64,000 nucleotides of DNA, taken from assembly GCA_036500345.1 (NCBI GenBank), contig DASYCE010000006.1, forward strand, positions 1 to 64,000. Reading direction: 5' to 3'. Each line of letters opens with the position of its first letter. The stretch's first letter is position 1. The notes under the pieces are model-generated. The model saw nothing but the letters and a program-made list of their open reading frames with translations. It did no database searches and was not told the origin of the DNA. Below are positions 1 to 64,000 of this stretch, in pieces. The stretch comes from Gemmatimonadales bacterium. GTDB lineage: Bacteria; Gemmatimonadota; Gemmatimonadetes; Gemmatimonadales; GWC2-71-9. The position numbers were made by a program, and so were the translations under genes.

Positions 1-464
1 TGGATCGTCGATGGCTGCAGCCCTTCCGCGATCGGGAGGTCGAGCGCCGTCCCGCCGTGCGACTCGACATTTGCCCGCGTCGTATCGAAATGGGTGTTGT
101 TCGGAACGATGTCGCCGGGATTCACCATCGCGCCGAACAGAATCCGCTCCGCCGCGCGCCCCTGATGCGTGGGAATCACGTGATGCAGCCGCGTGATGTG
201 CCGCACCGACTCCTCGAACCGGAAGAACGAATCAGCACCGGCGTACGATTCGTCGCCGCGCATCATCCCCGCCCACTGCCGCGACGACATCGCCCCAGTC
301 CCCGAATCGGTGAGGAGATCGATCAGCACGTCCGCGGCGCGCAGCAGGAAGAGATTGTAGTGCGCCGCTTTCAGCGCATCGCTGCGCTCCTGGTGCGTCG
401 TCTGTCGGATCGGTTCGACACTCTTGATCCGGAACGGTTCGATGATCGTTTTGGGCGAGAACAT
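1..464 (-). CDS. Beta-eliminating lyase (tryptophanase / tyrosine phenol-lyase family), truncated by window edge
   Basis: PLP-dependent lyase that splits tryptophan or tyrosine into indole or phenol, pyruvate and ammonia. Only the first 154 codons are inside the window. The reverse strand from ATG 464 gives the family's N-terminal hallmarks in order: EPFRIKSVEP, an IDLLTDSGTGA block, WAGMMRGDESYAG, then IPTHQGRAAE and a FDTT segment. These match the N-terminal third of TnaA and Tpl about equally, so the substrate cannot be assigned. The PLP lysine lies beyond the edge. The ATG directly follows the stop of the upstream APC permease (TGA at 467-465), so the two are probably co-transcribed, giving uptake plus breakdown of an aromatic amino acid. 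Confidence 0.88.
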   Translation of the reverse strand, partial: MFSPKTIIEPFRIKSVEPIRQTTHQERSDALKAAHYNLFLLRAADVLIDLLTDSGTGAMSSRQWAGMMRGDESYAGADSFFRFEESVRHITRLHHVIPTHQGRAAERILFGAMVNPGDIVPNNTHFDTTRANVESHGGTALDLPIAEGLQPSTI

Positions 465-1793
465 TCAACGCTCACGGGCGCCGAGTGCGCGCCAGAAGAG
501 GAAGATCGGGATCCCGGCGCCGAGGAGGAGCGTGCCGCGGAGTCCGTTGCTGGGGTTCGAGACGATGGAGCCGACCATCACGTACACGGCGCACGCCACG
601 AAGACGAGCGTGCTCCACGGATGCAGCGGGGTGCGCATCGCGATCTTCCGGTCGCCGTCGTGCCGGCGAATCACGAAGAGCGCCAGCGCGTTGAGGCCGA
701 AGAAGATCCAGTCACCGAAGACGACGTAGTCGAGCAACTCGCCGTACTTCTTCGACATCAGCAAGCCGATCCCCCACGCCCCCTGCAGCAGCAGCGCCGC
801 GACCGGCGTGCGCCACGTGGGATGCAGCCTGGCGAACGACTTGAAGAAGAGTCCGTCGCGCGCCATCGCCTGGTAGACGCGAGGCGACACGAGAATGACG
901 AGGTTGAGGAAGCCGAACGTCGACGCCACGATCCCCACCGCGATCAATCGGCGGCCGAGCGCACCGGTGACGATCTCCATGGTGTCGGCGGCCGGGGCGG
1001 TGCTTGCGGCCAGGCCATTGACGCCGAGCGCGCGCAGGTACGCCACGTTCACCAGCAGATACGCCGCCACGACCGCCACCACGCCGATCACCAGCGCGCG
1101 CGGCAGGTTGCGTTCGGCATCGATCAGTTCTTCGGCGACGAAGTTGGTCTGCTGCCACCCGCCGAAGGCAAAGAGCACCGGCACCAGGGCGGCGCCGAGC
1201 GCCAGGATCAGCGGGCCGCCATGGAGCGGCGTCGCCGCGATTTCCGGTGGCTTTGATGGCGCGATGAACGCCGCGATGATCAGCGCCGCAATCGCGGCAA
1301 GCTTGAGGAGGGTGAAGATGTTCTGCGTCCACGCGCCGGGCCGCACGCCGAGGATGTTGATCACGGTGAGGATCGCGATCGCCGCCGCGGCGATCATCGG
1401 CTGCGCGCTCGCCGGCCACCCCACCAGTGCTGCGAGATAGCTCGCGAACGTCATCGCCACCGCGGCGATCGCGCCGGTCGCCATCACCAGCAGCAGCGCC
1501 CACGCGTACATGAATCCGGCCAGCGGGCCGAACGCTTCGCGGAGGTAGGCGTAGCCGCCTCCCGCCGTCGGCCGCCGCTGCCCCAGTTCGGCGAAGACGA
1601 AGGCGCCGATCAGGGCGATCACCGCGCCGAGTCCCCAGGCGGTGAGTGTCATCGCGGGTGTCTTGACGCGCTGGGCCACCACGGCGGGATTGAGGAAGAT
1701 CCCCGAACCGATGATCCCGCCGATCACCATCATCGTCGCGGAGAAGAGGCCAAGCCGCCGCGCGTATCCGACGGAGCCGTGCGGGTCGTTCAT
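465..1793 (-). CDS. APC-superfamily amino acid permease
   Basis: Inner-membrane amino-acid transporter of about 442 residues. The hydrophobicity pattern fits about 12 transmembrane helices, and the substrate-binding unwound segment of TM1 is present as IIGSGIF at about residues 27-33, the APC signature. I chose ATG 1793 rather than the longer frame from 1874, because the extra 27 residues are polar, Pro/Gly-rich and lie in what should be the promoter region shared with the divergent proline dehydrogenase gene. Its stop abuts the start of the downstream aromatic amino-acid lyase, suggesting an operon in which this permease supplies tryptophan or tyrosine. The substrate itself is inferred only from that context. 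Confidence 0.9.
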   Translation of the reverse strand: MNDPHGSVGYARRLGLFSATMMVIGGIIGSGIFLNPAVVAQRVKTPAMTLTAWGLGAVIALIGAFVFAELGQRRPTAGGGYAYLREAFGPLAGFMYAWALLLVMATGAIAAVAMTFASYLAALVGWPASAQPMIAAAAIAILTVINILGVRPGAWTQNIFTLLKLAAIAALIIAAFIAPSKPPEIAATPLHGGPLILALGAALVPVLFAFGGWQQTNFVAEELIDAERNLPRALVIGVVAVVAAYLLVNVAYLRALGVNGLAASTAPAADTMEIVTGALGRRLIAVGIVASTFGFLNLVILVSPRVYQAMARDGLFFKSFARLHPTWRTPVAALLLQGAWGIGLLMSKKYGELLDYVVFGDWIFFGLNALALFVIRRHDGDRKIAMRTPLHPWSTLVFVACAVYVMVGSIVSNPSNGLRGTLLLGAGIPIFLFWRALGARER

Positions 1794-1922
1794 GCCGTGC
1801 GGCCGGCGTGCGTCATCGAATTGGTCCCGGGAAGGAGCGTCTCCGAAGTTCGCGTTTCCCCCCGCCCAAGGCAACCACTACCTTTCCCGCCGTTCCGATC
1901 ACCACCGAGGACGTGACCCGGC

Positions 1923-2852
1923 ATGATGCGCTCGTTCCTGCTCTGGCTTTCCACCCGTCAGTCGATCTTCAACTTTGTCCGCACCAATCGCCTCGCCCGC
2001 AAGTTCGCGTCGCGATTCGTCGCCGGCGAAACGATCGCTGATGCCGTTGCCGCCGCGGCCGAGCTCCACCAGCGCGGCATCACCGCGTCCCTCGACATGC
2101 TCGGCGAAAGCGTCTCGCTCCCGGACGAAGCCGAGCGCGCCCGCGACGCCTATCTCGCCATGCTCGACGCGATGCACGCCGCCGGGATCGAGGTCAACGT
2201 CTCGGTCAAGCTCACCCAGATGGGATTCGACATCGACGAGGCGCTCTGCCGGCGCAACATTCTTGCGATTCTCGATCGCGCGCGCGCCCTCGGCGGATTC
2301 GTCCGCCTCGACATGGAAGGGTCGCCGTACACGCAGCGCACCCTCGACTTCTACCACCAGAACCTCCTCGCCGATTATCGCGCCAACGCCGGCGTCGTGA
2401 TCCAGGCGGCGTTGCGCCGCTCCGCCGGCGATATCTCCGATGAAATCGCCTCCGCGGTCCGCGTGCGGCTCTGCAAGGGCGCCTATCTCGAGAAGCCCGA
2501 TATCGCCTTTCCCGACAAGCGCGATGTCGATGCCCAGTACGTGCGCCTGATGGAACAGCTCCTCGCCAGCGGCAACTACCCCGGGATCGCCACGCACGAT
2601 GAGACGATCATCGCGCACGCGCGCGACTTCGTGGCGATGCATGACATCCCGCGCGATCGCTTCGAGTTCCAGATGCTCTACGGCGTGCGCCGCGACCTGC
2701 AGGAACTCCTCGCGCGCGAAGGCTACCGCATCCGGACCTACATCCCGTTCGGCACGCAGTGGTACCCGTACCTGATGCGCCGCCTCGCCGAGCGCCCGGC
2801 GAACATCGTCTTCATTCTCGGCAACATCGCGAAGGAACGATCCAGGACGTGA
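1923..2852 (+). CDS. Proline dehydrogenase (monofunctional)
   Basis: FAD-dependent oxidation of proline to delta-1-pyrroline-5-carboxylate, passing electrons to the respiratory chain at the inner membrane. At 309 residues it is the stand-alone form, without the P5C dehydrogenase half of PutA. Family motifs run along a TIM-barrel order: SVKLT near residue 94, RLCKGAY at 182-188, ATHDE at 223-227 and the C-terminal YPYLMRRLAERP block at 281-292, whose two arginines bind the proline carboxylate. Two ATGs (1923, 1926) compete for the start. The stop overlaps a GTG start of the next small gene by 4 bp, so the two are likely translationally coupled. Confidence 0.95.
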   Translation: MMRSFLLWLSTRQSIFNFVRTNRLARKFASRFVAGETIADAVAAAAELHQRGITASLDMLGESVSLPDEAERARDAYLAMLDAMHAAGIEVNVSVKLTQMGFDIDEALCRRNILAILDRARALGGFVRLDMEGSPYTQRTLDFYHQNLLADYRANAGVVIQAALRRSAGDISDEIASAVRVRLCKGAYLEKPDIAFPDKRDVDAQYVRLMEQLLASGNYPGIATHDETIIAHARDFVAMHDIPRDRFEFQMLYGVRRDLQELLAREGYRIRTYIPFGTQWYPYLMRRLAERPANIVFILGNIAKERSRT

Positions 2853-3172
2853 CCGAGTTCACCCTCGGTGGATACATGGCGACACACGATCGTGCCGCCG
2901 CATTCACCGGGAGCGATGGTCTCCCCTATTCGGTCGCGCTCTGGATCGATGACGAAGCCGACGACCGCGGCCGCTACGGCGCCGCACTCCTCTTCGTCCG
3001 CTGGACCGCCGCCGGCGACACTCCCGACGGCCATCTCGAATCCGACTATCTCACCTGGGGTGCCACCGTCGAAGAGGCGCGCGAACGTCTCGGCGCCCTT
3101 TCGCTCTACGATGTGAAGGCGATACTCGACGAGATGATCGCGAAGAAAGCCGCCAAGCCGGAGGAGTGCTGA
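2849..3172 (+). CDS. Small conserved-looking protein of unknown function
   Basis: A 107-residue acidic soluble protein I do not recognise. GTG 2849 overlaps the proline dehydrogenase stop as GTGA, with a purine-rich GAAGGA stretch upstream. ATG 2876 would give 98 residues and is the alternative start. There is no signal peptide or membrane segment; the middle reads as alternating beta-strand-like stretches followed by an amphipathic helix ending in lysines. Its 3' end overlaps the start of rsgA by 7 bp, so it is wedged between proline dehydrogenase and rsgA in one transcription unit. Codon third positions are G/C-rich as in its neighbours, which supports a real gene. Confidence 0.7.
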   Translation: MTEFTLGGYMATHDRAAAFTGSDGLPYSVALWIDDEADDRGRYGAALLFVRWTAAGDTPDGHLESDYLTWGATVEEARERLGALSLYDVKAILDEMIAKKAAKPEEC

Positions 3173-4074
3173 CGACGATCGGAGTGGTCCTCGCCCGCGA
3201 AGGAGGATCGTACCGCGTCCTCGTCGACGGCGTCGAACGGACCGCCGTGCTGCGCGGCAAGGCGAAGCGCGAAGTCGACCGCGCCGTCGCCGGTGATCGC
3301 GTCCGCTTCGATCCCGCCACCCTCACCGAAGATGTTCTCGGCATCGAGACCGTCGAGCCGCGCACCGCGATTCTCGACCGCCGCGTTCCCGGTGGGCGCG
3401 GGACGCGGCCCGTCGCGGCGAATGTCGATCAGGTCGCCGTGGTGATCGCGGCGGCGAATCCGGCGCCGATCCCGCAGCTCCTCGATCGCCTCCTCGTGGC
3501 CTCCGAAGCGAGCGAAATCCCGGCGTTCGTGATCGTCAACAAGATCGACATCGCGCCGGCATCGGCGGTGGCATCGCATCTTGCCGCGGCCGGGTACGAG
3601 GTGATCGGGACCGCCGCGAAACGTGGCGACGGCGTCGAACTGCTCCGCGAGAGGCTGCTCGGAAAGGAGTCGGTCTTCACCGGGCCGAGTGGTGCGGGCA
3701 AGTCGTCGCTGCTCAACGCGCTTGAGCCGGGACTCGGACTTCGCATCGGCGAGATTTCCGCCAAGGTGCAGCGCGGTACGCACACCACGGTGTCGGCTGT
3801 GATGGTTCCGCTGGCGGTGGGCGGTTTCGTCGTCGACACCCCCGGCTTTTCGGATGTGGGGATGTGGGCGCTCGATCGCGCCCATCTCGACGAATGTTTT
3901 CCGGAGTTCCGGCCGGCGGTCGGGGAGTGCCGCTTCGACGACTGCACCCACCGCGGCGAACCGGAATGCGCCGTGCGCGCACTGGTCGAATCCGGTAATG
4001 TGCCGCGCAGTCGCTACGAGAGTTACCTCGCCATCTTCGCCGAACTCGCGACACTCCCCGAAGACTGGGAGTAG
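3166..4074 (+). CDS. rsgA: Small ribosomal subunit biogenesis GTPase RsgA
   Basis: Circularly permuted GTPase that matures the 30S subunit. The 302-residue protein has an N-terminal OB-fold (about 1-75), then G motifs in permuted order: NKID (G4) at 125-128, GPSGAGKS (G1, P-loop) at 173-180 and DTPGF (G3) at 224-228. The C-terminal zinc finger has C255, C260, H262 and C268. Length and order are typical of the family. The GTG start overlaps the previous small gene. The stop sits in a 10-bp palindrome, TAGCGCGCTA (4072-4081), that also contains the stop of the convergent cysteine-rich gene. Confidence 0.96.
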   Translation: MLTTIGVVLAREGGSYRVLVDGVERTAVLRGKAKREVDRAVAGDRVRFDPATLTEDVLGIETVEPRTAILDRRVPGGRGTRPVAANVDQVAVVIAAANPAPIPQLLDRLLVASEASEIPAFVIVNKIDIAPASAVASHLAAAGYEVIGTAAKRGDGVELLRERLLGKESVFTGPSGAGKSSLLNALEPGLGLRIGEISAKVQRGTHTTVSAVMVPLAVGGFVVDTPGFSDVGMWALDRAHLDECFPEFRPAVGECRFDDCTHRGEPECAVRALVESGNVPRSRYESYLAIFAELATLPEDWE

Positions 4075-4078
4075 CGCG

Positions 4079-5374
4079 CTAGGGGAGCAGCTCCGCTCCG
4101 CGGCGACATTCTGCCACACCATCTTCTGCGGCCTTGGCGCACGCCGCCGCGCGCGCGCCGGGGTCGGTTGGCTTGAGCACGGCGATCTCTTCTCCCACAG
4201 CGGCGAAGCACGGTCCGCGATTCGGCCCGACCGGCACCTGCTTGCAGAAGTTGAGGCCGTCGTCGGCCTTCGCCGTCACGTCGACGTAGTTCTTGACCGC
4301 GCCCGAGAAGCAGAACGGCTGGAATCCCGGGTCGCCGTGCGAACAATCCTCGATCACCTTCGGCGTGTTCTGCACGGTGAAGCCGCTGGCGTTGGTGCCG
4401 AGCGAGACGTAGCACTGCCCGCGCCCCACCAGTGGTGCCTTGTCACACTCCTTGGTGGCCTGCTCGAAGTTGCTGTTGGTGCGGGCGAGGATCAGGCCAC
4501 CCTGCAATTGATAGCAGGAGAATTGATACGTCGTGTCGACGATGGAGCACGGATAGAGCGCGTCGGTGGAGTCGCGCATCTTGAAGGTGATCTTGCTCGG
4601 GTCGGGCATCATGTGATCCATCCCCGGCATGCCGGCCATCCCGTCGTCGCTCTTCGCGCTGGAATCGGCGACCACGGCGCCCGACTCGTCGAGCGCATGC
4701 ACCGCGGTGTGATGGCCGCCGGGCATCGATGCGACGGCGTTCTCCATGAAGACGCCGCCGTAACAGGAATAGCGATCCCACGAACTGTGCAGCCAGTCGC
4801 ATCCCTTGAGCGCCTTGGGAAGCTCCCAGTTCCACGCCATCTCGAAGCCGTGGCCGAGCCCGTGGACGCACTGGAAGCGGAGCCAGCGATCCTCGGGCGC
4901 CGCCGCGACATCATTGCAGAGCTGGACGGCGCGGGCCGAATCGAGGGCCCCGTTCTCGGTGAGATACGCCTGGATCACGCCGTGATAGCAGCCCGACTGG
5001 AAGAGTCCGGTGCACGACCGGAAGATCCTGGCGACGTCCTCGCCCGGCTTCCATGCGCGAATCCCGATCACGTGGGTGTAGCCGTGCCCGTCGAGCTGCA
5101 CAGCGGGATTGCGCGCGGCGAGCGCCGCGAGTGCGCCCAGCGCGACGTGAATCCGGTCGCTGCGGGCCAGCTCGACGAAGTAGTCCTCGTAGCAGCTCTG
5201 CAGCGCCGTCGCCGACTTTCCCTTGCACTGCCGCTCGGCTGCCTTGGCGAGGCCGGTGGTGTCGTTCGCCGCGACCAGCCGGTCGATCTCCACCGGAGTC
5301 GCGGCCTGTGGCCGCGCGCACGCGACGCCCGCGGTCATCAGCGCACACGCGAGGGCACCGATCGTCCATTTCAT
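4079..5374 (-). CDS. Cysteine-rich exported repeat protein with Met/His-rich loop, unknown function
   Basis: About 431 residues from ATG 5374, beginning MKWTIGAL. That start leaves no overlap with MazG and exposes a signal peptide ending in a lipobox-like GVAC, so the product is exported and possibly a lipoprotein. The mature part has about 18 cysteines arranged in a degenerate repeat: a Cys, then 8-14 residues, then Cys-Tyr/Phe followed by a small residue or Gly (SCYGG, GCYHG, QCYVS, FCFSG, PCFAA). It also carries HGLGHG and a loop with GMAGMPGMDHMMP, which resembles copper-binding Met/His stretches. I do not recognise a named family. A disulfide-stabilised helical repeat like Sel1/Hcp is a guess. 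The gene lies just downstream of the MazG-like gene. Confidence 0.75.
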   Translation of the reverse strand: MKWTIGALACALMTAGVACARPQAATPVEIDRLVAANDTTGLAKAAERQCKGKSATALQSCYEDYFVELARSDRIHVALGALAALAARNPAVQLDGHGYTHVIGIRAWKPGEDVARIFRSCTGLFQSGCYHGVIQAYLTENGALDSARAVQLCNDVAAAPEDRWLRFQCVHGLGHGFEMAWNWELPKALKGCDWLHSSWDRYSCYGGVFMENAVASMPGGHHTAVHALDESGAVVADSSAKSDDGMAGMPGMDHMMPDPSKITFKMRDSTDALYPCSIVDTTYQFSCYQLQGGLILARTNSNFEQATKECDKAPLVGRGQCYVSLGTNASGFTVQNTPKVIEDCSHGDPGFQPFCFSGAVKNYVDVTAKADDGLNFCKQVPVGPNRGPCFAAVGEEIAVLKPTDPGARAAACAKAAEDGVAECRRGAELLP

Positions 5375-5378
5375 CGAG

Positions 5379-5696
5379 TCAACTCTTCCGCGTCCAGCGA
5401 TTGGCATCGCGCTGCTCCACTTTGTGCATCATGGTATCGAAGGCCTGCTGGAGATCGATCCCTTCCCGATTCGCCATGCAGATGATCACGAAGAGGATAT
5501 CCGCCATCTCCATCGCCAGGTCGCCCTCGGCTTCGTCTTTCTTCTTGGTCTTCTGGCCGAACCGGTGATTGATCTCCCGGGCCAGCTCGCCGACCTCTTC
5601 GGTGAGGCGGGCGAGGTTCGTGAGCGGGTGGAAGTACCCCTCCTCGAACTGGGAGATCCAGGCATCGACCCGCTGCTGCGATTCGGTAAGCGACAT
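5379..5696 (-). CDS. MazG-like nucleotide pyrophosphohydrolase
   Basis: All-alpha NTP pyrophosphatase of 105 residues, the single-domain form, which hydrolyses non-canonical or excess (d)NTPs to monophosphates. The metal-binding acidic motifs are visible: EEVGELARE at about 33-41 and EMADILF at 63-69, in the EExxE...ExxD arrangement of the MazG/iMazG fold. A lysine-rich insert (KTKKKDE) separates the two helices. It is followed 4 nt later by the start of the cysteine-rich exported protein, so they probably share a promoter in the 100-bp divergent gap towards the gene at 5798. The exact nucleotide preference cannot be read from sequence. Confidence 0.88.
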   Translation of the reverse strand: MSLTESQQRVDAWISQFEEGYFHPLTNLARLTEEVGELAREINHRFGQKTKKKDEAEGDLAMEMADILFVIICMANREGIDLQQAFDTMMHKVEQRDANRWTRKS

Positions 5697-5765
5697 GGAT
5701 CAAGGGTCGATTGCCGGGGGCCGGGGGTCAAGTGCGGGGCGGTCCGGAGGAGCGGGCGCGCGGCC

Positions 5766-5771
5766 TATATT
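5766..5771 (+). promoter_or_regulatory. Possible -10 element TATATT
   Basis: A lone AT-rich hexamer in an otherwise GC-rich 100-bp divergent gap, about 27 nt before the ATG at 5798. No good -35 is visible upstream. The same TATATT followed by C/T-rich sequence occurs before the gene at 29442. Confidence 0.35.
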
Positions 5772-5797
5772 CCACGCCAATCCCATTCGGACCAACG

Positions 5798-6046
5798 ATG
5801 CGCTCACGTGAACGGATCCTCGGCAACCTCGAACAGATCTACAAAGAGTCGTTCGACCACGCCCGCACGGTCGGCGCCACCGACCGGATGTTCGACCTCG
5901 ACAACGCTTACATGCGCGACCAGCTGATGCTGGAGATCCTTCTTGATATCCGGGACCTCTTTGCAGTTGCCCCCGCCGCGCCGGCCGACTCCGGGAAAAG
6001 CGCGCTGCAGCAGCTGCAGGCGCTCAAGCGGCTCGCGGGGAAGTAG
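5798..6046 (+). CDS. Small helical protein of unknown function
   Basis: An 82-residue cytoplasmic protein from ATG 5798; the longer frame from 5711 runs through the promoter region and is rejected. It is predicted almost entirely helical, with an acidic first half, the segment LMLEILLDIRDLF, an Ala/Pro linker and a Leu/Gln-rich tail. No signal peptide or catalytic motif is visible. It sits immediately before the MBLAC1-like hydrolase, whose coding frame begins within about 20 nt of this stop, so the pair is probably one operon. I do not recognise the family. Confidence 0.6.
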   Translation: MRSRERILGNLEQIYKESFDHARTVGATDRMFDLDNAYMRDQLMLEILLDIRDLFAVAPAAPADSGKSALQQLQALKRLAGK

Positions 6047-6053
6047 CCAAGCC

Positions 6054-6058
6054 GAGGA
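6054..6058 (+). promoter_or_regulatory. Shine-Dalgarno GAGGA supporting a non-AUG start
   Basis: GAGGA lies 6 nt before ATC 6065 and 9 nt before CTG 6068. It is the main sequence argument that translation of the MBLAC1-like gene begins there rather than at GTG 6146. Confidence 0.5.
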
Positions 6059-6067
6059 CCAGGCATC

Positions 6068-6661
6068 CTGCCCAACATCGTCGACGTTCTCCTCACCGGC
6101 TGGGTCCGCGAGACCGCTCCCGGCCGCTTCGACACCGGGGCCACCGTGACACTGATCCGCGGCCAGGTGAACATCCTCGTCGACACCGGCGATACGTCGC
6201 AGCACGCGGCACTCCTCGAGGCGCTGCACCAGCGCGATCTCGCGCCGGAGCTGATCGCGTTTGTCGTCAACACCCACGGCCACCTCGACCACGTTGGCTG
6301 CAACGCCCTCTTTCCGCACGCGACCTTCATTCTCGACGACGACATCGCCCGCGACGGTGAATACCACTCGCACTCCTTTGCCGACGCGCCATTTCTGCTG
6401 CCTGCAGATCCCGACGCGTCGATCACCGTGATCGCCACGCCCGGCCACACCGATCACGACCGCAGCGTCCTCGTCACGACTCCCGGCGGCGTGATCGCCA
6501 TTGTCGGTGACCTCTTCGAATGCGCCAACGACGACACGCCCGACGTCTGGAGCCGCTGGTCACACGACGCCGAACGTCAACGCCGGAGCCGCGCGATGGT
6601 TCGCGGCATCGCTGACCATATTGTCCCCGGGCATGGAGCGATCTTCCCGGTACGATCGTGA
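6068..6661 (+). CDS. MBLAC1-like metallo-beta-lactamase-fold hydrolase, apparent non-AUG start
   Basis: Metallo-hydrolase resembling human MBLAC1. Numbered from CTG 6068, metal ligands are H70, H72, D74 and H75 (THGHLDH), H127 (PGHTDHD), D148 and H189 (VPGHG). The only canonical start, GTG 6146, would delete the first beta-strand (VDVLLTGW...TVTLIRG), which the family has and which is open and well-coded here. Upstream of 6146 there is no ATG, GTG or TTG back to the stop at 6044. CTG 6068 or ATC 6065 is preceded by GAGGA at 6054-6058 with 9 or 6 nt spacing. So initiation at CTG/ATC, or a miscalled base in an ATG, is likely. The substrate is unknown. Confidence 0.85.
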   Translation: MPNIVDVLLTGWVRETAPGRFDTGATVTLIRGQVNILVDTGDTSQHAALLEALHQRDLAPELIAFVVNTHGHLDHVGCNALFPHATFILDDDIARDGEYHSHSFADAPFLLPADPDASITVIATPGHTDHDRSVLVTTPGGVIAIVGDLFECANDDTPDVWSRWSHDAERQRRSRAMVRGIADHIVPGHGAIFPVRS

Positions 6662-6785
6662 ACTCGGGTCACATTTGCCGTTGCGGGCGGGCCCCGTGCG
6701 GGAACCCCGACCTCCGCTTCCGCGTTGCCTTGCCGACGTTACCATTCGTGTCCTGCGCCCCGACGACAATTTCAAGGAGACCCTG

Positions 6786-7991
6786 ATGTCCGGCCGGTCG
6801 CTCGGTTTCGCCCTCGCGCTTGTCGCGGTCGCGGTGCCGCAACTCCTACAGGCGCAGGGGAAGATCGACCTCCCCGTGCCGCTCTCCACGCTCGAAAAGC
6901 AGGTCAAGGCCGACTCCAACGATCCGGCCGCGCACTACAACGTGGCGCTGGGTTACTGGAACGCGAAGAAGTGGCCCGACGTCGATCGCGAACTGCACGC
7001 TGCCGTCGCCCTCGACCCACGCTTTGCCGCTGCGCATCTCGCGCTGGCGTATCTCCCGTTCGCGCGCGACCGGCACATGCTCGACGGAATCACCCGCATC
7101 GACGCCCAGACCCCGAAGTCGATTCGCGATGCCATCGACCAGAAAACCCGCGAATTCCGCCACGCCTTCCTGATCGATCCGATGGTCGACATGCGGATCA
7201 TGGCGGCCAACGACATCTCGGTCGATTACTGGACGATGCACGACGCCTTCGGGCAGAGTGATGCCGCGCTCATCGAGGGGCTCACCGATTGCGAGGAAGG
7301 GCACTACGCCGATTGCGAGACCAACCTCGATGTCTACATCAAGGCGTACGGCAACAACGCCAGGATCCAAGCTGACGTACCGGAGCAGGTTCTCTGGTTT
7401 GACGGGCTCGCCGCGGCGCACCAGAAGAATTACGCCAGCGCGATCGCGCAATTCCAGCAATTGATCGTGCGCGACTCGATCGCCGCCGCGAAGGCCGAAA
7501 AGAAGGACGTGATCCACTTTCCGATCCGGTCGAACGAGTATCGCTACTTCGTGGGAGTGCTCCAGGCCGATGCCGGCAACGGCGACGCCGCGATTGCCAC
7601 GCTGCACGACGCGCTCGAGCACGATCTCTCGCTCTACATCGCCCACGTTCGTCTCGCCGAGATCTACGAGAGCCGCAAGGATTTCGACCACGCGGTCGAA
7701 GAACGACGCAACGCCGTCAACGCCAACCCCGACGATCCCACGCTCAATGTCGATCTCGGCGTGACGCTCGGGCGTGCCGGCCGTTTTGCCGAAGCGGGCG
7801 ACGCGCTCAAGACCGCCGTGCAGGTGCTCCCGCGCGATCCCGACGCCTGGTACTGGTACGGGATCGCGATGCAGCAGCTCGGCCGGACCGATGAAGCCCG
7901 GAAGGCGTTCGGTGAGGTCGTGGCGGTGGCGCCGAGCCGGATGGCGCAGCGCGCCGAACAGGCGAGGCAGCATCTGGCGGCGCTGAAGTGA
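6786..7991 (+). CDS. Exported tetratricopeptide-repeat protein
   Basis: A 401-residue secreted or periplasmic TPR protein. ATG 6786 follows an AAGGAGA Shine-Dalgarno and opens a signal peptide ending in LLQAQG. The mature protein has helical repeats throughout; the clearest TPR units are at both ends, near residues 35-80 (AHYNVALGYWNAKKWPDVDREL) and across the last 120 residues. These probably form a protein-interaction scaffold. The stop overlaps the GTG start of the S41 protease by 4 bp, so the two are coupled; the TPR protein may be an adaptor or regulator of that protease, as NlpI is for Prc. That partnership is inference from adjacency. Confidence 0.85.
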   Translation: MSGRSLGFALALVAVAVPQLLQAQGKIDLPVPLSTLEKQVKADSNDPAAHYNVALGYWNAKKWPDVDRELHAAVALDPRFAAAHLALAYLPFARDRHMLDGITRIDAQTPKSIRDAIDQKTREFRHAFLIDPMVDMRIMAANDISVDYWTMHDAFGQSDAALIEGLTDCEEGHYADCETNLDVYIKAYGNNARIQADVPEQVLWFDGLAAAHQKNYASAIAQFQQLIVRDSIAAAKAEKKDVIHFPIRSNEYRYFVGVLQADAGNGDAAIATLHDALEHDLSLYIAHVRLAEIYESRKDFDHAVEERRNAVNANPDDPTLNVDLGVTLGRAGRFAEAGDALKTAVQVLPRDPDAWYWYGIAMQQLGRTDEARKAFGEVVAVAPSRMAQRAEQARQHLAALK

Positions 7992-9523
7992 GGCGCGTTG
8001 CGGCGGCGATTCTCCTGCTGTCGTTCGCTGCCGCACGACCGGTGCGCGCACAGGGGTCGTACGAAGAGCTGCAGCGCTTCTCGGACGTGCTGAATCACGT
8101 GCGGAGCAACTACGTCGATTCGACGACGTACCGGCAGCTGCTCCACGCCGCGATCGATGGCATGCTCCGGTCGCTCGACCCGCACAGCTGGTACATGAGC
8201 AGCGAAGACAATGCGCGATTCAACGCGCTGGAGCGTGGCGAACTTGCCGTGACCGGCGTCTCGCTCGAACTCGCCGATGGTGTCGCGACGGTGTTGAGTG
8301 TCTCCGACGGATCGCCGGCCGATCGCGCAGGAATCCGCCCCGGCGACCGCGTCGTGAGGATCGACGGCGTGCCGACGGCGGGACTCACCGCGCGCGCGAT
8401 TGCGCTGCGGCTCGCCGGCGACAAGGGGACGAAGGTACGCGTCGAAGTCGAGCGTGGCCCGCGTCTCGAGCCCGATTCAGTGAGCGTGTCGGTGAAGCGC
8501 GAGATGCCGAAGCCGGCGAACTTTGTCTCCGAAACACTGATGGTCGACTCGGTCACCGGCTACCTCAAGCTGTCCGAGTTCGGCGAGAAGGCGGCGACGC
8601 AGGTGCACGACGCCGTCAAGAGCCTCCGGGGCCGCGGCGCCAAGCGCCTGATCCTCGACTTGCGCGGCAATCCCGGCGGGATCGTCACCGAAGCGGTCGA
8701 CATGGCCGGCGAATTCCTCCCGGCGAAGTCGCTCGTCTTCTCCACCCGCGGCCGCCAGCAATCGGTCAACAAGGAGTACCGCACCAGCAGCGACGGCGAC
8801 TTCGAACAGATGCCGATGGTGGTGCTGATCGATCAGGGAAGCGCCAGTGCCGCCGAAGCGCTCACCGGCTCGCTGCAGGACAACGACCGCGCCATCGTCG
8901 CGGGCCGGCGGAGCTTCGGGAAGGCGCTGATGCAGACCGGCTTCCTCGTCCCCGACGGTTTCGTCGAACTCACGGTTGGGCATGTTCTTTCGCCGAGTGG
9001 ACGATATATCCAGCGACCATACACCGGGCTGCAGCTCGAGCAGTACTACGCCTTCGCCGGGGACTCGGCCTGGCAGGACACCACCCGGATCTTCCACACC
9101 GTGCACGGACGGCCGGAAAAGGGCGGCGGCGGGATCGCCCCCGATGTCGCGCTGCCGCCACCGCCCGGAGCGCCACGATGGTGGACCGTCGCGGCCGACA
9201 GCGGCTGGGATCGTGCCATCGCCGACAGTGTTGCCAACACGCTCGGAAGTGCGCCGGCCGATCGCGCGGCATGGCTTGCCGATTCGTCGAGATGGAACGA
9301 TCGCGTCCTCCTCCCCTTTCTCGGGCGGGTACGCGCACGACTGGCGATCGCTGCGGCGGTCGACGCGCCCTCGCGCGCCGCGATGTCGCGACGTCTCGCG
9401 GCCGATGTTGCGACGGTCCGGTGGAACGAGGAGGCCGGTCGAGAACTCTCGATCAGGAATGACCCCGACGTGATCGCGGCGCGGGGACTCTTCGCCCGGA
9501 GTGCGGCGATTCTCGGACACTAG
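7988..9523 (+). CDS. S41-family C-terminal processing protease with PDZ domain
   Basis: Periplasmic tail-specific serine protease of 511 residues. After a short signal sequence ending near ARPVRAQG there is an N-terminal helical segment, a PDZ domain (about 85-170, with the [13 protein letters not shown] loop) and the S41 core. The core shows LRGNPGG at 225-231, the catalytic serine in GSASAAE (S285) and the catalytic lysine in SFGKALMQ (K312). The C-terminal 130 residues are a family-variable extension. The GTG start overlaps the TPR gene. A 6-bp-stem hairpin (9543-9557) lies 20 nt past the stop. Confidence 0.94.
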
Positions 9524-9542
9524 CCGCCTCACCCCGAGCTCA

Positions 9543-9557
9543 GCGTCCGCAGGACGC
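9543..9557 (+). terminator. Hairpin GCGTCC-GCA-GGACGC after the S41 protease gene
   Basis: Perfect 6-bp stem with a 3-nt loop, 20 nt after the stop. There is no T-tract, so factor-independent termination is doubtful. Flanking sequence (CACCCCGAGC ... GGGATGACA) resembles dispersed intergenic palindromes of high-GC genomes, but only one copy is present here. Confidence 0.3.
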
Positions 9558-9596
9558 CAAGCAAGGGATCGGGATGACATCTGCCCCCCGGCGGGG

Positions 9597-9604
9597 CATC
9601 TTTG
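9597..9604 (+). promoter_or_regulatory. CATCTTTG, Bacteroidota-like -7 element just before the ATG
   Basis: One mismatch to TAnnTTTG, ending 4 nt before ATG 9609. If functional, transcription would start at or next to the ATG, giving a leaderless mRNA for the E1 gene. No clear -33 TTG is visible. Confidence 0.3.
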
Positions 9605-9608
9605 GACC

Positions 9609-11726
9609 ATGGCCACCCGTACCCAGGCGCGCTCGCGCTCAGCGATCCGGCTCGAAAAGACCGAGCTCCTCGATCTCTACCGGCTGATGCTCCTCTCCCG
9701 CCGGCTCGACGACAAGGAAGTCCAGCTCAAGCGGCAGAATCGCATCTTCTTCCAGATCTCCAGCGCCGGCCACGAAGCGGTGACCGCCGCCGCCTCCAGG
9801 ATCTTCCGCCCCGGCCACGACTGGTTCTACCTCTACTATCGCGATCGCGCCCTCTGCCTCGGTCTCGGCATGACGGCGACCGAGCAGCTCCTCTCGGCGG
9901 TTGCCGCCGCCGATGATCCCAACTCCGGCGGCCGCCAGATGCCGTCGCACTGGGGGCACAAGGAACTCAACATCGTCAACGTGTCGAGTCCGACCGGGAC
10001 GCAGTTCCTCCAGGCGGTCGGCGCCGCCGAGATCGCGGTGCGCGCCCCGGCAAGCGACGCGACGCGCGACCTATCGGCGGGCGATGAAGTCGTGCTCTGC
10101 ACCGCGGGCGAAGGGACGACGAGCGAAGGCGAGTTCTGGGAATCGCTCAACACCGCCTGCAATCTCAAGCTGCCGATCGTCTATCTCATCGAGGACAACG
10201 GCTACGCGATCTCGGTCCCGGTGGAGGTGAACACCGCCGGCGGATCGATTTCGAAGCTGGTGCAGTCGTTCCCCAACCTCTTCATCCAGGAAGTCGACGG
10301 CTGCGATCCGGTCGCCTCGTACGACGTGATGCTCAAGGCGTTCGACCACGCCCGCACCCGCAAGGGGCCGGCGCTGGTGCACGCCAGGGTGATCCGCCCA
10401 TACTCGCATTCGCTGTCCGATGACGAAGTGGCGTACCGGCCGGCGTCCGAGCGCGAGGCCGACGCCGCGCGCGACCCGCTGCGCACCTATCCGGCCAAGT
10501 TGCTCGCTGACGGCATCGCCACCGAGGCGGAGCTGGAGCAGATCAGCAATGCGGTCAACGAGGAGATCGAGGTGGCGACGGGGATCGCACTCGCATCGCC
10601 GCAGCCGACCGCCGACACGATCTATCAGTATGTCTATTCTCCCGACGTCGATCCGACGGCGGAGCAGTTCGACACCGAGGACGACCCGCAGTCGACCGGC
10701 GAGCCGACCACGATGGTTGATCTCCTCAACACCTGCCTCAGGGACGAGATGGCGCGCGACCCGCGGATTCTCGTCTTCGGCCAGGACGTCGCCGACGCAT
10801 CGCGCGAGTCGAACCGCACGGCGGTGAAGGGGAAGGGCGGCGTCTTCAAGGTCACCTTCGGATTGCAGAACCAGTTCGGCGGGACGCGGGTATACAATTC
10901 GCCGCTCGCCGAGGCGAATATCATCGGCCGGGCGATCGGGCTCGCGACCCGCGGGATGAAGCCGGTCGTCGAGATCCAGTTCTTCGACTACATCTGGCCC
11001 GCCTACATGCAGCTCCGCAACGAGCTCGCGCTGCTCCGTTGGCGGAGCAACAACGCCAACGCAGCACCGGTGGTCGTACGTGTCACGTACGGCGGATACC
11101 TCAAGGGTGGCGCGGTGTATCACTCGCAGACCGGGGCGGCGATCTTTACCGGCGTGCCGGGGATCCGCGTCGTCTGTCCGTCGACGGCACTCGACGCCAA
11201 CGGACTGCTGCGCACCGCGATCCGCTGCGAGGACCCGGTCCTCTTCCTCGAGCACAAGCACCTCTACCGGCAGACATACAACAAGGGGAAGTACCCCGGA
11301 CCGAACTTCATGATCCCGTTCGGCAAGGCGCGGGTGGTGAAGGAGGGGCGCGATCTGACGGTGGTCACGTACGGCGCCGTGGTGCAGCGCGCATGGCAGG
11401 CCGCAAGGAATATCAAAGATGCCACGGGGCAGAGTGTCGAAGTGATCGACCTGCGGTCACTCAATCCGGTCGATTGGGACACGATCGCCGCGTCGGTGAA
11501 GAAGACCAGCCGCGTGATCGTGGCGTACGAGGATTCGCTGAGCTGGGGCTACGGCTCGGAGATCTCGGCGAAGATCGCGTCGGATCTGTTCGAGTATCTC
11601 GATGCGCCGGTCAAGCGCGTCGCGGCGACCGATACATTCGTGGCGTACGCGCCGGAGCTTGAGGATGTGATCCTGCCGCAGGTCGAAAGCCTCCAGGCCG
11701 CGATGGTCGAGGTTCTGAAATACTAG
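9609..11726 (+). CDS. Fused alpha/beta E1 component of a 2-oxoacid (probably branched-chain) dehydrogenase
   Basis: Thiamine-diphosphate enzyme that decarboxylates 2-oxoacids and loads the acyl group onto an E2 lipoyl domain. The 705-residue chain joins both E1 subunits. The alpha part (about 10-340) has the ThDP motif running from GEGTTSEG (167-174) to EDN (195-197). The beta part (about 368-705, starting [14 protein letters not shown]) has the GQDVA and transketolase-like C-terminal halves. An acidic linker near residues 350-367 connects them. Fused E1s of this layout occur in Bacteroidota and relatives. No E2 or E3 gene is in the window. Start ATG 9609 is preferred over 9501, which lies inside the S41 gene. 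Confidence 0.93.
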
Positions 11727-12160
11727 GCGAGGCGGAGAGACCAACCGACCACTTCTCCGAACCGTTCTCGCGGACGCTGCGTCGCACCATCGGACTCGCG
11801 ATCGCGATCGGCGCGATCATCGCGCTGGTCCACCGCCGTCTCGCACTCTTCCCGCTCGGCGTCGAGTTCGCCCTCTGGTTCACCCTCGGTGGCCATTTCG
11901 TCGAACTCGTCTGCCGAAATCAGCTTCGCCCGCTGATCAGCAATCGCATCGTCGGATTCGTCGTGCGCGTCGTCGCCTGGTTCATCGGTGGATCGTTGCT
12001 CTACGCCGGCGCGATGGCGACGCGCGCGCTCTTCTTCCACCATCATCCGTCGACGATGCCGTGGTGGATCGGCGGTGTGGCATTCATCGCCGGAGAACTC
12101 CTGATCCACCTCCTCCTGCTCGCCCGCGGCGAGCCGAGCGTCTACAACTCGCACGGGTGA
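11720..12160 (+). CDS. Integral membrane protein, start unclear (possible AUA start)
   Basis: The open frame from 11663 to 12160 contains no ATG, GTG or TTG before GTG 11963. Yet the 80 codons before 11963 have strongly G/C-biased third positions and encode a clear membrane segment ([15 protein letters not shown]) and a second one containing [14 protein letters not shown]. With the two helices after 11963 this gives a four-helix protein of about 146 residues. The best initiation point by eye is ATA 11720, 7 nt after GAGG (11709-11712), overlapping the E1 stop. GTG 11963 would keep only half the protein. Function is unknown. Confidence 0.6.
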
Positions 12161-12167
12161 GCGTCAG

Positions 12168-13553
12168 CTAGTGCCGCGCGTCGTAGCGCAGCACTCCCTG
12201 CGTTCCCGCAGTGAAGAGCGTGCTGCCGGCCGGCCGATAACGATTGACGTACGCGCTCCCGAGCGTCACCGGACTCCACGTCGCACCACCATTCGTCGTG
12301 GCAAACATCCCGGTGAAGAAGCCGCCGACCCACCCCACGTTGGCATCGAGGAATCCGATCCCCTGCAATCCGCCCGCGGGGAATCCTGTCTTACTTGTCC
12401 CCGTCGGTTGTCCGGTCGCGACGATCTCCACTGCCCAGGTCTCACCGCCATCTACCGACTTGAGCACGCGATAGGTGTCGTCGTCTGATTCGACCGCGAC
12501 ATAGATCACGTTGGCCGAAACAATGAAGATCTTCCACGCCCATCCAATTCCGGCAGCGTTGGTGAACACCGTGCGCCACGTCGCACCGCCATCGGTCGTC
12601 TTGAGCACCGTCGCGGGTCCGGTCGCCCTCCCGACTCCAATGCCGGCTCCGCCGATGAATCCGATCGACTCGTTGACGAAGGCGATATCGACCAGTCCCC
12701 CCATCAGCGCGCTGAGATTGGTGTACTGCCACGTCGCTCCGCCATCGGGGGACATGAAATAATCCGTCGCGCCGATGTAGCGACCCACGATGTGCACATG
12801 GTTGCCGACATGCGTCATCCCGCAGAAACCGACCGGCGTCCTGGGGAGTGTGGAGGTGACGTCGGTCCACGTCGTTCCCGCGTCGGTCGTCCTGAACAAC
12901 TTCCCCAGCAATGTTCCCGCGAAGCCGCGAGTGCTGTCGATGAAGTCGACGCTACGCAACAGGCCGAGGCCGCTCGCCTGCTGCGTCCATGTGGCGCCAC
13001 CGTCGGCCGTAGCGATGATGTCGCCCTGATCCGATACGACCCAGCCATGGAGCGAGTCGGGAAACGCCAGCCCCTCGTATTTCGACGTGATCGGCCGGCT
13101 GAGCACCAGTGTCCACGGCCCGAGTGCCGAGACTGTGTCGGCACCAGGGGGAGATGGCGGCAGGACCGGGAGGCGAACGGTGATCGTCACCGATCCGCTC
13201 TTCCCGTCGATCATCGCGGTCAACGTCGCCATTCCCGGCGCCTGGGCGGTCACCAGCCCGCTGTTGTCGACGGTCGCGACGGCCGGCTGCGAAGAGCTCC
13301 AGACGACGGTGTGGCCCGTGAGCGGATTGCCGACTGCGTCGCGCGGTGTCGCGGTCAACTTCAGCGTCTGCTGCGGTACCACGATGACGGCGGTCGTCGT
13401 GAGCGCGATGTCGGCGACGGCACTTGATCCGGGCCCGGTCGAATCGCGTCCCTCGCATGTGGCCTGCGTCAACACGGCGGCGACGAGGATCAGGTCTCTC
13501 GCGCGACGACCGGTGCTGGTGGCACCAAGCCTGAAACGGGCGGATCGCATCAC
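12168..13553 (-). CDS. Lipoprotein with Ig-like domain and Asp-box (BNR/YCF48-like) beta-propeller
   Basis: A 461-residue exported protein. The N-terminus is basic and hydrophobic and ends in a lipobox-like TQATC, so it is probably lipid-anchored. Residues about 45-130 form a bacterial Ig-like (Big_2) domain, with the typical pattern of substitution and VATVDNSGLVTA. The rest is a propeller with at least six Asp-box repeats of the form D-G-G-A-T-W (TADGGATW, TTDAGTTW, SPDGGATW, TTDGGATW, SVDGGETW, TTNGGATW), as in photosystem-assembly YCF48-like and sialidase-type folds. Such proteins are usually surface binding or assembly factors; no catalytic residues are evident. It converges on the membrane-protein gene. 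Confidence 0.85.
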   Translation of the reverse strand: MMRSARFRLGATSTGRRARDLILVAAVLTQATCEGRDSTGPGSSAVADIALTTTAVIVVPQQTLKLTATPRDAVGNPLTGHTVVWSSSQPAVATVDNSGLVTAQAPGMATLTAMIDGKSGSVTITVRLPVLPPSPPGADTVSALGPWTLVLSRPITSKYEGLAFPDSLHGWVVSDQGDIIATADGGATWTQQASGLGLLRSVDFIDSTRGFAGTLLGKLFRTTDAGTTWTDVTSTLPRTPVGFCGMTHVGNHVHIVGRYIGATDYFMSPDGGATWQYTNLSALMGGLVDIAFVNESIGFIGGAGIGVGRATGPATVLKTTDGGATWRTVFTNAAGIGWAWKIFIVSANVIYVAVESDDDTYRVLKSVDGGETWAVEIVATGQPTGTSKTGFPAGGLQGIGFLDANVGWVGGFFTGMFATTNGGATWSPVTLGSAYVNRYRPAGSTLFTAGTQGVLRYDARH

Positions 13554-13634
13554 GGCCCCCGCGGCGTATGGGAGGTGGATCGGGTGGAAGAATCTACGCC
13601 TGATTCCGGAACCGGGGTTTCGCTATTCTTCTGG

Positions 13635-14609
13635 ATGCTCCGTCCATACCAGTTGTTGATGGCGTCACTCGTCATCGCGGTCCCCGCCGGCGCCCAGTCG
13701 GCCGACACCGTTCGCGTCGCGTATTCGGCGGCGCGCTGCTCCAGGTGCGCCAAGTGGAACCAGCCGCACGCGCCGTTTCGCATCTTCGCGAACACCTGGT
13801 ACGTCGGCACCGACGGTCTGTCGTCGATCCTGATCACCTCGCCCAGGGGACACATCCTGATCGACGGGGCTCTCGCGATGTCGGCGCCGTTGATCGTCGC
13901 CAACATCCAGGCCCTCGGCTTCCGGATCGAGGATGTGAAGCTCCTCCTCAATTCGCACGACCACAGCGATCACGCCGGTGGTCTCGCCGAACTGGCGCGA
14001 TTGTCCGGCGCACGCGTGGCGGCGAGCGCCCGGAGCGCGCCGACCCTCGAACGCGGTCAGTCCGATCCGAGCGACCCGCAATACGGTGTGGTCCTTCCGT
14101 ACCCACCGGTGCATGTCGACCAGATCGTCCACGACGGGCAGAAACTTCACGTGGGCCCGCTGACCATCACGGCGCATCTCACGCCGGGACACACGCCCGG
14201 GGGAACGAGCTGGAGCTGGCGGTCGTGCGATACGACGAGCGGGCCGGTCGGTCAACTGCGCGGCCAGCCGCCGCTTCGCTCTGGACAAGGCCACTGTGTC
14301 GACATCGTGTATGTCGACAGCCAGTCACCGGCGTCCGACGACGATTTCCTCTACACCCGAAGCACGGCTTACCCCAACGCCATCCAGGATTTCGAGCACG
14401 GGCTGGCGCTGCTCGACCATCTGCCGTGCGATATCCTCCTCACGCCGCATCCCGAGGCGTCGGATTTCTGGCACCGGATCGCCCTCCGCGACAGCGGCGA
14501 TACCTCAGCCTTGATCGACCGATCCGCGATGGCGAAGTTTGTCGCGAATGCGCGGAACGATGTCGCTCAGCGCGTCTTGCGCGAAGAGAAGGGAAGGGTT
14601 GCTCCGTGA
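13635..14609 (+). CDS. Subclass B3-type metallo-beta-lactamase
   Basis: Periplasmic zinc hydrolase of 324 residues, with a signal peptide (MLRPYQLLMASLVIAVPAGAQ). The B3 layout is clear: PHAPFRIFANTWYVGTDGLSS near 44-64, GHILIDGAL, then H108-x-H110-x-D112-H113 (site 1 and 2 ligands), H186 in TPGHTPGG and H272 in LLTPHPEAS. All six B3 zinc ligands are therefore present, so it is probably active on beta-lactams, though some B3-like enzymes have other substrates. I chose ATG 13635 over the frame from 13575 because it begins the signal peptide. The stop overlaps the next ATG (TGATG). Confidence 0.9.
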   Translation: MLRPYQLLMASLVIAVPAGAQSADTVRVAYSAARCSRCAKWNQPHAPFRIFANTWYVGTDGLSSILITSPRGHILIDGALAMSAPLIVANIQALGFRIEDVKLLLNSHDHSDHAGGLAELARLSGARVAASARSAPTLERGQSDPSDPQYGVVLPYPPVHVDQIVHDGQKLHVGPLTITAHLTPGHTPGGTSWSWRSCDTTSGPVGQLRGQPPLRSGQGHCVDIVYVDSQSPASDDDFLYTRSTAYPNAIQDFEHGLALLDHLPCDILLTPHPEASDFWHRIALRDSGDTSALIDRSAMAKFVANARNDVAQRVLREEKGRVAP

Positions 14610-15100
14610 TGGCCACCGCATCGCCTGATCCCGGCTCTCCAGCGGCACGGCGCTCCGCCGAAGCGGCGTTGCGCACCGTGATCGCCAAACACGCGCCGGC
14701 ACATGCGCCGCTCATCGCCACCCTGCGCCGCGCGATCCGCAAACGCCTCCCGACAGCACACGAACTGATCTACGAGTACACCTCATGGCTGGCGATCTCG
14801 TATTCGCCGAATGATCACGGCTATGATGGCGTCCTGGCGATCCGCGCCGATGCCAAGGGCGTCGCGCTCTACCTGAGTCGTGGCAAGGAGCTGCCGGATC
14901 CCGAAAAGCTCTTGCGAGGGTCGGGGAAGCTGGTCCGCTTTGTGCCAATCGATAGCGCTGCCACCCTGCGGCGTCCCGCCGTCACGCGCTTGGTCGACGA
15001 AGCAATTGCCCGGAATCCGATCCCGTTCCCGCGCACCGGCACCGGATCGATCGTGATGCAGTCGGCATCAACCAAGCCCCGGCGCCGCAGCAAGTCCTGA
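14609..15100 (+). CDS. DUF1801-domain protein
   Basis: A 163-residue cytoplasmic protein. It shows the DUF1801 (YdhG-like) pattern: an N-terminal helix with LIATLRRAIRKRLPTAHELIYEY, a strand with WLAISYSP, GVLAIRADAKGVALYL and a basic tail ending PRRRSKS. The family's biochemical role is unknown. ATG 14609 overlaps the stop of the beta-lactamase gene (TGATG) and follows GGGAAGGG, so the two are translationally coupled. The following YdeI-type gene contains a related fold, so three co-directional genes form a small operon from 13635. Confidence 0.8.
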   Translation: MATASPDPGSPAARRSAEAALRTVIAKHAPAHAPLIATLRRAIRKRLPTAHELIYEYTSWLAISYSPNDHGYDGVLAIRADAKGVALYLSRGKELPDPEKLLRGSGKLVRFVPIDSAATLRRPAVTRLVDEAIARNPIPFPRTGTGSIVMQSASTKPRRRSKS

Positions 15101-15127
15101 CCACGACAGCGGGAGGATCAGTTCATC

Positions 15128-15691
15128 ATGGAGATGGCATACCGGGATCAGTGGAAAGGGGAGATCGCCGAGATGCGGCGCGTCCTCTCCGGCTTCGCGA
15201 TGAAGGAAGAGTGCAAGTGGGGAAAGCCCACCTACACCATCGACCGCAAGAACATCGTCATCATGCAGGGGTTCAAGGAGTATTTCGCCCTCGGCTTCTT
15301 CCAGGGCGCGCTGCTCAAGGACCCGAAGCATCTGCTGGTGCAACTCGGCCAGGTGCAGGCCGCGCGGGTGATGAAGTTCACCAGCGCGCGCGAGATCACG
15401 GCGAAGGCGGCGACGATCAAGGCGTACGTGCGTGAAGCGATCGCCGTCGAGAAGGCGGGACTCAAGGTCGAACGGAAGAAGACCTCCGACTTCCCGGTAC
15501 CCGACGAACTCACGGCGCGATTCCGGAAGGACGCGCGCTTCAAGCGTGCCTTCAACGCGCTGACACCGGGGCGGCAGCGCAGCTACCTCTACCACTTCGC
15601 CGGCGCGAAGCAGTCGGCGACGCGCACCTCACGCATCGAGAAGGCGATGCCGGCGATCTTCGCGGGGAGGGGATTTCTTGAGCGGCCGTAA
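15128..15691 (+). CDS. YdeI/OmdA-family protein
   Basis: A 187-residue soluble protein with an N-terminal DUF1801-like half (KWGKPTYTI, FKEYFALGFFQGALLKDP) and the C-terminal YdeI segment (LTPGRQRSYLYHFAGAKQSATRTSRIEKAMP), where the SA/GAK...TR..RI pattern is diagnostic. Family members have been linked to bacteriocin or antimicrobial tolerance; the activity is not established. It is 27 nt downstream of the DUF1801 gene and overlaps the following membrane-protein gene by 14 nt. Its proximity to the B3 beta-lactamase hints at a shared envelope or antibiotic stress response, which is inference. Confidence 0.82.
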   Translation: MEMAYRDQWKGEIAEMRRVLSGFAMKEECKWGKPTYTIDRKNIVIMQGFKEYFALGFFQGALLKDPKHLLVQLGQVQAARVMKFTSAREITAKAATIKAYVREAIAVEKAGLKVERKKTSDFPVPDELTARFRKDARFKRAFNALTPGRQRSYLYHFAGAKQSATRTSRIEKAMPAIFAGRGFLERP

Positions 15692-16094
15692 CGCGAGCAC
15701 CATCGGCTTCCCGATCGCCTTCACCGCGGCGTCGGTCGCCAAGGGGATGGTGACGTCACTCGCCGGTGACGGCCGCCCGATCGGCACCGCCATCGCCGAC
15801 GCACTCGTCTGGGGAATCCCGCTCGCGCTCCTCGTCTGGCCGGCGCACGCGCTGGTCAATCGCTGGATGTCGCGCTTGTTCGGTCGATTCGAGATCGCGC
15901 AGCAGTTCTTCTACTCGGCGGTCATCGGCGTGATCGCGTTCTGTGCGCCGCTGGTTGCGGGGACGCTGATCCCGATCCAGACCTCCGGTGTGACGGTGGT
16001 CGGCGTCGGTGCGACCTACTGGGTTGCGGCGGCGATCTTCACCGTCGTGCCGTTTCTGGTGTGGGGGCGGCGGCGGATCGTCGCGCAGGACTGA
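15678..16094 (+). CDS. Small integral membrane protein
   Basis: A 138-residue hydrophobic protein starting at TTG 15678 after a strong GGGGAGGGG Shine-Dalgarno, overlapping the YdeI-type gene by 14 nt. Three to four membrane helices are visible: an early one in IGFPIAFTAASVAKG (weak), IADALVWGIPLALLVWPAHALV, FFYSAVIGVIAFCAPLVAGTLIP and YWVAAAIFTVVPFLVWG, followed by a basic cytoplasmic tail. No family is recognised. It is the last gene of the beta-lactamase/DUF1801/YdeI run; after it comes a 107-bp gap with the BrnTA promoter. Confidence 0.7.
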   Translation: MSGRNASTIGFPIAFTAASVAKGMVTSLAGDGRPIGTAIADALVWGIPLALLVWPAHALVNRWMSRLFGRFEIAQQFFYSAVIGVIAFCAPLVAGTLIPIQTSGVTVVGVGATYWVAAAIFTVVPFLVWGRRRIVAQD

Positions 16095-16172
16095 CTGGTC
16101 GGCCCCTGATCGCAGGACTCTTCGCCAGTCGTTGATCCGCAGTTGATCGTCACGGCGATCTTTCCCTCTGCC

Positions 16173-16192
16173 TTGACATCTGTATATACAGA
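16173..16192 (+). promoter_or_regulatory. BrnTA promoter region with a perfect 14-bp palindrome
   Basis: TTGACA at 16173-16178 is followed directly by the perfect palindrome TCTGTATATACAGA (16179-16192), and the BrnT ATG is at 16202. TATATA within the palindrome could act as the -10, giving a leader of about 7 nt; no Shine-Dalgarno is visible. Known BrnT/BrnA systems autorepress, so this is the likely operator. Confidence 0.6.
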
Positions 16193-16201
16193 ACCATATT
16201 C

Positions 16202-16498
16202 ATGCTCCAGTACTCATGGGACCCGGCCAAGAGCGCCGCGAACCTTCGACTCCGCGGATTCGACTTCGAATTCGCGGCCCGGATTTTCGAGGAGTTCACC
16301 GTACAGCGCGAGGACAGCCGCCGGGACTACGGCGAGCGACGGATTCTCGCGGTCGGATCGGTCGAGGGAATTGAGCTGACCGTGTGTTTCACCGATCGGT
16401 ATCGGACGGGCGGAGTTCTGACCCGCCGGATCATCTCAGCAAGACGGAGCAATCATCATGAGCGCCAAGCACACCGCGAAGCGGTCGAAGATCGATAA
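16202..16498 (+). CDS. brnT: BrnT-family ribonuclease toxin
   Basis: Type II toxin of 98 residues. The family's N-terminal signature is plain: SWDPAKSAANLRLRGFDFE, then a conserved F-E-E-F segment, ERRILAVG and a C-terminal strand with the RIISARR motif typical of BrnT, which folds like RelE and cleaves RNA. The ATG at 16202 matches the family N-terminus exactly, and no longer start is possible without entering the palindromic promoter. It overlaps the antitoxin gene by 41 nt, as usual in brnTA operons. The C-terminal tail (HHERQAHREAVEDR) is read in the overlap. Confidence 0.92.
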   Translation: MLQYSWDPAKSAANLRLRGFDFEFAARIFEEFTVQREDSRRDYGERRILAVGSVEGIELTVCFTDRYRTGGVLTRRIISARRSNHHERQAHREAVEDR

Positions 16499-16820
16499 GT
16501 CGCCGCGCGGACGCGCTGATCTCGCGCGGCTTCGTGCCATGAGCGAAGAGGAGATTGCGCGTAATGCGCCGCCGGAGCTGGCCGATCTTCCCAACGACTT
16601 CTGGGACAACGGCACGCTGGTGATGCCGATGATGAAAGAGGCGATTTCACTGCGAGTCGACGCCGATATACTCGAATGGTTCCGAAGCCTTGGCCCCAGA
16701 TATCAGACTCGGATGAACGCAGTGCTGCGCGCCTATATGTCCCACGCCCGCGGCCGAGCGCCGCGGGCACGAGCGGTCGCGGAGGCGGGGAGGCGCACGG
16801 GCAAGGGCAATTCCCGCTAG
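16458..16820 (+). CDS. brnA: BrnA-family antitoxin
   Basis: Antitoxin of 120 residues that neutralises BrnT and, with it, represses the operon. The N-terminal half is basic and acidic-linker-like, with SEEEIARNAPPELADLP and a DNxxLVMP segment near residue 50. The C-terminal half is the ribbon-helix-helix DNA-binding part: KEAISLRVDADILEWFRSLG followed by YQTRMNAVLRAYM, a standard RHH strand-helix-helix. A basic tail of about 30 residues rich in Arg and Ala extends beyond the usual end. Its presumed target is the 14-bp palindrome at 16179-16192. Confidence 0.9.
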   Translation: MSAKHTAKRSKIDKSPRGRADLARLRAMSEEEIARNAPPELADLPNDFWDNGTLVMPMMKEAISLRVDADILEWFRSLGPRYQTRMNAVLRAYMSHARGRAPRARAVAEAGRRTGKGNSR

Positions 16821-16939
16821 GGCAATTCCCCGAAACCTCCCGCCGCGCTACCTCGTCAGGTCTCCGTCACGCTCGACGATTCACCGACCATTGCAGTCCG
16901 ACCGATCCGGCTCAACGCCCATTTCCCGGAGCTGCACCG

Positions 16940-17548
16940 ATGCGTCGTTTGCACCTCGTCGCCACGCTCGCGCTCGCCACGGCACTTCCGCTCGCGGCCC
17001 AGACTCCGCAGACCGCTCCCCGCGCGATCCCGCTCCCCGACACGATGGGTGCCAACTTCGACGTCAACGACACCCTCACCGCGCGAAGCGATCCCGGCGA
17101 CTACGACTTCATGGTCGGCACCTGGTCGTTCACTTTCCAGGGGCGCGCCCAGAACGGTGCGTTCAGCCAGCCGTTCACTGGCCACTGGGTCTTCACCAGG
17201 AAGCAGACTGGCGGGAAGGGCGTCTTCATCGAGGACCATTTCCGTCCCGATGATCCGAACTCGACGTGGGATGCCGGCACCTGGACCTACCGCGTCTTCA
17301 ATCCGCAGCGGCACCTCTGGCAGATGGAAGGGGTCACCACGTCGAGCGGCGCGTGGCAGCCGGGGCTGATGTGGAGCGCCGGCGCCGACCGTCTCCTCAC
17401 CGAGTGGTATGGCACGATGCTGGTGCGATTCAGGTACTTCGCGATCGAGCCGACGAAGTTCCTCTGGCGCGCCGACGCGACCTTCGACCGCGGCAAGACG
17501 TGGATCCGCGATTACTGGACGATGGAGGTACACCGGATTTCGCAGTGA
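16940..17548 (+). CDS. Exported DUF1579-like protein
   Basis: A 202-residue secreted protein. ATG 16940 opens a textbook signal peptide ending at LPLAAQ. The mature part starts with a D-Y-D-F-M-V-G-T-W segment and continues as alternating beta strands (WVFTRK, GVFIEDHF, WTYRVFNP, LWQMEGVTT, LLTEWYGT, FLWRADATFD), like a calycin-type barrel of the DUF1579 kind. Two Trp-rich strands near the C-terminus (KTWIRDYWTMEVHR) complete it. Function is unknown; such barrels often bind small lipophilic ligands. It stands alone after the toxin-antitoxin pair and 48 bp before a DinB-family gene. Confidence 0.7.
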   Translation: MRRLHLVATLALATALPLAAQTPQTAPRAIPLPDTMGANFDVNDTLTARSDPGDYDFMVGTWSFTFQGRAQNGAFSQPFTGHWVFTRKQTGGKGVFIEDHFRPDDPNSTWDAGTWTYRVFNPQRHLWQMEGVTTSSGAWQPGLMWSAGADRLLTEWYGTMLVRFRYFAIEPTKFLWRADATFDRGKTWIRDYWTMEVHRISQ

Positions 17549-17595
17549 TGAGCGACCGCGCCACCGTCTCCACCTTCCGCACCGGAGCTCCGTGA

Positions 17596-18117
17596 ATGTC
17601 GCCATCACCTGAGAAGTGGTTCGAGCGCTCCTTTGATTTCGCACTCCCCAGCAGCCGCTTTCCCAGTCTTGTGGAACGACTGCGCGGCACGCCCGCGCGA
17701 CTCGAAGAACGCACGCGAGCGTTGCCCGCCGACGTTCTTACCCGGGTCCATCCGGGCCACTGGTCGGCGCAGGAGAACGTCGGGCATCTCGTCGACCTGG
17801 AGCCGCTGTGGTTTCGCCGGGCGCAGCAGCTGTTCGCCGCGGAACCGGAACTGGCGCCCACCGATCTCGCGAACCGGCGCACCCACGAGGCGAACCACAA
17901 CGCGCGTCCACTGGAAGATCTCCTCGCCGAGTTCCGGGGACTGCGTCACCAGTTCGTGCAGCTCCTGGCGACCGCGGACGCTTCCGCCCTCACCCGTACG
18001 GCGCTGCATCCTCGCCTGCGGACGCCGATGCGCCTGATCGATCTGGCCGTCTTCGTGGCCGATCACGACGACCACCATCTCGCGGCGATCACGCAACTCG
18101 TCGAGCCCCCGGCGTGA
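17596..18117 (+). CDS. DinB-family protein
   Basis: Four-helix-bundle protein of 173 residues of the DinB/YfiT superfamily, whose members use three histidines to bind a metal; some are thiol-S-transferases and many are uncharacterised. Visible elements are GHWSAQENVGHLVDLE (first metal His) and the C-terminal DHDDHHLAAI (second and third), plus an N-terminal helix pattern. ATG 17596 is the only sensible start. It is one of three DinB-type genes in the window; the others are at 28265 (interrupted by an amber codon) and 40287. It lies 68 bp upstream of the Ser/Thr kinase gene. Confidence 0.85.
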   Translation: MSPSPEKWFERSFDFALPSSRFPSLVERLRGTPARLEERTRALPADVLTRVHPGHWSAQENVGHLVDLEPLWFRRAQQLFAAEPELAPTDLANRRTHEANHNARPLEDLLAEFRGLRHQFVQLLATADASALTRTALHPRLRTPMRLIDLAVFVADHDDHHLAAITQLVEPPA

Positions 18118-18140
18118 GCGAAAGCGGCGCATCGAATCCG

Positions 18141-18174
18141 TTGCTGGTGCTCTGACGAATCCCGGCTAGCTTTG
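18141..18174 (+). promoter_or_regulatory. Bacteroidota-like promoter: TTG ... TAGCTTTG
   Basis: TTG at 18141-18143 and TAGCTTTG (exact TAnnTTTG) at 18167-18174 are separated by 23 nt. The GTG start of the kinase is at 18185, so the leader would be only a few nucleotides. Confidence 0.4.
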
Positions 18175-18184
18175 GCGCCTTACG

Positions 18185-20359
18185 GTGAGGGGGGACGGGT
18201 TGGCGCTGGAACTGATCGAACGGGCGTTGGCCGACAAATACACCATAGAGCGTGAACTCGGCCGCGGTGGGATGGCCACGGTGTACCTGGCCCACGACCG
18301 CAAGCATGACCGCACCGTGGCGCTCAAGGTTCTCCACTCCGAACTCTCCTCGGCGCTCGGCCCCGACCGCTTCCTCCGCGAAATCAAGGTCGCCGCCCGC
18401 CTCAACCATCCCCACATCCTGCCGCTGCACGATTCTGGCGAAGCCGATGGCTTCCTCTACTACGTCATGCCGTATGTCGAGGGCGAATCGCTCCGGGCGA
18501 CGCTCAACCGGCGCAGCAAGCTGCCGCTCGACGAGGCGCTGCACATCGCGCGCGCGATTGCCGGCGCGCTCGACTATGCCCATCGGCAAAGGGTCGTGCA
18601 TCGCGACATCAAGCCCGAAAACATCATGCTGCACGAGGGCGAAGCGACCGTGATGGACTTCGGCATCGCCAAGGCGGTCAGCGTCTCGGCCGGCGACACA
18701 CTCACCCAGACCGGGATGATGGTCGGGACGCCGGCGTACGTCTCCCCCGAGCAGGCGGTCGGCGAGTCGGAGATCGATGGACGAAGCGATCAGTATTCGC
18801 TGGCGTGCATGCTCTACGAGATGCTCTCAGGCGCCAGGGCATTCACCGGTGCCACGGCGCAGGCGGTGCTGAGCAAGCGTTTCACCGATCCGGTTCCGTC
18901 CCTGCACAAGATCGATGCAACGGTGCCGGACGAGATCGACATGGCGGTGTCCAAGGCGCTGTCGAAGGATCCGCGCGAGCGCTTCGACACGTCGGCCGAG
19001 TTCGCCAAGGCGCTGATCTGGCCGAAGGTGGCGACACCGGCCGAACAGCCGACGGTGAAGCACGCCACCGCACCCAAGTCGATCGCGGTCCTGCCGTTCG
19101 CCGACATGAGCGCCGAGCGGGAGAACGGCTACTTCACCGACGGCATGGCGGAAGAGATCATCAACGCGCTGACGACGATCAAGGCGTTGCGGGTCGCGTC
19201 GCGCACCTCGTCGTTCGCCTTCAAGGCGACCACCGAGGACATCCGCCAGGTCGGCAAGAAGCTCGATGTCGCCACGGTGCTGGAAGGGAGCGTTCGCAAG
19301 GCCGGGAACAAGCTCCGCATCACGGCGCAGCTGGTCAACGTCGCCGACGGGTATCAGCTCTGGTCGCAGCGCTACGATCGCGACCTCGAGGATGTCTTCG
19401 CCATCCAGGACGAGATCGCGCAGAGCATCGTCAAGGCGCTGCGAGTGATCCTGAGCGACGACGAAAAGCGGGCGATCGAGCGAGTGCCCACGGCGAACGT
19501 CGAAGCGTACGACTGCTACCTGCGCGGGCGGCAGTATTTCCATCAGTTCCAGAAGCAGAGTCTCGAATTTGCGCGGCAGATGTTCGCCAAGGCGATCGAG
19601 ATCGATCCGACCTACGCGCTGGCGTACGCGGGGCTCGCCGACTCGTGCTCGGTGCTGTACACCAACTTCGACGCGTCCGAGGCCAACCTCTCCAACGCCG
19701 AGACGGCGAGTCGCCGGGCGCTGGAACTCGATCCGGGGCTGGCCGAGGCGCACGTGGCGCGCGGGATGGCGGTGTCGCTGCGCGGCCGGCACGCCGATGC
19801 CGAAGGAGAGTTCGAGACGGCGATGAAGCTGAATCCGCAGCTCTTCGACGCCGCGTACATGTATGCCCGGGCGCTCACGGCGCAGGGGAAGCACGACAAG
19901 GCGCTGAAGATGTTCGAGCGGGCGTCGGAGCTGCGTCCCGAAGATTATGTCGTCGCAGGATTGATGGGCCAGACGTTCGCGAATCTGGGACGCACGGCGG
20001 AAGCCCAGCTCGCGTATCGTCGCCAGTCGATCACTGCGGCCAAGCGGCTGGAGCTCAACCCGGATGATCCGCGGGCGCTCTACATGGGCGCGATCGCGCT
20101 GTCGCATCTTGGCGAGCTCAATGGGGCGAAGGACTGGGCGAGGCAGGCGCTGGCGATCAACCCGAGCGACGCGACGGTGCTCTACAATATCGCGTGCATG
20201 TTTGCCACCAGCGGCGAAGCTGACGAGGCGATCACCTTGCTGGAACGTGCCGTGGCGGCCGGGTTCGGGCACTGGAACTGGATCGAGAATGACGCCGATC
20301 TCGAATCGCTGCGGGGCAATCCGCGGTTCCTGGCACTGAAGGACAAGTTGAAGGGATAG
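18185..20359 (+). CDS. Ser/Thr protein kinase fused to a FlgO/TolB-N-like domain and TPRs
   Basis: A 724-residue cytoplasmic eukaryotic-type kinase. Kinase domain, about 20-275: GRGGMATVY P-loop at 26-34, K48, HRDIKPEN with D141, DFG at 158-160, and SPEQA. Residues about 300-425 (starting SIAVLPFADMS, ending with AIQDEIAQSIVKAL) form the domain seen between effector and TPRs in CadC-like and cyclase regulators. About 430-724 are TPRs. No membrane helix is present. GTG 18185 is the start. The same middle-plus-TPR module is attached to a DNA-binding domain in the gene at 40817. The last 17 codons are duplicated after the next gene (21765-21814). Confidence 0.93.
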   Translation: MRGDGLALELIERALADKYTIERELGRGGMATVYLAHDRKHDRTVALKVLHSELSSALGPDRFLREIKVAARLNHPHILPLHDSGEADGFLYYVMPYVEGESLRATLNRRSKLPLDEALHIARAIAGALDYAHRQRVVHRDIKPENIMLHEGEATVMDFGIAKAVSVSAGDTLTQTGMMVGTPAYVSPEQAVGESEIDGRSDQYSLACMLYEMLSGARAFTGATAQAVLSKRFTDPVPSLHKIDATVPDEIDMAVSKALSKDPRERFDTSAEFAKALIWPKVATPAEQPTVKHATAPKSIAVLPFADMSAERENGYFTDGMAEEIINALTTIKALRVASRTSSFAFKATTEDIRQVGKKLDVATVLEGSVRKAGNKLRITAQLVNVADGYQLWSQRYDRDLEDVFAIQDEIAQSIVKALRVILSDDEKRAIERVPTANVEAYDCYLRGRQYFHQFQKQSLEFARQMFAKAIEIDPTYALAYAGLADSCSVLYTNFDASEANLSNAETASRRALELDPGLAEAHVARGMAVSLRGRHADAEGEFETAMKLNPQLFDAAYMYARALTAQGKHDKALKMFERASELRPEDYVVAGLMGQTFANLGRTAEAQLAYRRQSITAAKRLELNPDDPRALYMGAIALSHLGELNGAKDWARQALAINPSDATVLYNIACMFATSGEADEAITLLERAVAAGFGHWNWIENDADLESLRGNPRFLALKDKLKG
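20306..20355 (+). repeat. Left copy of a 50-bp diverged direct repeat (kinase 3' end)
   Basis: The final codons of the kinase gene (S-L-R-G-N-P-R-F-L-A-L-K-D-K-L-K-G). It matches 45 of 50 positions of 21765-21814, and the differences fall mostly at third codon positions. Confidence 0.85.
20351..20356 (+). promoter_or_regulatory. Shine-Dalgarno AAGGGA supporting a CTG start
   Basis: AAGGGA at the end of the kinase gene is 6 nt before CTG 20363 and 3 nt before ATC 20360. It supports initiation of the M24 peptidase there, which is the only way to include its signal peptide. Confidence 0.5.
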
Positions 20360-20362
20360 ATC

Positions 20363-21763
20363 CTGATCCTCCGACGCTTTGTCGCCCTGCCGGCACTTCT
20401 GATCGCGAGCATGATCGCGCCGACCGTCGGGCGCGCCCAGGGCGCTCTACCCGCGACCCCCTTTTCGACATACCCAGCGCGTTTCGCGCACGCGTACGCC
20501 CAACTTGGAAACGGTCTGCTCATCATTCGCTCCCGCTGGGCGCCCGCGGGGTCGACCGACGCCGCATTCAATCAAGAGCCAAACTTCTTCTACTTCACCG
20601 GTGACGAGCGATCGCTTGCAGCGGTTCTCGTCCTCGACGGTGCGACACACCACGCAGAGTTGTTCCTTCCGGCTGATCTTCCACCAGACCTGCGCTTCTT
20701 TGCGCCAAAGCAGACAGCACCGACGGCGTTGTCGCCGAATGCCGTTCACGTCGACCACGTCTCCGAATGGAGCGACTTCCGGTCGTACATCGACAACCGT
20801 CTGTCGACCGACCCGCATCGGACGATCTTCGTCGACGACGGTGGCTCGGCGAACGACTTCGCGGGCGATCTGGGTACTCCGCTCGATTCGCTGGCGACCC
20901 TTGATAATCCGTGGCGCGCGTGGCGGCGCGCGATCCAGCAGAGGTGGCCGAACGCTGTCGTGCGCAGCGGTGGCACAATCCTCAGCGCTATCCGTGCGGT
21001 AAAGGATTCAGGCGAGATCGCGACACTGCGCCGCGTGGCTGCGACGAGCGCCGCGGCGCTCCTCGCGGCGTTACCTCGATTCTCGCCCGGGCGGCGTCAA
21101 CGCGAAGTGGAAGCGGCCGTTGTGGAAGCGTGCGTCCGAAACGCCGGCGGTGTGTCGTTCTGGCCGTGGGCGATGTCCGGCCCCAATTCCGCGTTTCCCA
21201 CCCCCTTCACGTCGTTCATCGACCCCGGGCACCTCGACCGTGTGATGCACGCCGGTGAGGTCGCGCGACTCGACATCGGCTGTCAGGTCGATCACTACCA
21301 GGGAGATGTCGGCCGGACGGTGCCGGTGTCTGGTGCCTTCACCGCCGGCCAGGCGGAAGTCATCGATCTCCTCGTCACGGCGTACCGGGCCGGGCTCGCC
21401 GCGCTGCGCCCCGGGGCGACCGCCGACGCCGTCATCCGCGCCAGCGTCGCCGCAGTCGCCCGTCGTCGGCCCGCGTTGCGCACGTCGCTTGGCCGAGACG
21501 CCGCGGCGGTGATCACTCGTCCCGACGGCATTCCGTTCTGGCAATTGCACGGCATCGGTCTCGATGCTGCCGAAGCATTGCCGGATACGCTGCGGGCGGG
21601 GATGACGGTGGATTACGAGCCGATCTTCGTGGTCGGCGGACAAGGGTTCTACATGGAGGACATGATCCTTGTCACGCCGACCGGGTTCGAGATTCTTACG
21701 ACGGGACTGCCAGACTCGGCCACCGAGATAGAACGCGCGATGCGGCCGCACGGATCACGCTAA
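20363..21763 (+). CDS. Exported M24-family metallopeptidase (Xaa-Pro aminopeptidase type), apparent CTG start
   Basis: About 466 residues. The C-terminal pita-bread domain has ligands of M24 enzymes: D in RLDIGCQVDHYQGD (two Asp), H in LHGIGLDAAE, E in VDYEPIF and E in FYMEDMILV. The N-terminal half is the creatinase-like domain. From CTG 20363 the protein begins LILRRFVALPALLIAS, a good signal peptide; the first canonical start, ATG 20411, cuts most of it off. There is no other ATG/GTG/TTG back to the kinase stop. So non-AUG initiation (CTG or ATC) or a sequence error is likely. The gene sits between two 50-bp diverged repeats derived from the kinase 3' end. Confidence 0.85.
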   Translation: MILRRFVALPALLIASMIAPTVGRAQGALPATPFSTYPARFAHAYAQLGNGLLIIRSRWAPAGSTDAAFNQEPNFFYFTGDERSLAAVLVLDGATHHAELFLPADLPPDLRFFAPKQTAPTALSPNAVHVDHVSEWSDFRSYIDNRLSTDPHRTIFVDDGGSANDFAGDLGTPLDSLATLDNPWRAWRRAIQQRWPNAVVRSGGTILSAIRAVKDSGEIATLRRVAATSAAALLAALPRFSPGRRQREVEAAVVEACVRNAGGVSFWPWAMSGPNSAFPTPFTSFIDPGHLDRVMHAGEVARLDIGCQVDHYQGDVGRTVPVSGAFTAGQAEVIDLLVTAYRAGLAALRPGATADAVIRASVAAVARRRPALRTSLGRDAAAVITRPDGIPFWQLHGIGLDAAEALPDTLRAGMTVDYEPIFVVGGQGFYMEDMILVTPTGFEILTTGLPDSATEIERAMRPHGSR

Positions 21764-21764
21764 A

Positions 21765-21814
21765 TCGCTGCGAGGCAATCCCCGATTCCTGGCGCTGAAG
21801 GAGAAGTTGAAGGG
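21765..21814 (+). repeat. Right copy of the 50-bp repeat: remnant of a kinase-TPR paralogue 3' end
   Basis: Begins 2 nt after the M24 stop and encodes S-L-R-G-N-P-R-F-L-A-L-K-E-K-L-K-G in a different frame from the peptidase. The expected stop TAG reads TAC here. It is best read as a fossil tail of a second kinase paralogue whose body is gone. Confidence 0.8.
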
Positions 21815-21821
21815 CTACAGC

Positions 21822-24551
21822 TTACTCCGCTCGCAACGCTCGCATCGGTTCCACCCGCGACGCCCGCACGGCAGGGATCAACCCCGCGCCCAGGGCGACC
21901 AGTGACAACGTGATCGCTGCGGTGGCGAGGACGGCCGGATCGTAGCCGTTCATCCGGTACAACTGCGACTGCGCAAGGCGCCCGAGTCCAACCGCTGCCG
22001 CGATGCCGACTCCCCCACCCACCACGATCATCACGCCGACTTGGCGCAGAATCATCACGCGCACGCGCCCCGGTGCCGCGCCGAGTGCCATGCGGACACC
22101 GATCTCGCGGGTGCGTTGCGTGACCGTCTGTGCCAGCACACCATAGAGTCCAATTGCCGCGATCAGCGTGGCCAGGATGGCGAACGCGGCGGAGAAGTCG
22201 CCGATGAATCGATCGAGATAGACGTTCTGTTCGATCTGCTCCGGCATCGTTCGCATCTCCTGCACCGGCAGCCCGGGATCCAGTCGCGCCAGGACCCGCG
22301 GAATCATTGGAATCAGGCGATCGGGGTCCTGCGAGGTGCGCACATAAAAGGACGCGGCGCCGAGTCCGGGATCCTGTGCGTAGGGGAAGAACACCTGTGG
22401 CGGCACATCGTCACGTACCTCGCTGTACTTCGCATTCCGGACCAGTCCGACGATTTCGACATCGCGCGGCGTACCATTCCCCACATTCATCCGGCGCCCA
22501 ATGGGATTTACGCCTGGCGTGAACTTCCTGGCGAATGCCTCGTTGACGATGGCAACCTTGGGCGCGCTCGGCCCATCGGAGCGCGTGAACTCGCGTCCCG
22601 CGATGAGCGGTACGCCGAGGGTGCCGAAATATCCGGCGCCGACGCGATTGTAGTGCGAGGTGTTGTCGACATCCGGGCCGTTCACGAAGCCATCGACGTC
22701 AAAGCCGCGCGCCCGGTTCCTGCCGGCGAGCAGCGGGACGATCGATGCCGTGGCACCCGTGACGCCCGGAATCTGCCGAAGCGAGTCCTCCAGGCGCTGC
22801 ATGAACTGCAGCGTGCGTTCGGGCGTGTAGCCGTTCAGCTCCGGCGAAATGCCGAAGGTGACCAGGTGATCGATCCTGAGGCCCAGGTCGACATGATTGA
22901 TTCTGGCAAGACTCTTCGTGAAGAGCCCGGCCGCACCAAGCAGCGCCATCGACAGCGCGAGCTGCGACGTCGCGAGTGAGGTACGCCAGCGTGCTGCACC
23001 GCGACCGCCGGCCGGTTGACCGGTGACACCGCGCAGTGTCGATACCAGGTCGGGTCGCGTGGCATGGAGCGCCGGGAAGAGGCCGAAGGCGAATGCGGTA
23101 ACCAGCGCCAGCATCGCGGTGATGGCGAGGATCGTGGTGTCCAGATGAATGTTGAATGTCGACGCGGTGGCAGGCGGAAGGAGCCGCGCCATCGCACCAA
23201 GCGTCGTGCGCGCCACCAGGAGCGACAGTGCCCCGCCCATGAGACCAAGGAGGCAGGCCTCGGTGAGGAGTTGCGCCACGAGCTGACGGCGGCTGCCGCC
23301 GATCGAGAGCCGTACCGCCATCTCGCCCGCCCGCGCGGCCCCCCGGTTCAGCAGCAGGTTGGCGATGTTGGCGCAGGCGATCAGCAGCACGAGTGCCGTG
23401 ATCGCGAGCAGCAGCAGGAGCGGCGTCTCCGCCTGGCGCGAGAGATTGCTCTGCCCGCGCGCTCCCGGGTCGAGCCTGATCTGCTTCTGGAGGAACGCGG
23501 CCGCCGTCTTCGGTGAGAGATTCTGCTGCAGCGGTGCTTCCACGTCGTGAAGTATGGCGCGGTACGGCACGTTGATGCCGGCGGTCGCCTGGTCGACTGA
23601 AACGCCCGGCTTGAGCCTCCCGAACAGGTAGACCCACGCTTCGAGCCGTTCAGTGAGGTCAGTCGACCCGGGGCTGAGCAGCTCGCGCAGCGTGATCGGA
23701 ACGAACACGCGCGGCTTGGCACCGAGCGTCGTGCCGGTGAATCCACGCGGTGCCACTCCCACCACGGTGATCGACTGGCCATTGACGATCAGCGACTGAT
23801 TGAGGATCGCCGGATCGCCGCCGAACTCGGTCTGCCAGAAGTCATGGCTCAGTACGGCAACGCGCGCGTCGCCGGGACGTTGATCGTCGGTGGTGTCGAG
23901 CAATCGTCCGAGTGCGGGGTGCAGCCCGAGCACCGCGAAGTAGTTCCCCGACACGAGCACGCCATCGCCGGTCAGGGCGTGGCCGCGCGCCGAGAAGTTG
24001 GCGTCGAAGAGGACGTGCGCCGCGATGCCGGTGAAGCCGGTCTGGGCGCGCTGGAGGTCGCGAAACAGCGGGTAATCGAAGACCTGATTGCAGTCACCGG
24101 CCTGTCCGCAGGACTGATACCCGGTGGTGACGCCAACGCGGGCGAAATTGACGAGGCCGCCGGGGTCCCGGACCGGAACCGGACGCAACAGGAACTGGTC
24201 GAACACCGAGAAGATGGCGGCGTTGGCGCCGATGCCAAGGGCGATGGTGAGCACGACGATCGAGGTGAACGCCGGACTCTTGCGCAGCGTGCGAAAGGCG
24301 TAGCGGAAGTTCGTCGCAACGATCTCGAGCCACGGGAGGCCGCGCTGATCGCGCATCGCTTCGGCGGCGCGGGTCAGCCCTCCGGATGCGATGATCGCCT
24401 GCCGTCGCGCTTCTGCCGGCGACATGCCGCGTCGAATGTTCTCGTCGGTTTCCATCTCGATGTGCGCCTGCAGTTCGTCGTGAATGGCACGGTCGTCGTG
24501 ATCTCCGAAGAATCCGATGATGCGCGCGAGGATGGCGCGAAGGTGTCTCAT
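21822..24551 (-). CDS. ADOP-type ABC permease (duplicated MacB/FtsX)
   Basis: Inner-membrane protein of 909 residues with the acidobacterial duplicated orphan permease layout. It has an N-terminal cytoplasmic segment (about 1-90, with DELQAHIEMETDENIRRG), a first TM in VLTIALGIGANAAIFSVFD, a periplasmic MacB core, three FtsX helices around ITALVLLIACANIANLLL, a second TM plus MacB core, and the final FtsX block ending VEPMRALRAE. These lack their own ATPase and are thought to export or sense envelope substrates; the substrate is unknown. Its ATG overlaps the PadR stop by 4 bp. The closest flanking sequence downstream is the kinase-tail remnant, 7 bp past the stop. Confidence 0.92.
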   Translation of the reverse strand: MRHLRAILARIIGFFGDHDDRAIHDELQAHIEMETDENIRRGMSPAEARRQAIIASGGLTRAAEAMRDQRGLPWLEIVATNFRYAFRTLRKSPAFTSIVVLTIALGIGANAAIFSVFDQFLLRPVPVRDPGGLVNFARVGVTTGYQSCGQAGDCNQVFDYPLFRDLQRAQTGFTGIAAHVLFDANFSARGHALTGDGVLVSGNYFAVLGLHPALGRLLDTTDDQRPGDARVAVLSHDFWQTEFGGDPAILNQSLIVNGQSITVVGVAPRGFTGTTLGAKPRVFVPITLRELLSPGSTDLTERLEAWVYLFGRLKPGVSVDQATAGINVPYRAILHDVEAPLQQNLSPKTAAAFLQKQIRLDPGARGQSNLSRQAETPLLLLLAITALVLLIACANIANLLLNRGAARAGEMAVRLSIGGSRRQLVAQLLTEACLLGLMGGALSLLVARTTLGAMARLLPPATASTFNIHLDTTILAITAMLALVTAFAFGLFPALHATRPDLVSTLRGVTGQPAGGRGAARWRTSLATSQLALSMALLGAAGLFTKSLARINHVDLGLRIDHLVTFGISPELNGYTPERTLQFMQRLEDSLRQIPGVTGATASIVPLLAGRNRARGFDVDGFVNGPDVDNTSHYNRVGAGYFGTLGVPLIAGREFTRSDGPSAPKVAIVNEAFARKFTPGVNPIGRRMNVGNGTPRDVEIVGLVRNAKYSEVRDDVPPQVFFPYAQDPGLGAASFYVRTSQDPDRLIPMIPRVLARLDPGLPVQEMRTMPEQIEQNVYLDRFIGDFSAAFAILATLIAAIGLYGVLAQTVTQRTREIGVRMALGAAPGRVRVMILRQVGVMIVVGGGVGIAAAVGLGRLAQSQLYRMNGYDPAVLATAAITLSLVALGAGLIPAVRASRVEPMRALRAE

Positions 24552-24889
24552 GACTGCCCCGGCTCAAGCGAGAGAAAGGCGGAGATCAGGTCGGCGGTAC
24601 GCTGCCATTCGCGCTCTTCGCGGGCAAGCAGCTTCCGGCCCGCGGCGGTGAGCGCGTAGAACTTGGCGCGGCGGTTGTTCTCGGATGGCCGCCACTCGCC
24701 CTTGATGGCGCCCTCCTGCTCGAGCTTGAGGAGCGCGGGATAGAGGGTGCCGTAGTTGAGGGCGAGGCGGTTCTTGCTGGTTTCCTCGATGCGCCGCGCG
24801 ACGCCGTAGCCATGCAACGGGCCGAGGACGGCGAGGGTGCGGAGAATCATGAGGGCGAGCGTGCCCTGCATCACATCGGATTTGGACAT
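24548..24889 (-). CDS. PadR-family transcriptional regulator paired with ADOP permease
   Basis: A 113-residue winged-helix repressor starting at ATG 24889 (MSKSDVMQGT). It has the PadR pattern MQGTLALMILRTL, LHGYGVARRIEE, LNYGTLYPALLKLE and the C-terminal dimerisation helix rich in Glu/Arg. Regulators of this type normally repress the adjacent transporter gene and respond to small hydrophobic ligands. The stop overlaps the permease start (TCAT on the top strand), so both are coupled. The longer frame from 24913 runs into the promoter. The upstream sequence resembles that of the PadR gene at 49063 (TATTGGT ... CCCATAG ... TTGCC). Confidence 0.93.
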   Translation of the reverse strand: MSKSDVMQGTLALMILRTLAVLGPLHGYGVARRIEETSKNRLALNYGTLYPALLKLEQEGAIKGEWRPSENNRRAKFYALTAAGRKLLAREEREWQRTADLISAFLSLEPGQS

Positions 24890-24963
24890 GGCAACCGTCC
24901 TATGGGTTACCAATACGACGCCGGAGGGGGTGAAACGGTTGCAGGAGGAGGGCGCGAGGCGTT

Positions 24964-24980
24964 GGGGGCCCTCGGCCCCC
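24964..24980 (-). terminator. GGGGGCC-CTC-GGCCCCC hairpin downstream of the DUF442 gene
   Basis: Perfect 7-bp GC stem with a 3-nt loop, 38 nt past the stop of the leftward gene at 25018-25641. No U-tract is present, so terminator function is plausible but unproven. Confidence 0.4.
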
Positions 24981-25017
24981 GGCTCTCGGCTTCACCCCTT
25001 CGTTCAGGGCTCCTGAC

Positions 25018-25641
25018 TCACGGCGACCGGTACTTCGCGAACTGCGGCACCGGGTGCCCCAGAAACTCCTCGAACGGCTGTAGTTCCCGCATCGCGCGGA
25101 TATCCGAAGGAGTGACGAGATCCAGTTTCGTCAGGACCTCGTCGAGTGGTGCATGCATCTCGGTGACCAGGTACGCGCCATAGAGATGACGCGCCCGCCA
25201 TGCGACGGTACAGTGGAGCAGGACCTTGCCATCGGTTCCTGCGATCGCCGCGGCGAGTGACTTCACCGCCGCCGGCGTAAACGGCATCACCGAGTCGCCC
25301 CGCATCGGCAGATAGACGTACTGCATGCCGAGTTGCTTGACGACCGCGGCCTCGTCGAATCCGACGCGCGCCATTTCCCCCGGCGATCGCAGGTTCACCA
25401 CCGTCGTGACGCCGCGCGCTTTCATCTCGCGAAGCCCCTTCTCGGTTGGCTGACCGGCGACGAACAGTCGGTCGCCGGCCGAGAAGAACAGACCCTGGAA
25501 CATCCCGGTCGTGTCGAAGTTCACGAACTTCGGGATGCTCCCAGGGCTCGACCCTTGGGCTCCCTGCGCGGCGGCCACCGGCGGGACGGCACTCAGCAGA
25601 GCACCGGTGATCAGTATCCGTCCTGCGGTGAATCTCGTCAT
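25018..25641 (-). CDS. Exported DUF442 / dual-specificity-phosphatase-like protein
   Basis: A 207-residue protein with a signal peptide (TAGRILITGALLSAVPPVAAAQ) and a cysteine-phosphatase fold of the DUF442 (beta-lactamase-hydrolase-like) group. Motifs: FVAGQPTEKGLREMKARGVTTVVNLR near 60-85 and the P-loop HCTVAWR with C144 and R149, that is C-x4-R, as in DUF442 relatives rather than the C-x5-R of classical tyrosine phosphatases. Start ATG 25641 follows CAGGAG at good spacing. It is periplasmic, which is unusual for a phosphatase. Substrate unknown. A hairpin at 24964-24980 may end its transcript. Confidence 0.82.
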   Translation of the reverse strand: MTRFTAGRILITGALLSAVPPVAAAQGAQGSSPGSIPKFVNFDTTGMFQGLFFSAGDRLFVAGQPTEKGLREMKARGVTTVVNLRSPGEMARVGFDEAAVVKQLGMQYVYLPMRGDSVMPFTPAAVKSLAAAIAGTDGKVLLHCTVAWRARHLYGAYLVTEMHAPLDEVLTKLDLVTPSDIRAMRELQPFEEFLGHPVPQFAKYRSP

Positions 25642-26082
25642 CACGATCTCCTGGAGAAGGCGCACTGGACGCCCCAATCTCACCCGATCGTTCGCAGGGG
25701 GTGTGATGGAATTGTGCGGGCCGTGAGCGGACCTTGTCCGCGGCGTCCCGCTTGATGTCCGCAGTCGCCCGCACCTGTCCCGCATAAGCGCCGCAACGCC
25801 GGAACCGGCGCCGGCACCCGATCCGGTACCGGCACCCGTTCCATCGCCATCGCCGGTACCGGTGTCAGTGCAACCGCCGGGATCCCCCATTGACCCGGCG
25901 AAGCAGGTGTCATGATGCATCGCCCGCTGCGGCCGCAGCGGCAGCAGAAGAGACGGCGTGCGGATCAGGTCATCGATTCGCACGCCGGCCTCGTTGTTAA
26001 TTACATTCACGTCGACCTGAATCGTCTCCGTCCCGAACCTTGACGAATGGTACCAGCCGCGCTGATTGATCCCCACCGGCCG
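25642..26082. other. 441-bp gap with low-complexity GGTACCGGC-rich tract and palindromes
   Basis: Holds the promoter of the leftward DUF442 gene and probably that of the rightward lipoprotein. Visible structures are the perfect hairpin GCGGAC-CTT-GTCCGC at 25727-25741 and a low-complexity run of alternating GGTACC/GGCACC-like units at about 25799-25866. In one top-strand frame that run reads as Pro/Ala/Val-rich, and on the bottom strand as Gly/Thr-rich. A 42-codon top-strand frame (25912-26042) exists, but no convincing gene. Confidence 0.5.
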
Positions 26083-26874
26083 ATGCTGCAGCGACTGATC
26101 TGCGCGGTCGTGCCGTGCCTGCTCGCGGCCTGCGCCCACAATCCGCCGTTGACCTTCGACGCCGGACTGAGACACGTGGTGCCACGTCCATATGGCCTCC
26201 ACTCGGAGCCCACTGACGGCACTGATCGCCTCGGGTTCGCTCCCCTTGAATCGTCCGCGCTGCCACCCGGCGAACGCGAGATCCGCCTGGAGATCGATTG
26301 CGGTGGCTGTACTCCGAAGTATGTCTTTCGCATCCGGACCGCCGACCATCGCGCAGTCGGCGAGGCGTATCTGCTTGAGGGGCATTTTGCTCCGGATCCA
26401 GGAGACACGGCCGGGGCGCGACAATTCCGCGAAGTCGAGGCACGCAACGACAGTGACCGTCGCGTCTTTCGCTGCGGACCGTGGATCCGCAGAGGGGATG
26501 GAGAACTCGAGGGTTGCAGGATCGGCGCTCCGATCAACTGGCACCACGTATTACGCTTGCTCGACCAGAGCGGTGTCCTGCGTGCAGTGGTCGACACTGG
26601 ATACGACCCCGAGCCCCCCGGTTATCGCTTCATCAAGCCGGGCGGGCGAGATCCTGTCACCGGCGTCGATCTCCTGCCGATCGTGCAACGGCCGCCATGC
26701 CGAGACATCACCGGAGAATCACTGTTTATCGAGATGCTTGATGGCATCCACTACGGCACGGCGACCTTCTCGTGCCTCGACGTGCACGGGCCGCCGGGAA
26801 CGGAGCATGATCGCGCGCGGCGATTGCGTGATCAGCTGGCCAATCTGCTACCGCGTCCGACCTGGGATAATTGA
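26083..26874 (+). CDS. Lipoprotein of unknown function
   Basis: A 263-residue protein beginning MLQRLICAVVPCLLAAC: a lipoprotein signal peptide with lipobox LAAC, so the mature protein would be anchored at Cys 17. The mature sequence has a paired-cysteine strand (IDCGGCTPKY), several charged beta-strand segments and further cysteines at RCGPW, GCRIG, PPCRD and SCLDV, compatible with periplasmic disulfides. I recognise no family. ATG 26083 is preferred to GTG 26047 because it starts the signal peptide. The gene converges on the DUF2911 lipoprotein gene, 13 bp away. Confidence 0.7.
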   Translation: MLQRLICAVVPCLLAACAHNPPLTFDAGLRHVVPRPYGLHSEPTDGTDRLGFAPLESSALPPGEREIRLEIDCGGCTPKYVFRIRTADHRAVGEAYLLEGHFAPDPGDTAGARQFREVEARNDSDRRVFRCGPWIRRGDGELEGCRIGAPINWHHVLRLLDQSGVLRAVVDTGYDPEPPGYRFIKPGGRDPVTGVDLLPIVQRPPCRDITGESLFIEMLDGIHYGTATFSCLDVHGPPGTEHDRARRLRDQLANLLPRPTWDN

Positions 26875-26887
26875 CGCCGGCGCCGAT

Positions 26888-28105
26888 CTACTGCACCACG
26901 ATCGGCGCCGTCCACCGGAACGACCCCCACTCCAGCACCATCGTGCCGTGGCGCGCATCGCCCGGCACGATCGACATGGTGAATTCCTCGACCGGTGCCG
27001 ACATCGTTCCCACAACCAGCGGTCGCCGGCCGAGATCGTACTTCGGGTTGTACTCCGTTCCCCACTGGCCGTACTGCGTGTTGACGATCAGGTCGACTTC
27101 ACTCTTCGTCGGCACCGTCCAGAGCGTGTAGGTCCCTGGCGCCAGCTGCATTCCCGCCAGCGTCATCGGCGCGGTGGCGGTGAATTGCGTCGCGGCGTTG
27201 GCACCGGTGCGCCAAACGTCACCGTATCGCACGATATTGCCGAGGAGGACGCGGCCGCGCATCAACGGGCGCCCGTAATCGACGGAGATCGTGTCGTGAC
27301 CGATCACGCCGCGCGCCGTGTCGCGCACGCTGAGTTGCGTCGGGCCACCCTTCGCCGCCTCCTCGGCCGCGAATCGCGCACCGATCGCCTCCACATCCGG
27401 AAGCGAATCGGTGAGGCGCCGGACTTCCACCTTGTACGTCGTTCCCGCGCCCGAATAGGTGAGCATCCGGTGCGCCGAGTCGAAGGTCGCGGTGGCGGTT
27501 CCCGAGAGCCAGTCGTGGCTCAATGATGCTCGGCCGTTGCCAAGGATGCGCACCACGCCGCGATGCAGCGAGAAGCGGTCGAACTCCCGATCGATGTAGT
27601 ACTGACGCAGCCTGATCGTCCCGCCGACCGGCGTTGACGGCGCGCTGGCGAACGCGGCCGCAAAGTAGAGATCGGTGAGCGAGTACATCTGCTCCAGTTG
27701 CGGCATCGCCAGCATCCCGCCGGGGTCCTGGTTGATGCGCACCACGCCGGTGCTGTCGGTCTTCACGATCCGGATTGCCTTCTTCGAGACATCCGCCACC
27801 ACATGTCGCAGCCGCTCCTGCGGCGGCTCGCTCGGTGTCCGGATATCCATCTCGAGGTGGCGAATGCTTCCATCCGACGCGAGCCGGATCTCTGTATGAC
27901 GCCGCCGCACCCGCGGGAAGCGATCGACTTCATCGCTTGTGAGCCGGTTCCCGGTGCGGGTGACGCTTTCGATCGAAACGGTGTCGTTGCCGAGGAGCGC
28001 GACGAAGCCGTAGCGCGTTGGCGCGGCGGAGGAGCCGCATCCCGCCAGGAGGATCATGGCTGCGAGCGAGCGGGCGCACAGGACGTTGCGGGAATGGAGC
28101 GGCAC
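26888..28105 (-). CDS. DUF2911-domain lipoprotein
   Basis: A 405-residue exported lipoprotein starting at GTG 28105. The signal peptide runs to lipobox LLAGC. The N-terminal half (about 25-230) is a beta-rich region of unknown type. The C-terminal half (about 265-405) is DUF2911, recognised from VDYGRPLMRGR, YGDVWRTGANAATQFT, LAPGTYTLWTVP and the final strand EWGSFRWTAPIVV. DUF2911 proteins are common in Bacteroidota, Acidobacteriota and Gemmatimonadota and have no established function. The frame reaches further upstream (to 28714), but that extension overlaps the divergent DinB gene and is a shadow. Confidence 0.85.
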   Translation of the reverse strand: MPLHSRNVLCARSLAAMILLAGCGSSAAPTRYGFVALLGNDTVSIESVTRTGNRLTSDEVDRFPRVRRRHTEIRLASDGSIRHLEMDIRTPSEPPQERLRHVVADVSKKAIRIVKTDSTGVVRINQDPGGMLAMPQLEQMYSLTDLYFAAAFASAPSTPVGGTIRLRQYYIDREFDRFSLHRGVVRILGNGRASLSHDWLSGTATATFDSAHRMLTYSGAGTTYKVEVRRLTDSLPDVEAIGARFAAEEAAKGGPTQLSVRDTARGVIGHDTISVDYGRPLMRGRVLLGNIVRYGDVWRTGANAATQFTATAPMTLAGMQLAPGTYTLWTVPTKSEVDLIVNTQYGQWGTEYNPKYDLGRRPLVVGTMSAPVEEFTMSIVPGDARHGTMVLEWGSFRWTAPIVVQ

Positions 28106-28264
28106 GAGAGCTCTCGGAAGAAGGAAGCCGGGATGAAATGTCTCGGGCCCTGTGGCCGATGCGGGAGGTTGGTGGTTTGGAAGGCGTAAGAGCGATCGAG
28201 GAGTATCTTTTTCGACCTCCTGCGAGTCATTCCGGTGCGCCACAGACCTGAAAGAGAGGGGACC

Positions 28265-28747
28265 ATGAGTACACGAAGCGATGGACATGCGGAGACGCTG
28301 CTCCGAGGCGCCCGTGACCTGGCGACACTCGTCGCCGGCCTGTCCGATGCCGAATGGCAGACACCGATTCCCCACGACGGCCGCACCGTTGGCGTGGTGG
28401 TTCATCACGTCGCCAGTGTCTATCCGATCGAGATCCAGCTGGCGCTTGCGCTGGCTGCAGGCAAGCCGGTCACCGGTGTGACCTGGGACGTGATCGCCGC
28501 GATGAACGCCGCGCATGCGAACGACAACAAGGGATGCACCAAGGCGGAAGCGCTGGAAGTGCTTCGCGTCAACAGTGCGGAAGCCGCGGAGGCGATTCGC
28601 GGACTCAGTGATGCACAGCTCGACTCGGCGGCACCGATCTAGTTGTACGCCGACGCGCCGCTGACCTGTCAGTTCATGCTCGAGGATCACGCGGTGCGCC
28701 ACAGCTACCATCACCTGGGCAAGATTCGCAGCGCGCTCGGGCGATGA
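28265..28747 (+). pseudogene. DinB-family gene interrupted by an in-frame amber codon
   Basis: From ATG 28265 (after GAGAGGG) the frame encodes a DinB-like helix bundle: LLRGARDLATLVAGLSDAEW, VGVVVHHVAS (metal His) and two further helices to DSAAPI. It then meets TAG at 28640-28642. The same frame continues for 34 codons with well-matched family sequence (LYADAPLTCQFMLEDH, HSYHHLGKI), including the terminal His-x-x-His-His metal site, ending at TGA 28745. Without the tail the protein lacks two of three ligands. A single substitution probably killed it; amber suppression is the less likely alternative. The terminal TGA overlaps the next ATG (ATGA). Confidence 0.85.
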
Positions 28748-29373
28748 TCGGGTCGGAGACTCTCCGCGGCTCGGGCGCTCCGGCGCCCGCGTCGTGGTAC
28801 CCGCCGATCGCCGCGCCTGCGACGGCTGGCGCGGCGGGGCGCATCCTTGTTGCGCTGTCGGCGTGCGTCTTCGTCGGTGTCACGACGCTTCACGCGCAGA
28901 GCGATTCCGCTCGCGTTACGGCGATGGTCGGTTGTTACCGGCTGCACATCGACGCTCCGACGCAGCAGGATCCCCAGATCTTCCGGCTTGACGCCGGGCG
29001 TCCGCTCGCGCGACTGCCGATGCTGCACCGAATGAACGACGGTCTTCGTCGCGTCCTTCACGATCATCCGCCGCCGCCGTTCGACACCGCTACGGCGTTT
29101 GGGAATTGGCGGCGGGTCATCCCCGACCGGTGGCTTCGGGCTCCTGAGCAGATCGAGGATTGGGGATGGAGCACTGCGTGGCAGATCAAGGGCGACACCT
29201 TGCAGATCAACTGGTCGAGCGGGTTTGATGTAATCACGTTCAACTTTCTCATCGCCAGCGACACACTGCGTGGCACCAGTCACTCCAGAGGTGATCAGGT
29301 TGGAACCGAATCAACGGTCGGCGCCTCGGCGTGGCGGACGAGCTGCCCGAGCGGAATGACTGGCGGCTCCTGA
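28744..29373 (+). CDS. Exported protein of unknown function
   Basis: A 209-residue protein from ATG 28744, overlapping the DinB stop by 4 bp. A Pro/Ala-rich N-terminus of about 30 residues precedes a hydrophobic segment (ILVALSACVFVGVTTLHAQ), so the true start may be later, although no clear internal ATG exists before the hydrophobic stretch. The mature part begins DSARVTAMVGCYRL and is rich in Trp and beta-strand residues (NWRRVIPDRWLR, DWGWSTAWQI, FDVITFNFLIA), like small lipocalin-shaped proteins. No family is recognised. It is probably co-transcribed with the broken DinB gene. Confidence 0.6.
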   Translation: MIGSETLRGSGAPAPASWYPPIAAPATAGAAGRILVALSACVFVGVTTLHAQSDSARVTAMVGCYRLHIDAPTQQDPQIFRLDAGRPLARLPMLHRMNDGLRRVLHDHPPPPFDTATAFGNWRRVIPDRWLRAPEQIEDWGWSTAWQIKGDTLQINWSSGFDVITFNFLIASDTLRGTSHSRGDQVGTESTVGASAWRTSCPSGMTGGS

Positions 29374-29407
29374 GGCGGCACCCGGAGCGGCGCGGCGTCC
29401 GGGGGCG

Positions 29408-29413
29408 TATATT
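29408..29413 (+). promoter_or_regulatory. Possible -10 element TATATT
   Basis: AT-rich hexamer 28 nt before ATG 29442 in a GC-rich gap; flanks resemble those of the element before 5798. No convincing -35. Confidence 0.3.
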
Positions 29414-29441
29414 CTCCACCCCCACCGAAAAGCCGAGCGGT

Positions 29442-29774
29442 ATGGATCTCATGGCGTTTCAGCGCGTGCGATCGGCGCTGCACGAGCTTGAAGAAGATCC
29501 GGCCTACATCGAACTGGTGACGCCTCCGATCGCCTGCCCGGAGTGCAGTCGGTTCTGGCGCGCCCTCAACCTCGCCACGACACGGGCAATGATTCTCGAC
29601 CCCAATCCGGCGAACGAGCCAGAATTGCGCGATCGACTTCGCGACTTGCACGTTCTCGCCGTGGGACAGCTCGCGCCATTCTCCCGGTACATCGACGCCG
29701 CAGTGGCGGCGCTCGATGCGTGCCAGCTGCCGCCGCACCACGCCCGGAGCGACGACCCTCCCATTCATCCGTGA
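29442..29774 (+). CDS. Small cytoplasmic CPEC-motif protein, unknown function
   Basis: A 110-residue protein from ATG 29442 with a helical, acidic N-terminus (ALHELEEDPAYIEL), a CPEC motif near residue 32, a long Leu/Arg-rich helix pair (ELRDRLRDLHVLAVG) and a proline-rich tail with paired histidines. CPEC plus the late cysteine and histidines could bind zinc, but only one CxxC is present. No signal peptide. The next gene starts 24 nt after its stop. Unrecognised family. Confidence 0.55.
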   Translation: MDLMAFQRVRSALHELEEDPAYIELVTPPIACPECSRFWRALNLATTRAMILDPNPANEPELRDRLRDLHVLAVGQLAPFSRYIDAAVAALDACQLPPHHARSDDPPIHP

Positions 29775-29797
29775 CAGCACTCAATCAGGAGGGATCG

Positions 29798-30172
29798 GTG
29801 GAGCTTCGCCTCGGAGTGATTCGATCGGTGGTCGTCGCGCTCTGCTGCACTGCGGCATCGCTGCACGCCCAGGTCGGTCTGCACGCACCGAAGCAACCCG
29901 TCGACACCGCGCCGGCGCCGACCTTGTTCGACCTCCGTCCGCCATCGGCCGATCTCCCTGCAAGCCCGCTCGCCCGCACCTGGCCGTTCGTCATCATCCG
30001 GCCTGCGCGACCGACTGTATGGCACTGCCCGATGCCGGTGATCGCGCTCGACTCGACGGCGCGCGACCGGATGCCGATCATCCGGCACGACAGCAGCCAC
30101 AGCGAGCGGATGCCGGTTGCGAGCGGCGGATGTGTCAACGACCTGCAGCGCAAAAGGGAGCCGCACCGGTGA
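29798..30172 (+). CDS. Small exported protein of unknown function
   Basis: A 124-residue protein. GTG 29798 is chosen because it follows a strong AGGAGG (about 5 nt spacing) and opens a signal peptide (MELRLGVIRSVVVALCCTAASLHAQ); GTG 29771, overlapping the previous stop, is an alternative. The mature part is Pro/Arg-rich with little predicted structure and two cysteines. No homologue comes to mind. It ends 46 bp before the convergent DUF5916 gene. Together with 28744 and 29442 it forms an unexplained three-gene set. Confidence 0.55.
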   Translation: MELRLGVIRSVVVALCCTAASLHAQVGLHAPKQPVDTAPAPTLFDLRPPSADLPASPLARTWPFVIIRPARPTVWHCPMPVIALDSTARDRMPIIRHDSSHSERMPVASGGCVNDLQRKREPHR

Positions 30173-30218
30173 AACCGGTCTCGCTCTGCGCGCGCGGAGT
30201 TCTCCCGTCACCTGCGAC

Positions 30219-32573
30219 TCACTTCCGGAAGAGATAGCTCAGCTTCACGAAGAAAGCGTCAGTGGTCCGCGCGAGCCCGCGAAAGGTGAACGGCGCAGGA
30301 TCATCGTAGCTGCTGCCATACCCCGCGAAGATCACCGTCCCCGGGACCGGCCGGTACGAGAAGAGCCAGTTCAGGTCGAAGACGTTGCTCGACGATGCGG
30401 CGGTGCGTGTGAATCTTCCGCTGACTGGATCGCGCAGCAGGATCGGCGCGTTGGTGCGCGACTCATCTCGCAGCGAGTCGACCTGGCTCGCTGTGTACTG
30501 TCCGATCACCCGCACGAAGACCGCGCGGGAAAGCTGGTACTCCACCTTGAGCTGCGGTATCCGCGTCAACTGCGCCAGTGATCCGTCGGTGCGGCGATTC
30601 ACCTGCGCGTGATTGTAGATCAGTTCGCTTCGAATCCGGTCTGTCGGCCGCCAGGTCACGTCCACGATGCTGAGCAGGATCTCCGCCGGTGCCCACTCCA
30701 GGAAGTTCTCGTCATGATGGGTGAGCACGAACGCCGAGAGCGAGAAATGCTGGAACTGCGGCGTGGCGATGTTGCCGCCCAGGTCAAGATTGGTGATGTG
30801 CGGCTGCCCGGTGAACGGCACCGTATCGAGCGCCGTCGTCCCCGGGACCCGTTCCTCGATCCAGTAGGTGGTGAAGAGTGATCCGGGATAACCGAACTTC
30901 TCGATCGAGATCCCGGTCCCCACCTGCCAGCCGCCCTTGAGGGTGAACCCGAACGAGAAGTCCGCCTGCCGATCGTCATGCGAGATCGATTGTGTCGGCC
31001 GTCCCCAGTCGTTGATCCGGTCGCCAAGAAAGACATTGGCATTGAAGCTCTCCATCAGCGACCCGGGGCGGCCGGCGAGCGTGACGCTCGGAATGAGATT
31101 GGTGGTGATGAAGCCTGTGTTCGAGAGGAATCCGCTCGACGCCTGGAAGCGCCCGTCGACGCCGTACGACTGGACGCGGAGACCAAACTCTTTCCCGGCG
31201 TAGTTCGCAGTCGCCTTCCACATCGGCGCCCAGACGATCGGCGCCGTGGCGGTATCGCGTGTTGCGCTGGCACCGCCCTGCATCGTGACATCCCACGCCC
31301 CACCCAGTACCACACGTCCGTCGACCGCGCCGACGCGATTGAAGTTCGACCCATCGATGCGATCGGTATAGACCATGCCGATGGTATTCTGGCCGCCGAT
31401 ATTCCGCCGCAGTCGCAGCGCATTGAGGACCGGATGCGTCGAGTCGATTGACGCCACCGTACCATCGACACCGGAAAGGAGCGCGACCGTCGTCGAACCG
31501 ACGGCACCGGTGACCTTGATCGCGGCCGACGGGTCAACGAGCCGGCGCGTGTAGATCAACTGCACCGGCGTGTTGAACAACTCCAATCCGTCGAGAAAGA
31601 ACGGCCGCTTCTCCGGATAGAAGCTCGACGTGCGTGGATCGAGCTGGAGCTGCGGCACGTCGGCCTCGACCTGAGAGAAGTCTGGCCGCACCGTTCCCGC
31701 GACCGACAGCGTCGGAGTCGCTCCCCACCGCACCGTGGTGCCGACCCGCGGATCGCCGCCGCTGTAATTCCAGCGCGATCCCTGCGGCGATCCGGCCGTC
31801 GTGCTCGTGACTTCCGGTGTGACGTCGAGGACGAGACCGCGATGCAGGCCGGTGAGGCCGGTGAGCGTGCCGGATTGTGCGAGAAATGACGGCTGCGCCT
31901 GGAGCACCCGGGTCCACGTTTCCTGGTGCCCGGTCGCCTGGACCACGCGGATCACGTTGATCCCCCAGTCCTGCGGGTCGCGCGCCTGGTACCGCAGGCT
32001 CTTGAATGGAATCCGGATTTCGACATCGTACCCCGAGCTGGTGAGGCGCCCCTTCGAGGTGTACACAAAGTCGGGATTGAAGTCGACGACGAACGCGCCG
32101 GTCTGCGACGAGTTGGTGATGTCGATGTTGTGTCGCGGCGCATCACTCAGCATCCCGTCGGACTGCACGCCGAGTGGATTGACGCCGAAGGTGAACGCCT
32201 GGCGGCGATCGCCCTGCGGATCGAGGATCACTTCGACGTAGTCGTCGCCTGCGATCCTGTCGCGATCGGCGAGCGTGGCGCGGACGGAGGCCGAGTCCTG
32301 TCGGGCGTGAATCCCGAAGTAGATCGCGGTTGGTGAATACCACACCAGCACGACCGTCGAGTCATCCGCGGGGCGGTTGTCGGTCGGCACGTACTGGAAG
32401 AATCCGCGCAGCACCGCCGCATGCGACCACTGCGGTTCGTCGAATCGTCCGTCGATCATCACACCGGAATCGGCGGCACGAGGAATCGCCACCCGCGGTG
32501 CCGTGGAATCGGATTGCACCACGGCGAGCGCGGCGAGGAGAATCAGCATGGTGCCACAATAGGCCACCGCCAA
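30219..32573 (-). CDS. DUF5916 outer-membrane protein with N-terminal family-9-like carbohydrate-binding domain
   Basis: About 784 residues. After an N-terminal hydrophobic segment, residues roughly 25-180 form a CBM9-like domain (GVMIDGRFDEPQWSHA, YFGIHARQD, DDYVEVILDPQGD). The remainder is the DUF5916 beta-barrel: repeated amphipathic strands, YPEKRPFFLDGLELF, and a C-terminal aromatic ending in YLFRK, as in outer-membrane barrels. Family members are usually annotated near secretion or TonB genes; function unknown. The start is unsettled: the frame is open to 32681, ATG 32549 lacks a basic n-region, and TTG 32573 follows a run of arginines. Divergent from the sensor kinase gene. Confidence 0.82.
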   Translation of the reverse strand: MAVAYCGTMLILLAALAVVQSDSTAPRVAIPRAADSGVMIDGRFDEPQWSHAAVLRGFFQYVPTDNRPADDSTVVLVWYSPTAIYFGIHARQDSASVRATLADRDRIAGDDYVEVILDPQGDRRQAFTFGVNPLGVQSDGMLSDAPRHNIDITNSSQTGAFVVDFNPDFVYTSKGRLTSSGYDVEIRIPFKSLRYQARDPQDWGINVIRVVQATGHQETWTRVLQAQPSFLAQSGTLTGLTGLHRGLVLDVTPEVTSTTAGSPQGSRWNYSGGDPRVGTTVRWGATPTLSVAGTVRPDFSQVEADVPQLQLDPRTSSFYPEKRPFFLDGLELFNTPVQLIYTRRLVDPSAAIKVTGAVGSTTVALLSGVDGTVASIDSTHPVLNALRLRRNIGGQNTIGMVYTDRIDGSNFNRVGAVDGRVVLGGAWDVTMQGGASATRDTATAPIVWAPMWKATANYAGKEFGLRVQSYGVDGRFQASSGFLSNTGFITTNLIPSVTLAGRPGSLMESFNANVFLGDRINDWGRPTQSISHDDRQADFSFGFTLKGGWQVGTGISIEKFGYPGSLFTTYWIEERVPGTTALDTVPFTGQPHITNLDLGGNIATPQFQHFSLSAFVLTHHDENFLEWAPAEILLSIVDVTWRPTDRIRSELIYNHAQVNRRTDGSLAQLTRIPQLKVEYQLSRAVFVRVIGQYTASQVDSLRDESRTNAPILLRDPVSGRFTRTAASSSNVFDLNWLFSYRPVPGTVIFAGYGSSYDDPAPFTFRGLARTTDAFFVKLSYLFRK

Positions 32574-32686
32574 TCGCCGGCGCCACGCATGTTGCGCCGC
32601 CGGTGCCGATTGCGTGCTGAGTGGTCCCGTTGGCGTGATGGATGGTGCCGGTTGCTCCACTGCTCTGCGCGCACCATACATTACTC

Positions 32687-33733
32687 ATGGCTTCGCTCCG
32701 GACTGGTTCGTGGCGCATCGTGGCGCTGGCGCTCTTCGCCGGCGTCTTTCTCACCGCGCAGCCGATGCTCATGAACGAAGCCGTCGGGCATCACATGACG
32801 CTCCGCAATGTGGTGCTGGAGATGCTCTTCTGGGTCGTCTGGGCCGGGTACACGCCAATTGTTCTCGCCGCAGCCAATCGTTGGCCTCTCGGTCTGGACA
32901 TTCGCGCGCGTGAGCTGGTGCCGCACGTCGTGGTATCGGTCGTCCTGTCGCCGATCGCCGATTACACCTACATCGCGCTCGTGCCGACGTGGCGTCTGCT
33001 CACCGGTCACCTGACGCTGGCGCAGTACCCGGCGCAATTCACCAATCTCGGCGGCGCCCAGATCTGGGGTTTCTTCATGGGGATGCTCTACTACTGGGCC
33101 CTCCTCGTGCTGCTGACGACCTTCCGCTTTCGCGCCCTGTACGCCGACACCGAACGCGCGCTGACGGCTAGCAAGCTCGATGCGTTGCGATCGCAGCTGC
33201 GGCCCCACTTTCTCTTCAACACGCTCAATGCGATCTCGGTCCTCGCGCGGCAGGACCCCGACAAGGCGCAACAGATGCTGTTGCGGTTGTCGTCCCTGCT
33301 GCGCCGCAGCCTCGACGAGACCGCGCACGAGGTGCCGCTGCGCCAGGAACTGGCATTTCTCGACGACTATCTCGACATCCAGCGCGTCCGGTTTGGCGAC
33401 AAGCTCCAGGTTCGCATGGACATCGATCCGGCGGTGATGGACGTGCGGGTGCCGGTCTTCCTCCTCCAGCCGCTGGTCGAGAATTCGCTGCAGCACGGCG
33501 TCGCCGATGACGGCTCGTCGTTCGTCGCGATCGACGCGACCGAGCGCGACGGCACGTTGCTGCTCCTGTTGACCGACGACGGCGTGCGCGCCGCGTCTCC
33601 TGGCGCGAAAGTCGGTGTCGGGCTGGGAAACACCCGCTCGCGGCTGGAACATCTGTACGGCGGGCGTGCGTCGATCGAGGTCGTCCCGCGACGGGGGCAC
33701 GGGACGCAGGTCGACATCCGGATTCCGCTGTGA
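32687..33733 (+). CDS. LytS/YpdA-type sensor histidine kinase
   Basis: Membrane sensor kinase of 348 residues in the PF06580 (His_kinase) class. Four transmembrane helices occupy about 10-150. A short coiled linker leads to the phosphoacceptor motif LRSQLRPHFLFNTLNAIS (the family's His in RPHFLFN) and then the ATPase domain with PLVENSLQHG (N box) and GVGLGNTRSRL (G box). ATG 32687 is chosen over GTG 32642, which would add polar sequence before TM1. GTGA overlap with the LytTR regulator at 33730 shows they are a cognate pair. No sensory domain beyond the TM bundle is visible. Confidence 0.93.
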   Translation: MASLRTGSWRIVALALFAGVFLTAQPMLMNEAVGHHMTLRNVVLEMLFWVVWAGYTPIVLAAANRWPLGLDIRARELVPHVVVSVVLSPIADYTYIALVPTWRLLTGHLTLAQYPAQFTNLGGAQIWGFFMGMLYYWALLVLLTTFRFRALYADTERALTASKLDALRSQLRPHFLFNTLNAISVLARQDPDKAQQMLLRLSSLLRRSLDETAHEVPLRQELAFLDDYLDIQRVRFGDKLQVRMDIDPAVMDVRVPVFLLQPLVENSLQHGVADDGSSFVAIDATERDGTLLLLLTDDGVRAASPGAKVGVGLGNTRSRLEHLYGGRASIEVVPRRGHGTQVDIRIPL

Positions 33734-34500
33734 AGCTCCTCATCGTCGACGACGAACCGCTGGCACGGCAGGGGCTTCGTCGGGAGATCAGTCGCCTTCC
33801 CGGGACGGTGATCGTCGGCGAATGTGGCACGCGTGCCGAGGCGGTGACGGCGATCGTCGAACGCCGGCCCGACGTGGTGCTGCTCGATATCCAGCTGGGT
33901 CGCGGCACCGCGTTCGAGATCATCGAGGAGATCGGCGCCGAGGTGATGCCGGTGGTGATCTTCGTCACGGCGTACGACCGGCATGCGATCAAGGCGTTCG
34001 AGGTGCACGCGCTCGACTATCTCCTCAAGCCGGTCGATCCCGAGCGGCTGCGCGATGCGATCGATCGTGCGTCGATGCAGATCGCGCGTGAACCGCGGCG
34101 CGGCAGTGCGGGCCGGCTCGAGGCGGTGATCGATGCGGTGGGTCCCTCGCCCGCTCAAGGGACTCCCCTCTCACGCCTCGTTGTGCGCGACGGCGAGCGG
34201 CTGGTCTTCGTCGATGCCGGGAAGGTCGAATGGGTCGAAAGCGCCGGGAATCAGGTCCGCGTGCATGCCGGCGGCCGGAGCTACACGCTGCGCACCACGA
34301 TGGACCGGCTCGAGCGCAGGCTCGCCAGCCGCGGCGATTTCATCCGGGTACGACGTTCGGCGCTGGTGAATATCCGCGCTGTCTCGGCGCTCGAACGGTA
34401 CGCCAAGGGGATGTACACCGTCCGGCTGACCAGCGGTGCGACAGTCACATCGAGCCGCTATCACCAGGAGAACCTGCGGAAGCTGATTACTCCCGCCTGA
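33730..34500 (+). CDS. LytTR-family response regulator
   Basis: A 256-residue cytoplasmic transcription factor. The receiver domain (1-120) has the acidic pair DDE, phosphoacceptor Asp in VVLLDIQ, Thr/Ala in FVTAYD and Lys in YLLKPVD. The LytTR DNA-binding domain (about 150-255) begins RLVVRDGERLVFV and includes VEWVESAGNQVRVH and FIRVRRSALVN. The start overlaps the LytS-type kinase gene, and the last 14 bp overlap the convergent ADOP permease gene (34487-36928). LytTR proteins usually bind pairs of 9-10 bp direct repeats; its targets are not apparent here. Confidence 0.94.
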   Translation: MKLLIVDDEPLARQGLRREISRLPGTVIVGECGTRAEAVTAIVERRPDVVLLDIQLGRGTAFEIIEEIGAEVMPVVIFVTAYDRHAIKAFEVHALDYLLKPVDPERLRDAIDRASMQIAREPRRGSAGRLEAVIDAVGPSPAQGTPLSRLVVRDGERLVFVDAGKVEWVESAGNQVRVHAGGRSYTLRTTMDRLERRLASRGDFIRVRRSALVNIRAVSALERYAKGMYTVRLTSGATVTSSRYHQENLRKLITPA

Positions 34501-36928
34501 GTGCCTCCACCGGATCGACTCGCGCGGCGCGCATCGCCGGCACCGCGCACGCCACCATCACGACCGCTCCGAGGAAGAGGAGCACGCCGATGCGTGTCAG
34601 CGGATCGTTCGATCCGACCTTGAAGAGCATTCCATTCAGCACGCGCGACAGCGCGAGCGATCCCGCGAAGCCGACGACCAGCCCGCTCACCGCCAGGAAT
34701 CCTCCCTCCTTCAGCACCAGCGCCATGATCCCGCCGCGCTCGGCGCCGAGGGCCGCACGAATGCCGAGCTCGCGGGTGCGCTGCGCCACCGAGAAGGCGA
34801 TCACGCCGTAGAGGCCCACCGCCGAGAGCAGGAGCGCCAGCACCGCGAATCCCGCCACCAGCGTGAGCGAGAAGCGCCGCACCGCCACTGACGCCGCCAT
34901 CAGATCGCCCATCGTCCGCTCGGCATAGAACGCCTGATCGGCATCGACGCCGGCGATCGCATGACGGATCTTCGGCAGCAGGAGATGCGGGTCGCCCTGC
35001 GTCCGGATGGCGAGCGAGATGATCGGATCGGGCCCCTGGGCAAATGGATAGAAGACTTCGGGCTTGGCCGGCTGGTCGAGTGCTTCGCCGTGGACGTCAT
35101 GGACCACGCCGATCACGACCTTCGCCGTCGTGTCGCCGTTCATCACGCGGATCTTGCGGCCGACCGGGTTGCCGTCGGGGAAGAAGAGCCGCGCGGCAGT
35201 CTGGTTGAGGATGGCAACCGGCGCGGGCGACTTCGCGGTGTCGCGCAGCGCGTCGAAATCATGCCCCTCGATGAACGGGATCCGCATCGTGGCGAAGTAC
35301 GCACCGCCGATCGTGCGATATCCCACCGACGGCAGGTCGCTCACGTTGGCATACGGATGTTCCACCGCCTCGGCGGTGGTGGAGTTGCCCAGATTGCTCA
35401 TCGGCAGCGTATTGATCGACGCCGCCGACACGACGCCGGGGATGCGGTTGAGCTGCGTGACCACATCCCGGTCGAATCGCGCCGATGTGGCGTCATCGAA
35501 TCGCGATGTCAACAGCGTGATCATTGTCATCACATTCCTGGGATCGACGCCGGGGTCGATCGTCGCGATGGCGCTGAACGACCGCAGCAGCAGGCCGGCG
35601 CCGGTGAGCAGCATCACCGCGAGCGCCACTTCGCCGATCACCAGCGCTGCGCGCATCTTCCGCAGGCCGCGATGGCTGGTGCCGCGGCTCCCTTCGCGCA
35701 ACGCGTCGATCGGCCCGGTGCCACGTTGCTGCAGTACCGGGGCGAAGCCGAAGAGCATGCCGGTGACCGCGGACGCCGCCACCGCAAAGAGAAGGACCCG
35801 GCCGTTGACGGCGATCTCGCCAACCCGGGGAATGTTGTTCGGCGCGATGGCGCGAAGGAGTGCCACGCCCCAGGTGGCGAGCAGGATCCCGACGACCCCG
35901 CCGATCAGCGCGAGGAGGATACTCTCGGTGAGGAGCTGGCGCGCCAGGCGTCCCGGCGACGCACCGAGCGCGGTACGAATGCCGATTTCGCGTTCACGCT
36001 GCGAGGAGCGGGCGAGGAGGAGGCCGCCGACGTTGGCGCACGCAATCATCAGCACGAACAGCACTGCGCCGAAGAGGATGCCGATCGGCCGGCGCGCCGG
36101 CGCGGTGATCTGCTCCTGCAGCGGCGATCCCCTGAACACCAGATCACGATCCTGATCAGGATGGTCGTGCGCCAGCGTGCGCGCGATCCGGCCGAGATCG
36201 GCCGCGACGGAGGTCTCGGCGCCCGGTCTGATCCGCGCGATCACCCAGTAGTTGTTGTTGCCGCGATTGTCGAGATCGTTTGCGCTTTCGTGGCCGAGCG
36301 GGAGATAGACATCCGGCGCGTGAGAGGGCATCGGCACCGCCGACGGCACCAGGTCGGGGAACTGGAACTTCGCGGGGAGCACGCCGACGATGGTGCGCGG
36401 CTTCCCGTCGATGATCGCCGCCTTGCCGACAATCGCGCGATCGGCGTTGAACCGTTCGTGCCAGATGCGATCACTGATGACCGCTTCCTCGGGATAGCTG
36501 GTCGACTCGGTCCCGCCGGTGAAGAGCCGCCCCATGGCGGGGTGGACCCGCAACACGTCGAAGATGGAGTCACCGACGTAGATCCCGAGTGTCGATTCAG
36601 GATGGTCGCCGCCACTCAGGTTGAACAGCCAGTAGCGAAAGCTCGCGACCTCTGTCAGCGAGCGCGACGACGTGCGAAGGTCGCGGAAGTCGGGGAACGA
36701 AAACTGGGTTTGCTGATTGTCGCCGGTGCCGGCACCGACGAGCTGCACCAGCTGTTGCGGTGCGTCATAGTCGAGCGATCGGAGGAGGACACCGTCGACC
36801 ACCGAGAAGATGGCAGCGGTCGCACCGATGCCGAGTCCGATGGTGAGCACCGCGACGACGGTGAAGATCGGATACTGGCGCAGGGTCCGGAGGGCAAAAC
36901 GGATGTCGCGAACGATCGAATCGAACAT
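34487..36928 (-). CDS. ADOP-type permease, short N-terminus
   Basis: An 813-residue MacB/FtsX duplicated permease. I chose ATG 36928 (MFDSIVRDIRFALRTL), with GAGGA 6 nt upstream. The product therefore lacks the 60-80 residue cytoplasmic N-terminal segment of the other four copies, and has no PadR gene of its own. TM1 is in VAVLTIGLGIGATAAIFSV; the central FtsX block holds FVLMIACANVGGLLLARSSQRE; the C-terminus ends DPVEALRRE. The gene is divergent from the PadR at 37202 across a 273-bp gap, so that regulator may control both sides. It overlaps the LytTR gene tail to tail. Confidence 0.9.
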   Translation of the reverse strand: MFDSIVRDIRFALRTLRQYPIFTVVAVLTIGLGIGATAAIFSVVDGVLLRSLDYDAPQQLVQLVGAGTGDNQQTQFSFPDFRDLRTSSRSLTEVASFRYWLFNLSGGDHPESTLGIYVGDSIFDVLRVHPAMGRLFTGGTESTSYPEEAVISDRIWHERFNADRAIVGKAAIIDGKPRTIVGVLPAKFQFPDLVPSAVPMPSHAPDVYLPLGHESANDLDNRGNNNYWVIARIRPGAETSVAADLGRIARTLAHDHPDQDRDLVFRGSPLQEQITAPARRPIGILFGAVLFVLMIACANVGGLLLARSSQREREIGIRTALGASPGRLARQLLTESILLALIGGVVGILLATWGVALLRAIAPNNIPRVGEIAVNGRVLLFAVAASAVTGMLFGFAPVLQQRGTGPIDALREGSRGTSHRGLRKMRAALVIGEVALAVMLLTGAGLLLRSFSAIATIDPGVDPRNVMTMITLLTSRFDDATSARFDRDVVTQLNRIPGVVSAASINTLPMSNLGNSTTAEAVEHPYANVSDLPSVGYRTIGGAYFATMRIPFIEGHDFDALRDTAKSPAPVAILNQTAARLFFPDGNPVGRKIRVMNGDTTAKVVIGVVHDVHGEALDQPAKPEVFYPFAQGPDPIISLAIRTQGDPHLLLPKIRHAIAGVDADQAFYAERTMGDLMAASVAVRRFSLTLVAGFAVLALLLSAVGLYGVIAFSVAQRTRELGIRAALGAERGGIMALVLKEGGFLAVSGLVVGFAGSLALSRVLNGMLFKVGSNDPLTRIGVLLFLGAVVMVACAVPAMRAARVDPVEALRRE

Positions 36929-37130
36929 GGCGAGTCCTCGGGCACGCGTCGCGGCATCATTGCCGACAACGAACCGGATGGAGGGAAGGGCAACCAACGT
37001 GCCGCGGCTGCCCACAGCAAGTCCTTGCGCTGCCGCGCTTTGCGTCGTGGCGCCCGTGCCGTCAAACCCTGTGGCTGTCCGCCTGTGGTTGCGCTTGTCC
37101 GGAAACGGACACTCCTCGATCGCCATTGCC

Positions 37131-37173
37131 TTGACAGTCTGGGTATCCGTTGGTAGCGTTACTTAGACAGTCT
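37131..37173 (+). promoter_or_regulatory. PadR promoter with paired GACAGTC operators
   Basis: TTGACA (37131-37136), 17-nt spacer, TAGCGT (37154-37159): a good sigma70-type promoter. GACAGTCT occurs at 37133-37140, overlapping the -35, and again at 37166-37173 near the expected start site, 33 bp apart. Each contains the palindromic core GAC-A-GTC. This fits autorepression by the PadR at 37202. Confidence 0.55.
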
Positions 37174-37201
37174 TGGTAATCACCCTGGCCGCGAGTCTTC
37201 A

Positions 37202-37558
37202 ATGTCCGGCGATCAGTCCAAGGATTGGCTTCACGGTACCCTCGATGTCCTCGTGCTCAAGGCGTTGAGCGGGGGACCGCGTCACGGCTACGCCGTCGCG
37301 CGCTGGCTTGAAGACACCACCGGCGACCGGCTGCAGATCGAGGACGGGTCGCTCTATCCGGCGCTCTACCGCATGGAGCGGAAGAAATGGGTCGAAGCGT
37401 CGTGGGGGATGTCGGAGCTCGGCCGCAAGGCAAAGCTCTACCGGCTCACCCCCCGCGGCCGCAAGCAGCTGCAGCTCGAGACATCGGACTGGAACGACTA
37501 CGTGAGCATCGTGTCGCTGGTCCTCCTGACTGCGACCGGCGCAGGACCCGACCGGTGA
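37202..37558 (+). CDS. PadR-family transcriptional regulator
   Basis: A 118-residue winged-helix regulator with the family pattern: [40 protein letters not shown], a basic wing (GRKAKLYRLTPRGRKQL) and a C-terminal dimerisation helix. It directly precedes an ADOP permease gene, with its TGA overlapping the permease GTG, and faces a second ADOP permease gene across a 273-bp gap that holds a promoter with paired GACAGTC repeats. It probably represses its own operon and possibly the divergent permease. The inducer is unknown. Confidence 0.94.
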   Translation: MSGDQSKDWLHGTLDVLVLKALSGGPRHGYAVARWLEDTTGDRLQIEDGSLYPALYRMERKKWVEASWGMSELGRKAKLYRLTPRGRKQLQLETSDWNDYVSIVSLVLLTATGAGPDR

Positions 37559-40233
37559 GCTGGTGGCCGGGTCGCCGGAAGGGCGCGCGCCCGATTCCGG
37601 GCACGATGAGCGTCGACGAGGAGGTCGACGCCGAACTCGACTTCCACGTCGCAATGCGGATTCACGAATACATCGCCCGCGGTCTCGACCCCGAGGCCGC
37701 CCGGCGCGCAGCGATGACCAAGTTCGGTGACCTGGGCTCGACGATGACCACATGCCGTGCACTCGGCTATCAACGGGAGCGTGAGATGCAACGCCACGAA
37801 TACCTGAGCGAACTGATGCAGGATATCCGTCTTGCGATGCGGCAGTTGCGTCGCCTCCCGGTCTTCGGCTGCGTGGCGGTGTCGATCCTCGCGATCGGCA
37901 TCGGGACGACCACGGCGATCTTCAGCGCGGCGGAAGCGGTGGTGCTGCGGCCCCTTCCGTACGCGCATGCCGATCGGCTCGCGATGGTCTTCGATCGCTG
38001 GCACGATGTCGACGGGAATGCTGCCGCAGGCAACTACGCGGAGTGGCAGCGCCGTTCGACTTCGTTCGATCAGCTCGCCGCCGCGGACTTCGGCAACATG
38101 ACTGTCGCCTCAGGCGACTCGCCGGAACGCGTGGTCGGCGCGCAGGTGACCGCCAACTTCTTCACCACGCTGGGCGTCCGGCCGGCGGTGGGTCGTGTCT
38201 TCACCGCGGCCGAGGATCACCCAAATCCGAACGTGGCCGTGCTGAGCGACGGGCTGTGGCGTCGCGACTTCGGCGGCGACCGCGATGCCGTCGGCAAGAC
38301 GATCCGTCTCAACGGAACGTCATATCTGATCGTCGGCGTCATGCCGGCAGGATTCGATCCCACCAGCTCGGGCGAAGAACTCTGGACGCCGGCGGGGTTC
38401 ACCGGCGAACAGCTGACCGACCGTGACAATCATCACTATGTGGTCATCGGGCTCCTCAAGCCTGGCGCGACGATCGACCGGGCGCAGTCCGAGCTGACCT
38501 CGATCGCCCGCGACATGGAAAAGGAATATCCGCAGACCAACACCGGCTACGCCGTGCATGTTCGCTCGCAGAAGGATGTGATCGTCGGCGACAATCGCAC
38601 CTGGCTCTTTCTGCTCCTCGGTGCCGTCGGATCGGTACTGCTCATCGCGTGCGGCAATGTGGCGAATCTTCTCCTCGCGCGTGGTGCGAGCCGCGCCAAG
38701 GAATTTGCGATCCGCACGGCAATCGGCGCCGGTCGCGGACGGATCATTCGCCAGCTGATGACCGAGAATCTGGTGCTCGGCGCCGCCGCGGCGGTGCTTG
38801 GTGTCGGCGTGGCGTGGGCCGGCGTCCGACTGCTGGTCGCAGCTGCTCCGGCGGGAATCCCGCGCCTCGAGATGACCCGCATCGACGGCACCGCCCTCGG
38901 CTTTGCGCTGATGATTGCGATCGTCTGCTCGGTCATCTTCGGGCTGGTACCGGCACTTCGGGCCGGGAGCACCGATCTCCACGGCGTGATCAAGGAGGGG
39001 ACTCGCACCGCAATGGCGAGCACCCGCGACCGGGCTCGCACCGCGCTCGTGGGGATCGAAATTGCCGTCGCGCTGATGTTGCTGGTCGGCGCCGGATTGT
39101 TGATCCGCAGCGCGATCTACGTCGCGCGCATCAATCCCGGCTTCGAGATGGATGGACTCTTCACCGCGCGCGTCGCGCTTGGCCAGCCTGCCCAGGGCGA
39201 CGGCGTGGCCGAAGCAGAGCAGACCTTCGATCGGATCGTCACGGCACTCAAGTCGCGGCCCGAGATCGCCGCGGCCGCGCTGACCTCGCAGGCGCCGCTC
39301 GGATTTGCCGGGACCTCCAACGGTCTCGTCCCCGAAGGGCGGCCGCGAACGATCGCCTACGCCATTCAGTCGCAGCTGCGGATGGTGACGCCGGGCTATC
39401 TCGCGGCGATGCACATTCCGCTCGTCGCCGGCCGCGACATCAGCGACGCCGACGTGCGCGGGGCGATGCGCGTCATCGTCGTCAGCGAGGCGCTGGCCCG
39501 GAAGGCATGGCCCAACGAGAGCGCCATCGGCAAGCGGATCGCCTGCTGCGAAGGAACCGACGCCGACCCGCGGTGGAAGACGGTCGTTGGTGTCGCCGCC
39601 GACGTGCATTCCAACGGTCCGACCCAGGACGTCGGGCCGGAATTCTACCTGCCGATGGCACAGGCGCCGAGCGACGCATGGATGTGGGTGTCGCGCGCGA
39701 TGACCGTGGTCGCCCGGGCCCGCCACGGCGACGGTGCCGCGCTCGCGCCGGTCATTCGCGCCGTCGTGAAGGATGCCGATCCCGCCGCGCCAGTCTACCA
39801 GGCGGCGACGATGAAGGAGCAACTGCGCACCAATCTCGCGGCGACGCGGTTCACGCTGATCCTGCTCACCGTCCTCGGCGGTGCCGGGTTGCTCCTCGCG
39901 ATCACCGGCGTGTACAGCGTGATCGCCTATTTCGTCTCGCTGCGCACCCCGGAAGTCGCCGTGCGCATGGCGCTCGGCGCAACCGCCTTCGATGTGGTCG
40001 CGTTGCTCAGCTGGCAGGGAGCGGGTGCGATCATTGGGGGGCTCGTTGCAGGAGCGATGGCGTCGCTCTGGGTCACGCAATTCCTGCAGAGCTTTCTCGT
40101 CGGCGTCCGTCCTCGCGATCCGGTGACGATGATCGCGTCGATCGGAGTGGTTGCGCTGGTTGCCGCTGCGGCGACGGTGATCCCGGCGCGGCGCGCTACC
40201 GGCGTGAATCCGGCGACTGCGCTGCATGGGTAG
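37555..40233 (+). CDS. ADOP-type ABC permease
   Basis: An 892-residue duplicated MacB/FtsX permease starting at GTG 37555, coupled to the PadR stop. It has the typical cytoplasmic N-terminal segment (SVDEEVDAELDFHVAMRIHEY), TM1 in VAVSILAIGIGTTTAIFSAAEAV, periplasmic MacB cores at about 130-310 and 500-690, a central FtsX block with VGSVLLIACGNVANLLLARGASRAKE and a final FtsX block ending ATGVNPATALHG. A paired Cys (ACCEG) in the second core is unusual among the five copies. Export substrate unknown; partner ATPase not in the window. Confidence 0.92.
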   Translation: MSWWPGRRKGARPIPGTMSVDEEVDAELDFHVAMRIHEYIARGLDPEAARRAAMTKFGDLGSTMTTCRALGYQREREMQRHEYLSELMQDIRLAMRQLRRLPVFGCVAVSILAIGIGTTTAIFSAAEAVVLRPLPYAHADRLAMVFDRWHDVDGNAAAGNYAEWQRRSTSFDQLAAADFGNMTVASGDSPERVVGAQVTANFFTTLGVRPAVGRVFTAAEDHPNPNVAVLSDGLWRRDFGGDRDAVGKTIRLNGTSYLIVGVMPAGFDPTSSGEELWTPAGFTGEQLTDRDNHHYVVIGLLKPGATIDRAQSELTSIARDMEKEYPQTNTGYAVHVRSQKDVIVGDNRTWLFLLLGAVGSVLLIACGNVANLLLARGASRAKEFAIRTAIGAGRGRIIRQLMTENLVLGAAAAVLGVGVAWAGVRLLVAAAPAGIPRLEMTRIDGTALGFALMIAIVCSVIFGLVPALRAGSTDLHGVIKEGTRTAMASTRDRARTALVGIEIAVALMLLVGAGLLIRSAIYVARINPGFEMDGLFTARVALGQPAQGDGVAEAEQTFDRIVTALKSRPEIAAAALTSQAPLGFAGTSNGLVPEGRPRTIAYAIQSQLRMVTPGYLAAMHIPLVAGRDISDADVRGAMRVIVVSEALARKAWPNESAIGKRIACCEGTDADPRWKTVVGVAADVHSNGPTQDVGPEFYLPMAQAPSDAWMWVSRAMTVVARARHGDGAALAPVIRAVVKDADPAAPVYQAATMKEQLRTNLAATRFTLILLTVLGGAGLLLAITGVYSVIAYFVSLRTPEVAVRMALGATAFDVVALLSWQGAGAIIGGLVAGAMASLWVTQFLQSFLVGVRPRDPVTMIASIGVVALVAAAATVIPARRATGVNPATALHG

Positions 40234-40250
40234 CGCTTGCGCGGGCGGGC

Positions 40251-40258
40251 TATCTTTG
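40251..40258 (+). promoter_or_regulatory. TATCTTTG, Bacteroidota-like -7 element
   Basis: Exact TAnnTTTG match 28 nt before ATG 40287 of the DinB gene. A TTG lies closer (about 11 nt) than the usual -33 distance, so only half of the promoter is convincing. Confidence 0.35.
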
Positions 40259-40286
40259 CTCCTCTCTCATTCCTGTCGAGCCGAGT

Positions 40287-40796
40287 ATGTCCAGCGCTGC
40301 AGAAGGCAAAGCCGTTGCATCAGCCATGATCGCCCTCTGGGAACACGAGATTCCCTCGACGATCAAGGTGCTCAACGCGGTCCCGGACGCACATCGCGAG
40401 CACCGTCCCGCGCCCAAGTCGCGCTCGGCGTGGCAGCTCGCCACCCACATCGCGACGAGCGACGCGTGGTTTCTGGACTGCATCGAGCGCGGCCAGTTCC
40501 ACTTTGATCAGGAAGCAGCCGCGAAGGCCGCGGCGCAGTTCAACAACGTCGGGGATGTGGTCGAGTATTACACGGCGACGATTCCGGCGAAGCTGCACGC
40601 GATGAACCAGCTTCCCGGCGAGAAGCTCGCGGAGACGGTCGATTTCTACGGCCGGATGCAGATGTCGCGTGGAGCGTGGATCGGCTTTGCGACCAACCAC
40701 AGCGTCCATCATCGCGGCCAGCTCTCGACGTACCTGCGGAACATGGGGTCGAAGGTCCCCGACATCTACGGACCGAGTGCGGATTCGGAGCCGTAA
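40287..40796 (+). CDS. DinB-family protein
   Basis: A 169-residue four-helix-bundle protein with the three metal histidines in place: AWQLATHIATSDAWF (first) and ATNHSVHHRGQLSTYL (second and third, in the HxxxHHRGQL pattern typical of the clearest DinB members). A small C-terminal PDIYGPSADSEP tail matches many homologues. The start ATG 40287 is the only one outside the upstream permease gene. The family includes metal-dependent thiol transferases, but most remain uncharacterised. It is the intact counterpart of the amber-interrupted gene at 28265. Confidence 0.9.
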   Translation: MSSAAEGKAVASAMIALWEHEIPSTIKVLNAVPDAHREHRPAPKSRSAWQLATHIATSDAWFLDCIERGQFHFDQEAAAKAAAQFNNVGDVVEYYTATIPAKLHAMNQLPGEKLAETVDFYGRMQMSRGAWIGFATNHSVHHRGQLSTYLRNMGSKVPDIYGPSADSEP

Positions 40797-40816
40797 CCGC
40801 GCGCGAATCCGGCAGT

Positions 40817-42571
40817 TTACGGCGAGGCGACGCCGAGCACTGACTGACCATCGAGCGCATCGAATGCAGTGACCGCGGCGCGATGCTGCGCCGCGCATCG
40901 TTCGAGGAGTGACGTGAACGCCGGCACGCCGCGCAGCGCGTCCAGCCACGGATCACGGGCCAGCATCGGATAGCAGGAGAATCCGTCGGCGGTGATCCGC
41001 TCGAGTTGTGCGAGCGCTTCCTCGGCGTCACCATGGCGAGCGATGTGGCGCGCCACGTAGAAGCGCCCCTCGGGATCGCGAAAGTCCGGTGACAGCATCG
41101 AGCGAACTGCGACGACGCTGTCGGCGACGCGCCCCTCGATCAATGCCCGCGCTCCAACCGCCATGTGCCGTCGCCGGGTCGGCATCTTTTCCTCGACCTC
41201 GCACAACGCCGGCAGCGCCTCTTCTCCACGCCCGAGTTCTGCCAGCGCGAGTGCCACGATGTAGGGAAAGCTGCTGACCGAGAGCCGCGCCAGTTGCGCG
41301 AAGTCCCCCTGCATGAACCACGTGTGCATCACGCTCGTACCGATCTTGCCATCCAGCCGGCGGGCGCGCTCGTGCGCCGCCTCCGATGCGTCGAGCAGTC
41401 CGACGTACCGACAGACGGTCACCAGGCCGGCCATCAGTTCGGGGTCGGCAGCGCGTGCACGGCCGAGGAGCCGGACCATCGCGTCGTGCGCGCGGCCCAG
41501 GTCGGCCTCGAGCTGCGCATACAGCTTGTGCGCCATCGTGAGATCCGCGTTCAACTCGAGCGCCCTCCTGAACGCCGCTTCGGCGCGAACCAGCCCGCCG
41601 TCGTGTACCCCTTCAGAAAATTTGGTCTCGACGTGGTATAGCCGGCCGAGGCGCGCCCAGGCCGGCGCGAAGCGGGGATCCTCCGCCACGGCGCGCTCGT
41701 AGTACTCGCGCGCCACGCTCCACTGCTTGGGATCGATGCTCAGCTGATTGCCCCGCAGGAAGCAATCGTACGCCGCCTTGCTCGCCGGGACATCGCTCTG
41801 CAAGCGCAGGCGATCGCGTGCGGTGAGCGGCACCGCGAGAGATTCGACAATACCGCGCGCCAGTTCGTCCTGGATCTGAAAGAGATCGCCGACCGGGACC
41901 TGGAGCGTATGGGACCAGAGCAGTGTTCCCGACGCGCACTCGGTGAGTTGCGCGTGCACCCGCACATGACCCCCGGATCGAAGCAGCGTCCCCGTGACGA
42001 TGACATCGACGTCGGTCTCGGCACCAATGGCGTGTGTGTCGGTGGCGTTGCCGGCATACCGGGCGGCGACCAGGCTGGAGCGGACCACGAGCGACTCGAG
42101 CCCCGAGAGCGATGAGGCGACGGCGTCGGGGAGCGAGAAGGAGAGGTATGCCGTGTCGTCATCGTCGCGCAGCTGGCGAAACGGGAGGACGATGATGCGC
42201 GTGAGTGGCCGGGCCGTTACCGGCGCCGCCGCCGCGACCGGCGCCAGGAATCGGTACCCCCGCCGCGGCAGGGTCTCGACATACCGCGGCGCCTCGGCGT
42301 CATCGCCGAGCGCTTCGCGAATCTGTCGGATGCAATAGTTGAGGCCCTGGTCGAACTCGACATGCCTCCCGGTGCCCCAGACTCCGTCGCGGATTTCCGC
42401 CCGGGTGACGACCGAGCCGTTCTGTGTCACCAGCAGGGCAAGGACCTTGAACGGTTGCGGCGGCAACGCGATGCGCACCCCCTGGCGGAGGAGCTGGGCT
42501 GCATCGGTATCGAGTTCAAATGTTCCAAAACGAAGGATGGGCACAGCTCTTCGGGGCTCCTCGCCGGTCAC
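40817..42571 (-). CDS. Winged-helix (OmpR/CadC-type) regulator with FlgO/TolB-N-like domain and TPRs
   Basis: A 584-residue cytoplasmic regulator. The N-terminal PhoB/OmpR-type DNA-binding domain (about 10-110) shows FGTFELDTDAAQLLR, LLVTQNGSVVTRAEI and a terminal YVETLPRRGYRF. Residues about 125-245 (IIVLPFRQL to QIQDELARGIVESL) match the middle domain of the kinase at 18185. About 260-580 are TPRs. There is no transmembrane helix, unlike CadC. GTG 42571 or GTG 42544 may be the start. An 11-bp tandem repeat (42570-42591) sits exactly at the start and in the gap to the divergent peroxiredoxin genes, so it probably autoregulates and may control those genes. Confidence 0.88.
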   Translation of the reverse strand: MTGEEPRRAVPILRFGTFELDTDAAQLLRQGVRIALPPQPFKVLALLVTQNGSVVTRAEIRDGVWGTGRHVEFDQGLNYCIRQIREALGDDAEAPRYVETLPRRGYRFLAPVAAAAPVTARPLTRIIVLPFRQLRDDDDTAYLSFSLPDAVASSLSGLESLVVRSSLVAARYAGNATDTHAIGAETDVDVIVTGTLLRSGGHVRVHAQLTECASGTLLWSHTLQVPVGDLFQIQDELARGIVESLAVPLTARDRLRLQSDVPASKAAYDCFLRGNQLSIDPKQWSVAREYYERAVAEDPRFAPAWARLGRLYHVETKFSEGVHDGGLVRAEAAFRRALELNADLTMAHKLYAQLEADLGRAHDAMVRLLGRARAADPELMAGLVTVCRYVGLLDASEAAHERARRLDGKIGTSVMHTWFMQGDFAQLARLSVSSFPYIVALALAELGRGEEALPALCEVEEKMPTRRRHMAVGARALIEGRVADSVVAVRSMLSPDFRDPEGRFYVARHIARHGDAEEALAQLERITADGFSCYPMLARDPWLDALRGVPAFTSLLERCAAQHRAAVTAFDALDGQSVLGVASP

Positions 42572-42591
42572 TCATCGAACACTCATCGAAC
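42570..42591 (+). repeat. Tandem 11-bp direct repeat ACTCATCGAAC x2, candidate operator
   Basis: Two perfect head-to-tail copies (42570-42580, 42581-42591). OmpR/PhoB-type winged-helix proteins bind tandem direct repeats with one-helical-turn spacing, and this pair lies between such a regulator gene and the divergent redoxin gene. Confidence 0.6.
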
Positions 42592-42700
42592 GCTCTGCGC
42601 GCGCCCAATGTCGGGGAAATGCCGACTCCCACACTATACGCGCAGCAACCGGGACGAGCCAGCCCGGACAGCCAATTCAACGATCCGCCAGGAGTCCATC

Positions 42701-43282
42701 ATGCGCCTCACCCTCGGTTCCCCGGCCCCAGGATTCATCGTCGAGTCGATCGGCGGCCGCCGCGTCTCGAGCGAGCAGCTTCGCGGTCGCCCGCTCCTCC
42801 TCAAGTTCTACCGCTTCGCAACGTGCCCCGTCTGCAACCTGCACATGCACCGCTTCATCCAGGAGCATCACCTGGTGCGGGACGCGGGCCTCACCACGAT
42901 CGTCTTCTACCACTCGCCTGCCGACAAGCTGGCCGCGGCGCAGAGGGATGCGGCGCCGTTTGATCTCGTTCCCGATCCTGCCAGGACCGTCTTCGGGGCG
43001 TACGGCGTCGAGAACGGCCTGCGCGGCATGGTGTCGCCCGCGGTGATGTTCGACTACGCCAGGGCCCTCGCCGCCGGGTATCCCCCAGGCCTCTTCTCGA
43101 GCGATGGCGGTATCACCGGCAATCCGGCCGACTTCATCGTCGACGCGGCCGGCCGCATCGTGCTGGCCCACTACGGCACGCAGTACGCCGATTCGCTCGA
43201 CGCGCCGCAGGTCGTGCGCGCGTGGCACGCGCTGCAGGGCGAGTCGCAGCGGCTCGCGTCGCAGCCATTGATCACCGTGTAA
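42701..43282 (+). CDS. Thioredoxin-fold peroxiredoxin-like (AhpC/TSA) protein
   Basis: A 193-residue cytoplasmic redoxin. The thioredoxin-like core starts LTLGSPAPGFIVES, and the active site is C42-P-V-C45 in FATCPVCNLHMHRF, a CxxC arrangement as in the AhpC/TSA-like subfamily rather than classic peroxiredoxins. The C-terminal half (PADFIVDAAGRIVLAHYG) supplies the usual beta-strand. ATG 42701 follows CCAGGAG. It is the first gene after the divergent winged-helix regulator, and a 1-Cys peroxiredoxin gene follows 53 bp later, so the two likely act together in peroxide defence. Confidence 0.86.
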   Translation: MRLTLGSPAPGFIVESIGGRRVSSEQLRGRPLLLKFYRFATCPVCNLHMHRFIQEHHLVRDAGLTTIVFYHSPADKLAAAQRDAAPFDLVPDPARTVFGAYGVENGLRGMVSPAVMFDYARALAAGYPPGLFSSDGGITGNPADFIVDAAGRIVLAHYGTQYADSLDAPQVVRAWHALQGESQRLASQPLITV

Positions 43283-43335
43283 CCGATTGCCCGTTGCTTC
43301 ACCACACCAACCACATCACACCGGAGAACACGACA

Positions 43336-43998
43336 ATGCCGCTCACGATTGGTGACACCGCCCCGAACTTCGATGCCGAGACGACCCAGGGCCGCATCAA
43401 CTTCTACGACTGGCTCGGCGATTCGTGGGGGGTGCTCTTCTCGCATCCCAAGGACTTCACGCCGGTGTGCACCACCGAACTCGGGTACATGGCGAAGCTC
43501 GAGTCCGAGTTCGCCCGCCGCGGCGTCAAGATCATGGCGCTCAGCGTCGATCCGGTCTCGAACCACGCCAAGTGGTCGCTCGACATCGCCGATACGCAGG
43601 GGACGGCGCCCAACTATCCGATGATCGGCGATTCGGATCTCGCCGTGTCGAAGCTCTACGGCATGCTGCCGGCTTCAACTCCCGGCGTCAGCGAAGGACG
43701 GACGGCGGCGGACAATCAGGCAGTCCGCTGCGTGTTCATCGTCGGACCGGACCGGAAGATCAAGCTGGTGATCATCTATCCGATGGCGACCGGCCGGAAC
43801 TTCGACGAAATCCTGCGGGTGATCGACTCGCTGCAGCTCACCGCGCGGCACAAGGTGTCGACGCCGGCGCAGTGGACCCAGGGGGGCGACGTCATCATCG
43901 GCGGGGGCGTGACCGACGACGAGGCGCGCAAGATTTATCCGAAGGGATGGAGCGCACCGCGGCCGTATCTCAGGATCGTGGCACAGCCGGCGGCGTAA
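43336..43998 (+). CDS. 1-Cys peroxiredoxin (Prx6 type)
   Basis: A 220-residue peroxidase that reduces hydrogen and organic peroxides. The peroxidatic Cys45 lies in HPKDFTPVCTTELG, the Prx6 signature; the arginine that activates it is in the QAVRCVFIVGP segment. The C-terminal extension (VSTPAQWTQGGDVIIGG, ending KGWSAPRPYLRIV) is the Prx6-type tail that forms the dimer. ATG 43336 is preceded by CCGGAGAA. A large hairpin (44038-44069) after the stop probably terminates the redoxin-peroxiredoxin transcript. Confidence 0.95.
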   Translation: MPLTIGDTAPNFDAETTQGRINFYDWLGDSWGVLFSHPKDFTPVCTTELGYMAKLESEFARRGVKIMALSVDPVSNHAKWSLDIADTQGTAPNYPMIGDSDLAVSKLYGMLPASTPGVSEGRTAADNQAVRCVFIVGPDRKIKLVIIYPMATGRNFDEILRVIDSLQLTARHKVSTPAQWTQGGDVIIGGGVTDDEARKIYPKGWSAPRPYLRIVAQPAA

Positions 43999-44037
43999 CC
44001 CGGTCCGGCCTGAAGTTCCGGGCCGATCGGTGATTCA

Positions 44038-44069
44038 GGGGTGAGCGCGCGGTCATCCTCGCGCTCCCC
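44038..44069 (+). terminator. Long GC hairpin after the peroxiredoxin gene
   Basis: GGGG-T-GAGCGCG pairs with CGCGCTC-CCC around a 10-nt loop, about 40 nt beyond the stop. Strong stem, no T-run. Confidence 0.5.
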
Positions 44070-44177
44070 TGCCCGCGACATCGTCCTATCCATCGTCCCG
44101 CCATTGAGGTCTCGACCTGTCTTGCGCCGCCGGGCGTCTTCCGGCATCTTCCCATCTAAACAAGAGGGAAACGGGTC

Positions 44178-44525
44178 ATGCTCGATGCCGATGGCGGATT
44201 GCTCCGCGGGACACTCGATCTTCTCATCCTCAAGGCGCTGGCCGCGGGACCGCGGCACGGCTACGCGGTCGCGGAGTGGATCCACACCGTCACTGACGGC
44301 GATCTGCTGGTCGAGGAAGGTCCGCTCTACACCGCATTGCACCGGCTCGAGCGCCGCGGCTGGCTCGTCTCGGAATGGGGCTACTCCGACAACAATCGCA
44401 AGGCGAAGTATTACCACCTGAGCCGGACCGGACGGATCGAACTCCGCGGTGAACTCTCCCGGTGGGAGCGGTACACCCGGGCGGTCGCCAAGGCGATCGC
44501 GGCACCGGCACCGCAGGCGAGCTGA
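44178..44525 (+). CDS. PadR-family transcriptional regulator
   Basis: A 115-residue winged-helix regulator: [41 protein letters not shown], basic wing [15 protein letters not shown] and a C-terminal helix. ATG 44178 follows AGAGGGAAAC. It precedes an ADOP permease gene by only 7 bp and should control it. An inverted repeat AGGTC-TC-GACCT lies in the upstream gap (near 44106-44117) and could be its operator. The substitution of P for S in the EEG(S/P)LY helix distinguishes it from the other three PadRs. Confidence 0.93.
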
Positions 44526-44532
44526 TCCGGCG

Positions 44533-47256
44533 ATGCGTCGCGCGTCACGCCTCGGTTTGCGGCCGGACCATCTGGCTTGCGATGTCGACGAGGAACTCGC
44601 CTTTCATGTGGACATGCGCACGCGGAAGCTCATCGCGGCCGGGATGGATGCGGACGCCGCGCGCCACGAGGCGCTGCGACAGTTTGGCGACCTGCGTCAC
44701 GTACACGATGCCTGTCTCACTCATGATGTCGAACGGGAGAAGTCGATGACGCGCATTCGCTACGCCGAGGAGTTCAGGCAGGACACGGTCTTCGCGCTGC
44801 GCGCCCTGCGGCGGAATCCGGCGTTCGCCGTCATCGCGATCTGCACCCTTGCTCTCGGCATCGGAGCGAACACCGCGATCTTCACGTTGATCGATGCCGT
44901 GCTGTTGCGTCCGATTCCGGTGCACGCACCCGAGCAGCTGGTGTCGCTGGGGAAGACGTCGCGGATCAATTCGATGTCGAACGGCACGCCACAGGCAGAC
45001 CTCTACTCGTATCCGCTCTATCGAGACCTTCGTCACAATCCGCTGGTCTCGGGGATGCTCGCCTCCGGGCGGACAGACCGTCTGGATGTGCGGGTCGATT
45101 CGGGCGTTGCGGGACTCGAGCATCCCGCAGGACGGTTCGTTTCGGGCAACTACTTCCAGGTGCTCGGCGTTCCCGCCGCGAAGGGGCGCGTCTTCGGTCC
45201 GGTGGAGGACAGCGTCGCCGGTGCGTCACCGGTCGCGGTCATCAGCGATCGATACTGGGAGCGTCGCTTCGCCCGTGCACCCGATGTCGTCGGCCGCACC
45301 ATCGTCGTCGACAACATCGCGCTCACGATCATCGGCGTGTCGGCGCCGGGCTTCGCGGGGGAAATCGTGGACAAGCCCACCGACATCTGGATTCCGATCA
45401 CGATGCAGCCGTTGCTGCAGCCGCACATTCCGCTCTTCGATGATCGCCACGTCAGCTGGCTGCTCCTGATCGGCAGGGTGGCGCCGGGAGGCTCGGTCGC
45501 TCATGCGATCGCCGGGCTTCCGCCGCTGGTGCATCAGGCGCTCGTCGAGCACGTGCAGCCGCCCGACAACGCCGCCGCGATGCAGCGCCAATCCATTCCG
45601 GTCCAGCGTGGCGCCAACGGATTCTCGCGGATGCGGACGGTATACGGGACGCCGCTCTTCACCATGCTGGCCGCAGTGGGGCTGCTGCTGTTCATCATCT
45701 GTGCCAATGTCGGGAATCTGCTGCTCGCGCGCGCCATCGCCCGCACATCGGAGTTCCATGTGCGGCTGGCGATGGGTGCGGGACGAGGCCGGCTCCTCCG
45801 CCAGCTGATGACCGAGAGCGTGGTCCTCGCGTCGCTTGCTGCCGCGGCCGGGCTCGGCACGGCGTGGGTTGCCGGACGCCTGCTGGTGTCGCTGGTCGCA
45901 GGAGATCAGACTCCGCTGGCGATCTCGCTCGACCTGCGCGTGCTGATGTTTACGCTCGGGCTCTCCGTGCTGGCCGTATTGCTCTTCGGTCTGTTGCCAG
46001 CCACGCGGTCGGTGCGGCTCGATCTCGCGGCCGGACTGCGTGCGCGCGGCACCGTAGGGAGGCTGGGCGCCAGGGGCGAGCGCTTTCCCGCGGGGAAGAT
46101 GATGATCGCCGGGCAGATCGCGCTCTCGCTCGTCCTCCTGATGGGCGCCGCGCTCCTGGTGCAGAGCCTGCGCAATCTCGAGCACACCGGGACCGGCATC
46201 GACCGGGATCATCTCCTGATGCTCTCCGTCGATTCGCGGTCGCGCGGCTACTCGGGGGAAGCGCTCACCGAGTTGACGCGAACGCTGACCGCCCGCCTCT
46301 CTGCGATTCCGGGGATCCGCGCCGTGACGTACTCCGAGAACGGGATCTTCAGCGGCATCGAGTCGGCCACTGCACCGATGATTCCAGGATGGAGCGGCAA
46401 GACTCGGGACGATAGCCTGTCGGCGTCCGACCAGGTCGGGCCCAACTACGTCAGCGCGCTCGGTGCGCACCTCATTGAAGGTCGCGACTTCTCCAGCCAG
46501 GAGGCCGCGCTTCATGGGCATCGCACCGCGCTCGTCAATCAGCCCTTCGCGCGGTTCTATTTCGGTTCGACTGATCCGGTCGGGCGTTCGTTCAAGATTG
46601 ACGACACCACGTCGTTCGAGGTGGTCGGCGTGATCGGCGACATCAGGGATCACACCCTCGATGGTGACGTGCCGCGCCGGTTCTATACGTCGTACGATCA
46701 GCAGCTCAACGGGGTCCCCGCCGACGTCAATTTCGCAATCCGCACATCGGGCGATCCGGCGCGTCTCGTCGCCGCGGTTCGTGCGGCAGTGGTCGCGCAG
46801 GATCCTCTCCTCCCGATCGAAGACGCGCTCCCCCTCGCCGTGTCGATGAGTGATTCGATTGCGCAGCAGCGGCTGCTCGCCCAGGTCACGGCGGGTTTCG
46901 GCATCCTGGCGCTCCTGCTCGCGGCGATCGGTCTGTACGGCATCATGACGTACACGGTAACCCGCCGCACCGGCGAAATCGGGCTACGCATTGCCCTGGG
47001 TGCCCGTCCCGGCGCCATGATCGTGATGGTGGTCCGGGAGGCGCTGATCCTTGTCGCGGTGGGAACGCTCGCGAGTGTCCCGCTGGTGTGGGTGACGAGC
47101 CGGCTGCTCACGGGCGAGCTCCACGGCATCAGCGCGTCCGACTGGCGCTCTGCGCTCGGCGCGCTGGCGGTTCTTACCGGTTCCGCGGTTGTCGCGGCGA
47201 TGGTCCCCGCGTGGAAGGCCGCCCGGATTCCGGCGCTCGCGGCCCTCTCCAAGTAG
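44533..47256 (+). CDS. ADOP-type ABC permease
   Basis: A 907-residue duplicated MacB/FtsX permease. From ATG 44533: cytoplasmic segment with [23 protein letters not shown]1 in [22 protein letters not shown], first periplasmic core, central FtsX helices with [27 protein letters not shown], second core and final FtsX block ending [11 protein letters not shown]. The second cytoplasmic loop ends in WKAARIP instead of the usual xRVDP. It immediately follows its PadR gene and runs to within 12 bp of the convergent M1 peptidase gene. Confidence 0.92.
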
Positions 47257-47268
47257 CGGCGATGCGGA

Positions 47269-48942
47269 TTACGGAGTGGTCGCCTTCCGGCTCTTCACAT
47301 AGAAATTACGGTCGATCACAATGTCCCCTCCGTCGGGTAGTGTCGTCTTCACCGTCTGCCACTTCTCCGTCGGCTTGATGAGCGCGTACGCCGCCCCGGC
47401 GCCGGGCCGCACCCGCACCGGCATGGCAAAGCCGGGGACGACATCGGTCCATCGATAGCTCAGTCGTCCGTCGCCGATCCGGTATTCCAGTGTCGGCACT
47501 TTGGTGGTGCGCAGGTACTGATCGAACACCTTGTCGAGTTTGATCCCCGCGTGCGCGCCGATGTACGCCTCAACCTGCGGGCCGGACACCACCTGGTGAT
47601 AGAACGTGCGGCTCAAGCCGCGAAGAATGCCGCGCCATTTCTCGTCGTTGTTGACCAGCTGGCGAATGGTGTGCAGCATCGACGCGCCCTTGGGATACAT
47701 GTCGCCCGAGCCCGGCGACCCGACACCTGACTGCGGCAGTTCGATCGGTGCATCGTTGCGAATCCCCCGGCGATCACCGACGATGTAATCCTCTCCCGCC
47801 GCCTTGCCGTAGAGGCACTCGGTAAAGAGCGCTTCGGCGTAACTCGCGAAGCCCTCCTGGATCCACATGTCGCGCTGGTCGCGTGCCGTGATGCTGTTGC
47901 CGAACCATTCATGCGCGCTCTCGTGGACGATGATGTAGTCCCATCCCATGCCGAGGCCGGTGCCGGAGACGTCGCGGCCGCGATAGCCGTTGGCGTAGTT
48001 GTTTCCGTAGGTGATCGCGGTCTGGTGTTCCATTCCGGTCGTGGGAGCTTCGATCAGCTTGTAGCCGTCCTGATACCACGGATACGGCCCGAACCAGTGT
48101 TCGTAGCACTGGAGCATGGTGCGCACCTGGAGAAACTGCTTCCGGGCAGCGGCGAGGTGATAGTCGAGCGGATAGAAGTCGAGTGTCAGCGGCCCCCGCT
48201 CGCCGACGTACGTCTCGCCGATGTGCGCGTAGTTCCCCGCGGTCACGTTGACGGCGTAGGCGTTGATCGGCTGGCTCGCGACGTATTCGTACGTGGTCGT
48301 GCCGTCACTGTGATGCGTCGTGCTGCGCAGCCGCCCCGATGCGACCTGGATCAGCGGGTCCGGTACGGTGATCGCGATGCGCTGGCTGTCCGGCTCGTCG
48401 GCCCAGCTGTCCTTGAGCGGCCACCAGATCGACGAGCCGACCCCCTGATCGACGGTCATCAGCCACGGCCGCTTGAGCGAATCGCTCGCCCAGTGGAATC
48501 CGTCGTTGGGCAGCGTCTTCGGCCGGCCGTGATACCACGCGGTGACCGCGTACCGCTCCCCGGTGCGTTGCGGCGTGGTGAGCGTGACGAAGTGCGCGTC
48601 GCCGTCGTGGCGGATCGCGAGCGGCTGCCCACCCTGCGTCACGCTGTCGAGCACCAGCGGCGCCATGAGATCGATCTGCATCTCCTGCGACGGCCGGATG
48701 ACGCGGTAGGTGATCGTGTTCCGCCCGGCGATGGTGCTGTCGGCAGGATGGATCGCGACCTGAAGATCATAGTAGGTGACATCCCACCACGTACGATCCG
48801 GAGCCGCCGTCGATCCGCGCAGCGAATCGGCGTGGGTGAAGGTGCGGAGCCGCTGGGCAGTCGCGGGCATCGCATTGACGAGGATTATCGCGGCGGCGGC
48901 GGCGGCCGCGGAAGCGAGTCGGAGCGCGGAGTGTCGGGGCAT
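47269..48942 (-). CDS. Exported M1-family aminopeptidase
   Basis: Zinc metallopeptidase of 557 residues that removes N-terminal amino acids. An alanine-rich signal peptide (to MPATAQ, about 1-30) places it in the periplasm or outside. The N-terminal beta domain (50-240) precedes the thermolysin-like domain with the exopeptidase motif GMEHQ (303-307; GxMEN variant) and zinc site H340-E341-x-x-H344 ... E363 in HESAHEWFGN and QEGFASY. The C-terminal part is shorter than in large M1 enzymes. The start ATG 48942 is preferred, as the frame otherwise extends as a shadow of the permease gene at 49417. Divergent from a PadR gene. Confidence 0.93.
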   Translation of the reverse strand: MPRHSALRLASAAAAAAAIILVNAMPATAQRLRTFTHADSLRGSTAAPDRTWWDVTYYDLQVAIHPADSTIAGRNTITYRVIRPSQEMQIDLMAPLVLDSVTQGGQPLAIRHDGDAHFVTLTTPQRTGERYAVTAWYHGRPKTLPNDGFHWASDSLKRPWLMTVDQGVGSSIWWPLKDSWADEPDSQRIAITVPDPLIQVASGRLRSTTHHSDGTTTYEYVASQPINAYAVNVTAGNYAHIGETYVGERGPLTLDFYPLDYHLAAARKQFLQVRTMLQCYEHWFGPYPWYQDGYKLIEAPTTGMEHQTAITYGNNYANGYRGRDVSGTGLGMGWDYIIVHESAHEWFGNSITARDQRDMWIQEGFASYAEALFTECLYGKAAGEDYIVGDRRGIRNDAPIELPQSGVGSPGSGDMYPKGASMLHTIRQLVNNDEKWRGILRGLSRTFYHQVVSGPQVEAYIGAHAGIKLDKVFDQYLRTTKVPTLEYRIGDGRLSYRWTDVVPGFAMPVRVRPGAGAAYALIKPTEKWQTVKTTLPDGGDIVIDRNFYVKSRKATTP

Positions 48943-49004
48943 ATCGTCCGGTGCGGGAGACGAACCATAGGCCCCACCGGGCGCGTCGGCCAGCGCGGTG
49001 GCTC

Positions 49005-49033
49005 TTGCCCGATCCCGGGTCGCGCCGTATCGT
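49005..49033 (+). promoter_or_regulatory. Sigma70-type promoter TTGCCC-17-TATCGT
   Basis: TTGCCC at 49005-49010 and TATCGT at 49028-49033 with 17-nt spacing precede the PadR ATG 49063. Downstream CCCATAGACTTGCC recurs in similar form before the PadR at 24889. Confidence 0.5.
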
Positions 49034-49062
49034 TCCCATAGACTTGCCAAGGGAGAGCAACA

Positions 49063-49407
49063 ATGGCCGGCGAATCGGCGGATCTGCTGCAGGGAACACT
49101 CGGCGTCCTGATCCTGCGCGCCCTGCTTGGCGGGCGCACGCACGGCTATGGCGTGGCACGATGGATCGAGCAGTCGACCGGCGATGTTCTCCGCATCGAG
49201 GAGGGATCGCTCTATCCGGCGCTCCGCCGCCTCGAGGACCGCCGGCTCGTGAAGTCGGAATGGGGAGTCTCCGAGAACAACCGCCGCGCCCGCTTCTACT
49301 CGATCACCACCGCCGGTCGCCGTCACCTCACCAGTGAGTCGGTGCAATGGCTCAAGTTCGCCGGGGCGGTCACCGCGGTCCTTCGCACCGTCCCGGGTGT
49401 CGCATGA
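49063..49407 (+). CDS. PadR-family transcriptional regulator
   Basis: A 114-residue winged-helix regulator with LLQGTLGVLILRALLGG, RTHGYGVARWIEQ, IEEGSLYPALRRLED, the wing SENNRRARFYSITTAGR and a short dimerisation helix. ATG 49063 is preceded by AAGGGAGAG and by a good promoter (49005-49033). The gene lies 9 bp before an ADOP permease gene, which it presumably represses. Its upstream region shares CCCATAG ... TTGCC with the PadR at 24889, suggesting a shared operator type. Confidence 0.94.
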   Translation: MAGESADLLQGTLGVLILRALLGGRTHGYGVARWIEQSTGDVLRIEEGSLYPALRRLEDRRLVKSEWGVSENNRRARFYSITTAGRRHLTSESVQWLKFAGAVTAVLRTVPGVA

Positions 49408-49416
49408 GGTGGCGCA

Positions 49417-52122
49417 ATGCGTGACCCCGATCGTGGCACCGGCGGGATCCGTCGCTACATCCGCTTCTGGCGGCCGGTGGTCGACGATGATGTACGTGAC
49501 GAACTCGATTTCCACCTCGAGATGCGCGCCCGCGACTACACGCAGGCCGGCTCGTCGCCCGACGATGCACTCCTGCAGGCGCATCGTCGCCTCGGCGATC
49601 TGGGTACCGTGTCGGCGTGGCTCCGCGACCATGACAATAGACGGCTCGAACTCGCCGAGAGGAAGGCTTCGATGAGTGATCTCTGGCAGGATATCAGGAT
49701 GGCATTCCGGCAATTCCGTCGCGCACCCGGCTTCGCCGCCGTCGCGATCGGAACCCTCGGGCTCGCGATCGGCGCCACCACGGCGGTAATGAGCGTTGTC
49801 GACAGTGTCCTTCTTCGACCGCTCCCGTTTGCCGATCCCGGCGCACTGGTGCAGTTGCGGCCGTTCGACAAGGACGGCAGCGCCGATGCGATCTCGCCGC
49901 TCGATCTGTTCGACATGCAGCGCCAGACCACGGCATTTACCGCATTGGTGCCGGTGCAGGGAGGACGGAGCGCGAATGTCGTGATGGCGGGTCACGAGGC
50001 GGAGCGGGTCAACGAGGCGCGAGTCGGGGCCGGTTTCTTCGATCTCCTCGGGGTCGGCGCGTCGCGAGGCCGAGTCTTCCATCGCGGCGAGGATTCCGCG
50101 TCGACGGGGAAGGTCGTGGTCCTCGGGTACGGTGCGTGGCAGCGGCTGTTCGGGGCCGATCCCAAGGTGATCGGCGCGACGGTCCAGATCGGCGGTGCGT
50201 CGTACCAGGTCATCGGGGTTGCCGATCCGCAACTCACCTTTCCATCGCATCCCGATCTCTGGATCCCGACCGTCTATGAGTCGTGGGAGACCCAGACCGA
50301 CAACCGAGGCTTCCGCGAACTGAACGTCATCGGGCGGCTGCGTCCAGGAACGACGCTCGAGCGCGGCCGGGCCGATCTCTCGCGGATCATGTCGATCCTC
50401 GCGACCACCTATCCGAAGTCGGATCAGGGCTACCACCTCGGTGCGGCCTCGCTCACCACCACCCTGGTCGGCGACTTGAGAACACCACTGTATGCATTGC
50501 TCGGTGCAGTCTTCCTCGTACTGATGATCGCCTGCGCCAACGTGGCGAATCTCCTCCTCGTTCGCGGATCGGTTCGCCGCGGCGAATTTGCAGTCCGCAC
50601 GTCGCTCGGCGCCGGGCGCGGACGTCTGATCCGGCAGCTGCTCACCGAAAGCGTGATTCTCGCCGGCGCCGGCGCACTCGTCGGCGCGCTGCTCTCGTTT
50701 GTGCTGGTGCGAATCGTCGTGCTCCTTGGTCCCGCCGACCTTCCACGCGCCGACGAGATCCACGTGCGACTCGTCGTGCTTGGTGTTGCCGCGGCGATCG
50801 CCGTGCTCGTTGGTATCGGCTTCGGCCTCCTCCCGGCACTCCATACCGTGAGTTCGTCGCTCGGCGGCGCGCTCCGCGGCAGCGGGCGAGGATCGGAGTC
50901 CGGAGGGCATCGCGCCCGGGAGACTTTTGTCGTCGTGGAAATCGGCCTCGCGCTGATCCTTCTCGTCGGTGCCGGCCTGCTGTTGCGGAGCTTCGAGCGG
51001 CTCCTTGCCGTCGACACCGGGATGGGGAGCGAGCGAGTCGTCGCCTTCGATATCGGACTCACCGGTCCGCGCTATCGATACGACATCGACACCCGCCGAT
51101 TCACCGATCAGGTGATGCAGCAACTGCGGCGCCTCCCAGGTACGGCGAGCGTTGCCGTCGCAGCTGCACGCCCATTCGATCGACAGGCTTCCTTCAATGC
51201 CACCAGTTCGTTCAAGATCACGGGTCGTCCTCCGGTGGCGCACGAGGACGAGCCGAATGCGAGAGTTCTCCCGGTTTCGGCGGACTACTTCCGAACGCTG
51301 GGAATTCCGCTCGTTGCCGGTCGAACGTTCACCACTGTGGAAGAAGGCCCGGAGGTCGCGCCGGTGGTCGTCGTGAACCAGGCGCTGGTGCGGAAGTATT
51401 TCCGTGACGGCAATGCCCTCGGGCAGCAGGTCGTCCTCGGGTTGTCGCACCATGTCGATGCGTCGCCGGCGGATTCCTTTCGTTCGCGCGGGACCATCGT
51501 GGGCATCGTCCCCGACGCAAAGCTCGATTCGCTCAACGGGACGGTCGATCCGGCGATCTATGTCGGATATGGAACGCTGCCGTTCACCGTGGCAATGATG
51601 GTTCGCACCGGCGGCGATCCTGATCGCCTGTTCGCCGGGGTGCGCGCCGCAGTGCACTCCGTCGACCACGACGCCACGGTCTACTCATACGGAACGATCC
51701 ACGGCGATGTCGCGGCGTCGGCGGTGCGACCGCGGTTCTACGCCCTGATTCTCAGCGCCTTCGCCGCAATCGCACTGGTCATTGCGTCGCTCGGCATCTA
51801 CGGCGTCCTCTCGTACACCGTGGCGCAACGGACCCGTGAGCTTGGCATCCGGATGGCGCTCGGCGCAACAGGAGGCTCGCTCCTCCGATCCGTTCTGAAA
51901 GGCGCCCTGATACTGACGGCGATCGGTCTCTCCATCGGCGTGGCGGGGGCCGCCGCGGCCACGCGCACCTTGCGCAGCATGCTTTTCGGCGTCTCTCCTC
52001 TCGACCCCGCGATCGTGATCGGATCAGTGCTCGTTCTTTTCACGATGGCGACGATCGCCGCATGGCTGCCGGCGCGCCGAGCGTCGCATGTGGACCCCAA
52101 CGTGGCGCTGCGCGGGGAATAG
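49417..52122 (+). CDS. ADOP-type ABC permease
   Basis: A 901-residue duplicated MacB/FtsX permease. The cytoplasmic N-terminus includes VDDDVRDELDFHLEMRARDY; TM1 is in VAIGTLGLAIGATTAVMSVVDS; the central FtsX block has VFLVLMIACANVANLLLVRGS and the final one ends ASHVDPNVALRGE. Two periplasmic MacB cores separate them. It directly follows its PadR gene. Of the five ADOP copies its N-terminal segment is closest in layout to the ones at 37555 and 44533. No ATPase gene is nearby. Confidence 0.92.
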   Translation: MRDPDRGTGGIRRYIRFWRPVVDDDVRDELDFHLEMRARDYTQAGSSPDDALLQAHRRLGDLGTVSAWLRDHDNRRLELAERKASMSDLWQDIRMAFRQFRRAPGFAAVAIGTLGLAIGATTAVMSVVDSVLLRPLPFADPGALVQLRPFDKDGSADAISPLDLFDMQRQTTAFTALVPVQGGRSANVVMAGHEAERVNEARVGAGFFDLLGVGASRGRVFHRGEDSASTGKVVVLGYGAWQRLFGADPKVIGATVQIGGASYQVIGVADPQLTFPSHPDLWIPTVYESWETQTDNRGFRELNVIGRLRPGTTLERGRADLSRIMSILATTYPKSDQGYHLGAASLTTTLVGDLRTPLYALLGAVFLVLMIACANVANLLLVRGSVRRGEFAVRTSLGAGRGRLIRQLLTESVILAGAGALVGALLSFVLVRIVVLLGPADLPRADEIHVRLVVLGVAAAIAVLVGIGFGLLPALHTVSSSLGGALRGSGRGSESGGHRARETFVVVEIGLALILLVGAGLLLRSFERLLAVDTGMGSERVVAFDIGLTGPRYRYDIDTRRFTDQVMQQLRRLPGTASVAVAAARPFDRQASFNATSSFKITGRPPVAHEDEPNARVLPVSADYFRTLGIPLVAGRTFTTVEEGPEVAPVVVVNQALVRKYFRDGNALGQQVVLGLSHHVDASPADSFRSRGTIVGIVPDAKLDSLNGTVDPAIYVGYGTLPFTVAMMVRTGGDPDRLFAGVRAAVHSVDHDATVYSYGTIHGDVAASAVRPRFYALILSAFAAIALVIASLGIYGVLSYTVAQRTRELGIRMALGATGGSLLRSVLKGALILTAIGLSIGVAGAAAATRTLRSMLFGVSPLDPAIVIGSVLVLFTMATIAAWLPARRASHVDPNVALRGE

Positions 52123-52408
52123 CCGGTCGAGGTGAACCGCACGCCGACCAGGCGATCGTGTTTCGGCGGGCGACCGGATCGACGCGGTGGGACACTCGGG
52201 GCGTTCGACGATGCCGGATCTGCCCTTCCAGCTGATGAACTGGCCGGAGGGCCTCAGGGCCGCAGGCCTCCGTTGCGGCTTCAAGTCGTTCGACCGGAAG
52301 AATGGCGCCGACTGGATCGCGTCATCGGGAACCCCTGCGTTGCGTCAACCGATCCGGTCAGGAGGTGGGTGAATCAACGAGTCCGCCCGAACGGTTGTCC
52401 AATGTGAC

Positions 52409-53245
52409 ATGACCTCTCAGCTACGACTCGCGATTGTTGCGGCGATTGCCGGATTGATCGCGCTCGACGCCTCGACTGCGGCCGGGCAATGGATCGAGGT
52501 GCGTCGTTCGCACTATTCGGTCTTCTATCAGCCAGATGTTGCCCGCGATACTGCGATGATCATCCGATGGGCGGACAGTTCGATTGCGTTGATGCATTCG
52601 AAATATGGTGTCACCCCCGACCGTTATCGCCTCGGGATCTATTTGTACCCGTCGCCCGCGGCCGGTGTCACCGTCGACGATGCCCGTATTCACTGCTGCA
52701 GCGACAGCGCGGGGGTTGATACCGGGCGCATTGAACTCCTGGCACCCTCGGCCCCGGCCATGCAGCAGTCGACGGCGGTGTCGAGTCTTGGTGTTCGGAA
52801 GAACTCCGAGAGCTATGTCGCCAAGATTCTCATGTCGGAGTACATCCCGATCGGTCACTATGAAGTTCAGCGGCAGCGTGCTGACGGCGGCTGGTCCTAC
52901 TACGATGCGCCGAACTGGTTTGTGCAAGGTCTCCAGGAGTTTGACGCGATCTTTCATTCGACGACGGAGAATCGAAGCACGACGTCGCGTCGATTGATGG
53001 CGTGGGCGAAGGCCCACTCCGACGTGTTCTCATGCTGCAGCCCGGATCTCTCGCTGCGCGATGATTACAACGGCGGTGCCGCCGTGCTGGCCTTCCTCGC
53101 AGCGGAATTTGGCGAATCGGTGCATCAGCGAATCCTGGCGGATTCGGCGAGCACCTTCGCCGCCGCACTCACCGATGTGACGCGGCCGTTGTCGCGACGA
53201 CAGCTGTTCGCGCGGTTCCAGACGTGGCTCAACGCCCAGCCATAG
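52409..53245 (+). CDS. Exported peptidase-MA-like protein lacking HExxH
   Basis: A 278-residue secreted protein: signal peptide to AAGQ, then a domain of gluzincin-like layout, including the segment YDAPNWFVQGLQEFDAIFH that usually follows the zinc site (the second helix with its Glu). However, the place where HExxH should be reads MSEYIPIGHYEVQ, so the catalytic zinc motif is absent and the protein is probably a non-catalytic relative. Cys pairs (HCCSD, SCCSP) occur twice. ATG 52409 is the only plausible start. Its stop directly abuts the stop of the convergent amidohydrolase gene. Confidence 0.65.
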   Translation: MTSQLRLAIVAAIAGLIALDASTAAGQWIEVRRSHYSVFYQPDVARDTAMIIRWADSSIALMHSKYGVTPDRYRLGIYLYPSPAAGVTVDDARIHCCSDSAGVDTGRIELLAPSAPAMQQSTAVSSLGVRKNSESYVAKILMSEYIPIGHYEVQRQRADGGWSYYDAPNWFVQGLQEFDAIFHSTTENRSTTSRRLMAWAKAHSDVFSCCSPDLSLRDDYNGGAAVLAFLAAEFGESVHQRILADSASTFAAALTDVTRPLSRRQLFARFQTWLNAQP

Positions 53246-54625
53246 CTATTTCGCGGCAAGGTCCATGAGATGCAGTCGCATCCGCTCGAGGTCCGCTGGC
53301 GAGTAATAGCGGCCGTCGGCGACCACCGCGACGACGCTTCGCGTGTTGCTGATGTCGGCGAGCGGGTTCTGCGAGAGCATCACCAGGTCCGCGAGCTTGC
53401 CGACGTCGATGGTGCCGAGGTCGCGGGTGCGGCCGAGGTACATGGCCGGGTTGATCGTGGCGGTCTGCAATGCCTCGAGGGGAGTGAAACCCGCCGCGAC
53501 CAGCCATTCGAGTTCGTGGTGCAATGACGGACCCGGCACGAGATCGAATCCCGCCGGCGCATCGGTCCCCGCCAGGAAGGGCACGCCGGCCTTGTGAAGC
53601 CGCCGGTTGAGATCGAGTTCGAACGCCGCAAAGCGGCGGGTGACCGCCGCGACCGTATCTGGCGCGTTGAGGCCGCGAAGTGCGGTCCGCTTCCACCCCT
53701 CGACCGTGCCGTGCGGCATGAACGGAAGACCGGGATCGGAGGTCAGGTCGACCGCCGTGTTCAGGTCCGAAGCGATCGTCGGGCATTGCCACACATGGTC
53801 CTTCGCCAGCGTCGCGATGATCCGTGCTTCATTCGCTTCGCTCAGTGACGCGAGAATCGTGGCATGGTCGCGCTTGCCGCCATTGACGATCGAATCCTCC
53901 CGCGTGGTGCTCGCTTCGAAGACGCCGAGGAGATGCTCGAAGGAGTGCTGTTGCGCGGCGATCGCCTCGGTCGCACGGATCTCGTTGGGAACGTGTCCCT
54001 CGAATCGAAGTCCCTCTCGCTTCACCTCTTCAGCCACCGCGAAATACGCTGCGCGCGGTACCAGCGATTGCGTCTTGATGAAGTCGACCCCGCGATCGTG
54101 CAGCTTGCGTACTGCGGCTCGAGCATCGTCAGCAGTCGTGACCTTGATGATGGCCTGATATCGCGACGTCGGTCCGTCGAGCATCGGCCCCGCGACGACC
54201 ATTCGCGGGCCGATCAGCTGATGTGCGGCGATCGAGTCGCGTGCCGCGAGGATTGCATCGAGGTTGCTCCCCATGTCGCGAACGCCGGTGACGCCGTTGA
54301 CGACGAACGTAGGGAGCATCAGCTCGCTGGTGCTGTGGAAACGGGCGGTGTCGTTGGTGAAGAAGGCGTGAACGTGCATGTCCCAGAGCCCGGGGATCAG
54401 GTACCTCCCGGTGCCGTCGAGCGTCGTGCCCGAAGTGGGGCTCGCCGGTGAACGGCCATCGATCGAGGTGATCCGCTTCCCATCGATCACCACGTTCATG
54501 TGCGGGCGAAGATGCCCGTTGGTGACGTCGACAATCGTGACATTGGTGATCGTGAGCGACTGGGCCGCGGCAGGCACAACCGCGCTGAGCGCTGCGAGCG
54601 CGACAACGGCAACGCGAGCGAGCAT
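53246..54625 (-). CDS. Exported amidohydrolase (imidazolonepropionase-like)
   Basis: A 459-residue secreted metal-dependent hydrolase. Signal peptide MLARVAVVALAALSAVVPAAAQ; then the amidohydrolase barrel with DMHVHAFF (H84 and H86 metal ligands), a conserved K in DFIKTQSL, HVP (third His), H in EHLLG and D in GTDAPAG. A C-terminal beta-sandwich ends with the LADLVMLSQNPL strand. Family members hydrolyse cyclic amides or prolyl dipeptides; the substrate is not predictable. The start ATG 54625 excludes an unrelated extension to 54739. Divergent from the S51 gene. Confidence 0.9.
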   Translation of the reverse strand: MLARVAVVALAALSAVVPAAAQSLTITNVTIVDVTNGHLRPHMNVVIDGKRITSIDGRSPASPTSGTTLDGTGRYLIPGLWDMHVHAFFTNDTARFHSTSELMLPTFVVNGVTGVRDMGSNLDAILAARDSIAAHQLIGPRMVVAGPMLDGPTSRYQAIIKVTTADDARAAVRKLHDRGVDFIKTQSLVPRAAYFAVAEEVKREGLRFEGHVPNEIRATEAIAAQQHSFEHLLGVFEASTTREDSIVNGGKRDHATILASLSEANEARIIATLAKDHVWQCPTIASDLNTAVDLTSDPGLPFMPHGTVEGWKRTALRGLNAPDTVAAVTRRFAAFELDLNRRLHKAGVPFLAGTDAPAGFDLVPGPSLHHELEWLVAAGFTPLEALQTATINPAMYLGRTRDLGTIDVGKLADLVMLSQNPLADISNTRSVVAVVADGRYYSPADLERMRLHLMDLAAK

Positions 54626-54746
54626 GAAGGACCTCGAAGACTGGATGCGGGCGGACAAAGAAAAGTATACCCGCCTCGAACCACCCGGACCTTGCCACCC
54701 GGATGGATCGCACGCCAGCTTGAAGCATGATCCTTCCATTCTGTCG

Positions 54747-55466
54747 ATGCCCGGTCAGATCGTAGCCCTTGGAGGGGGCGGCTTCTCGATGGAGCCGGAC
54801 AACCCCGCAGTCGACGACTTCATCCTCTCGCTCGCCGGGAGTGCCAAGCCGCGCGTCTGCTTCCTTCCGACCGCCAGCGCCGATTCGCCGTCGTACATCG
54901 CCAAGTTCTACCGCGCCTTCGCGGGTCGGGCCGCGCCCACCGACCTCACTCTGTTCGACGCTCCCGCGCTGGCGCGCCAGCCTGCGACCACGGCCGATCT
55001 TCCGGCGTTTGTCGCCGAGCAGGAGATCTTCTACGTGGGCGGCGGCAACACCGCACACCTGCTCAGCATCTGGCGTGTTCACGGCCTCGACCTGTTGCTG
55101 CGTCGCGCATGGGAAGCCGGAGCGATCATGGCGGGGATCAGCGCCGGTATGCTCTGCTGGTTTCAGGGCGGCATCACGGATTCGTTCGGTGGCTATCGCG
55201 AACTGAACGACGGGCTCGCGCTTCTCCCCGCGGTGGCGTGCCCACACTACGACGGAGAGTCCGCGCGGCAGACCGTGTTTCGCGCGATGGTGAAGGAGCA
55301 CGGCGTCACGGGATATGCTGCGGATGATGGCGCGGCGCTCCACTTCGTCGGCACCGACTACCGGGAAGCGATCACGTCGCGCCCCGGCGCCCTGGCGCAC
55401 CGCCTCACGCACGACGGTGGTACTGTCACCACCACACCACTCGCCACACGCATCCTTGGCCGATAG
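54747..55466 (+). CDS. Peptidase S51 (dipeptidase E-like)
   Basis: A 239-residue serine peptidase of the alpha-aspartyl dipeptidase / cyanophycinase fold. It shows ALGGGGF at the N-terminus, IFYVGGGNTAHLL at 94-106, the nucleophile elbow GISAGM with S132 and CPHYDGE for the rest of the active site. The length fits dipeptidase E. ATG 54747 follows no strong Shine-Dalgarno; the longer frame (from 54378) overlaps the divergent amidohydrolase gene. It is followed within 10 bp by the SnoaL-like gene, starting a four-gene co-directional run. Confidence 0.88.
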   Translation: MPGQIVALGGGGFSMEPDNPAVDDFILSLAGSAKPRVCFLPTASADSPSYIAKFYRAFAGRAAPTDLTLFDAPALARQPATTADLPAFVAEQEIFYVGGGNTAHLLSIWRVHGLDLLLRRAWEAGAIMAGISAGMLCWFQGGITDSFGGYRELNDGLALLPAVACPHYDGESARQTVFRAMVKEHGVTGYAADDGAALHFVGTDYREAITSRPGALAHRLTHDGGTVTTTPLATRILGR

Positions 55467-55475
55467 AGGGACTTC

Positions 55476-55877
55476 ATGACGACGACTCCTGACGAACTCG
55501 CAATCCGCGCATTGATCGAAGAGTGGGCTGCTGCCGTGCGCCGGAAGGACCTCCCGGCAATCCTGGCGCATCATTCGCCCGATATCGTGATGTTCGATGT
55601 CCCGCCATCGCCGGAACCGCAGGGGATTGACGCCTACCGCCGCACCTGGGACACTTTTTTCACCTGGTCGCACGAACCAGTGGTGTATCGTATCGAATCG
55701 CTGCAGGTCACGGCGGGTCACGATGTCGCATTTGCGGTCGCGTTGATGAAATGCGCCGGAACCGAAAAGAGCGGGGAGGAGATCGACCTCGAATTCCGAT
55801 TGACAGTCGGGTTGAAGAAGATCGACGGCGAATGGACGGTGCTCCATGAGCACCATTCCATTCCGGCGACCGACTGA
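55476..55877 (+). CDS. SnoaL-like / NTF2-fold protein
   Basis: A 133-residue cone-shaped alpha+beta barrel protein: N-terminal helix with IRALIEEWAAAVRRKDLPAILAHHSPD, then DIVMFDVPP and a long curved sheet with VAFAVALMKCAGTEK, FRLTVGLKKIDGEWTVLHEHHS. The DGxWxVxHEHxS ending is typical of the SnoaL_3/YybH-type subgroup, whose members are cyclases or isomerases or simply bind ligands. ATG 55476 follows GAGGGACTTC. It sits 10 bp downstream of the S51 gene and 26 bp upstream of the methyltransferase start chosen here. Confidence 0.85.
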   Translation: MTTTPDELAIRALIEEWAAAVRRKDLPAILAHHSPDIVMFDVPPSPEPQGIDAYRRTWDTFFTWSHEPVVYRIESLQVTAGHDVAFAVALMKCAGTEKSGEEIDLEFRLTVGLKKIDGEWTVLHEHHSIPATD

Positions 55878-55902
55878 AGCGGGTCCTCCACCGGGTCGCC
55901 GC

Positions 55903-56493
55903 ATGACCGACAAGTCCACCGGATACGAAGCGGTCGCCGCCGAGTTCATCGCTGGTCGCGGACGCGCACCGGCGACCGGCATCGGCGCTCGCGAAGTGCG
56001 CGCCTGGGCTCGCGCTCTCCCCGCGTCGTCCTCGGTCCTCGATCTCGGCTGCGGCACCGGCCTTCCGATCACGCGCGAGCTGATCGAGGCAGGGCTCGAT
56101 GTGCACGCGGTCGACGGCTCCCCCTCGTTCGTCGCGGCGTTCCGGCGCAACTTTCCCGACGTCCCGGTCGAATGTGAATCGGTGCTCGAATCGACATACT
56201 TCAATCGCCAGTTCGACGCGGTGATCGCCTGGGGACTCGTCTTCCTGCTCTTCCCCGCCGAACAGCGTCAGCTGATCAATCGGATGTCGAACGCGATCGT
56301 CGCGGGAGGTCGCCTGCTGTTCACATCGCCACCGAGACCACAGGTGTGGATCGATGCGATGACGGCCGTCGAATCACGGTCACTCGGAGCCGAGGAATAC
56401 CGCGCGATCTGCGCTTCCGCTGGTGTGGTGGTCGCCCGTGAATACGAAGACGTCGGCGAGAATCACTACTACGAGTCCATCAAACCGGCCTGA
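55903..56493 (+). CDS. Class I SAM-dependent methyltransferase
   Basis: A 196-residue enzyme with a Rossmann-fold core: motif I VLDLGCGTGLP near residue 50, the acidic motif II at VHAVDGSP, and motif IV in FDAVIAWGLVFLLF. ATG 55903 is preferred, because the family N-terminus begins GYEAVAAEFIAGRG; ATG 55846 would overlap the SnoaL-like gene. The methyl acceptor cannot be deduced. It is followed 14 bp later by the AhpD-like gene. Confidence 0.9.
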   Translation: MTDKSTGYEAVAAEFIAGRGRAPATGIGAREVRAWARALPASSSVLDLGCGTGLPITRELIEAGLDVHAVDGSPSFVAAFRRNFPDVPVECESVLESTYFNRQFDAVIAWGLVFLLFPAEQRQLINRMSNAIVAGGRLLFTSPPRPQVWIDAMTAVESRSLGAEEYRAICASAGVVVAREYEDVGENHYYESIKPA

Positions 56494-56507
56494 CCCGGAG
56501 GAATGCC

Positions 56508-57110
56508 ATGCCGTTCATTGCCACCACACCCGCATCGGAAGCGACCGGTCTCACAGCCGAGATGTACCAGACGGTTCGCGGCCGCGCCGGATTCGACCCC
56601 AACTGGGTCGAAGCGTTTTCACTTCGCCCGGAGGTCTGGAAGAATTGGGATCTGCTCTGGGCGTCGGTGCGCTCCAACCTGCCACCGCGGATCTGGGAAC
56701 TCGCCACCCTTGCGGCGGCCCAGGCGATTCGGAGTTCGTATTGCTCGCTGGCGCACGGACGAGTACTCGCCGAAAAGTTTTTCGACGCCTCGACGGTGAC
56801 CGCGATTGCGACGGACCGCGACACCGCTCCGCTCGAGGCTCGTGAGCGCGCCGTGATGGACTTCGCCGAGAAAGTCGCCGTCGCTGCCGATCGGATCACC
56901 CAGGCCGATGTCGACGGATTGCGCGCGCACGGCTTCTCCGACGCCGAGATCTTCGACATCGCCGCAGTGGCCGCGGCGCGCTGCTTCTTCTCGAAGATGG
57001 TCGATGCGATGGGCGCCCTTCCCGATGCCGCCCTCGGCACCCTTGACCCCGCGATGCGCGACGCACTGACGGTCGGGCGTCCGATCGCGGGGACAGCTGC
57101 AAACCGCTGA
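56508..57110 (+). CDS. AhpD/carboxymuconolactone-decarboxylase-like protein with one active-site cysteine
   Basis: A 200-residue all-helical protein. The CMD motif ELATLAAAQAIRSSYCSLAHGRVL has C79 and H83, but the first cysteine of the CxxC pair is replaced by serine (S76-S-Y-C79). It therefore cannot make the usual AhpD disulfide. A second helical pair follows (AVMDFAEKVAVAADRIT and FSDAEIFDIAAVAAARCFF), typical of uncharacterised peroxidase-related members. ATG 56508 follows CGGAGGAA. Its stop is 20 bp from the convergent kinase gene. Confidence 0.87.
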   Translation: MPFIATTPASEATGLTAEMYQTVRGRAGFDPNWVEAFSLRPEVWKNWDLLWASVRSNLPPRIWELATLAAAQAIRSSYCSLAHGRVLAEKFFDASTVTAIATDRDTAPLEARERAVMDFAEKVAVAADRITQADVDGLRAHGFSDAEIFDIAAVAAARCFFSKMVDAMGALPDAALGTLDPAMRDALTVGRPIAGTAANR

Positions 57111-57130
57111 CGATCTGAGGAAGTGGCGCG

Positions 57131-59101
57131 TTACAGCTGCTTGAGCTCGGCCGCCGCTTCGACGGCGTGATCGACGTCGCGACTCAGCGCCCGCGCCTGT
57201 TGGGTCGCCATCGTGAGCCCGTTCAGCACCGCGCCGACGCCGCTCTGGCGGAGCCGCATCAAGTCGAGCCGCACGTTCTGCATCGCGATGACGCAGCTCT
57301 CGAAGCGGTCGGCGAACTGTGAACGCTGCGTGGCCAGTTCCCGGCATCGCTGCAATTGCTGCTCGAGCAGCGTGATCTGCCGGTCACGCTCTTCTCCGTC
57401 GGGGCGCTGGCGAATGTCCGCCAGTCGCGCCTCGATCCGCGCCGTGTCGTCGACCCCGAGCGCGTCCATCGAACCGAGTGTCTGCGCGAGCTGTGCAGCG
57501 CGCGCGTAGAGCCCTTCGGTGGTGTCGACGATGTCTGGCAACATCTCCTTGTCGGCCGGCGAGAGCTGCGCCATGAGCGACAGGATCATCTGCCGGTCCT
57601 TGTAGACCTGCGCCATTCGATCGTGATACGCGCCGTACTCCGACGCCTTTGGCTCGGCGATCTGCTTCACGCCCTTGATCTTCTTGTCGCCGGAGCTGAT
57701 GGCATCGGGCGCATCGGGACGATGAATCACATCCCGCCACGAATACCCCGCCTGCCACAATTCCGAGTAGCGCCGAATCATTCCCCAGCCAAACGCGGCA
57801 GCGACAAAAAGGAACCACGGGTGCGCAGGTCCGCCGCCGACCGTCATGTTGATCAGGAAACAGCCTCCGGTCGCCGCGGCGAACCGAGCGAATTGCCGCC
57901 GGGCCCGCAGCACGATGACCGGTTCACCGGTATCGGGCAGCGGGGTGGTGTCCTTGTCGCGACGTCCCAGTCTTCGTTCGAGCCTGGCCTGCCGTTCTGC
58001 CGCACGGCCGTCTGGACGAGCGACCTGCCCGCGGTCGCGCAATCCCGGCCGGGCACCGGTGGGATTCCGTTCGGATGGACGCGTGGGCCGTGTCGAGCCG
58101 GGACGCGTCGGCAATCCGTTGGGCCGTTCCAGCCCCGGACGTGTGCCGCGCGTTGGCGACGGACGAGTCGGAGGTTGCCTCGCCGCGGTCGGTTCGCGCG
58201 TCTGCGCGTTCCAGCCGAGACCGGTCGGGCGATAGCCCGCGGTGTTGCGACTCTCGAGCGAACGACGCAGCGCATCTGCCGATGGCCAGCGATTCGCCGG
58301 GTCCTTTTCAAGACACCGTGCCACCGCGAGCGAGAGGTCCTCCGGAATATCAGGATACCTGTCGTGCAGCAGCGGTGCTGGCTCGGTGATCTGCTTCATC
58401 AGGATGCCGGCCACGGTCGGTGCATTGAACGGCAGTTCACCGGACAGCATCTGATAGCTCACGATTCCCAGAGAATAGAGATCGCTGCGGCCATCGATCT
58501 CTTTCTCCCCCGCGGCCTGCTCCGGCGACATGTACGACGGCGTTCCGATCGCCATGCCGGCGCTGGTCAGCGTCGCGCCACTGGTCGCCGACATCGCCTT
58601 GGCGATGCCGAAGTCGGTCACGATCACCCGGCCGCGAGTTCCCTCGAGGAGGATGTTGTCGGGCTTGATGTCGCGATGGATCACCGAGACGGCGTGTGCG
58701 GCGGAGAGCGCATCGGCGGTTTCGCGCATGATGCGTCGCGCTTCGTCGGCGGGAATCCGTCCTCGCCGGCGAATTCGTGCCGCAAGCGATTCTCCCTCGA
58801 TCAGTCCCATGACGAAGTAGACGAGGCCGCGGCCTTCCCCGACGTCGTGGATCGGCACAATATGCGGATGGGAAAGCCGGGCCGCAGTCTGCGCTTCACG
58901 GGTGAACCGCTGGCGGATTTCGCTCGAGAAGGCGAGCTCGGGGGGCAGCACCTTGATCGCGACCCGACGCTGCAGCCGTTCATCGCGGGCGCGGTACACC
59001 ACCCCCATACCGCCGCGGCCGATTTCGCCCTCGATGGTATAGGAGTCGCCAAGCGCCTCCTTCAGGAGCGTCGGGAGTGCGTGCTGGGACTGATCGCTCA
59101 T
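57131..59101 (-). CDS. Ser/Thr protein kinase with Arg/Pro-rich linker, membrane helices and C-terminal coiled coil
   Basis: A 656-residue kinase. Kinase domain about 20-285: GRGGMGVVYRA, K50, HRDIKPDN with D144, DFG at 163-165, and SPEQA. A low-complexity linker of about 110 residues, rich in Arg, Pro, Thr and Gly, follows. Two hydrophobic stretches (FAAATGGCFLINM, PWFLFVAAAFGWGMIRRY, about 405-440) look like the 2TM domain found on bacterial kinases. The C-terminal 170 residues are helical and heptad-like. ATG 59101 is the start. The longest open frame coincides with Lon upstream, from which it diverges. Confidence 0.93.
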   Translation of the reverse strand: MSDQSQHALPTLLKEALGDSYTIEGEIGRGGMGVVYRARDERLQRRVAIKVLPPELAFSSEIRQRFTREAQTAARLSHPHIVPIHDVGEGRGLVYFVMGLIEGESLAARIRRRGRIPADEARRIMRETADALSAAHAVSVIHRDIKPDNILLEGTRGRVIVTDFGIAKAMSATSGATLTSAGMAIGTPSYMSPEQAAGEKEIDGRSDLYSLGIVSYQMLSGELPFNAPTVAGILMKQITEPAPLLHDRYPDIPEDLSLAVARCLEKDPANRWPSADALRRSLESRNTAGYRPTGLGWNAQTREPTAARQPPTRPSPTRGTRPGLERPNGLPTRPGSTRPTRPSERNPTGARPGLRDRGQVARPDGRAAERQARLERRLGRRDKDTTPLPDTGEPVIVLRARRQFARFAAATGGCFLINMTVGGGPAHPWFLFVAAAFGWGMIRRYSELWQAGYSWRDVIHRPDAPDAISSGDKKIKGVKQIAEPKASEYGAYHDRMAQVYKDRQMILSLMAQLSPADKEMLPDIVDTTEGLYARAAQLAQTLGSMDALGVDDTARIEARLADIRQRPDGEERDRQITLLEQQLQRCRELATQRSQFADRFESCVIAMQNVRLDLMRLRQSGVGAVLNGLTMATQQARALSRDVDHAVEAAAELKQL

Positions 59102-59386
59102 CCGGGTCCTGAAACGGGGAGGCTTCGAGTGGTACTAACCCTTGAATCTGCACGTGGATGCGTGGGCGAGCAACGTGCCAGCCAACCCCTGCCGGGGCGA
59201 CAGGTTTCCCGGTATTGATCGGAGCCCCGTGCCCCTCTGGCGCAATCGGGGCGTCTCCAATCGGTCACCGCGGCAGATGAGAACGCCATGCCGTGGCACG
59301 CCAGATGCCCTTGAAGGCCGCGAACCGGCGATTCGCGGATGCGCCACACCCGTGGCGGTCCACCGGGCCGCGGAAGGAGAACCCCC

Positions 59387-61924
<2,538 letters not shown>

Positions 61925-61928
61925 TCAA

Positions 61929-61948
61929 CTGACCGGCTCGCCGGTCAG
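61929..61948. terminator. Bidirectional hairpin CTGACCGG-CTCG-CCGGTCAG
   Basis: Perfect 8-bp stem with a 4-nt loop between lon and the convergent diguanylate cyclase gene, whose stop it overlaps. No T-run on the lon side; likely acts on both transcripts. Confidence 0.55.
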
Positions 61949-63558
61949 CCCATTTCGACTCGGTCGCGGCCCGACGCCTTGGCTCGATACAAGGCCCGGT
62001 CCGCGGCCGATGTCACATCTGTCACCGACGGTTCTCCGTCACCGGCGACGGTCGCGATGCCGATACTCACCCGCGGCGAGACTTCAATGCCGTTGGCGAG
62101 CTTCGCCGGCGTCGATGCCAGCGCCAGTCGCAGCTTGTCGGCGATCGCGTGCGCGTTCGACGGCGGACAGCGCCGCAGGATGATCCCGAATTCCTCGCCG
62201 CCATACCGGCCGAGCAGGTCGGACTGGCGAATCAACTTGCGGAAGACATTCGCCACATGCACGAGCACCTGGTCACCGGTGAGGTGCCCATGCGTATCGT
62301 TGACCCGTTTGAAATGGTCGATGTCGAGCATCAGGAAACAGAGCGGCTCGCGGTGTCGCGTCGCGAAGGCGATTGCATACTCCAGCTCCGCCATCAGCGT
62401 CGAATGGTTGAGCACGCCGGTCAGGCCGTCGCGGTGGACAAGCTCCCGAATGCGGCGGCCACGTTCGCCTCGCGTCAGAACCACCTGCAGGAGGTGGCTT
62501 CTTTCCACCGGCTTGGCAAGGAAGTCGTCGCCGCCGGCCCGAAGACCTTCCATCTCGTCCGCCAGTGTTCGTCGCGCAGTCAGGAAGACAATCGGCACCA
62601 GCGTGAGACGCGGGTCCTGGCGAATCAGGCGCGCGATGGCATAGCCGTCGACATCAGGCAGGTCCACATCCAGGAGCACCAGGTCCGGAAGCTCACGTGA
62701 CAGCGTGTCTGCGGCGGCCTGGGCGCTGCTGCAGAGTGCCACGCGCGCGTTGAGCTCGCTCAGCCACGTGGCCAGGAGCTGCGCTTGCGCCGGATCGTCC
62801 TCGACGACCACCACATTCGGTGGCGGAGCACCGACGCGCGCCAGCCCCCGAGCGAACAGCGCCAACTCCGCCGGCAGCTGCGCCATGCCGAAGACGGCGT
62901 CGAGTCCCGCGGCGGCGGTGCGGAGGCGATCGAAGCGTTCGACCGTGTCGGCCAGCACGACCGCGCGCGGCCGTTCCGGTGTCGCGGCCGCCCAGTAGCG
63001 GGCCAGGACGAGCGCTTCATCGCCGATGTTGGTGCCGATCACGACCAGATCGGGTCTCCGCGACGGCGGCACATCCCACGGATCGACATTGCCTTCCTGG
63101 ATGTCGAGTTCGAAGCCGACCTTGCGCAGCGCGTCCGCGATGACCTCCCGGATCGGCTCATCGTGCATCACCACGAGTGCGCGATAGGCGAATCCCGGCA
63201 GCCGGCCGAGGACCATCGGCATGTCGAGATCGGTGGCCGCCTCATCGAACGCCGCGCGAAGATCGAGAATCGCCTGGTCGAAGCGATCGCCTTCCTGTGC
63301 CGTAGGAACCGGCGGCGTGAGGATGCGGTGTTCCATCTCGCGCGCGACCACCGTGACGCGCGGAAAGCCGTACGAGCCCCCGGATCCGGCAAGACGATGG
63401 AAGCGCTGGCGCAGCGATTCGAGCGCGTCGGGCTCCCCGGCGCGAAATGCTGCCAGATCCTTCCGCAATTCAGCCAGGCGCTCCGGCGCGTCGCGGAGGT
63501 AGTCGCGCCGCAGCGCCGCCAGTGCGTCGTCGGGCTTTTCGAGGTCCGGCAGCGTCAT
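61945..63558 (-). CDS. HPt-REC-REC-GGDEF diguanylate cyclase
   Basis: A 537-residue c-di-GMP synthase. An N-terminal HPt domain holds the phosphorylated His at H54 (FHRLAGSGGS). Residues about 125-240 form a degenerate receiver-like domain, and a second receiver (about 245-360) has DD, D in LVLLDVDLPDVDG and K in FLAKPV. The GGDEF domain ends with the active GGEEF at 453-457 and an intact RxxD inhibitory site (RQSD) five residues before it. It is therefore catalytically competent and feedback-inhibited. Its start ATG overlaps the stop of the partial gene at 63555 by 4 bp. Confidence 0.93.
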   Translation of the reverse strand: MTLPDLEKPDDALAALRRDYLRDAPERLAELRKDLAAFRAGEPDALESLRQRFHRLAGSGGSYGFPRVTVVAREMEHRILTPPVPTAQEGDRFDQAILDLRAAFDEAATDLDMPMVLGRLPGFAYRALVVMHDEPIREVIADALRKVGFELDIQEGNVDPWDVPPSRRPDLVVIGTNIGDEALVLARYWAAATPERPRAVVLADTVERFDRLRTAAAGLDAVFGMAQLPAELALFARGLARVGAPPPNVVVVEDDPAQAQLLATWLSELNARVALCSSAQAAADTLSRELPDLVLLDVDLPDVDGYAIARLIRQDPRLTLVPIVFLTARRTLADEMEGLRAGGDDFLAKPVERSHLLQVVLTRGERGRRIRELVHRDGLTGVLNHSTLMAELEYAIAFATRHREPLCFLMLDIDHFKRVNDTHGHLTGDQVLVHVANVFRKLIRQSDLLGRYGGEEFGIILRRCPPSNAHAIADKLRLALASTPAKLANGIEVSPRVSIGIATVAGDGEPSVTDVTSAADRALYRAKASGRDRVEMG

Positions 63559-64000
63559 CGGTTCCGCAACTCATGGCAGACGTGGCGTGCCGCCGCGACG
63601 AAGGCCGTGCCGGTTCCCCAGTGTCCGGAGAACCGGTCGCCGCTCCTGGCGCCGATCAGCGCGGCGCGATCATCGATGACAAGAATCACAGGGTCTCCGG
63701 GCCAATCCTCGGGCGCAATCACGTCGACGGCAATGGCTCCGAGCGATACAGCCCCCATCGAGGCCACCCGGACCGACAGCTCGCCGGCGGCCGCGTGCCG
63801 CAGCTGCGGACCAAGGGCAACCACGCCGTCCGGCGGTGCGATCAGCTCGACACTTCGTTCGGCCCGGGCGATCTCGTGGCCCATCAGCTGCACCGCGCCG
63901 CGCGGTGACGAGAGTTCCACCAGCGTCGGCGTATCCGGGGCGGCGAGCGCGGACAACGCAGCGCCGAGCCGGTCGATGGCTTCTCCTTGACGATCGGTCA
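63555..64000 (-). CDS. Protein of unknown function, 5' end beyond window
   Basis: Only the C-terminal 148 codons are present; the start lies past the right edge. The visible part reads TDRQGEAIDRLGAALSALA, then LVELSSPRGAVQLMGHEIARAERSVELIAPP and an alternating beta/alpha region (VVALGPQLRHAAAGELSVRVASMG, ILVIDDRAALIGA) ending GHWGTGTAFVAAARHVCHELRN. The layout recalls the sugar- or ligand-sensing C-terminal domain of TrmB-like regulators, but this is tentative. The stop overlaps the diguanylate cyclase start (ATGA), so the pair is an operon and this protein may set the input of the cyclase. Confidence 0.6.
   Translation of the reverse strand, partial: TDRQGEAIDRLGAALSALAAPDTPTLVELSSPRGAVQLMGHEIARAERSVELIAPPDGVVALGPQLRHAAAGELSVRVASMGAVSLGAIAVDVIAPEDWPGDPVILVIDDRAALIGARSGDRFSGHWGTGTAFVAAARHVCHELRNR

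Follow-up and report, generated by a model that had tools for sequence, protein, structure and literature searches.

The window analyzed here, a stretch of 64,000 nucleotides from a Gemmatimonadales bacterium (assembly GCA_036500345.1, contig DASYCE010000006.1), carries a metallo-beta-lactamase (MBL)-fold hydrolase reading frame between the gene for a conserved 82-aa protein and a TPR-repeat protein gene. No canonical start codon (ATG, GTG or TTG) lies between the upstream stop of this frame and the conserved N-terminus of its product. The features of the locus are:

5798-6046, plus strand: gene for the conserved 82-aa protein, the upstream neighbor; homologous genes occur in 53 of 61 related genomes
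6044-6046, plus strand: TAG stop of the 82-aa gene, in frame with the hydrolase reading frame
6054-6058, plus strand: GAGGA, a weak Shine-Dalgarno (SD)-like match, whose GAGG has an aligned spacing of 7 to the ATC and 10 to the CTG
6065-6067, plus strand: ATC, second-choice candidate start codon, from sequence and orthologue alignment
6068-6070, plus strand: CTG, favored candidate start codon, from the orthologue alignment and the infC genes of the same family
6068-6661, plus strand: MBLAC1-type MBL-fold hydrolase, from PF00753, 4v0h and alignment
6146-6148, plus strand: GTG, first canonical start, coding for the residue that opens the fourth predicted strand, with a longest SD match of 2
6786-7991, plus strand: TPR-repeat protein gene, whose homologue in the same-genus genome G001 directly follows the 82-aa gene

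The reading frame (6047-6661) opens immediately after the TAG at 6044-6046. The initial annotation had described it as open and well coded from this stop to GTG 6146, and a dicodon model trained on 195 long reading frames from the window's own genome agrees, placing the coding boundary at 6062, three bases before ATC 6065. Its further claim, that no canonical start precedes the first beta-strand, is borne out in a stronger form, as none of the frames contains an ATG, GTG or TTG between 6044 and GTG 6146. A frameshift hiding the start was considered and rejected for this reason, since an insertion or deletion cannot bring a canonical codon into frame where no frame contains one. In the dicodon model the best canonical start costs 9.9 nats; the cost exceeds 6 nats in 5 of the 327 called genes of the same genome, and in 6 of 327 the nearest canonical start is at least 27 codons from the coding boundary. 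The missing nearby canonical start is thus unusual, but not unique.

The protein itself appears complete. Its Pfam match is Lactamase_B (PF00753), and the MBLAC1-like assignment first made from the letters alone is upheld by database searches, in which human MBLAC1 (4v0h) is the best PDB match both by sequence (E 9.7e-25) and by fold (Foldseek E 1.5e-15). The MBL fold is marked by the metal-ligand motifs HxHxDH, H, D and H, and these are intact in the hydrolase as HGHLDH, PGHTDHD, GDLFE and VPGHG (alignment A1), within 198 codons free of internal stops. From sequence and structural model, therefore, the frame encodes an intact, full-length MBLAC1-type hydrolase with putative enzymatic activity. 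An AlphaFold model built from five sequences (mean pLDDT 77.8) predicts strands at residues 5-10, 13-18 and 21-26 in ATC-started numbering, all of them N-terminal to residue 28, which corresponds to GTG 6146; likewise V8, L9, G12 and T27, invariant in all five aligned sequences, precede that codon. Model and alignment together bear out the earlier statement that the N-terminal strand lies entirely before GTG 6146. These observations bear directly on the simplest alternative, in which GTG 6146 is the true start and the protein is merely shortened. Although this is the first canonical codon, and the forced choice for any gene caller restricted to ATG, GTG and TTG, starting there would remove three predicted strands and four invariant residues, in addition to incurring the coding cost and poor SD match given above, and we consider it very unlikely.

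If translation begins upstream of GTG 6146, a ribosome-binding site might be expected to mark the start. The initial annotation had pointed to GAGGA as a matching SD for ATC 6065 and CTG 6068; the match is present, but it carries little evidential weight. The ribosome-binding site amounts to GAGG only, and since 863 of the 5669 codons lying near gene starts in the window's own genome (15%) have a 4-base match in front of them at workable spacing, it is weak evidence for a start. We sampled 605 genes, comprising 327 called in 460 kb of the same genome (window included) and 278 in 400 kb of a same-genus genome. In the first, such a match precedes 79 of 203 ATG and 29 of 124 GTG codons, as compared with 21 of 129 CTG (16%), 22 of 158 ATC (14%) and 5 of 58 ATT codons, values near or below the 15% base; in the second the corresponding figures are 17 of 153 for CTG and 19 of 129 for ATC, against a base of 13%. 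The 605-gene sample of these two genomes therefore shows no widespread use of CTG or ATC as starts. Among the 70 of 605 genes lacking a good canonical start, an SD match precedes CTG in 9 of 32 cases, compared with 140 of 907 codons overall (one-sided Fisher test versus other codons, p 0.045, uncorrected), a weak excess that we do not count as proof. No match to 16S rRNA, the source of the anti-SD sequence, was found in the genome assembly.

The alignment of orthologues that had been proposed as a check proved more informative. Four of 56 matched loci are close orthologues (164-194 bits, the next scoring 47), and the other 52 were omitted from the start comparison; L147 is the same reading frame as L032 and was counted once. 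The ATG codons of L032 and L034 share an alignment column with CTG 6068, the GTG of L031 falls one column later in the N-terminal alignment, and the fourth orthologue, L033, has no nearby canonical start. This last sequence (L033/L003, 1387-2085) comes from the window's own genus and has no canonical codon near its first strand, the closest being a TTG about 30 codons upstream; its row in alignment A1 is cut at 1483, a position chosen arbitrarily. Because CTG 6068 shares its column with the ATG of two orthologues, and CTG is also the apparent infC start in this lineage, the evidence leans toward CTG 6068 over ATC 6065, albeit from few sequences. The earlier proposal that ATC 6065 or CTG 6068 serves as the start thus holds as regards a non-canonical start, which is the best reading, with the evidence leaning to the CTG alone.

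The infC gene, encoding initiation factor IF3, which guards the choice of start codon, provides the strongest indication that CTG may be read as a start in this lineage. IF3 genes were located in 20/21 and 242/246 genomes, and the 5′ ends of infC were read at 36 loci of the window's family (f1), and at 20 and 4 loci of two sister families (f2 and f3). Within f1, 33 loci were read by motif and three (L216, L223 and L221) separately; infC went unread in G022, G031, G042, G061 and G068, and that of G003, which lies in two pieces, was not counted. At all 36 f1 loci, including L166 from the window's own genome (G000, contig C24), infC has an SD-proximal in-frame CTG as its apparent start. An SD match of at least 4 bases precedes this CTG at 31 of the 33 measured loci, compared with 0 of 33 in-gene controls, and the spacing is 10 at 9 of 33. 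At 13 of the 36 loci the stretch from the in-frame stop to the fourth codon ahead of the conserved R-V-N contains no ATG, GTG or TTG, and at these another codon must therefore serve as the start. Canonical codons do occur further up the frame at the remaining 23, including L166, where a TTG with a 3-base SD match lies 15 codons above the CTG; L233 and L236 each carry a GTG two codons above it, with SD matches of 3 and 4. Given the SD-proximal CTG throughout and the 13 loci lacking an alternative, CTG initiation is very probably real, and the sequences strongly suggest that it is used in the window's lineage.

The sister families differ in the codon found at this position, which is ATT (15), ATC (4) or ATA (1) at the 20 f2 loci and ATT at 4 of 4 in f3. 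An ATG also stands two codons upstream in three of the f2 loci (L243, L245 and L247), and two others, L184 and L241, carry a TTG higher in the frame; in other families 12 of 29 loci were readable by motif, and the codons there are mixed. According to PMC5472188, infC of E. coli starts with ATT and that of Streptomyces with ATC, subject to feedback by IF3. From the sequence comparison, f1 has apparently shifted this IF3 feedback codon to CUG, and we found no report of a CUG start of infC in the open-access literature searched. As a separate observation, infC is preceded on its own strand, at a distance of a few hundred bases, by a further MBL-fold match in eleven f1 genomes (G015:C34, G024:C67, G027:C2, G028:C63, G033:C13, G036:C8, G040:C12, G049:C66, G053:C44, G058:C65 and G072:C117).

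A second gene in the window shares the peculiarity of the hydrolase. The M24 peptidase gene (20360-21763) immediately follows the TAG that ends a kinase-TPR gene in the same frame, and it opens with ATC CTG; its first canonical codon is an ATG at codon 17, inside what appears by eye to be a signal peptide. A 4-base SD match precedes its CTG (20363) at an aligned spacing of 5. In the nearest relative, L088 (44% identical), a TTG occupies the point at which the signal peptide seems, again by eye, to begin. The initial annotation had drawn attention to the ATCCTG hexamer common to the two starts. The hexamer is indeed shared, but CTG alone suffices to explain both starts and the hexamer need not be a motif. 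Elsewhere in the window, a small membrane-protein-like gene (11663-12160) behind an E1 dehydrogenase gene, with its boundary near 11747, has no canonical start near those of its orthologues, and an ATA at 11720 carries a 5-base SD match at a spacing of 7. The reading frame L121:14016-14972 shows coding signal to just past an in-frame TGA and has its best canonical start only at codon 105; it may be a broken gene.

The M24 peptidase bears on two further alternatives. An assembly or base-call error might mask a canonical start at 6065-6070, as ATC and CTG are each one base from one and the assembly is a 32-contig draft, probably metagenome-derived. Nevertheless, the M24 peptidase gene lacks a canonical start too, and with CTG found in infC at 36 of 36 loci a CTG start needs no error, so that we regard this explanation as improbable. 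Alternatively, readthrough of TAG 6044-6046 could produce a fusion of the 82-aa protein and the hydrolase, the two genes being in the same frame, an arrangement repeated upstream of the M24 peptidase, where the kinase-TPR gene is also in frame and ends in TAG. However, in relatives the 82-aa protein has a gene to itself, which in those inspected carries its own stop, and TAG is an ordinary stop in this genome, ending 90 of its 327 called genes; moreover, the signal-peptide-like M24 N-terminus (by eye) fits a free N-terminus. Readthrough therefore appears scarcely credible.

The surroundings of the hydrolase gene suggest how it may have come to lack a canonical codon. In G001, of the same genus, the 82-aa gene is followed by the TPR gene, whose frame opens at an ATG overlapping the 82-aa stop, and then by an S41 protease gene; the hydrolase of G001 lies on a different contig from the 82-aa and TPR genes. 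In the window, the hydrolase stands between the two. The 82-aa protein has no Pfam or NCBIfam match. Of 10 same-genus genomes, 3 carry the hydrolase, the window's own among them, and in neither of the other two is it beside the 82-aa gene; across the phylum sample it is found in 4 of 395 genomes (E 1e-12). As the hydrolase is so rare, insertion between the 82-aa and TPR genes is simpler than loss at this site in G001, and from gene order it was probably inserted. Loss of the original start in the course of the insertion would account for the absent canonical codon, and the probable insertion therefore makes recent start loss a real rival to a non-canonical start. In that case the insertion would have carried the coding body without its start codon, giving a very young pseudogene with little or no translation. 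The gene order and scattered distribution described above are in keeping with this, as is the same-genus L033, likewise without a nearby canonical start, from which start decay within the genus is possible. Set against it are the stop-free 198 codons with their intact metal-ligand motifs, and a coding signal that starts at the expected start position. On balance we judge a gene that lost its start to be unlikely, while granting it more weight than base error, readthrough or a start at GTG 6146.

We therefore favor, with moderate confidence, the reading in which an intact MBLAC1-type hydrolase, probably inserted, has a non-canonical start codon, most probably CTG 6068, and low output. Under this model, insertion would have placed the gene between its 82-aa and TPR neighbors, and initiation would occur at CTG 6068 or, less probably, ATC 6065, with fMet-tRNA as the presumed initiator and some assistance from the weak SD. 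The yield would be low, judging from published efficiencies; initiation at CUG in E. coli reaches 0.86% of the AUG output, CUG accounts for 0.024% of bacterial start codons (PMC11497404), and a reporter study in chloroplasts and E. coli describes no detected initiation from this codon (PMC9845219). Translational coupling to, or reinitiation from, the 82-aa gene, which might have allowed a weak start to function, seems doubtful, because its stop lies 18 nt from the ATC and 21 nt from the CTG and, in PMC10666635, a stop-start gap of around 20 nt almost abolishes coupling. The same paper notes that with a gap of +14 nt coupling in E. coli varies by gene pair, and PMC12548453 describes a phage gene pair still coupled at +23 and +35 nt.

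The hydrolase start may in addition be sensitive to IF3. Extending this idea, the IF3 switch of f1 may have moved from AUU/AUC to CUG, such that IF3 governs infC together with a few CUG-started genes, including the hydrolase and the M24 peptidase. We offer this proposal tentatively and think it rather doubtful; if true, there would be a small IF3-responsive gene set that gene callers have missed or truncated. A family-wide CTG start of infC, if real, would itself show that a different rare codon can be built into the IF3 feedback switch, and would make f1 a natural system for asking which other genes IF3 represses. For the hydrolase, the practical consequence is that callers limited to ATG, GTG and TTG would drop its first three predicted strands.

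The protein resembles human MBLAC1 (4v0h) in its MBL fold, its metal-ligand motifs and its VVVLLQG-type N-terminal strand, and differs in being bacterial and shorter. Its predicted start, if IF3-controlled, would parallel the infC genes of E. coli and Streptomyces, in which a non-canonical start is under IF3 control; infC, however, encodes an essential, self-regulating factor, whereas no reason for feedback is known for the hydrolase. A closer comparison may be with Streptomyces sigR, whose GTC start is repressed by IF3, as demonstrated by experiment in PMC5472188. The start of the hydrolase, by comparison, is predicted from the sequence of a single species; even so, the two cases are alike in that a gene outside the initiation machinery would open at a codon other than ATG, GTG or TTG and have its start mis-set by gene callers.
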